From the IMG/VR virus record IMGVR_UViG_3300020172_003650, positions 1 to 27,886 of that record: 27,886 nt of DNA; one strand, given 5' to 3'. Under the pieces are notes generated by a model. That model was not told the origin of the DNA. It was given only the letters and a program-made list of their open reading frames with translations, and did no database searches. This document shows positions 1-27,886 of the stretch, one piece after another (positions within the stretch are counted from its first letter, which is position 1; each line of letters opens with the position of its first letter). The translations under genes were made by a program, and so were the position numbers. The DNA comes from a virus.

Positions 1-1
1 A

Positions 2-319
2 AAAATTGAGGTTAAATTTAATGTAAATGGTCCTTGTGGTAGAGAATGTTTTAGAATGTTTGAAGACGGTCAATTTAGTAAAGGAAAAAACAAAATTGAG
101 ACACGTCATTCAAACATTGTTAAAATGGTCATTGAAGGAAAAAAAGGATGGGGTCTTTGGGTAAATGAATGGTCTGAAGGTATATCCGAAGGTTCATTTA
201 CCAGACACGAAATTCTAAATGAATTTGAAATTAAAAACATAAAAATACCAAATTCATTTATTGATGATTTTGAAAACCAAATTTGTAAAAAAAGAATTGA
301 ATACTTTAATCGGTCATAG
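2..319 (+). CDS. Hypothetical protein, 5'-truncated by window edge
   Basis: The reading frame is open from the first base of the window, well before the first ATG at 56, so this is the C-terminal 105 residues of a longer protein. It is a small mixed alpha/beta protein with no motif I recognise. A short Cys pair lies in the residues before the first ATG (PCGREC), followed by a W/G-rich stretch (KGWGLWVNEW). Its last codons and stop run through the variable loop and T-arm of a tRNA 3' remnant (316-342), so the C-terminus may have been created by recombination in a tRNA gene. Function unknown. Confidence 0.6.
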   Translation, partial: KIEVKFNVNGPCGRECFRMFEDGQFSKGKNKIETRHSNIVKMVIEGKKGWGLWVNEWSEGISEGSFTRHEILNEFEIKNIKIPNSFIDDFENQICKKRIEYFNRS

Positions 320-342
320 GTTCAAATCCTATCGTGATAACA
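316..342 (+). pseudogene. tRNA 3' remnant (T-arm plus acceptor strand)
   Basis: A perfect T-stem (ATAGG/CCTAT, 316-320 and 328-332) encloses the canonical T-loop TTCAAAT. It is followed by a 7-nt acceptor-like strand CGTGATA (333-339), a discriminator A and CA. No matching 5' acceptor strand (TATCACG) or good anticodon arm lies upstream; that space is coding sequence. I read it as the 3' end of a tRNA whose 5' part was lost. Confidence 0.55.
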
Positions 343-346
343 ATAT

Positions 347-420
347 GGTCATATACCCAAGTGGTTTAAGGGGTTTGTCTGCAAAACAAATATTCATTGG
401 TTCGAATCCAATTATGACCT
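347..420 (+). tRNA. tRNA-Cys (GCA)
   Basis: Acceptor stem GGTCATA/TATGACC (347-353 with 413-419), anticodon stem TTTGT/ACAAA around loop CTGCAAA (anticodon GCA), and T-arm ATTGG-TTCGAAT-CCAAT. The discriminator base is T, as expected for tRNA-Cys. CCA is not encoded. Confidence 0.95.
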
Positions 421-480
421 CAAAAAAATGTTTGGTAAATCAAGAAAAAAATATATCTTTGTTCCAGAAATAAATAAATT

Positions 481-1149
481 ATGAAAAAATTAAAATCTTA
501 TAAAACAAAAGTGGTGTCAGGCTCAATTAATAAAATTATGCCCAACATATATGCCGTTATTGTTAAAAACGATTATGATAGAGGTATGTTGTTCTGTAGA
601 TATCAAGAATTTTATGAGTCACCATTTCCTGAGATTAGAAATCAAGAATTTACTTTGGAAGAACTTATGAGGACATATGTTAAGAAAAATAAATCAGGAA
701 TGTTCACATATCCTGCAGATTGGGCGGGTTATAATATTCCATCCAATATCTTAAAAAAAGGTCAGAAAGTTTTTTCTAAAACTAATAATTTATATGATGA
801 TGTTATGACAGATATTATTTCTTGTTGTGATAAACATTCTAAAAATGAAAAGTTCTATTTAATTGGTGCGGATAAATTAAGTTCCGATGTTATGGACCAC
901 GAAATTGCTCACGGATTATATTATACAAATCCTGAATATAAGTTGAAGGTGGATGAGATTATTAAAACAATTCCCACAAAAACTTATAACTATTTGAAGA
1001 AAGAATTGGTTAAAATGGGATATGTGGATATTAAAAGTATAATTGATGATGAGATTCAAGCTTATTTATCAACGGTACCTCATTCAACTTGGACATCAAT
1101 AACCTTGATGAAAACATTTAAAAAGAACTTTTTAAAATTTAAAAAATAA
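481..1149 (+). CDS. Putative HExxH zinc metalloprotein
   Basis: 222 residues. The motif D-HEIAH-GLYY (His140, Glu141, His144) is a classic HExxH zinc site. About 50 residues later, DDEIQAYLST offers a downstream acidic residue that could be the third zinc ligand, as in gluzincin-like folds. No signal peptide or membrane segment is visible, so it is probably cytoplasmic or packaged. The target is unknown. The ATG follows AAATT with no Shine-Dalgarno, the usual context here. The next small gene starts 4 nt after the stop, so the two are likely co-transcribed. The zinc site is clear; peptidase activity is inferred. Confidence 0.7.
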   Translation: MKKLKSYKTKVVSGSINKIMPNIYAVIVKNDYDRGMLFCRYQEFYESPFPEIRNQEFTLEELMRTYVKKNKSGMFTYPADWAGYNIPSNILKKGQKVFSKTNNLYDDVMTDIISCCDKHSKNEKFYLIGADKLSSDVMDHEIAHGLYYTNPEYKLKVDEIIKTIPTKTYNYLKKELVKMGYVDIKSIIDDEIQAYLSTVPHSTWTSITLMKTFKKNFLKFKK

Positions 1150-1153
1150 AATT

Positions 1154-1333
1154 ATGAGTAGAGAATTAACAGGAAAATGGTATTTAAAAAAGAAATTCTT
1201 TGGGGTTGTTGTTATGGTGGAAACAATACAAACCACAATTTGTGAATATGATTTTAGTGTGAGTCCAGAATTTAAAATATGGGAAAAAGGAAAAGATTCT
1301 GATTTAATTGAATTAGGTATAAATTTTGTTTAA
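1154..1333 (+). CDS. Small hypothetical protein (59 aa)
   Basis: ATG at 1154 in the local AAATTATG context, 4 nt after the upstream stop; TAA at 1331-1333. The product begins MSRELTGKWYLKKKF and ends ELGINFV. The pattern GKWYLKK, a hydrophobic strand, then ETIQTTICEYDF suggests a small beta-rich protein. Tight spacing to the metalloprotein gene supports co-expression. No family recognised. Confidence 0.5.
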   Translation: MSRELTGKWYLKKKFFGVVVMVETIQTTICEYDFSVSPEFKIWEKGKDSDLIELGINFV

Positions 1334-1385
1334 AAAAAAATTATGAAAAAAACAGATGACTTCTATTGAATAAACTCAATAGATT

Positions 1386-1607
1386 ATGTCAAAAAATAGA
1401 AACAGAGGAAAACTGAACAAATCAAATGATAACCACGAGTATAAAATACTTTGGTTAAAGGAAGAATTCCCAATGTACTGGGATGAGGGTGTGAATTTCT
1501 ACCCAAGAAATAGAAAAGGGTTTAAAAACCCTAATAAACAAATAATGAGTTATCAAGTGAGAATGTATAAAACGTGGAAACACAATAGACAAACTCAATG
1601 GAAATAA
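1386..1607 (+). CDS. Small basic hypothetical protein (73 aa)
   Basis: A compact basic protein rich in Lys, Arg, Asn and aromatics (WLKEEFPMYWDEGVNFYPRN; ends in KTWKHNRQTQWK). The composition suggests nucleic-acid or ribosome binding, but no motif is decisive. ATG at 1386 is preceded by GATT with no Shine-Dalgarno. It ends 8 nt before tRNA-Trp. An antisense frame covering this gene and the tRNA is rejected. Confidence 0.55.
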   Translation: MSKNRNRGKLNKSNDNHEYKILWLKEEFPMYWDEGVNFYPRNRKGFKNPNKQIMSYQVRMYKTWKHNRQTQWK

Positions 1608-1615
1608 TAAAATAC

Positions 1616-1688
1616 ACGTCTGTAGTTCAGCTGGTAGAGCGCAAGTCTCCAAAACTTGTTGTCGGTGGTTCAAATCCATCCAGACGTG
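1616..1688 (+). tRNA. tRNA-Trp (CCA)
   Basis: Acceptor ACGTCTG/CAGACGT (1616-1622 with 1681-1687), discriminator G, anticodon loop CTCCAAA (anticodon CCA), T-arm GGTGG-TTCAAAT-CCATC. Position 8 is T, and the D-arm is normal (GTTCAGCTGGTAGAGC). Confidence 0.95.
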
Positions 1689-1801
1689 CGAAGGTTAATT
1701 GGGAAATCTGAATAAAATCAGAGGAGGGGCTAGCGAATAGTGAGTAACGCCAATTATAAAAGTAGATGTCCACTCCCCCATCTTTTACTTTCCTTTTTTT
1801 T
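1689..1801 (+). other. Structured spacer between tRNA-Trp and tRNA-Tyr
   Basis: No open frame of note. A 7-bp helix TAATTGG/CCAATTA (1696-1702 with 1750-1756) encloses a perfect hairpin TCTGA-ATAAAA-TCAGA (1707-1722). Downstream is a second hairpin AGATG/CATCT (1764-1783) whose C-rich loop could pair with GGGG at 1726-1729. A T-run ends the spacer at about 1794-1801. It may be a processed small RNA or only transcript spacer. Confidence 0.35.
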
Positions 1802-1883
1802 CGGAGTATAGTCTAGCGGCAATGACAAGACACTGTAAATGTCTCCTCTTTTGAGTTCGTAGGTTCGAGTCCTGCTACTCCGA
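1802..1883 (+). tRNA. tRNA-Tyr (GTA)
   Basis: Acceptor CGGAGTA/TACTCCG (1802-1808 with 1876-1882), discriminator A, anticodon stem AGACA/TGTCT around CTGTAAA (anticodon GTA), a long class II variable arm, T-arm GTAGG-TTCGAGT-CCTGC. Confidence 0.95.
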
Positions 1884-1889
1884 CAATAT

Positions 1890-1960
1890 TGTCCTTTGGT
1901 GTAACGGCAGCACGTCTGGTTTTGGTCCAGAAAATTGAGGTTCGAATCCTTAAGGGACAA
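1890..1960 (+). tRNA. tRNA-Gln (TTG)
   Basis: Acceptor TGTCCTT/AGGGACA with one G-U pair (1890-1896 with 1953-1959), anticodon stem TCTGG/CCAGA around TTTTGGT (anticodon TTG), T-arm TGAGG-TTCGAAT-CCTTA, discriminator A. The U1-A72 first pair is typical of tRNA-Gln. Confidence 0.93.
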
Positions 1961-1964
1961 CAAT

Positions 1965-2038
1965 GGTTTCTTAGCTCAATGGATTAGAGCGTTTCGCTAC
2001 GGACGAAGAGGTTGGGGGTTCGAGTCCCTCAGAAACCA
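1965..2038 (+). tRNA. tRNA-Arg (ACG)
   Basis: Acceptor GGTTTCT/AGAAACC (1965-1971 with 2031-2037), anticodon stem TTCG/CGAA with loop CTACGGA (anticodon ACG, normally A34-to-I edited by TadA), T-arm GGGGG-TTCGAGT-CCCTC, discriminator A. Confidence 0.93.
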
Positions 2039-2048
2039 CAACCTTTGG

Positions 2049-2056
2049 TATTTATC
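2049..2056 (+). promoter_or_regulatory. TATTTATC element upstream of 2070 gene
   Basis: A near-match to the recurrent TATTTATA/T element, 13 nt before the ATG at 2070. It would let the membrane-protein gene be transcribed apart from the tRNAs. Confidence 0.3.
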
Positions 2057-2069
2057 ATATAAAACAATT

Positions 2070-2468
2070 ATGATAACAACAATTTTTATGATATTCGCAG
2101 GAATATTTAACGCGATTATGGACACTTTAAGTTTCCAATACGATAAATCAATTTTTTTAAAGTACCCCAAGTATGAACAATTTTTAAACCCTCAAAAATC
2201 TTGGTTAAATAAATATAAAAATAACAACCCTGATTTAGGACCTAAATTTTTTGGTTCAACAACCTTTTTAGTATGGACTACGGATTTATGGCATTTATCT
2301 AAAATGATTATGATTGTTTCAATGGTGATAGGGACAGTATTTTACAATCCAATTATAATTACAGGATATATGTTTTGGGATTTACTAATTAATTTAGGGT
2401 TAGTGTATATTCCATTTGGTTTAAGTTTCGGTTTATTTTGGAACAGAATATTAAAGATAAAAAAATAA
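2070..2468 (+). CDS. Small integral membrane protein (132 aa)
   Basis: Start taken at ATG 2070 (AACAATTATG context), because longer versions of the frame begin inside tRNA-Arg. An N-terminal hydrophobic segment (residues 1-18) is followed by a soluble stretch of about 60 residues rich in Lys, Asn and aromatics. A hydrophobic C-terminal half with about two membrane spans follows (roughly 83-125), and the protein ends NRILKIKK. The basic tail suggests a cytoplasmic C-terminus. No family recognised. Confidence 0.6.
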   Translation: MITTIFMIFAGIFNAIMDTLSFQYDKSIFLKYPKYEQFLNPQKSWLNKYKNNNPDLGPKFFGSTTFLVWTTDLWHLSKMIMIVSMVIGTVFYNPIIITGYMFWDLLINLGLVYIPFGLSFGLFWNRILKIKK

Positions 2469-2471
2469 ATA

Positions 2472-2517
2472 GGGGCTCGGTGGAAGCCCAAGAGTAGGTG
2501 ATGAGCCTACGTCCGCC
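2472..2517 (+). ncRNA. Candidate pseudoknot RNA upstream of tRNA-Met
   Basis: Stem GGGCT/AGCCC (2473-2477 with 2485-2489) has loop CGGTGGA. Six of its bases (2479-2484) pair with TCCGCC (2512-2517, one G-U), forming an H-type pseudoknot. A separate hairpin GTAGG/CCTAC (2494-2498 with 2506-2510) lies in the connecting segment. It occupies almost the whole spacer between the membrane-protein stop and the tRNA. The topology resembles compact riboswitches or ribozymes, but I cannot assign a class. Confidence 0.4.
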
Positions 2518-2522
2518 AAATT

Positions 2523-2594
2523 GCCGATGCAGTTCAGTGGTAGAGCACTTGATTCATATCCAAGTTGTCGGAAGTTCAATTCTTCCCATCGGTA
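2523..2594 (+). tRNA. tRNA with CAT anticodon (elongator Met or Ile2)
   Basis: Acceptor GCCGATG/CATCGGT with a G-U first pair (2523-2529 with 2587-2593), anticodon loop TTCATAT (anticodon CAT), T-arm GGAAG-TTCAATT-CTTCC, discriminator A. The last anticodon-stem pair is an A-C mismatch and position 8 is C rather than T, so it is somewhat degenerate. Elongator Met and lysidine-modified Ile2 cannot be separated by eye. Confidence 0.8.
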
Positions 2595-2619
2595 CAAATA
2601 ATTTTTTCAACTATCAAAG

Positions 2620-2627
2620 TATTTATA
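2620..2627 (+). promoter_or_regulatory. TATTTATA element 3 nt upstream of ferritin ATG
   Basis: Exact TATTTATA ending 3 nt before the ATG at 2631. If it is a -10-type element, the transcript would be leaderless or nearly so. The same element and spacing recur before several other genes here. Confidence 0.45.
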
Positions 2628-2630
2628 TGT

Positions 2631-3215
2631 ATGGAAAACGTAACACTTACAAAAGACCAATTATTCAAAGCAATGAAAATTAATGAACAATCAGGTGAAA
2701 ACAAATTAAAATCTACACCAGGAGTAAAACTATATAGTTTATCCGATAAAACGGTTAATCTTCTTACTGCAAGGATAAAAGATGAATATACCGCACATTA
2801 TTTTTACAGAGCAGCGGCAAACTGGTGTAATGATGTAAATTATAAGAAAGCAGGTGCCTTCTTTGAAAAAGAAGCTGTGGATGAATTAACTCACGCACAG
2901 ATGATACAAGATTATATGACAGGATTTAACATTATCCCTGAAATTCCATCTGCAAGTCCAAAACATACATTTACAAACCTAATTGATATCGTTAATGAAG
3001 CATACACTATGGAGTTGAATTTAATGAAAGCATATAATAAAGATTCTCACACGGTATTTGCTGACGATATTACGACATTTGATTTTTTAACAAAACTTAG
3101 AAAAATACAAAAAGGTGCTGTTGTTGAATATAACGATTTAATAAATGCATCAAATCTTATAAGTAAGACAGATAAATTCCAAGTATTATACTTTGAGCAA
3201 ACATATTTTAATTAA
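2631..3215 (+). CDS. Ferritin-like iron storage protein
   Basis: 194 residues, close to bacterial ferritin length plus a short N-terminal extension. Ferritin ligand patterns are visible: helix A DEYTAHYFYRAA (Glu52), helix B FFEKEAVDELTHA (Glu79, Glu85, His88), helix C NEAYTMELN (Glu128) and a helix D Glu near 166. The family oxidises Fe(II) at a di-iron centre and stores it in a hollow cage in the cytoplasm. In a phage it might protect DNA from Fenton damage or buffer iron. The start is ATG 2631, not the longer frame that begins in the tRNA. It has its own upstream element and a strong terminator at 3237-3274, so it is probably monocistronic. Confidence 0.8.
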   Translation: MENVTLTKDQLFKAMKINEQSGENKLKSTPGVKLYSLSDKTVNLLTARIKDEYTAHYFYRAAANWCNDVNYKKAGAFFEKEAVDELTHAQMIQDYMTGFNIIPEIPSASPKHTFTNLIDIVNEAYTMELNLMKAYNKDSHTVFADDITTFDFLTKLRKIQKGAVVEYNDLINASNLISKTDKFQVLYFEQTYFN

Positions 3216-3236
3216 AAAAAATAAAATTTAAAATAT

Positions 3237-3274
3237 ATCCCTCTGAGTTTAATATTCAGGGGGATTTTTTTTTG
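3237..3274 (+). terminator. Rho-independent terminator after ferritin gene
   Basis: A 10-bp stem ATCCCTCTGA/TCAGGGGGAT (3237-3246 with 3256-3265, one G-U), a 9-nt loop and a run of nine T. Confidence 0.88.
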
Positions 3275-3285
3275 TAAAAAAAATA

Positions 3286-3317
3286 TTTGGTATTGTCAAT
3301 AGTGTGTTATATATTTG
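3286..3317 (+). promoter_or_regulatory. Bacteroidetes-type promoter for 3322 gene
   Basis: TTTG (3286-3289), 20-nt spacer, TATATTTG (3310-3317): a match to the Bacteroidetes primary sigma consensus TTTG/TAnnTTTG. It ends 4 nt before the ATG, so the mRNA is expected to be leaderless or nearly so. Confidence 0.65.
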
Positions 3318-3321
3318 TGGT

Positions 3322-3822
3322 ATGAAAAATCAACTACCATATTGTAAAACATCTGACGCGATTAAAGGTTATTCTGAATCATATATTGCCAAGAGAGAAG
3401 CTAATGATTGTGTCGTTAAAGCATTAGCATCAGGATTTGAAATTGAGTATGACAAAGCTCATAAAATTGCCAGGGAATTATTTAATAGAGTTAATAGAGC
3501 TAGAACATTTGGATTTGTCCCAAAGATGAATGAAATGTCAGAATCTCGTAATCGTATTGGAAGGAAATGTTTCAAAGTAATGGGCGAAAGGTCAATATAT
3601 GGTCCCACTTACTCGTTGGCATATGATGTAACCGTTAAAGGGGATAAAATTAAAAGACGAATGACCTTAAGTAAGTTTATTGAAAAAAACTCAAAGGGGA
3701 CATTTATTGTTTGTGTTAAAAAACATGCATTTACCATAAAAAATGGTGTTGTTATCGGTAATGAAGAAGATTCAACACAAAAAAGAAAAATTATTAACTC
3801 AGCTTGGAAAATAGGAGCTTAA
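3322..3822 (+). CDS. Papain-like cysteine-protease-fold protein
   Basis: 166 residues from ATG 3322, chosen because it lies 4 nt after the promoter; the GTG at 3304 lies upstream of the -7 element. The arrangement ANDC-VVKALA (Cys30) near the N-terminus and GTFIVCVKKHAFTIKNGVV (His135) near the C-terminus follows the Cys...His order of papain-like and C39-like folds, where a helix starts at the Cys and a strand carries the His. Such small NDC proteins occur in phages without a defined role. It could be a peptidase, a transglutaminase-like enzyme or an inactive fold. The next gene begins 2 nt after its stop (or overlaps it), so they form one transcript. Confidence 0.5.
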   Translation: MKNQLPYCKTSDAIKGYSESYIAKREANDCVVKALASGFEIEYDKAHKIARELFNRVNRARTFGFVPKMNEMSESRNRIGRKCFKVMGERSIYGPTYSLAYDVTVKGDKIKRRMTLSKFIEKNSKGTFIVCVKKHAFTIKNGVVIGNEEDSTQKRKIINSAWKIGA

Positions 3823-3824
3823 CT

Positions 3825-4100
3825 ATGGATGTAATAGGATTATTTGGAAGTTTGCTTTTAACCTTTTGTGGTGTACCTGAGTTGTATAGAACCATAAAAG
3901 ATAAAAGATGTCATTTAGGTTGGGGATTCCTACTTATGTGGCTGTTTGGGGAAATATTTTGTTTCTTCTATGGATTTAATTTGAACGAGATACCATTAAT
4001 CATCAATTATAGTTTTAATTTAATTGTTGCTGGTGTTATGGTTTTTTATAAAGTAAGACAAGATGTTTTTATCTTGAAAAAATTTAATATATTTAGATGA
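3825..4100 (+). CDS. PQ-loop / SemiSWEET-like 3-TM membrane protein
   Basis: 91 residues from ATG 3825; an in-frame ATG at 3804 would add 7 residues and overlap the upstream gene. AGGAG about 8 nt before the ATG is one of the few Shine-Dalgarno-like sites here. Three hydrophobic spans are seen (about 4-20, 34-50, 58-76). The first loop CGVPELYRTIKDKRCHLGW matches the PQ-loop pattern, with Pro-Glu in place of Pro-Gln and a basic loop. WLFGEIFCFFYGF resembles the W..G....YG segment of SemiSWEET half-transporters. Those dimerise to move sugars. A metabolite-transport role for the phage is inference. Confidence 0.55.
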   Translation: MDVIGLFGSLLLTFCGVPELYRTIKDKRCHLGWGFLLMWLFGEIFCFFYGFNLNEIPLIINYSFNLIVAGVMVFYKVRQDVFILKKFNIFR

Positions 4101-4126
4101 TATTGTTTTTTTTTATGGAGTGGTGA

Positions 4127-4134
4127 TATTTATT
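4127..4134 (+). promoter_or_regulatory. TATTTATT element upstream of homing endonuclease
   Basis: TATTTATT 14 nt before the ATG at 4149, in the 48-nt gap after the PQ-loop gene. It belongs to the recurrent TATTTATA/T set. Confidence 0.35.
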
Positions 4135-4148
4135 ATTAAACAGTAAAT

Positions 4149-4922
4149 ATGGAAAAAATATCAGGAATTTATAAAATAACTAATTTAAAAAACAATAAAG
4201 TATACATTGGTAGTGCGGTTAATATTAAGAATAGATTTAAAACCCACAAAAGATTATTAAAGGATAATAAACATTTTAATAATCATTTGCAGTCAGCATA
4301 TGTAAAATATGGAATTGATAATTTTAATTATGAAATAATTGAGGTGACTACTCTTAGGGAAATGTTAGATAGAGAGATATATTGGATAACTATTCTTAGT
4401 GCTAATAATTCTAAATACGGTTATAATAAACGGATATTTGTTAATAGTAACTTAGGGATTAAATTATCTGACGAAACTAAACGTAAATTACGTGAAAGTC
4501 ATTTGGGACATAAAAGAAGTGATGAAGCAAATAAAAAAATAATTGAATCCCAATATAAAAAAATATGTCAGTTTAACAAAACTGGTGAATTTATTCAAAC
4601 ATTCAATAGTTTACAATCCGCGGCAAAATCCTTGAATTGTAAATATACCACCTCAATAACAAATTGTCTTAAAGGAAAATTACCTTCGGCTTTAGGGTTT
4701 TTGTGGTGTTATGAAAACGAAAAAGATAACTTCAAACCAATTATGGTAAAAAAACAAGGAAGAAAAAAAATTAAATTAAAAGTTACTTGTGTTATTACAA
4801 ATAATGTTACTATATTTGATTCAATCACTGAAACACTAAATACTTTAAAAGTATCAAGTGGGGTAATTTATAAAGGAATAAAAGAAAAAAAGTATAAAAA
4901 TTTATTATGGGAAAAAATTTAA
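4149..4922 (+). CDS. GIY-YIG homing endonuclease (NUMOD-type, free-standing)
   Basis: 257 residues. The N-terminal GIY-YIG nuclease shows GIY (6-8), YIG (19-21), the catalytic Arg in IKNRF (29) and Glu in REMLDREIYWI (about 77). It is followed by a NUMOD3 DNA-binding motif (LSDETKRKLRESHLGHKRSDEA, about 105-127) and a NUMOD1 helix-turn-helix region (QFNKTGEFIQTFNSLQSAAKSL to GFLWCYE, about 139-182). A second lower-similarity repeat sits at the C-terminus. These enzymes cut DNA at intronless alleles and spread by repair. No intron is evident around it. Its 3' end overlaps the start of the next gene by 16 nt, which suggests it arrived directly upstream of 4907. Confidence 0.9.
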   Translation: MEKISGIYKITNLKNNKVYIGSAVNIKNRFKTHKRLLKDNKHFNNHLQSAYVKYGIDNFNYEIIEVTTLREMLDREIYWITILSANNSKYGYNKRIFVNSNLGIKLSDETKRKLRESHLGHKRSDEANKKIIESQYKKICQFNKTGEFIQTFNSLQSAAKSLNCKYTTSITNCLKGKLPSALGFLWCYENEKDNFKPIMVKKQGRKKIKLKVTCVITNNVTIFDSITETLNTLKVSSGVIYKGIKEKKYKNLLWEKI

Positions 4923-5329
4923 AACCACACCGCATCTATCTAGATGATGTTCGCACACCAATTGAACAAGATTGGGTTGTCGTTAGAAATTATGATGAGT
5001 TTATCTCAAAGGTGAATGAACTTGGATTTAATGATATTGAATTAATATCTTTAGACCACGACTTGGGAGATTCTGCTATGTCTGAATGGCATAAAAATGT
5101 ATATCATAACTATACCTTGAATTACGATAATATCACAGAAAAAACTGGTTACGATTGTGCCAAATGGTTAGTTGAACAATGGATGGATGGTAGACCTATT
5201 GTTGATGTTTATACTCACTCAGCAAATGCTATCGGTAGTGCCAATATAATGGGTTACATCAACAATTATCGTCACGTTAATCGTTTACCTCAGAACTGTG
5301 TTAGGGTTCAAATAGAACACACGGTATAA
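4907..5329 (+). CDS. cREC_REC-type cyclic-phosphate-processing receiver-like protein
   Basis: 140 residues. The signature IYLDDVRTP (10-18), the paired acids in ISLDHDLGD (47-55), KTGYDCAKWLVE and YTHSANAIGSANI match the phage and bacterial family described as a cyclic-phosphate-processing receiver domain. That family is a receiver-like fold thought to act on cyclic phosphate or RNA-repair-like substrates. It is cytoplasmic and common in phages. Its start overlaps the end of the homing endonuclease gene, so translational coupling is possible. It ends 10 nt before tRNA-Ser. The family call is from the motifs; the biochemical role rests on the family hypothesis. Confidence 0.7.
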   Translation: MGKNLKPHRIYLDDVRTPIEQDWVVVRNYDEFISKVNELGFNDIELISLDHDLGDSAMSEWHKNVYHNYTLNYDNITEKTGYDCAKWLVEQWMDGRPIVDVYTHSANAIGSANIMGYINNYRHVNRLPQNCVRVQIEHTV

Positions 5330-5339
5330 GGTTTTAGTC

Positions 5340-5424
5340 GGAAGGTTGGCAGAGTGGTAATGCAGCGGTTTGCTAAATCGTACATCAATAAAATGATGCG
5401 AGGGTTCGAGTCCCTCATCTTCCG
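5340..5424 (+). tRNA. tRNA-Ser (GCT)
   Basis: Acceptor GGAAGGT/ATCTTCC (5340-5346 with 5417-5423), discriminator G as expected for Ser, anticodon loop TTGCTAA (anticodon GCT), long class II variable arm, T-arm GAGGG-TTCGAGT-CCCTC, T at position 8. Confidence 0.95.
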
Positions 5425-5444
5425 CAAAAATAAATAATAATAAA

Positions 5445-5477
5445 TTTGACAAAACGGCAAATCTTCTTATATTTATA
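5445..5477 (+). promoter_or_regulatory. Bacteroidetes-type promoter for lipoprotein gene
   Basis: TTTG (5445-5448), 19-nt spacer, TATATTTA (5468-5475), overlapped by TATTTATA (5470-5477). It is followed by an A-rich leader of about 50 nt before the ATG at 5529. It combines the host-like spacing with the phage-type element. Confidence 0.6.
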
Positions 5478-5528
5478 ATCTCATAGAAAACAACTTAAAA
5501 ATTATAAACAAACAGAAAACAAACAATT

Positions 5529-5708
5529 ATGAAAAAAATCGTAACATTATTTACAATCGTAACATTAATCGTGGCATTAGCATCTTGCAACGGAGGAACA
5601 AAATCAACTGAAATTAACGAAGATACAATGGTAGTATCTGAAGACCCAACATTAGTTGTTGATTCAATCTCAGTAGACTCAGAGATGACTAGTGAAGATA
5701 TTAAATAA
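5529..5708 (+). CDS. Small lipoprotein (59 aa)
   Basis: The N-terminus MKK plus a hydrophobic core ends in the lipobox LASC at residues 17-20, so signal peptidase II would leave a 40-residue acidic mature peptide anchored by Cys20. The mature part (NGGTKSTEINED...) is Ser/Thr/Asp/Glu-rich and has no fold motif. It has a private promoter and a terminator, so it is expressed as a single-gene unit. Small phage lipoproteins such as T5 Llp block receptors or protect from superinfection; that role here is inference from size and location only. Acquisition from the host is possible. Confidence 0.75.
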   Translation: MKKIVTLFTIVTLIVALASCNGGTKSTEINEDTMVVSEDPTLVVDSISVDSEMTSEDIK

Positions 5709-5725
5709 TAACTTCTATCTTAAAC

Positions 5726-5753
5726 AAAAAACCCACTTTACGTGGGTTTTTTT
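5726..5753. terminator. Bidirectional terminator between lipoprotein and M15 genes
   Basis: Stem AACCCAC/GTGGGTT with loop TTTAC (core 5729-5749), A-run on the left and T-run on the right. It therefore serves the plus-strand lipoprotein and the convergent minus-strand gene ending at 5752. Confidence 0.88.
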
Positions 5754-6447
5754 ATTTTAATAGACCTTTGATTCTATCTATATTTTCTGTAATTTTTTTA
5801 TTATGTAATGATTTTTTAACATTATCTTCTTTAATACCAACACGATTTAATAATTTGGTACCAATAGATTTAAACCATTTAGTTTCCATATCATCATATT
5901 CAGATTTTACAGGTGTGGTTGTTGTTCCCGTAGTTGTTCCTGTTGATGGTGGATTATTTTGAGTTGTACCATCATTATATTGTAAATGATAATGACTCCC
6001 TGTTGAATTAGCGCTTGGATTGGTATATTCATCTATATATGAAAATTTGTTATCACTAGATTTAGTATCATTTAATATTTTAACAAAACTACTTGAGGTT
6101 GTTGCATTATATGGAGTGATTGTAACATCAATAGCATTACCTTTAGTGTGCGCACCACCTAAATTCTGATGAAAAGTGTCATTACCAGCACTTATCATAA
6201 CCTTAACAGATGGGTCATATGTGTGATACTTTTTTAGAATATTAGAAACTAAATCCGTTAATACATCATTTACCCCACCACCACTAGTTAATTCATTATT
6301 TTTTTCGGTGTAACCTAAATCAGTTAATGTTGACCTTAATGTATCTACGTTTTCATACATATTTTCTGACTCAACCATTTCTTTATTTTCAAGAATGGTA
6401 TTGTATAAAGAAAAAATATCTTTAATTAATTTTGTTTGACTACTCAT
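5752..6447 (-). CDS. M15-type D-Ala-D-Ala / L-Ala-D-Glu peptidase-like protein
   Basis: 231 residues. The zinc-peptidase signature of the M15/MEROPS MD clan is present: GAHTKGNAIDV (His100, Asp107) and GSHYHLQ (His152-His154 forming HxH). The family cleaves peptide cross-links of peptidoglycan, so it may be an endolysin or virion lytic enzyme. An N-terminal helical region (1-60) precedes the domain. A Thr/Gly/Pro linker (about 165-180) leads to a basic C-terminal helix. No signal peptide is visible, so export would need a holin or virion delivery. TATTTATA lies 4 nt upstream of its ATG. Confidence 0.75.
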   Translation of the reverse strand: MSSQTKLIKDIFSLYNTILENKEMVESENMYENVDTLRSTLTDLGYTEKNNELTSGGGVNDVLTDLVSNILKKYHTYDPSVKVMISAGNDTFHQNLGGAHTKGNAIDVTITPYNATTSSSFVKILNDTKSSDNKFSYIDEYTNPSANSTGSHYHLQYNDGTTQNNPPSTGTTTGTTTTPVKSEYDDMETKWFKSIGTKLLNRVGIKEDNVKKSLHNKKITENIDRIKGLLK

Positions 6448-6451
6448 GTAT

Positions 6452-6459
6452 TATAAATA
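6452..6459 (-). promoter_or_regulatory. TATTTATA element 4 nt upstream of M15 gene
   Basis: On the minus strand TATTTATA ends 4 nt before the ATG at 6447. Same element and close spacing as at 2620, 9394, 13730 and 17036. Confidence 0.45.
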
Positions 6460-6473
6460 GTTTATTATCAAAT

Positions 6474-6501
6474 AAAAAAACCGACATTTAGTCGGTTCTT
6501 T
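6474..6501 (-). terminator. Terminator overlapping the end of 6488 gene
   Basis: Stem ACCGAC/GTCGGT (6480-6485 with 6491-6496), loop ATTTA, and a T-run on the minus strand (plus-strand A-run 6474-6480). The stop codon of the membrane-protein gene (6488-6490) lies in the hairpin loop. Confidence 0.8.
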
Positions 6502-6778
6502 TTGTATAGGTTAATCTCTTAATTTTTTCTTGAGTTTTTTCAGGTAATCCTGTTAATAATGTTGATTCAACTTCTTTTATTTCTTCAACAACTTCTAAAT
6601 TAACTTTACTCCAAGGTTTCACACGTAAAAAATAGATTAGAGGTCTTACGAATAATTGTACCATACCAACAGATACTGTACTTTTAATGTTATTTGTAAT
6701 ACCATACATAATAATCATTGTTAATAATCCCCCAACGATTTCATAGGAAATATAGTTTTTGTTAAAATTTTTCTTCAT
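6488..6778 (-). CDS. Small membrane protein (96 aa, DUF2061-like)
   Basis: Residues 12-50 form two hydrophobic spans (YEIVGGLLTMIIMYGITNNI; VGMVQLFVRPLIYFL), followed by RVKPWSKV and a charged C-terminal helix. The order basic segment, span, short loop, span, aromatic/basic PWS resembles DUF2061-type small membrane proteins, but only weakly. It overlaps the PspC gene by 17 nt, so translation is probably coupled. It ends inside its own terminator hairpin. Function unknown, possibly acting with the PspC protein in the inner membrane. Confidence 0.6.
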   Translation of the reverse strand: MKKNFNKNYISYEIVGGLLTMIIMYGITNNIKSTVSVGMVQLFVRPLIYFLRVKPWSKVNLEVVEEIKEVESTLLTGLPEKTQEKIKRLTYTKRTD

Positions 6779-6956
6779 AGGTTTCTTTTGGAATTATAAT
6801 CCATAACAATAAGTATATTAAACCTATGGGAAATGGAGTAAAAAACAAAAGAACAAAGATTATTTTGATAATAGTTTCATCAAGATTTAGATAGTTACCA
6901 ATACCTTTGCAAACACCCCCAATTGATGATGGATTTGCTCTATGTAGTTTTTTCAT
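6762..6956 (-). CDS. PspC-domain membrane protein (64 aa)
   Basis: The entire protein is one PspC domain: KLHRANPSSIGGVCKGIGNYLNLDE, then a hydrophobic span ending LLLWIIIPKE. The family pattern is L.R....igGVc.Gia.y...D...iR..., then a membrane span and P. In bacteria PspC senses membrane stress and partners with PspA/B; stand-alone PspC proteins are common in Bacteroidetes. It overlaps the upstream HAD gene and the downstream membrane-protein gene, each by 17 nt, forming a tightly packed three-gene operon. A role in guarding the host membrane during late infection is inference. Confidence 0.85.
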   Translation of the reverse strand: MKKLHRANPSSIGGVCKGIGNYLNLDETIIKIIFVLLFFTPFPIGLIYLLLWIIIPKETYEEKF

Positions 6957-7554
6957 ATGGTTTTTTTGTTAAGAATTTAATTATTTTTTCCTTAATACCT
7001 GATTGTTTAATCCCCTCATTTGAGGATGGAGTAAGAACAAAATTATTTAAACCCCAACTATACTCACCATCTTCTTTTCGTCTAAGGGACATATTCAAAT
7101 CATCAATTGCAACCCATTCAGTTATTGATTGATAATTTGTTAAGTATTCTGCAATTTCCAAACTACGAGTTTGTTCTAATTCCATTCTATATTCCCAAGG
7201 GAAATTATCATAATTCTTAGAGGTGATTGAATCTGTGAATGCTATTGGTTTTTTGATGATGCCTTGAGATTCATAATATTCTCCCATTTCTTCTACGGTT
7301 GCAAAACGTTTCCAATCTGATGATACAACAATTTCTGCATCAGTTTCTTTTAAAATTTCATTAAGTACTTCAATTGCTTTTTTATCAAAATTGTCAAAAC
7401 GAACATCAACTGGTTTTAGTGTCTCGTGAAATGAACTACTAAGATATTCTGGTGTATCTTTACCTTTCATCAATTTTTTTTCTTTTTTGAAACGACTACC
7501 CCAATTTGGTGATAAACAGATAACTCCATCGTGGTCTAAAAATATAACTTTCAT
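6940..7554 (-). CDS. HAD-superfamily phosphatase
   Basis: 204 residues from ATG 7554, chosen over the GTG at 7560, which overlaps the -7 promoter box. HAD motifs: motif I VIFLDHDGVI (Asp7, Asp9), motif II IVVSSDWKR (Ser near 97-98), motif IV WVAIDD (near 158). The insert between motifs I and II is long and charged. Phage and RNA-repair HADs of this kind (polynucleotide 3'-phosphatase or nucleotidase-like) are the closest class by pattern. The substrate is not visible. First gene of the operon with the PspC and small membrane-protein genes, read from TATATTTG 5 nt upstream of the ATG. Confidence 0.78.
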   Translation of the reverse strand: MKVIFLDHDGVICLSPNWGSRFKKEKKLMKGKDTPEYLSSSFHETLKPVDVRFDNFDKKAIEVLNEILKETDAEIVVSSDWKRFATVEEMGEYYESQGIIKKPIAFTDSITSKNYDNFPWEYRMELEQTRSLEIAEYLTNYQSITEWVAIDDLNMSLRRKEDGEYSWGLNNFVLTPSSNEGIKQSGIKEKIIKFLTKKPYEKTT

Positions 7555-7559
7555 AATCA

Positions 7560-7567
7560 CAAATATA
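7560..7567 (-). promoter_or_regulatory. TATATTTG -7 element for HAD-PspC operon
   Basis: On the minus strand TATATTTG ends 5 nt before the ATG at 7554, matching the Bacteroidetes -7 box. It implies a leaderless or very short leader transcript. Confidence 0.45.
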
Positions 7568-7647
7568 AGATATTTATATTGAAATACAATATTTTTTTTT
7601 TTAAATTGGTCTTATTGACATAAACTTTTAATCGTAAAATATGAAGG

Positions 7648-7869
7648 ATGACAGGAAAATACAGAACTTGGAGGAAAACCTTCCAGGACAATTTATCACA
7701 ACTATTCTTAATGATTGCCCTTTTCTTCAATCCGTTTGGATTCGACGCTGTTCAGTATGGTCTAATATTGTGGACAGGAAGTTTATGGAAAGCCAACTTC
7801 GTGTTGTATTGTATTGCGGCAGTATTTTTTGGGCTATATATTTATTTTCGCAAATTATCTAAAAAATAA
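7648..7869 (+). CDS. Small membrane protein (73 aa)
   Basis: Starts MTGKYRTWRKTFQDNL (amphipathic, basic), then two hydrophobic spans (about 17-33 and 42-66) and ends FRKLSKK, giving basic flanks on both sides. The overlapping frame starting at 7641 has a less convincing composition and is rejected. An AAGG precedes the ATG at close range. It converges with the minus-strand gene at 7870 with no spacer and no visible hairpin between the stops. Confidence 0.6.
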   Translation: MTGKYRTWRKTFQDNLSQLFLMIALFFNPFGFDAVQYGLILWTGSLWKANFVLYCIAAVFFGLYIYFRKLSKK

Positions 7870-9390
7870 TTAAAGAGCCTTCAATTCCCCTTTTTTGAAC
7901 GAATCAAAATTCGGTCCTTTTTTTAATATAAAACTATTACCTTTTTTATCGTAATCTAATATTCCAGCTAATCTGGCTGAGTTGAAAAATCCGCTACTTT
8001 GACCTCTCCAATCGGATGGTGTTCCCCATCTTCTGTCACCACCAACTTTTTGGTAAATTGGTTTTCCATTTAAAATACCCTTTTCTAAAATTCCAATATC
8101 CGTTAAAAAATCTAATTTGGTTCCTGTTTTACCTGAATCTAAATAATCAACCAATTTTTTAACCATACCAGCGTTTTTCTTAAACGTAAAACCATAACCA
8201 CTTCTATTTGGAATCCAAGTTGACTTTCCTCCGTGAACTAAAGACATAAATTCAGGAGATTGTTTCATTTTACTAACAACCCTTCTAGTAATTTGATATG
8301 TTATATCCTCAAATATTAGTTTAATCTGATTATCGGTTTGGATTTTTGGTATATCATAATTTAAGGTAAAATTTAAATTTTCAATATGTAAATCAAAGTC
8401 GAGAGTTGTATTACTATCATCCCAACTAAATCCAATGTTAACAATTAAACTAGATGGTTTGTTTATATCAAAATTAAAAATAATAAAAACCAAATATTGG
8501 TCAACATTTTCAGTATCAATAGAAATGTTCATATCCATTGTTGCATGATTCTCTAAATCACTATCAGCATCTATTAGTAAACTTGCGTTAGTATATTCAA
8601 TTGCAACTATTTGTTTAGTTTGCAATCCGCGACCTACATAATCAATCTTATATGAGGACTTATTAAATAGTTTATTAAATAAATCGTATTTAGCCTTAAG
8701 AATACTTTCCTTATAATCTTTTCTGACCATTTCAATAACTTTTGGTGCTCCAAGATTAAAAACTTCCTGTTCTCTTGTGCTCATTATAGTATCAGTAGCA
8801 TCATACCAAGTTTCTACATTAGGTGTTATGTGTATTGCTATTTTATAAAACTTATTTGATTGGTCAAAATTCTTTAATATTATGTAATACAATCCTTGGT
8901 TACCCGTTGTATGGCTTTCAAAATAAGATGACTGACTATCCATTGAAGTACACCATCTTGTACCAGCACCATATTTACAAGATGCTCTATGAGTTAATGG
9001 TTTAATAATTAAAATATTTTTATCTTCAAATATTTTTTCGGCTCCTGAGGCATCAAACTTATTTAATTGTGATTTTGAAGATGTAATATGTGATTGTATC
9101 GCATTTTTTAATCCATCAAGGTCGTATTGATTAATATCTTTAATTTCTAAAGATTGTTTGAATCTGTCAAAATCTTTAACAAGTTCTATTGCGTCTTCAA
9201 TTTCCTCATCGGATGTGTTTGGATGTAATTCTCTTAATACAAAATCGGTATATTTGAAATTGGTATCTGCTAAATCAGAAATACCTAAAATAAAATCCAA
9301 TGTTTCAGGATATTCTTTAAATTTATTAGAGTATTTTTTTCGTAAATCTTCTTTACGACCTTCTTTTATAAGGATTGGAGTTAATCTCAT
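7870..9390 (-). CDS. YG-x2-T-x-WC motif protein, copy 1
   Basis: 506 residues from ATG 9390, chosen because TATTTATA ends 3 nt upstream; a longer frame starts at 9426. After a helical N-terminus (ILIKEGRKEDLRKKY) it has a conserved core at residues 134-170: HRASCKYGAGTRWCTS, then YFESH and GLYYI (Cys138, Trp146, Cys147, His160). A second beta-rich half follows, and the C-terminus has aromatic and glycine-rich patches (RRWGTPSDWRGQSSGFF). The core recurs in the divergent gene at 10007. I recall this YG..T.WC pattern from large marine phage proteins of unknown function. Enzymatic activity around the Cys/His pair is possible but unproven. Confidence 0.7.
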   Translation of the reverse strand: MRLTPILIKEGRKEDLRKKYSNKFKEYPETLDFILGISDLADTNFKYTDFVLRELHPNTSDEEIEDAIELVKDFDRFKQSLEIKDINQYDLDGLKNAIQSHITSSKSQLNKFDASGAEKIFEDKNILIIKPLTHRASCKYGAGTRWCTSMDSQSSYFESHTTGNQGLYYIILKNFDQSNKFYKIAIHITPNVETWYDATDTIMSTREQEVFNLGAPKVIEMVRKDYKESILKAKYDLFNKLFNKSSYKIDYVGRGLQTKQIVAIEYTNASLLIDADSDLENHATMDMNISIDTENVDQYLVFIIFNFDINKPSSLIVNIGFSWDDSNTTLDFDLHIENLNFTLNYDIPKIQTDNQIKLIFEDITYQITRRVVSKMKQSPEFMSLVHGGKSTWIPNRSGYGFTFKKNAGMVKKLVDYLDSGKTGTKLDFLTDIGILEKGILNGKPIYQKVGGDRRWGTPSDWRGQSSGFFNSARLAGILDYDKKGNSFILKKGPNFDSFKKGELKAL

Positions 9391-9393
9391 ATA

Positions 9394-9401
9394 TATAAAT
9401 A
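9394..9401 (-). promoter_or_regulatory. TATTTATA element 3 nt upstream of 9390 start
   Basis: The minus strand reads TATTTATA, then 3 nt, then the ATG at 9390. It lies just downstream of the tmRNA terminator, giving the gene its own start signal. Confidence 0.45.
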
Positions 9402-9410
9402 TATGGGAAA

Positions 9411-9440
9411 CAAAAAACCCCATCACAAGGACAGGGTTTT
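9411..9440 (-). terminator. tmRNA terminator
   Basis: On the minus strand, just after the CCA end of the tmRNA, AAACCC pairs with GGGTTT (plus 9415-9420 with 9434-9439) and is followed by a T-run. Confidence 0.75.
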
Positions 9441-9446
9441 ATGTTA

Positions 9447-9837
9447 TGGTGGAGGTAGCGATTTCGAAATCGCTTCTTGCTCATCCTAAGTATTCAGGAC
9501 TACACGTTTAGGATAATGTTTTCTAACATTCCAAAATTCACAATTCCCTTATTTTTAAAGTGGTTTGTTTTACTGAAAACCTGTTTTCCACTTGTTTCTT
9601 TTAGGATAGAAACCACACCCTATAGAATCTTCTGTTCCTAGGTTAATGACTCCCCGACCCGAATATAGTTTTGCTTACGCTACTTCTACAAGCTCATCTT
9701 GTTTTACAAGACCTAATAGAGCCATTTTGTTTAACACGTTGCCGTATAATTGTTATTACCATAGATTTAAGTGATAGGAAACATCTCACTACGTGCCCCA
9801 AATAAATAAAAATGCCAATCAATACCATTTTACCCCC
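9447..9837 (-). ncRNA. ssrA: tmRNA (10Sa RNA) with divergent tag
   Basis: 391 nt. The 3' end on the minus strand reads TACCTCC-ACCA, with CCA encoded. Its acceptor pairs with GGGGGTA at the 5' end (9831-9837), 7 bp with one G-U. Helix ATCCTAA/TTAGGAT and the GTGTAGT-CCTGAATACT region match the tmRNA P2 and anticodon-like domain. The tag frame runs from GGT (9758-9760) to TAA (9731-9733) and encodes GNNNYTATC, colinear with the Bacteroidetes tag GENNYALAA but without the LAA end. A hairpin TCTTGT-AAA-ACAAGA follows the stop, where H5 is expected. The T-arm is a perfect palindrome with a 6-nt loop TTCGAA. tmRNA frees stalled ribosomes with SmpB and tags the peptide; no smpB lies in this window, so the host would supply it. 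Confidence 0.9.
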
Positions 9838-9855
9838 ATAAATTAAAGAACTTAA

Positions 9856-9935
9856 AAATCACTTTCGACCCCTGTATAGACATATGTCAGATGCTTAAGG
9901 TCAGCCTTAACTATTAAGGGAGCCACCTGTGATTT
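9856..9935. other. Hairpin-rich intergenic element upstream of tmRNA
   Basis: Perfect 7-bp terminal repeats AAATCAC/GTGATTT (9856-9862 with 9929-9935) enclose 66 nt. Inside are the palindrome GACATATGTC (9879-9888) and three alternating arms TTAAGG (9895-9900), CCTTAA (9905-9910) and TTAAGG (9914-9919), which permit two mutually exclusive 6-bp hairpins. It is not a recognisable tRNA (no T-loop in register). It sits between the tmRNA and the divergent gene at 10007, so it may be a leader, an RNA processing signal or a regulatory site. Confidence 0.4.
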
Positions 9936-9981
9936 GTTTCACAAAGGTAAGAATAAATATGAATATTCCAAACAAAATCAA

Positions 9982-9989
9982 TATTTATT
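9982..9989 (+). promoter_or_regulatory. TATTTATT element upstream of 10007 gene
   Basis: TATTTATT 17 nt before the GTG at 10007. A near -7 match, TTTATTTG, also overlaps the start codon itself, so the exact promoter is uncertain. Confidence 0.3.
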
Positions 9990-10006
9990 ATTAAATAATT
10001 TTATTT

Positions 10007-11815
10007 GTGATAATTGTAGAAGGTAAAAAAGAAGAAGTTGCTAAGAAACTTAAACAAAGATTTGAGTATGATGGCCCATTTATTGACCGTATGATGTTAA
10101 TAGACCCTACAGGATACAAATATGTTGATTACATAGGGAAAAAACTTGAAAAGATAATTCCTGAACTTGCGGGTAGTAAGGGGGGTCTTAATATTGGACA
10201 ACAAGAAGCAATTCAAGATGTGTTAGGAGTTGTCATTCCTTGGTTTAATGTAAATTTTGATAGAATAACTGAAGAAGATGTTTGGAAGGCAGAAACAAAT
10301 TATAGGGATAAATTTGGTATAGTTCCAAATATTGAGGGTATTTCAAAATCTCCAAAAGACATCAATCAATATGAAAATCCTGAGTTCATCAAATATCTTA
10401 TGGATATTGTTGACAGTAAGAAAAGTGCCAGGGAACTTGAAAAAGAATTAAAATCTCAGGTTGAGAAAATATATGAAGATGAGGATGTTTTGGTTGTTAG
10501 ACCAATGTCATATGCTGCCTCGTGTTATTATGGTGCAAATACAAAGTGGTGTACAACCACAAAAGGAAGTTCTGGATATTTTGATAAACATTTCAGTAAC
10601 GGTAAGTTGTATTATTTTTTAAATAAAAAAACGAATGTTAAATCTGCCTTATTTATTGATAAAGATAGAAAAGTTGAAGTATATGATTCTTCAGATAGAT
10701 TAATTAATTTAGACGATTTAAGAAAAGAATTTCCACAACAAACCGATTTAATTGATGAGTTGTCTGGGGTTGGTAGTTTTATTAAGATTTTAAGGGATTA
10801 TGCTAGAGGAAATGCGACCAGAAGTGAATTATATTCTGACCCATTAATATCCGATATAATACATGGAGAGCCACTTGGACAAACAAAACTTATTATTGAA
10901 TTTGACGATGACGATAAATTTTTAGAAACCATAGGATTGCATGAAGACGATATTTGGTTTGCTAATATGATTAATTCATCTTATAGTGATTATGAATTTA
11001 TGGATTCATACCAGATTAAAGAAGATTTTAAAGAAGGGTATGTCATATATAGTGAATTAACTGATGAGAACATTGGATTATTAAAACAGATTGCTGAGTT
11101 TGTTTATCCTGAAAAAACATTTAATATAGACGATTCTACCTATAGAATTGAATTAAACGAAAGACTTTTATCGTTATTTCCAAGCGAAATAGGTTATATT
11201 ATTGATGATTATACATTAGAAAAAAATCGTGAAATGTTTACTGTTGCAGAAGAAACTATTGATTCAGAAATTAATCGTTTATTGGAAGATTCTGGTTTTG
11301 AACTTTATCGTGGATACAGAAAAATTCAAACAACTGTTGGTAATTTATTAATGTGGTCGGCAAGGCTTGGAATAAATAAAACAAATATGTCTTCACTATT
11401 TGAAAAAATTATTAGTGAGAATGGTTCAGGTAATATTGGTGGATGGCACGAAAATTCATATGAATTCCAAAACCCTGAATATTTTGATAGTGAAAGTTTT
11501 AATAATGAAGTCACAAGACAATTTGATAAAATTTTAGAAGAAATAGAATCCGATTCTGAGGAAAAGGGTGTACCAATTAAAGAATTTTTAGATTTTAGGA
11601 ATAAAATTCTTAAAAAATTCGAACCAGAACAATGGTATAAGTTACCTAAAGACAATAATGTAAGTTTTAGAATTCAGGGGTTTGATAAAGACGATATGAA
11701 AGTAATCGTTAGATTACAAAGTAAAACCCGTGGATATCGTGATATTAACCTTAGTGAAGAAAATTTTTATAATTTATTATATCAACCAGGGTTATTTGAT
11801 GCAGATGAATTGTAA
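10007..11815 (+). CDS. YG-x2-T-x-WC motif protein, copy 2
   Basis: 602 residues from GTG 10007. This start is supported because MIIVEGKKEEVAKKLKQRF aligns with ILIKEGRKEDLRKKYSNKF at the start of copy 1. The same core follows: SYAASCYYGANTKWCTT, YFDKHFSNGKLYYF (Cys173, Trp181, Cys182, His195), in a matching position after EDEDVLVVRPM (copy 1: EDKNILIIKPL). The C-terminal two-thirds is acidic, differs from copy 1 and ends PGLFDADEL. It is transcribed away from copy 1, with the tmRNA and the hairpin element between. Paralogy is clear by eye; function unknown. Confidence 0.7.
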   Translation: MIIVEGKKEEVAKKLKQRFEYDGPFIDRMMLIDPTGYKYVDYIGKKLEKIIPELAGSKGGLNIGQQEAIQDVLGVVIPWFNVNFDRITEEDVWKAETNYRDKFGIVPNIEGISKSPKDINQYENPEFIKYLMDIVDSKKSARELEKELKSQVEKIYEDEDVLVVRPMSYAASCYYGANTKWCTTTKGSSGYFDKHFSNGKLYYFLNKKTNVKSALFIDKDRKVEVYDSSDRLINLDDLRKEFPQQTDLIDELSGVGSFIKILRDYARGNATRSELYSDPLISDIIHGEPLGQTKLIIEFDDDDKFLETIGLHEDDIWFANMINSSYSDYEFMDSYQIKEDFKEGYVIYSELTDENIGLLKQIAEFVYPEKTFNIDDSTYRIELNERLLSLFPSEIGYIIDDYTLEKNREMFTVAEETIDSEINRLLEDSGFELYRGYRKIQTTVGNLLMWSARLGINKTNMSSLFEKIISENGSGNIGGWHENSYEFQNPEYFDSESFNNEVTRQFDKILEEIESDSEEKGVPIKEFLDFRNKILKKFEPEQWYKLPKDNNVSFRIQGFDKDDMKVIVRLQSKTRGYRDINLSEENFYNLLYQPGLFDADEL

Positions 11816-11824
11816 ATAATTTCT

Positions 11825-11832
11825 TATCTTTG
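11825..11832 (+). promoter_or_regulatory. TATCTTTG -7 element for M20 gene
   Basis: TATCTTTG ends 4 nt before the ATG at 11837, the same spacing as TATATTTG before 3322. No TTTG lies at the ideal upstream distance, so the promoter call rests on the -7 box alone. Confidence 0.4.
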
Positions 11833-11836
11833 TGCA

Positions 11837-12673
11837 ATGAATAAAGATTTAGAATTATTAAAGAACGTTTTAAGCGTTCCTACTGTCACATATCAGGAAG
11901 AAAGAATGGTTGCTTTTTTGGTTAATTGGTTAACTGAAAATAACATTGAACACTTCGTTGACGAACATAATAATGTTTACGCCACAAAACAAGAATCCTT
12001 TCTTGTTCCTGAAAACTTTTATTTCCCTTGTGTTATTTCACATACAGATACAGTTCACGGTATTGAATCAATCAACATTAGAGAGGAAATGTTGTTAAAT
12101 GCTCAAAAAGAACTTAAATTATCTTATAAAGCGTATAATGATGAAGGAAATCCAACAGGTATTGGTGGAGACGATAAATGTGGTGTTTTCGCCTGTTTAT
12201 CACTATTAAAAGAATTACCTTATTTGAAGGCAGCGTTTTTTGTTTCTGAAGAAACAGGATGTCACGGGTCATTAAAGGCGAGTGATGATTTCTTTAAGAA
12301 TGTTGGATACGGTATTCAGTTTGACGCTCCTGAAAATTGGATGATTACTGAAAAATGTTTTGGTCAGGTATTGTTTGATAGAAATACAGAATTTTTCACT
12401 TCTTGTGATAAAGTTTTAACCGAAGGTATGAAAGAAGAAATGAGATATATGGTTCATCCATATACTGATGTTTATGCACTAAGAACAAAATTTGATTTTT
12501 CTTGTATCAACTTTTCTATTGGATATTACAATTACCACACAAGACACGAATACGTTGTTGTTGAGGATGTGTTTAACGGTATTGATATGGGTAAAAAAAT
12601 GATTGAAAGCCTTGGATACAAATTACACTACAAAGAATTGGTAAAACCAAGAAGTTCTTATTTGGCGTTCTAA
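11837..12673 (+). CDS. M20-family (PepT-like) zinc aminopeptidase
   Basis: 278 residues. Metal-ligand motifs in family order: ISHTDTVHG (His69, Asp71), TGIGGDDKCG (bridging Asp112), VSEETGCHGS (catalytic Glu138, Glu139), QFDAPENW (Asp163) and YNYHTRHEYV (His234 or His237). The M20/M28 fold removes residues from short peptides with two zinc ions; PepT is a tripeptidase. It is shorter than host PepT (about 400 residues), as if the lid/dimerisation domain were reduced. It is cytoplasmic, with no signal peptide. A phage version could recycle peptides released by Clp-type proteolysis. Its stop overlaps the stop of the convergent gene at 12670. Confidence 0.82.
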   Translation: MNKDLELLKNVLSVPTVTYQEERMVAFLVNWLTENNIEHFVDEHNNVYATKQESFLVPENFYFPCVISHTDTVHGIESINIREEMLLNAQKELKLSYKAYNDEGNPTGIGGDDKCGVFACLSLLKELPYLKAAFFVSEETGCHGSLKASDDFFKNVGYGIQFDAPENWMITEKCFGQVLFDRNTEFFTSCDKVLTEGMKEEMRYMVHPYTDVYALRTKFDFSCINFSIGYYNYHTRHEYVVVEDVFNGIDMGKKMIESLGYKLHYKELVKPRSSYLAF

Positions 12674-13725
12674 ATAAAGTCCTCTAATTTATCAATATAA
12701 TTTTTAACCATCGGGTGGTCTTGAATATCGTTATATTCACCACCCGATTTTTTTATTGCTTTAATACTGTCAATAATACCTTGTAAGTGGTGTTTAATCA
12801 TTTTACCCAAAGATGGGTAACTTTCAATATATGGTGATAATGTAAATTGTGTTTTAGCAACATCAATTGGTATGTTTAATTTAATTACCAATTTTGCAAT
12901 CATTTCTTTGGCGAATCTATCAGCATCTAATTCTAAATCCCAATACTTTCTTGATAACTCTTCAAAATCTTCTAAATCACCTGTTAGTGGGTTTTCTAAT
13001 TTAAGGTTTGTCATTTGTTCTTCATGCCTTATCTCATGAAAAATTGTATAAATAAAATCGCCAATAGTTCCCATATTCATTGGAGAACATATAATTATTT
13101 GGTCTTTGGTTCTAACCCCCGCAAATCCTGTAGTACAAGAGTTTAAAAATTTAATAGTAAAATTATTGTCTTTAATATAATTCTTAACAAAGTCATTAAT
13201 AACATCAACTTTATCTTTTAATTCTTCAGGAAAATTTTCTTTAAATTTGTCAATCAATTTATCAAAATTAGATTGTTTTGGTGTGTTGTCGTTATTAACC
13301 GATTCTGTTATTTTTATGGTTTTAGGAAAAATAAACTCATAATCAAGTATAGCACTTACCTGTTCACGTATTCTTCTAACAATTTTTTCCCCTAAATCAT
13401 CCCAAATAAAGTTTGGGACATCGTCTTTTTTTAATCCTATATCCCAAGAGTCATCCACAATAGATTTTGTTCTAATATCGTGAATTAAAACAAATATAGT
13501 CCCACTGTATTTAACATCGTAACTTGAAGTATTTTCACTAAAAGTTGTTTTTGGGCTAATGCTATATTCAATTTGATAATCCACTAAACCATTCTCTGTG
13601 GCATCTGAGTACCAATCTTCAAAAACTGAATGTGGTGGAAATAAAATAGTTGTCAATTTAAGTAACTTATTTGAGATTGACCCCTTAATATTTTCTTTTA
13701 AAATTTTATGAATAATATATTTCAT
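12670..13725 (-). CDS. Gluzincin-like HExxH metallopeptidase
   Basis: 351 residues. The C-terminal half holds FHEIRHEEQ (His230, Glu231, His234) and, about 30 residues later, LELDADRFA (Glu265/Asp267/Asp269), the E..AD pattern in which a downstream acid is the third zinc ligand. The N-terminal about 140 residues form a separate beta-rich domain, joined by a short polar linker (NNDNTPKQS). No signal peptide, so a cytoplasmic or virion-delivered role is likely. TATTTATA lies 4 nt before the ATG. It overlaps the convergent M20 gene by 4 nt. Substrate unknown. Confidence 0.72.
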   Translation of the reverse strand: MKYIIHKILKENIKGSISNKLLKLTTILFPPHSVFEDWYSDATENGLVDYQIEYSISPKTTFSENTSSYDVKYSGTIFVLIHDIRTKSIVDDSWDIGLKKDDVPNFIWDDLGEKIVRRIREQVSAILDYEFIFPKTIKITESVNNDNTPKQSNFDKLIDKFKENFPEELKDKVDVINDFVKNYIKDNNFTIKFLNSCTTGFAGVRTKDQIIICSPMNMGTIGDFIYTIFHEIRHEEQMTNLKLENPLTGDLEDFEELSRKYWDLELDADRFAKEMIAKLVIKLNIPIDVAKTQFTLSPYIESYPSLGKMIKHHLQGIIDSIKAIKKSGGEYNDIQDHPMVKNYIDKLEDFI

Positions 13726-13729
13726 TAAT

Positions 13730-13737
13730 TATAAATA
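13730..13737 (-). promoter_or_regulatory. TATTTATA element 4 nt upstream of 13725 gene
   Basis: On the minus strand TATTTATA ends 4 nt before the ATG at 13725, directly after the terminator of the ClpC-like gene, so transcription is likely reset here. Confidence 0.45.
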
Positions 13738-13766
13738 TAAAAAAAGGGGAAATAAATTCCCCCTTT
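13738..13766 (-). terminator. Terminator after ClpC-like gene
   Basis: On the minus strand GGGGGAATTTATTTCCCC folds as a 6-bp GGGGAA/TTCCCC stem (plus 13746-13751 with 13757-13762), extended by A-T pairs and followed by a run of seven or more T. Confidence 0.78.
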
Positions 13767-13769
13767 CAA

Positions 13770-15785
13770 TTAACGTCCTTTCTTTTGGACTAACACTACT
13801 TCATCTACGACTTTTATCGTATAACTTTTACCTTCAATCATCTTTCCAGTAAGTACTTCTTCAGATAATAGGTCTTCAATCTTATCTTGGATTGCTCTTT
13901 TAAGAGGACGAGCTCCAAATTCCTCATCGTACCCAATTTTAGCCAAATATTCAACTAATGAATCGTCATAGGTAATGGTGTATTTCATTTCAGATAAACG
14001 GAACACCAACTTCTTCAATTCTATGTCTGTAATCTTCTTAATATCGTCAGGAGACAATGAATTAAAGACAATAGTATCATCAATACGATTGATAAATTCA
14101 GGTGCGAAGAACTTTTTCATTTCTTTCATCAAAACTTGTTTTTTCGCTTCTTCATTTGCGTAAGGACTATTTGAAAACCCAATACCTGTTCCAAATTCCT
14201 GTAATTTCTTAACACCCAAGTTTGAAGTTAAGATAATCAAGGTATTCTTGAAGTTAATCTTACGACCCAAACTATCTGTAACGTGTCCATCATCCAAGAT
14301 TTGAAGTAAGATTGAGAATACATCTTTGTGAGCTTTTTCAACCTCATCAAATAGGATAACACAATATGGTTTGTTCTTAACCTTTTCGGTTAATAATCCA
14401 CCTTCTTCATAACCCACATATCCTGGAGGGGCTCCAACCAATTTGGAGATGGTATGTTTTTCTTGGTATTCGGACATATCCACACGGATAAGAGAATCTT
14501 CAGAACCAAACATTTCTTTTGCCAATTGTTTTGCCAAATATGTTTTACCAACACCAGTGGAACCTAAGAAGATAAATGAACCAATTGGACGATTAGGGTC
14601 TTTAATACCCAAACGATTTCTTTTGATTGATTTTGCAATCTTAATAACCGCATCGTTTTGACCGATAACTTTGTCAATCAAAGTTTTGTCCAAATTCATT
14701 AATGATTTTGAATCATCAACACTCATTTTACTTACAGGAATCTTTGTCATATTGGAAACAACATCATAAACATGCTCCATTAAGATAAGTTGTTTGTCTA
14801 TTGACATCTGTTCTTCAAACTTAACTTTCTCTTGCTCCAATTTTAACAATAGTTTTTTCTCTTTATCACGAAGTTCTGCCGCTTGTTCGTAATTCTGTTT
14901 TTTAACAACATCAATTTTTTGTTGTTTAATGTCCGCAGCTTTCTTTTTAAGTTCTTCAATAATTTCAGGAACTTTTAGTTCAGTTTGCATTCTCGCCCCA
15001 ACCTCATCTAAGATATCAAACGCCTTATCAGGGAATTCTCTGTCTGTGATATATCTGTCAGCCAATTTAACACAAGTTTCAATTACTTCATCTGTGTATG
15101 TTACATTGTGGAATGATTCGTATTTTTCACGAACATTTTTAAGAATCTGAATTGTTTCTGCAACTGAAGATGGTTCCACAATTACCTTTTGAAATCTACG
15201 TTCCAATGCTCCGTCTTTTTCAATGTTCTTACGGAACTCATCCAATGTGGTCGCTCCGATACATTGAAGTTCACCACGAGCAAGAGCTGGTTTAAAGATG
15301 TTTGAACCATCCATAGAACCTGAAGAATTACCCGAACCAACCAAAGTATGAATCTCATCAATAAACACAATAATATTAGGATTAGCCTGAAGTTCTTCAA
15401 TAATCACTTTCATTCTTTCTTCAAATTGTCCACGATACTTTGTACCAGCAACAACTGAAGTTAAATCAAGATTCACAATCCTTTTATCTATTAGATTTTT
15501 CGGACAATCACCATTAACAATTTTAATTGCCAATCCTTCAACCAATGCGGTTTTACCACAACCAGGTTCTCCGATAATAATTGGATTATTTTTCTTTCTA
15601 CGAGATAGGATTTGCGCAATCCTTAAGATTTCTCGTTCACGACCAATAACTGGGTCTAATTTACCTGCCTCGGCAAGTTTGTTCAAATCTCTACTGAAGT
15701 TGTCTAACACAGGTGTATTAGAATCCGCTGAGGATTTTTGTTTCTTACTCATCATTTTGTCGTCATCGTCCATTAGTTCGTTCAT
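13770..15785 (-). CDS. clpC-like: ClpC-like double AAA+ unfoldase lacking the Clp N-domain
   Basis: 671 residues, against about 810 for bacterial ClpC. AAA-1: Walker A GEPGCGKT (72-79), Walker B VFIDE (140-144), arginine finger ERRF. A short middle region carries a UVR motif (KKQNYEQAAELRDKEKKL, about 295-312), as in ClpC. AAA-2: Walker A GSTGVGKT (408-415), Walker B ILFDE (477-481), pore loop GYVG, sensor-2 ARPLKRAI. Between TSN and PEFINRID lies IGF (535-537), in the position of the ClpP-docking IGL/IGF loop. The family unfolds proteins into ClpP with ATP. The Clp_N adaptor domain is replaced by about 45 charged residues. No clpP is in the window, so host ClpP is the likely partner. The long middle domain of ClpB is absent, which argues against a pure disaggregase. 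Confidence 0.9.
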   Translation of the reverse strand: MNELMDDDDKMMSKKQKSSADSNTPVLDNFSRDLNKLAEAGKLDPVIGREREILRIAQILSRRKKNNPIIIGEPGCGKTALVEGLAIKIVNGDCPKNLIDKRIVNLDLTSVVAGTKYRGQFEERMKVIIEELQANPNIIVFIDEIHTLVGSGNSSGSMDGSNIFKPALARGELQCIGATTLDEFRKNIEKDGALERRFQKVIVEPSSVAETIQILKNVREKYESFHNVTYTDEVIETCVKLADRYITDREFPDKAFDILDEVGARMQTELKVPEIIEELKKKAADIKQQKIDVVKKQNYEQAAELRDKEKKLLLKLEQEKVKFEEQMSIDKQLILMEHVYDVVSNMTKIPVSKMSVDDSKSLMNLDKTLIDKVIGQNDAVIKIAKSIKRNRLGIKDPNRPIGSFIFLGSTGVGKTYLAKQLAKEMFGSEDSLIRVDMSEYQEKHTISKLVGAPPGYVGYEEGGLLTEKVKNKPYCVILFDEVEKAHKDVFSILLQILDDGHVTDSLGRKINFKNTLIILTSNLGVKKLQEFGTGIGFSNSPYANEEAKKQVLMKEMKKFFAPEFINRIDDTIVFNSLSPDDIKKITDIELKKLVFRLSEMKYTITYDDSLVEYLAKIGYDEEFGARPLKRAIQDKIEDLLSEEVLTGKMIEGKSYTIKVVDEVVLVQKKGR

Positions 15786-15839
15786 ATATTATATATTTTT
15801 ATCAAAGGTCTTACAATTTTCATACATTACCAAATATTT

Positions 15840-15881
15840 TGACAAATTGTCATAATTATTATTTACTCTGACACTTTGTCA
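15840..15881. promoter_or_regulatory. Paired operator-like inverted repeats TGACA-N3-TGTCA
   Basis: TGACAAATTGTCA (15840-15852) and TGACACTTTGTCA (15869-15881) have identical 5-bp half sites with 3-nt centres. Their centres are 29 bp apart, close to three helical turns. They lie in the 188-bp divergent region between the ClpC-like gene and the UVR gene, where a dimeric regulator could control both. The rest of the region is A+T-rich with no gene. Confidence 0.6.
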
Positions 15882-15973
15882 TATACATATCAAAATTTTT
15901 TTATATTTTTTGGTTGGTATAAAACTTGATTACACAAAGATAAATAATAAAATTACAAAAAACAAAAAAAATT

Positions 15974-16408
15974 ATGTTTAGAAGAAGAAAAAACTTTACC
16001 GACTTATTTAGCGAATTTGATTCAATGTTCAGTCAATTTGATTCAATTTTTGAAGGCACGTCACCAAAGACATTAAAAGAAGAAGGCACCGATGAATTAG
16101 GTGATTGGTCAAAAGAAACCTACAAATCAGAAGATGGTTCAATTTATATTACCAACTTTGTTAGAACAAGTAGTAATGGTCAACCAAGAAAAATTGGAAC
16201 CCTTGAACAATTAAAAATGAAACTTCAAGAATCAATTGAAAATGAAGATTTTGAGGAAGCAGTTAAACTAAGAGACCAAATCAAAACTTTTGAATCTAAT
16301 AAAGAAAAAATTAATAAGTTAGATTCAGAACTTAAACAAGTAATCAAAGAACAAAACTTTGAACGAGCGGTAGAATTAAGAGATGAGATTAAAAAATTGA
16401 AGTCCTAA
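15974..16408 (+). CDS. UVR-motif protein (McsA-like ClpC adaptor candidate)
   Basis: 144 residues. The N-terminus is Phe/Asp/Ser-rich (FTDLFSEFDSMFSQFDSIFEG), and a short beta region follows (DGSIYITNFVRT). The C-terminal half is two UVR motifs in a coiled coil: LEQLKMKLQESIENEDFEEAVKLRDQI (77-104) and LDSELKQVIKEQNFERAVELRDEIKKL (116-142). UVR motifs mediate UvrB-UvrC contact and, in McsA and ClpC, adaptor-unfoldase contact. The zinc-finger Cys pairs of McsA are missing. It is divergent from the ClpC-like gene, which has a matching UVR motif, and shares the operator-like pair. An adaptor role is inferred. Confidence 0.7.
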   Translation: MFRRRKNFTDLFSEFDSMFSQFDSIFEGTSPKTLKEEGTDELGDWSKETYKSEDGSIYITNFVRTSSNGQPRKIGTLEQLKMKLQESIENEDFEEAVKLRDQIKTFESNKEKINKLDSELKQVIKEQNFERAVELRDEIKKLKS

Positions 16409-16410
16409 AA

Positions 16411-16441
16411 AAAATCCCTCACCAAATGGTGGGGGATTTTT
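16411..16441. terminator. Bidirectional terminator after UVR gene
   Basis: Stem ATCCCTCACC/GGTGGGGGAT with loop AAAT (one G-U), flanked by A-run and T-run. It serves the UVR gene and the convergent gene ending at 16440. Confidence 0.88.
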
Positions 16442-17033
16442 ATATGTCTAAACATTTAAGTTTTCCATCTAAACCATAACCAAAATTATATTTGTGAGCA
16501 TCAATACGTGACTTATGTCCTGTAATATTTTCTTTATGTTTTTGACACTGTTTAAATAATTCAATCCATTTTATAAAAAGTTCGTACCCATCTTTATCAC
16601 ATTCTTTTAATTTACTTGAGATTTCAATAATCACTTTTTTATTGTCAATATAGTTAAAATATAATTGTGAAAGGTCACTACCATATTTCCCATCAATTGA
16701 ATCAATAATACTACAAAGTTCTAACTTTTCTTCAAGTTCATCCCATTCACTTTCTGCCTTATCAGTGTCAAGTTTTTCTATCTCAACGTAGTGAGTGTTA
16801 ACATTAGGATGATTTATTTTACCAACACGATATATTTTTGGAAAAATATTTGGGTTTGATTTGAAAATTTTAACCCACGTATCAACAGATTTTTGTAATC
16901 CAACTTTAAATAATCTATTGGAATGTTTTTTTGATGGATAAATAATATGTTCAACCCCACGTTTAAACGTTTCTTTATTGGATGTACTTAACTCATCAAT
17001 TGTTTTCTTAATTATATTCTTTATTGTAGTCAT
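16440..17033 (-). CDS. Protein-kinase-like fold protein
   Basis: 197 residues from ATG 17033, the codon fitting the divergent promoter; a longer frame upstream would run through the neighbouring gene. The N-terminal part has a strand with Lys (NRLFKVGL, Lys43) and a possible hinge YVEIEKLDT (82-90). The C-terminus reads DAHKYNFGYGLDGKLKCLDI (Asp178, His180, Asn183, Asp196), matching the D-x-H...N-x-G...D catalytic and metal pattern of APH/kinase-like folds. The domain is small, as in viral minimal kinases. The substrate is unknown, and a catalytically active kinase is not certain. Confidence 0.5.
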   Translation of the reverse strand: MTTIKNIIKKTIDELSTSNKETFKRGVEHIIYPSKKHSNRLFKVGLQKSVDTWVKIFKSNPNIFPKIYRVGKINHPNVNTHYVEIEKLDTDKAESEWDELEEKLELCSIIDSIDGKYGSDLSQLYFNYIDNKKVIIEISSKLKECDKDGYELFIKWIELFKQCQKHKENITGHKSRIDAHKYNFGYGLDGKLKCLDI

Positions 17034-17046
17034 TATATTTATAAAT
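17034..17046. promoter_or_regulatory. Divergent TATTTATA promoter elements
   Basis: 13 nt separate two divergent ATGs. The plus strand has TATTTATA (17036-17043), 3 nt before the ATG at 17047. The minus strand has TATTTATA (17040-17047), 6 nt before the ATG at 17033. The two overlap, so the genes may compete for polymerase. Confidence 0.5.
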
Positions 17047-17385
17047 ATGGTTACATATAAAACATTCCTTGATGGAAATGGAAGATTAAAAGAATTACTT
17101 GAAATATATCTTGAATTGAGATTACATTTCCAAGAGTTGGGTTTTAGTGAGAAACAATTGGATAAACCACCAATACACACACCTAAAATGATGAAATTAT
17201 TCCATAATTATGGTGATTCTTTCAAAGCTTTATTTCAACAAGTAAATGATTATGGTTTAGATATGGGTTGGAAAGAATATATTGAATATACAGAACCATT
17301 ATTAAAAAAAATAAATGAACTAACACCACTAGCAGAAAATGGCAGTCAAGAAGGAACAGATAGTTGGGACGAAGATTCTGAATGA
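17047..17385 (+). CDS. Hypothetical helical protein (112 aa)
   Basis: Start at ATG 17047, 3 nt after TATTTATA; an upstream frame into the minus gene is rejected. Predominantly helical (LKELLEIYLELRLHFQELGF...; YTEPLLKKINELTPL) with a Ser/Asp/Glu-rich acidic tail. No family recognised. The last 47 nt overlap the KTSC gene in another frame, suggesting coupled translation. Confidence 0.6.
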   Translation: MVTYKTFLDGNGRLKELLEIYLELRLHFQELGFSEKQLDKPPIHTPKMMKLFHNYGDSFKALFQQVNDYGLDMGWKEYIEYTEPLLKKINELTPLAENGSQEGTDSWDEDSE

Positions 17386-17581
17386 AATAGAATCGTCTAA
17401 CATCGCAAGAACAGAATACGATACTGAAACCCAAAAACTTATCGCAGAATTTAAAAACGGATTTAAATATGAGTACGATAATGTACCACATAAAATCTAC
17501 ACACAATTTAGAATGGCAGAATCTCAGGGTAAATTTTTTGTTGCCGAGATATCAAAAAAATATCCATTTAAAAAAGTATAG
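17339..17581 (+). CDS. KTSC-domain protein (80 aa)
   Basis: The whole protein is a KTSC domain: SSNIARTEYDTETQKLIAEF, FKYEYDNVPHKIY, RMAESQGKFFVAEISKKYPF. The family is named for such conserved residues and is common in phage proteins; its molecular role is unknown and DNA or RNA binding has been suggested. ATG 17339 lies inside the upstream gene in another frame. The next gene starts 21 nt after the stop, behind its own TATTTATT. Confidence 0.85.
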   Translation: MAVKKEQIVGTKILNEIESSNIARTEYDTETQKLIAEFKNGFKYEYDNVPHKIYTQFRMAESQGKFFVAEISKKYPFKKV

Positions 17582-17590
17582 GTATCCTAC

Positions 17591-17598
17591 TATTTATT
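17591..17598 (+). promoter_or_regulatory. TATTTATT element 4 nt upstream of 17603 gene
   Basis: TATTTATT ending 4 nt before the ATG at 17603, in the short gap after the KTSC gene. Confidence 0.4.
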
Positions 17599-17602
17599 AA
17601 AG

Positions 17603-18328
17603 ATGAGTGATTTTCAAAAAATATTAAATAGTTTTTCAGTTAAGGAAACGTTAAATCCTAAAGTTTGGAAAAATCCTAAAAATCCTGACGATGCCGTTAT
17701 GATACCAAGGGTCAGAGAAACTCTTATGCGTATTGCGGAAGAGTTTGTTAATTATTTGGGTGATGATATTTTTGTTGAAGATGTTGTTCTTACAGGGTCA
17801 TTAGCAAATTTCAATTGGTCAGAATATTCTGATTTTGATTTACACGTTTTAATAGATTTACAACAATATGAGGAACAATCTCAATTATATAAAGAATTGT
17901 TCGGATTAAAGAAACAACTTTTTAATGATAAGCATGATATCAGAATCTTCGGATATGATGTTGAGGTTTATGCTCAAGATAGTGAAGAATCTCACTATAG
18001 TTCGGGTGTTTTCTCACTTATGAATAACGAATGGATTGAAAAACCAAAACAATTTAAATATAATGTTGATAAAGTTATTCTGGAAAAAAAGATAAAATCT
18101 TGGACAGAAAAAATAGATTCTGCAATTAACAATGGTAGTGATTTAGAAAAACTTAAAGAAAAACTTAAGGAATATAGAATGTCTGGATTAGAAAAAGATG
18201 GTGAATTATCTTATGAAAATCTTGTGTTTAAATTTTTAAGAAGGTCGGGACACATTGAGAAATTATTCAATAATGCTAACAAAGAAACAGATAAAGCATT
18301 GTCAATTGAGACAAGAATTGAGGAATAG
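17603..18328 (+). CDS. Pol-beta-type nucleotidyltransferase
   Basis: 241 residues. The signature LTGSLANFNWSEYSDFDLHVLID has the GS turn (65-66) and the D-x-D metal pair (Asp77, Asp79). The third acid is probably in GYDVEVYAQD (near 119-121). This is the minimal nucleotidyltransferase core seen in MNT/MinT-type AMP transferases and tRNA/antibiotic nucleotidyltransferases. A helical C-terminal region follows (about 150-241). Similar proteins sit in T4-like phages of marine bacteria. The acceptor (protein, RNA or small molecule) is not visible. No HEPN-type partner follows, so a toxin-antitoxin reading is not supported. Confidence 0.78.
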   Translation: MSDFQKILNSFSVKETLNPKVWKNPKNPDDAVMIPRVRETLMRIAEEFVNYLGDDIFVEDVVLTGSLANFNWSEYSDFDLHVLIDLQQYEEQSQLYKELFGLKKQLFNDKHDIRIFGYDVEVYAQDSEESHYSSGVFSLMNNEWIEKPKQFKYNVDKVILEKKIKSWTEKIDSAINNGSDLEKLKEKLKEYRMSGLEKDGELSYENLVFKFLRRSGHIEKLFNNANKETDKALSIETRIEE

Positions 18329-18351
18329 TTAAATTATTCTCATAAATCGTA

Positions 18352-18359
18352 TATTTATA
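18352..18359 (+). promoter_or_regulatory. TATTTATA element upstream of Thr/Pro-repeat gene
   Basis: Exact TATTTATA 13 nt before the ATG at 18373, in a 44-nt A+T-rich gap. This is the wider-spacing class of the element. Confidence 0.5.
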
Positions 18360-18372
18360 AAGAAAAAATTAA

Positions 18373-19206
18373 ATGGCATTAGTAACTTATTTAGTCGCAC
18401 CTTGTGCAGGGGGTTCATCTCTCAATATAGATTTTAGTGGTTCTTCTCTTCCTGCGGTTGGGGGTAACTATTATTTAACATTTACTGGAGTAACGGCTCA
18501 AGGATGTTATGAAATTGTTGATTCTGCTGAGCCAGGAACTGGTAGCGACTCGGTGATTTCTTTAGGAACAAACTATGGTGATTGTTCTACTTGTTTGACT
18601 GCAAATCCAACTCCTACCCCAACTCCAACACAAACTCAAACACCAACTGTAACACCAACATCAACTGTAACACCAACAGTTACTCCAACTCAAACTAAAA
18701 CACCAACAGTAACACCAACGTCAACAGTAACACCAACAGTAACAACAACTCCAACACAAACTAAAACACCAACAGTTACACCAACCAATACTCAAACACC
18801 AACCAATACTCAAACACCAACCAATACTCAAACACCCACAAAAACTTCAACACCAACAATAACACCAACTAATACATCAACAACAACACCAACACCATCG
18901 GTTACGCCAACTAAAACAGTTACACCATCGGTTACACCAACTAACACAGTTACACCGACTAATACACCTACACCAACATTAACACCAACCAACACACCTA
19001 CACCATCCCCTTCTCCGTATCCTTTATCAGGTTATGGGGTTGATGTTCAATATGAATATACTGCGGCGATGTTAGGTTCGTTTAGTGGTGGTACTTTACC
19101 AGATGGAACTGTTGTACCTCACCCAATATTTACAGACGCATATGGTGTACCATACGCTCAATTAAACGCAATAACGTTAGGTGGATTTAACGGATTAAAC
19201 AATTAA
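18373..19206 (+). CDS. Thr/Pro-repeat probable virion surface protein
   Basis: 277 residues in three parts. The N-terminal about 75-residue beta-rich domain contains Cys in CAGGSS, GCYEI and DCSTC, with alternating hydrophobic strands. About 135 residues of PTPTPT, TPTVTP, TPTNTQ and TKTPT repeats form an extended, mucin-like linker. A C-terminal domain ([19 protein letters not shown]...GGFNGLNN) is Gly- and Tyr-rich. The layout is typical of decoration or fibre-like proteins on phage capsids or tails. The Thr-rich linker could be O-glycosylated by the host; that is inference. There is no signal peptide, which fits assembly into a virion. It sits at the head of the structural block. Confidence 0.6.
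18605..19015 (+). repeat. Degenerate ACACCAAC-rich coding repeat
   Basis: Low-complexity DNA built from CCAACA, ACTCCAA and ACACCAAC variants encodes the Thr/Pro linker. Includes three near-perfect CAAACACCAACCAATACT units at about 18780-18840. Prone to slippage, so length may vary between phages. Confidence 0.85.
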
Positions 19207-19224
19207 AAATAAATAAAATCAGAT

Positions 19225-20994
19225 ATGTCAAATTTAAAACCGATTGGAAGTGAAAAACTTACAGGTCAAAATAAACTAAATAGAATTATGGAGATTGCTC
19301 GTTTTAACGAAGTAATACCACAATCAATTAACGAGACCGCTAAGTCAGAATATTCTGTGTCTCTAGCCGATGGGCATAATTATCAAATTGTTAGAGAAAG
19401 ACAAGGATATATTATTAAAAAAACTATTTCTGAATCAGGCACTGATTATCTTGAGCCAATGAAGAATAGAAAATATTATTCATCATATTCTCAAGCATTC
19501 AAGAGATTGAATCTTGTTGCTGGAGAATTAAATAGATTAAACGAAAACGAAGAAGGTGTTTCGTTATATGGAGAACAAAAGAAATTTGTATTAAAAACTC
19601 CAAAACCTGAAATGCCTGAAGCTCCTGTGGCACCACCAATGGCACCACCAATTGCGCCACCAGCAGTTCCATCACCAGAATTACCACCAGCACCTGATAT
19701 GGGTGATGAAGGAATGGATATGGGTGATGAAGGAATGGAAATGGGTGATGAAGGAATGGATATGGGTGATGAAGGAATGGATATGGGTGGTAATGATAGT
19801 GAAGAACAAGTTAGCTTTAAAACAATCCAAAAATTAACAGGAAAATTAACTCAAAAAATTAGAGTTCTTGATAACGAAGAAGGAATGACTTCTGAAGATA
19901 TTAAATACGTTATTAATATGGTATTATCTTCTTTAGAATTAGGTTCTTTATCTGAAGAAGATAAAGAAGATATTATGTCTAAGTTTGAAGAACAAGAAGA
20001 AGATTTTGGAAATGATATGGGTGGAGATGATATGGATGGAGAAGATTTAACTGACGATAGTGAAGTTGAAAATATCCAATCTGATATGGACATCCCTGTT
20101 GAAGGCGAAATGGAAGAAGGGGACATGTATGGGTCGTTTGGTAATATGAAGAGAAAAGATTACAAGGGTGACAACTATTACGATAATAATGACAGACAAG
20201 TTAGAGATTCTGATTTATATGGAATAGCTGGTGATGATTTTGACACAGAAGAATTTGATACTTTCCAAAAATTGTATGACAAATATGGAGACAAACAATC
20301 TTTTTTTAATAAAAGAGATGGTGAACGTATGTTTAACATTTATAAGGAAAAAACAGGTAAACCATTTAAGTTAAAAACAAGAAAAAGTGAAATGGAAGAA
20401 GGTGACATGTATGGTTCATTCGGTAATATGTCAAGAAGTGATTATAAAGGTGATAAATACTATGACGAAAAAAATAAATTTGCTAAAAGTGACGATGTTT
20501 ATGGTATAGGCGGAGATGATTTTGATACAGAAGAATTTGATACGTTCCAAAAATTGCATGACAAATATGGTGATAAGCAATCTTGGTTTAACAAAAGAGA
20601 TGGTGAAAGAATGTTTGACAAATATAAAGAAATGACAGGTAAACCATTTAAGGTAAAAACAAGAAAAGTTGAAAACGGAGCAATCTTTGATAGTATCTTT
20701 GGTGAATCTAAAGTTGATAAAGTTATTTCAAAATACTTTGAGGTTTCAAAAAAAGAAATCAATGAAGGTAAAGAAAAACAAGTTCAAAAAACTTTAAAAA
20801 TAAAATCTGATGTTAAAAAAATTATGGAATCTGTTGTTAAAATGACCGAAACCATTGAACAAGAATTGGCATCTAAAAAATATTTAGAAAAAAACCCTAA
20901 TACTAAATTTATTGGTGTAACTAATAAGAAAAATTTAGTGTTTGAAAATAACGGTAAACAAGTAAAAATATCACCTAACGGATTATTAGTATGA
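19225..20994 (+). CDS. Large acidic structural-type protein with tandem repeats
   Basis: 589 residues. The N-terminal domain (1-120) is rich in aromatics and Lys. A Pro/Ala linker (EAPVAPPMAPPIAPP) and 4.5 copies of a 7-residue repeat (DMGDEGM) follow. A helical acidic region (about 195-290) leads to two tandem copies of a 94-residue module (295-388 and 389-482), each starting EMEEGDMYGSFGNM and containing DDFDTEEFDTFQKL, NKRDGERMF and TGKPFK. The basic helical C-terminus ends KQVKISPNGLLV. The position before the terminase and the composition suggest a head or internal virion protein. No family recognised. Its TGA overlaps the ATG of the next gene. Confidence 0.6.
   Translation: MSNLKPIGSEKLTGQNKLNRIMEIARFNEVIPQSINETAKSEYSVSLADGHNYQIVRERQGYIIKKTISESGTDYLEPMKNRKYYSSYSQAFKRLNLVAGELNRLNENEEGVSLYGEQKKFVLKTPKPEMPEAPVAPPMAPPIAPPAVPSPELPPAPDMGDEGMDMGDEGMEMGDEGMDMGDEGMDMGGNDSEEQVSFKTIQKLTGKLTQKIRVLDNEEGMTSEDIKYVINMVLSSLELGSLSEEDKEDIMSKFEEQEEDFGNDMGGDDMDGEDLTDDSEVENIQSDMDIPVEGEMEEGDMYGSFGNMKRKDYKGDNYYDNNDRQVRDSDLYGIAGDDFDTEEFDTFQKLYDKYGDKQSFFNKRDGERMFNIYKEKTGKPFKLKTRKSEMEEGDMYGSFGNMSRSDYKGDKYYDEKNKFAKSDDVYGIGGDDFDTEEFDTFQKLHDKYGDKQSWFNKRDGERMFDKYKEMTGKPFKVKTRKVENGAIFDSIFGESKVDKVISKYFEVSKKEINEGKEKQVQKTLKIKSDVKKIMESVVKMTETIEQELASKKYLEKNPNTKFIGVTNKKNLVFENNGKQVKISPNGLLV
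19696..19791 (+). repeat. 21-nt tandem repeat encoding DMGDEGM
   Basis: Four full copies (19696, 19717, 19738, 19759) of a 21-nt unit beginning GATATGGGTGATGAAGG, the third with GAAATG. A partial fifth copy diverges at GGTGGTAATG. Confidence 0.92.
20107..20670 (+). repeat. 282-nt tandem duplication in acidic protein gene
   Basis: Two in-frame copies start at 20107 and 20389 (both GAAATGGAAGAAGG). They keep the same reading order but show scattered substitutions, so this is an old duplication. Each encodes the 94-residue EMEEGDMYGSFGN module. Confidence 0.85.
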
Positions 20995-21386
20995 GTTATC
21001 TAACTTATGTGAATGGACTAGGTCCTAACTATAAGGGCGATAATCTTTACGAATTTATATTTTCCGATGATTTAGATGTGTGGGGAGAATCTTGGGAAAG
21101 TAAACCTTCCAATGGATACCCAACACCACCTGAATTAAAATACGTTAAAAAAGTGGGAGTTCTGAGAAATACTGATATAAAATTGGAATTGATTCAGAAC
21201 TCCGATTTTTTTTGTATGGTAGACGCTATGGATGATATTGTCGCATTGGCGTGGGAAACAGAAGAATCTGAAGGTCAAAAAAGATTGGTATTTAGATTTG
21301 GAAGTACCGAACAAGAAATTAAAGATAAGCTCTACGAAAGAGACCTAATTTTAGAATTTGAAAAAAAAGTAATATATGAAAACTAA
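20991..21386 (+). CDS. Hypothetical protein (131 aa) in structural block
   Basis: Starts with ATGA overlap on the preceding stop and overlaps the next gene by 11 nt, so it is tightly coupled on both sides. N-terminus MSYLTYVNGLGPNYKGDNLYEFIFSDDLDVWGESW; the N-terminal half is aromatic-rich, with a PTPPELKYVKKVGVL segment. The C-terminal half is a charged helix. The GLGPNYKGDNLYEFIFSD pattern suggests a conserved small cytoplasmic phage protein, role unknown. Confidence 0.65.
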   Translation: MSYLTYVNGLGPNYKGDNLYEFIFSDDLDVWGESWESKPSNGYPTPPELKYVKKVGVLRNTDIKLELIQNSDFFCMVDAMDDIVALAWETEESEGQKRLVFRFGSTEQEIKDKLYERDLILEFEKKVIYEN

Positions 21387-22275
21387 CATAAAAGCACTTC
21401 AATTAATTGAAAAAGGACTTTCGTCCAATACAGTAAGTAAATTAACAGAATCACAAATTAATACACTACACTCAAAATTATTTGTTAATTTATTAAGTGA
21501 ACAATCTAAGGCAACTACATCTGTCAGTAGTAAAAACCCAAACGCACCTACACTAGCAAAAAATTTAAATGCTCAAGGTGTTAATGTTACAATGACTGAA
21601 AAAGAAATTGATGAAGACGATACTTTAGATATAACTAAAGACCCTGATGCAACAGATGATGGAATGGGAATATTTGAAGTTAATGACGAAAATAAACCAA
21701 ATCCTTGGGCTATTTGTCATACACAAGTTGGACCTAAAAAATCAAGAAAATGGGAAAGATGTGTTAGAGAAATAAAAAAACAGTTGAAAGAAGGAAAAAA
21801 TCCCGTATCTTTGTTCCTAGAAAATCAAATAACAAAAATCGTGGAAAAACATATGCCTCCAAAAATCACAAAAGGTGATTTAATTAAACACATTACAGAA
21901 TCTGGTTCAAATTTTGCAACAAAACATCTTCAAACTGGATTTGGAACTGAAGTAGCACCTTCAAAACCAAAACCAAAAGTGGAGCCTGGAACAAAGGAAA
22001 CACCAAAGACAAGACCAAATCCTTTTAAGAACCCAAATCCTAATGTACATCCCGCCCCTAAAGCAAAAAAGAGTGAAAACAATGAACAACAACCCGAACC
22101 AATAACAAAACCAGCACCAACAAAACCAATAACCAAACCAACACCAAAAACAAGACCAAATCCTTTTAAGAATCCAAATCCTGGTGTACACCCCGCTCCT
22201 AAAGCAAAAAAAGTTTCACCTGAACAAGCAAAAGATACGGTTATAGACGTAATAATGAAAATGTTAGAAAAATAA
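21376..22275 (+). CDS. NPWAIC-motif protein with Pro-rich duplicated tail
   Basis: 299 residues. Near residues 108-142 is NPWAICHTQVGPKKSRKWERCVREIKKQLKEGKNP, a Cys-paired motif I recall from many large phage and metagenomic proteins (NPWAIC...E.CV..VK). The C-terminal third is a Pro/Lys linker containing a duplicated 22-residue segment (KTRPNPFKNPNP-x-VHPAPKAKK at 211-232 and 258-279). A helix of about 18 residues closes the protein. This looks like a virion or scaffold component with a flexible basic tail. The next gene begins 2 nt after the stop. Confidence 0.6.
   Translation: MKTNIKALQLIEKGLSSNTVSKLTESQINTLHSKLFVNLLSEQSKATTSVSSKNPNAPTLAKNLNAQGVNVTMTEKEIDEDDTLDITKDPDATDDGMGIFEVNDENKPNPWAICHTQVGPKKSRKWERCVREIKKQLKEGKNPVSLFLENQITKIVEKHMPPKITKGDLIKHITESGSNFATKHLQTGFGTEVAPSKPKPKVEPGTKETPKTRPNPFKNPNPNVHPAPKAKKSENNEQQPEPITKPAPTKPITKPTPKTRPNPFKNPNPGVHPAPKAKKVSPEQAKDTVIDVIMKMLEK
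22006..22212 (+). repeat. Duplicated 66-nt Pro-rich coding segment
   Basis: 66-nt copies at 22006-22071 and 22147-22212, in frame and separated by 75 nt. They encode KTRPNPFKNPNP with N or G, then VHPAPKAKK. Confidence 0.88.
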
Positions 22276-22277
22276 TT

Positions 22278-23588
22278 ATGGCAAAGAAAATAAGAGAACA
22301 AATAGATTACGGTAATACACCTGAGAGAATGGACCCAAATTTGGAAAGAAAATTGGGTAGTCCTGAGAATTTATACGCAAAAAATCCAGCAATGAAAAAA
22401 GGTTCGGCTGATGTACAACGATTAGTTAGTCAAAGATTTCAAAAAGTTGCTGATAAATTAAGAGAAGTTACAGGAATTGAAGACCTTAGTTCTCAACAAG
22501 TTCAGGGAATGGTTTATCAAGAAATGATGAGAAAACTTCCTGGTATTATGAGAATTGAATCGCAACATAGGGATGAACTTATTGAATTGGCAAAAGAAGC
22601 GTCATTAGAGGAAGCTGAAGTACCTAAAGGAAGGTATCAAATTGAAGCTATTTTAGGTATGCCAGACAGTTCAAATTTTAAATTTAAACCTGAGGACGAT
22701 GAAGAGGATGATGAAGAGGAAAAAGATGAACCATTAGAATTTCCATCATTTGATGTTGAAGATTTAACAGATGAAGAACAATTAGAAATTGAAAAACATA
22801 AAAGAAATATTATAAATGCTATTATTCAAGGGGCGGCTAAAAGAGGTCATTATCTTTTTCAAAAACCTGAAGTAAAGGCTAGATTGGATGCTATTAGTCC
22901 AACACTTTATGGTGATTATTTAGGTATTATGGCAATAAATGATTTCTTATATTTTACTATGGAACAGATGATTGAGATGATGAGTCAAACAGGTCAAGGT
23001 GTTGCAGGTAAAGTTGAATTAGGTGATGCTGATGATGAAGAAGGTGATGAAGAAGGCGATGAAAACGAAGAACCGTCACCAGACACTAAAATCACAGCAA
23101 CAGGTTTAATATTTCCAATATTATGTCATGAAATTATTAAAGGGTTGGAAGAAGTGAAAGGTCGTTCTGGAAACTCAAAAAATCCAAGTTTATCTAAAAA
23201 AGTTCAAAACCAAACTGATATATTATCAAATGAACCAATGCAATTAAGAATAGGTCCTGAAATTGTTGAAAAAATACGTTTGGCTCTTCCTGATGAAATG
23301 TTTGAACCTGAGAATAAAGGTTTAATAAACTTTTTTCATATACTATTATATCAAATACCTGCCCAAGAATTTTTAGAAATTATTGGAAATGTAATATCTG
23401 AAGATGCTGCGAAAGTTAGAAAGGCGACTTTGAAATTTCAAGAAATTGTGAAAGAAGCCAAAATAATGAAAGACGAATTTGAAAATTACAAAGAAGAAGA
23501 AAACATTGATTCTGATGATTCTGATGAAGATGATGATGAGGGATTAGATGATTTTTTAGGGAGTTTAGGAATATCAAGACCTAAATAA
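22278..23588 (+). CDS. Acidic hypothetical protein upstream of terminase
   Basis: 436 residues. Helical throughout, with three acidic blocks (EDDEEDDEEEKDE about 139-151; GDADDEEGDEEGDENEE about 250-266; DSDDSDEDDDEGLDD near the C-terminus). Two central helical domains (LGMPDSSNFKFKP; GLIFPILCHEIIKGLEEVKG) alternate with them. No family recognised. It directly precedes the large terminase, so a small-terminase, scaffold or DNA-mimic role could be proposed; no helix-turn-helix is evident, so I do not assign one. Starts 2 nt after the preceding stop in TAATTATG context. Confidence 0.6.
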   Translation: MAKKIREQIDYGNTPERMDPNLERKLGSPENLYAKNPAMKKGSADVQRLVSQRFQKVADKLREVTGIEDLSSQQVQGMVYQEMMRKLPGIMRIESQHRDELIELAKEASLEEAEVPKGRYQIEAILGMPDSSNFKFKPEDDEEDDEEEKDEPLEFPSFDVEDLTDEEQLEIEKHKRNIINAIIQGAAKRGHYLFQKPEVKARLDAISPTLYGDYLGIMAINDFLYFTMEQMIEMMSQTGQGVAGKVELGDADDEEGDEEGDENEEPSPDTKITATGLIFPILCHEIIKGLEEVKGRSGNSKNPSLSKKVQNQTDILSNEPMQLRIGPEIVEKIRLALPDEMFEPENKGLINFFHILLYQIPAQEFLEIIGNVISEDAAKVRKATLKFQEIVKEAKIMKDEFENYKEEENIDSDDSDEDDDEGLDDFLGSLGISRPK

Positions 23589-23593
23589 TATGT

Positions 23594-25357
23594 GTGAATA
23601 AAGAACAATTAATTATAGAAGTTACGAAGTGCATGAGAAATACTCCTTATGCACTTCGTACTTATTTACAAACATTTGATAATACTGTTTCCAAGTATGT
23701 TCCATTAGATTTATTTCCAGACCAAGTTAAGTTAATAACCGATTATGACGCTTATAATGAAAATGTTGCGTTAAAGTATCGTCAAGCAGGTGTTTCAACT
23801 GTAACCGCAGCTTGGGCATCCAAAAGATTAGCTTTCGCCAAAAAAAGTAAACCTGAGAAAATTCTAATTATTGCCAATAAATTGGATACCGCTGTGGAAA
23901 TGGCTAACAAAGTTAGGGCATTCACAGAACAATGGCCTAAATGGGTTGGTATTGAATTTTCACAAGAAAAAAATGCACAAAGACATTTCAAGTTAAATAA
24001 TGATTGTGAGGTTAAAGCCGTTGCAACATCAAAAGATGCTCTTCGTGGTTATACCCCAACCATTCTAATATTTGATGAGGCGGCATATATTGAAGCCGAT
24101 AGTGATTTTTGGGCTGCTTGTATGGCTTCACTATCTACGGGTGGTAAAGTTATTGTTGTATCAACACCAAACGGATACGACCCAATTTACTACGAAATTT
24201 ATGACCAATCATTAAGAGGAATGAATGATTTCAAAATCTCTGAAATGTTTTGGTATAGAGACCCAAGATATACAAAAGATTTATATATGGTTAAAACTAA
24301 AGATATTGTTCATTTTCTATTAAACAGAGAAGAATACAATCTTGATGAAACCGTAATTGACTTATCTACGGAAAACTCATATGACAGAGACCATACAAGG
24401 GTTACTGATTATATTGCTCAGGGATATAAACCGTGTTCTTCTTGGTTTGAGGGTATGGTTAAAAAACTTAAATTTGATAGAAGAAAAGTTGCTCAGGAAT
24501 TAGAATGTAATTTCTTAGGTTCGGGTGATAACGTATTTGACTCTGATTTAATGCAAAATATTGCCAAAAACCAAACACGAGAACCATCGGCAAAAATGAT
24601 GGGAGGAGGGTTATGGATTTTTAAAGAACCTGTAAATGGACATAAGTACGTTATGGGTGTGGATGTTTCTAGAGGGGATTCTGAGGACTTTTCGTGTATA
24701 GAGATAATTGACTTTGACACAAGGGAACAAGTGTTGGAATACGTAGGAAAAATACCACCAGACGTAACTGCAGAGATTGCGTATAAGTGGGGAACGATGT
24801 ATAATGCATATTGTGTTGTGGATTTAACTGGAGGTATGGGAGTATCAACGGCAAGAAAACTACAAGAACTTGGATATCAATCAGGATTATATGTTGACAA
24901 TGTGGATACAAGTAATAAATGGAAGTGGGACCCAAAGGTAAATGAAAAAATACCAGGGATTAACTTTAACAATAAAAGGGTTCAGATTATATCATCATTT
25001 GAGGAAGCGGTTAGACACGGATTTACTGTATATTCAAGTAGATTATACAATGAAATGAATACTTTTGTTTATATCAATGGAAGACCCGACCACCAAAAAA
25101 ACCATCACGATGATTGTATTATGGCAATTTCTATGGCGTTATATGTTGCAGAAAAATCATTCCAATCATTAGAAAAAGTTACCAATCATACCAAAGCTAT
25201 GATTAATTCTTGGGCAACAACTGTTAATGAAAATAAAAATTCTTCCGATTTTTTTAATCCAATGATTCCTCAAATGGGTAGAAACAATAATATGAGTAAT
25301 AATGGTGATGCAACAAAGGCGGACTATCAGAAGTATGGGTGGTTATTTGGTGGATAA
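23594..25357 (+). CDS. terL: Terminase large subunit (gp17-like)
   Basis: 587 residues from GTG 23594, 5 nt after the upstream stop. ATPase: Walker A region KYRQAGVST (61-69), Walker B ILIFDEAAY (157-165), coupling motif VVSTPNG (188-194). RNase H-fold nuclease: MGVDVSRGDSED (Asp357), CVVDLTGGMG (Asp410), NHHDDCIMA (Asp506/507). It packages DNA into the prohead through the portal and cuts at headful. The Walker A has Val where most terminases have the P-loop Lys (GVST instead of GKST), a known type of deviation in some phages; Arg63 may substitute. Followed at once by the portal gene, as in T4-like head modules. Confidence 0.95.
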   Translation: MNKEQLIIEVTKCMRNTPYALRTYLQTFDNTVSKYVPLDLFPDQVKLITDYDAYNENVALKYRQAGVSTVTAAWASKRLAFAKKSKPEKILIIANKLDTAVEMANKVRAFTEQWPKWVGIEFSQEKNAQRHFKLNNDCEVKAVATSKDALRGYTPTILIFDEAAYIEADSDFWAACMASLSTGGKVIVVSTPNGYDPIYYEIYDQSLRGMNDFKISEMFWYRDPRYTKDLYMVKTKDIVHFLLNREEYNLDETVIDLSTENSYDRDHTRVTDYIAQGYKPCSSWFEGMVKKLKFDRRKVAQELECNFLGSGDNVFDSDLMQNIAKNQTREPSAKMMGGGLWIFKEPVNGHKYVMGVDVSRGDSEDFSCIEIIDFDTREQVLEYVGKIPPDVTAEIAYKWGTMYNAYCVVDLTGGMGVSTARKLQELGYQSGLYVDNVDTSNKWKWDPKVNEKIPGINFNNKRVQIISSFEEAVRHGFTVYSSRLYNEMNTFVYINGRPDHQKNHHDDCIMAISMALYVAEKSFQSLEKVTNHTKAMINSWATTVNENKNSSDFFNPMIPQMGRNNNMSNNGDATKADYQKYGWLFGG

Positions 25358-25361
25358 TAAC

Positions 25362-25369
25362 TATTTATA
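25362..25369 (+). promoter_or_regulatory. TATTTATA element upstream of portal gene
   Basis: Exact TATTTATA in the 40-nt terminase-portal gap, 28 nt before the ATG at 25398. It may give the portal gene its own transcript. Confidence 0.4.
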
Positions 25370-25397
25370 TTATCAAGGTAATTAGTAGATTTATAAT

Positions 25398-27260
25398 ATG
25401 GGCGAAAATCAAAATAATTTTACAGTATGGCAGAGATTGTCAAAGACATTCGGACCGAATTCTTTATTAAAACAGGATTATCCAACTTTCACGTTTGATA
25501 AAAAGGAACTTCTGCGCACACCAAATCGCGATGAGTACGAAAGAGAAAAATTACAAGCTCAACAAACATTTTATTTATCAAACCAATGGGCAAAGGTTGA
25601 AAATAACTTATATTCTCAAGCAATTTATTATGAACCATCAAGGTTATCGTCACAATATGATTATGAAAGTATGGAGTACACTCCAGAAATTTCTGCCGCT
25701 TTAGATATCTACGCCGAAGAATCAACAACAACAAATGAAGATGGGTTTATCCTTCAAATTTATTCTGAATCAAAAAGAATAAAATCTGTATTAGCGGATT
25801 TATTTAACAATTCATTAGATATTAACACCAACTTACCTATGTGGACAAGAAACACCTGTAAGTATGGTGATAACTTTGTTTACTTAAAATTAGACCCTGA
25901 AAAAGGGATTGTTGGATGTCAACAATTACCAACAATTGAAATTGAACGTCATGAGGTTGGGGTTACCGCAAAAATATCTGTTGATATCACACAAGAGTTA
26001 GAAAAAGATAAAAAAGCATTACACTTTACTTGGAAGAACAAAAATATGGAATTCCAATCGTGGGAAATTGGTCACTTTAGATTATTGGGTGATGATAGAA
26101 AACTTCCTTATGGTACTTCTATGTTAGAAAAGGCAAGACGTATTTGGAAACAATTATTGTTATCTGAAGATGCAATGTTAATCTACAGAACTTCAAGAGC
26201 CCCCGAAAGAAAATTATTTAAAGTTTTCGTGGGTAATATGAACGATGACGATGTGGAAGCATACGTTAATCGTGTTGCCAGCAAATTCAAAAGAGAACAA
26301 GTTGTGGATAGTAAAACAGGTAATGTGGATATGAGGTTTAACCAAATGGCGGTTGACCAAGATTATTTTATTCCTGTTCGTGACCCAGCAGCACCAGACC
26401 CAATTACAACATTACCAGGAGCAACAAATTTATCAGAGATTGCCGATATTGAATATATTCAAAAGAAATTATTAACAGCTCTTCGTGTTCCAAAAGCCTT
26501 TTTAGGATTTGAAGAAGTTGTTGGTGATGGTAAAAACTTATCATTACAAGATATTCGTTTTGCTCGCACAATTAATAGAATTCAAAAAAGTATGATTGCA
26601 GAACTTAATAAAATTGCAATTGTTCATTTATTTTTATTAGGATTTGAAGATGAATTACAAAATTTTACATTAGGATTAACTAACCCATCAACACAAGCAG
26701 ATTTGTTAAAAATTGATGTTTGGAAAGAAAAAGTTTTATTATACAAAGATTTAGTTGCTGACCCAGGAAACGGTATTCAACCAGTATCTTCTACTTGGGC
26801 TAAGAAACATATTTTCGGATTTTCTGATGAAGAAATTAGACTAGATTTACAACAACAAAGAATTGAAAGAGCTGTTGGTGAAGAACTTAAAGCAACTCCT
26901 ACAGTTATTACTAAAACAGGATTATTTGATAATATTGATAAATTGTATGGTAATACATCAGGAGCAACTGCAAATGCCGCGGCAACCACTACAGGAGAAG
27001 AAGAACCTGGAGGAGGTTTGGGAGCATTCTCACCACCACCACCACCATCAGGAGGGGGGGAAGAAATACCACCGCCAGCAGAATCAACTGAAACACCACC
27101 ACCAGCGGGAGGAGAGGTAACACCAGAATCAAAAATGGCGAGTATGAATATTTTATTAGAAAATACTTTAACAAGGGGAGCAAAATTCCTTGATTTAGGT
27201 CACGGACAAGAATCTTTAGGGGAAATTTCAAAAGAATTAGATAAGTTACTAAACTCGTAG
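25398..27260 (+). CDS. Portal protein (gp20-like)
   Basis: 620 residues. T4-type portal features: SMEYTPEISAALDIYAEESTT, WTRNTCKYGDNFVYLKLDPE, FRLLGDDRKLPYGTSMLEKARRIWKQLLLSEDAMLIYRTSRAPERKLF, and ALRVPKAFLGFEE near residues 360-370. The portal forms the dodecameric ring at the head vertex through which DNA passes. The C-terminal about 90 residues are unusual: an Ala/Thr run and a Pro/Gly-rich linker (FSPPPPPSGGGEEIPPP) precede a final helix (SMNILLENTLTRGAKFLDLG...ISKELDKLL). The start is the ATG after TTATAAT. Confidence 0.93.
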   Translation: MGENQNNFTVWQRLSKTFGPNSLLKQDYPTFTFDKKELLRTPNRDEYEREKLQAQQTFYLSNQWAKVENNLYSQAIYYEPSRLSSQYDYESMEYTPEISAALDIYAEESTTTNEDGFILQIYSESKRIKSVLADLFNNSLDINTNLPMWTRNTCKYGDNFVYLKLDPEKGIVGCQQLPTIEIERHEVGVTAKISVDITQELEKDKKALHFTWKNKNMEFQSWEIGHFRLLGDDRKLPYGTSMLEKARRIWKQLLLSEDAMLIYRTSRAPERKLFKVFVGNMNDDDVEAYVNRVASKFKREQVVDSKTGNVDMRFNQMAVDQDYFIPVRDPAAPDPITTLPGATNLSEIADIEYIQKKLLTALRVPKAFLGFEEVVGDGKNLSLQDIRFARTINRIQKSMIAELNKIAIVHLFLLGFEDELQNFTLGLTNPSTQADLLKIDVWKEKVLLYKDLVADPGNGIQPVSSTWAKKHIFGFSDEEIRLDLQQQRIERAVGEELKATPTVITKTGLFDNIDKLYGNTSGATANAAATTTGEEEPGGGLGAFSPPPPPSGGGEEIPPPAESTETPPPAGGEVTPESKMASMNILLENTLTRGAKFLDLGHGQESLGEISKELDKLLNS

Positions 27261-27268
27261 TATTTATA
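27261..27268 (+). promoter_or_regulatory. TATTTATA element after portal gene
   Basis: Exact TATTTATA immediately after the portal stop, 15 nt before the ATG at 27284. Confidence 0.45.
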
Positions 27269-27283
27269 TTAAAAACCACTAAA

Positions 27284-27886
27284 ATGACTTTCGGAAAAAT
27301 AAAATCCATAATTGAGAACAGCTTGATTGAATCCTACAAAGATGAAAAGGAATTCAAAAAATCTTTAAGAGAATTCAAACATAATGTTTTGAATAATAAA
27401 AGTATGTCAAAGATTTATTCTTTGTATGACCAGTTAAGTACTCCACAAGGATTAAATGAATCCGATGCTAAAGATTTTTTAAGTGAAGGTATTGATTTAA
27501 TACAGAAATTATTACCAACTATCAAAACGCCATTATCAATATCTGAAAATATTGAAAATAAGTATTCTGATATTGATACATTAGTTTATACTAATAAATT
27601 AGAATTATCTGAAAGATTAAAATCTAAAAAAAATATTACAAAAATTTTAGTATCAAATACTACGGTGGTTAAGGAATCAATTAATATTCCTTTAAAATCT
27701 ATGATTAGTATTGGAAATCAAACACTAAGAAACTACGTAGATACTCTTGACGAGAGCTCTAAAAAAGAATTTATACAATTAATGTCTGAAGATGTAAAAT
27801 CTCTTGAGGAAAAATTTGAAACAATTCGTGAAAGTGCAATAAGTAAGCTTAACCTTCTTTTAGAGAAAGAGCAAGAGGATGAATTA
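27284..27886 (+). CDS. Helical head-assembly-region protein, 3'-truncated by window
   Basis: 201 codons open to the last base. It begins MTFGKIKSIIENSLIESYKD and is strongly helical with heptad-like Leu/Ile spacing (DEKEFKKSLREFKHNVL; SKKEFIQLMSEDVKSLEEKF). In T4-like genomes the genes after the portal encode prohead core, scaffold and protease proteins. This helical protein would fit a core or scaffold component, but no motif proves it. No HSL catalytic triad of the gp21 protease is visible in the part seen. Confidence 0.7.
   Translation, partial: MTFGKIKSIIENSLIESYKDEKEFKKSLREFKHNVLNNKSMSKIYSLYDQLSTPQGLNESDAKDFLSEGIDLIQKLLPTIKTPLSISENIENKYSDIDTLVYTNKLELSERLKSKKNITKILVSNTTVVKESINIPLKSMISIGNQTLRNYVDTLDESSKKEFIQLMSEDVKSLEEKFETIRESAISKLNLLLEKEQEDEL

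Follow-up and report, generated by a model that had tools for sequence, protein, structure and literature searches.

A phage tmRNA with a long conserved tag of its own, encoded near a ClpC-like unfoldase

Does the tmRNA gene in this stretch of viral DNA add a tag that shields rescued peptides from proteolysis, or one that marks them for it? The window, i.e., the whole stretch that was analyzed, comprises 27,886 bases; the record is a 28-kb fragment of a T4-like phage, and both its portal protein and its large terminase are of the T4 type. The original prediction for this DNA was that it encodes a phage tmRNA, which is borne out, and that the tag of this RNA reads GNNNYTATC and has thereby lost the C-terminal LAA of the bacterial tag. 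Phage tmRNAs as such are already known. Of 18,146 phage genomes, 402 (about 2%) carry one (PMC9004378), with mycobacteriophages and phage G among the carriers (PMC4131195), and sections of another report describe both tmRNA and SmpB in huge phages (PMC7162821). The tmRNA and tag described here are a new variant.

The tmRNA gene and its fold

A one-piece tmRNA gene with an encoded CCA is found at positions 9447-9837, on the minus strand. The Rfam tmRNA model, RF00023, matches it with 42.6 bits (E=1.4e-15 for the stretch) over 374 of 374 model positions, slightly below the gathering threshold of 47 bits; all five relatives checked against this score (L016, L020, L149, L195 and L205) pass it, with 79-118 bits. 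ARAGORN, when run on the window, does not report a tmRNA at 9447-9837. Because the window tmRNA escapes both ARAGORN and the default Rfam cut-off, neither was retained as arbiter. In this phage family ARAGORN recovers only about one-fifth of the tmRNAs and often misreads the tag, so that phage tmRNAs and their tags are under-annotated.

Relatives were gathered in several ways. The neighboring 602-aa protein, used as query, yielded 20 viral loci. Two DNA patterns derived from the conserved tmRNA ends, with the tag excluded, followed by a nucleotide profile, yielded 128 nearly complete matches, 94 of them distinct; 41 representatives were then defined by mutual identity below 85%. An independent set of tags, from 62 complete loci, was collected via clpC and not via the RNA. 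The 602-aa marker has no relative in the bacterial genomes searched, and a search of INPHARED with the tag and two of the RNAs returned other phage tmRNAs, which matched only at their ends, and no member of the present family. RNAalifold predicts 46 base pairs for the 41 representatives, in 32 of which both partners have changed in one or more sequences, and the consensus structure thus covaries. The folding energy of the single window RNA is uninformative (z=-1.26).

The acceptor stem is formed by GGGGGTA at the 5' end (9831-9837) and TACCTCC at the 3' end (9451-9457), which pair at seven of seven positions; the 3' strand, with discriminator A and encoded CCA, spans 9447-9457. Acceptor pairing and CCA are therefore as originally described. 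The alanine identity pair G3.U70 is present in the window, and this pair and the discriminator A are invariant in all 85 relatives with a parsable acceptor and T-arm, and CCA is encoded in 51 of these 85. The T-arm (9458-9473) has a perfect stem, GCGAT/ATCGC, around a loop of 6 nt, TTCGAA, the normal size being 7 nt. Its stem pairs covary, and the 6-nt loop recurs in L001, L002, L003, L005, L079 and L134, with perfectly paired stems. Pseudoknot PK1 spans 9755-9790. Its stem 1, AGTGA/TCACT (9786-9790 with 9770-9774), contains pairs changed on both sides. For stem 2, GTTTCC/GGTAAT (9777-9782 with 9755-9760), 139 of 156 positions pair across 26 distinct pairs of strands, compared with 116.9 +/- 3.6 when the partners are shuffled (maximum of 131 in 5000 permutations). 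An intrinsic terminator (9414-9440, minus strand), with 11 pairs followed by a T run, starts 6 nt past the CCA; shuffled regions average 0.1.

Several relatives have tmRNAs with peculiarities of their own. L139:1023-1410 is identical to the window tmRNA in PK1 and tag and differs in the acceptor and T-arm, and this gene looks, from its sequence, like a mosaic produced by recombination. At the tmRNA 3' ends of L223, L187, L132 and L198, the T-loop is broken up or unparsable after ..GGGTT. These interruptions are probably group I introns, here in phages, at a type of site known from bacterial tmRNAs (PMC11915505); that in L198 may be a mere cut at the contig end. The T-arms of L228, L230 and L168 carry a T-loop GGCGG.. 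in place of TTCGA.., with the stem still paired, which is unusual for a tmRNA. Lastly, two genomes carry the giant RNA GOLLD (RF02032) at a distance of about 0.4-0.9 kb from the tmRNA: a phage record of 304 kb (L195:116-530, plus strand) and mycobacteriophage Nanosmite (L246:2420-2797, plus strand).

The reading frame of the tag

The originally predicted tag frame, GGT AAT AAC AAT TAT ACG GCA ACG TGT TAA, is indeed present at 9731-9760 of the minus strand. It is not the tag, however, because its GGTAAT (9755-9760) forms the 3' side of stem 2 in PK1 and because the frame is broken in relatives: it is intact in the window and, among relatives, in the near-twin L139 alone, and has a stop at the fifth codon in most of the others. 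The GNNNYTATC frame was therefore rejected; it consists of the PK1 3' strand, a spacer and the out-of-frame start of the true tag. Its alignment to GENNYALAA, which rests on this out-of-frame sequence, is wrong, and the H5-like hairpin proposed to follow its stop falls within the real tag, at 9696-9712, and lacks conservation.

The true frame starts 17 nt farther downstream, at a GGC codon at RNA offset 95, and runs to GCG TAA (9675-9743, minus strand). It encodes GNVLNKMALLGLVKQDELVEVA, which ends in ..EVA. An offset of 95 agrees with the 95-98 at which ARAGORN places the resume codons of tmRNAs from bacterial Bacteroidota. This frame is open in all 94 distinct relatives, with tags of 20-22 aa (82 of 21, 11 of 22 and one of 20) and 58 distinct tag sequences. 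The consensus is G[NDE][VT][LIF]xK[ML]xx[VIL]GL[IV]RxxEVxVA followed by a stop or, written as a single sequence, GNVLNKMSALGLIRTEEVTVA. All 41 divergent representatives have an open tag frame; the other two frames are open in 0 and 2 of them. Codon-position entropies of 0.92, 0.53 and 1.31 indicate that the third position is the most variable and the second the least, and pN/pS is 0.62 in frame versus 0.77 and 1.24 in the shifted frames. The residues G1, G11 and L12 hardly vary, and hydrophobic positions interchange I, L, V and M. To judge from these substitution patterns, the tag is constrained at the protein level along its whole length.

The final residue is Ala in 86 of the 94 tags, the commonest ends being TVA, VVA and AVA; a few relatives end in VTI or TVS, and no tag in the family ends in LAA. 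That is, the claim of a tag without an LAA end holds for the true tag, which ends in ..EVA in the case of the window and in xVA in most relatives. Likewise, the comparison with related contigs that had been proposed finds the non-LAA end conserved, in a different frame and at the end of a tag of 20-22 aa. The clpC-anchored loci encode the same tag family in 62 of 62 complete cases, three of which begin with D and not G. A search of the PDB with the tag profile gave no match.

How does this tag compare with those of the likely hosts? The bacterial proteins closest to the phage ClpC, with identities of up to 61%, come from Bacteroidota, chiefly Flavobacteriia; for this reason we take Bacteroidota as the host, and these uncultured viruses, whose records name no host, probably infect members of that phylum. 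In 30 Bacteroidota genomes analyzed with ARAGORN, 28 tags are GENNYALAA-like, with 9-10 aa and an LAA or MAA end; of the remaining two genomes, one has no call and one an odd call. (Tags most often have a length of 10; PMC11915505.) The one-piece tmRNA of Bacteroidota, as modeled in RF00023, shares with that of the phage the G3.U70 acceptor, the T-arm, a PK1 ahead of the resume codon, and a resume glycine at RNA offset ~95 followed by the tag and a stop. By contrast, the phage tag is 20-22 residues long, ends in xVA, and is unrelated to the bacterial one beyond the first residue. The phage tag profile finds 38 of 40 phage records, with E values of 1e-7 to 1e-14, while in 296 Bacteroidota genomes it gives a single weak match (E=0.003), which is partial and falls within a frame of 1039 aa.

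A phage tag that departs from LAA is not unique to this family. Bacillus phage G has a non-LAA tag, AKLNITNNELQVA according to ARAGORN, and that of Nanosmite apparently ends in ..DYAVGA. In the tmRNA of huge phage LR756508 (L449:1501-1947), the offset-97 frame reads GVNNADYESAGFTAEDFAQMDGESLYHGSERKPAAV up to a stop, a possible tag of 36 aa; ARAGORN picks a different one, of 8 aa. The tmRNAs of mycobacteriophages, Bacillus phage G, Caulobacter phage CcrPW, huge phages and the OM43 phage Melnitz likewise reside in lytic phage genomes, but none was found with the present tag, which is conserved across a large family beside a phage ClpC. What is new is thus that a large family shares a long conserved tag and in addition encodes phage ClpC and ClpP.

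Clp, SmpB and other genes of these phages

The window encodes an AAA+ unfoldase of 671 aa at 13770-15785, on the minus strand, with two AAA+ modules and GIGF at the ClpP-docking loop. A Pfam scan of this protein finds no N-terminal Clp_N domain; we call it ClpC-like because this domain is absent and because it is shorter than the host proteins (median 849 aa). The docking loop, G[IVL]GF, is present in 49 of 49 phage ClpC proteins scored, and ClpC is encoded in 29 of 29 tmRNA-phage records searched. Among 80 clpC-anchored loci, every one of the 38 with full flanks has the tmRNA on the strand of clpC, 2-5 kb downstream of it. The notion that a nearby ClpC-like unfoldase receives the tagged chains is therefore reasonable, and the linkage is stronger than had been claimed; that this protein recognizes the tag is something we infer. 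Linkage alone is no proof of function, since the whole gene block is conserved: the genes for an M20-type peptidase (a weak match; 11837-12673, plus strand, and universally linked in this phage group) and for the 602-aa protein lie between clpC and the tmRNA in the same 38 of 38 loci. The partial correlation of tag and ClpC distances, controlling for other genes, is 0.12, significant but small, and the correlation of the tag with ClpC is no larger than that with the adjacent 602-aa gene. Tag-ClpC coevolution was accordingly discarded as proof of a pairing, being weak and indecisive.

A probable ClpP is encoded in 17 of 40 records. Of the 11 tmRNA-bearing records that reach 150 kb or more, 9 have it and two lack it. 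The copy in L441 scores 250 bits against the ClpP model versus 75 against the head-maturation protease model, below the NCBIfam equivalog cut-off, and by inspection retains the residues expected of an active enzyme (GLAASMGS, MIHQ and NRDFW). SmpB is found in 5 of 47 IMG/VR records searched, in four of them 0.7-1.1 kb from the tag. Neither SmpB nor ClpP is seen in the window record, a 28-kb fragment. Two phages of 634-642 kb, LR756502 and LR745206, encode SmpB and a ClpC ~58-60% identical to that of the window, and have no strong tmRNA match.

A small protein with two UVR motifs (15974-16408, plus strand; PF02151, E=3e-17) resembles McsA, with 47 bits to the McsA model, below its cut-off. Its role as a Clp adaptor is speculative, and that of an obligatory adaptor was rejected, since only 21 of the 38 loci have the gene beside clpC. 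Elsewhere in the window are a ferritin-like protein (2565-3215, plus strand) and a GIY-YIG/NUMOD homing endonuclease gene beside a tRNA cluster (4149-4922, plus strand). The proteins flanking the tmRNA (7870-9426, minus strand, and 10007-11815, plus strand) have no Pfam match and share a motif (ASCKYGAGTRWCT and AASCYYGANTKWCT, respectively); judging by this motif, they may be paralogues.

The fate of tagged chains

Our proposed interpretation, to which we assign a probability of about 0.72, is that this is a functional phage tmRNA with a private degron tag, whose tagged chains probably go to phage ClpC/ClpP. The phage tmRNA would be charged with alanine and would enter stalled ribosomes together with SmpB, either that of the host or, in a few relatives, one encoded by the phage. 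It would then add a phage-specific tag of 20-22 residues, which for the window would give Ala-GNVLNKMALLGLVKQDELVEVA, the leading Ala being the charged one. With its V-A type of C-terminus the tag would act as a proteolysis signal, and the rescued nascent chains would be sent to a Clp protease rather than protected, most likely the N-domain-less phage ClpC together with phage or host ClpP. The parts of this interpretation are not equally firm. That the tmRNA is functional with the true-frame tag is very probable, and that the tag is a degron is probable; phage ClpC as the main reader is somewhat short of an even bet. The absence of the N-domain from the phage ClpC counts against the proposal. 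This domain is the route by which many ClpC adaptors act.

Which other readings might account for these data? The tag could be a degron for host ClpXP or another host protease, with the phage adding rescue capacity and its ClpC serving unrelated protein handling. The V/A-A ends are indeed close to degradable ssrA variants (PMC9097571), and the linkage with ClpC might reflect synteny and nothing more, given that the genes for the M20 peptidase and the 602-aa protein are just as fixed. Host tags, however, are short and near-uniform, and a conserved 21-aa tag without a host counterpart exceeds what host ClpXP should require; we regard this reading as unlikely, if worth serious consideration. The same V-A end bears on the original idea that the degron is lost and that tagged peptides escape host proteolysis. 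The absence of LAA from every tag, and the VTI or TVS ends of a few relatives, would suit that idea, but its founding sequence is out of frame, and the true tags are long, conserved and Ala-terminal in the great majority. Variants of the E. coli tag that end in LVA remain strongly degraded (PMC9097571). Escape is the less likely reading because the V-A end resembles this strongly destabilizing variant; we consider it improbable, and the claim unsupported.

The RNA might instead merely free ribosomes, with the tag being incidental. In E. coli, certain tmRNA functions are independent of tag degradation, which speaks for this option; it is already disfavored by the protein-level constraint on the whole tag, as seen in the codon-position entropy, the near-fixed G1, G11 and L12, and the hydrophobic positions, and we judge it highly improbable. 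A decaying window copy, finally, could account for the sub-threshold Rfam score and the 6-nt T-loop. Yet acceptor, T-stem, PK1, tag and terminator are all intact, several relatives with perfect stems have a loop of the same size, and L139 carries an identical tag. Decay thus seems even a little less credible than an incidental tag.

The degron interpretation has a cellular precedent. The ssrA tag of Mesoplasma florum and its Lon protease form a pair that is orthogonal to the E. coli proteases (PMC9097571), i.e., a non-standard tag with a dedicated protease, or private degron; it differs from the present case in that it is cellular, employs Lon instead of Clp, and has a sequence unrelated to the phage tag. 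As for viruses, sections of two papers note tmRNA and SmpB among the translation genes of huge phages (PMC7162821) and Clp protease in Bacteroidetes phages with bS21 (PMC9723584), but those sections describe no conserved private tag and no coupling of tmRNA to Clp. In the openly accessible literature, which was the scope of our search, we found no description of this tag family or of a phage tmRNA-Clp pairing.

Phage tmRNAs are customarily viewed as spare copies of host functions. A conserved tag found only in phages, with phage Clp genes close by, suggests that certain viruses operate a protein quality control of their own. It is quite possible, and for now tentative, that these phages possess a private tag-and-destroy system made up of a tmRNA with its own conserved degron, a streamlined ClpC that reads it either directly or with the help of a phage-encoded adaptor, a phage ClpP and, in some genomes, SmpB. 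Such a system would dispose of unfinished proteins or recycle them in the infected cell without recourse to the ssrA-ClpXP pathway of the host. The phage tag and Clp genes would then constitute a natural orthogonal tag-protease pair, and one that can be tested.
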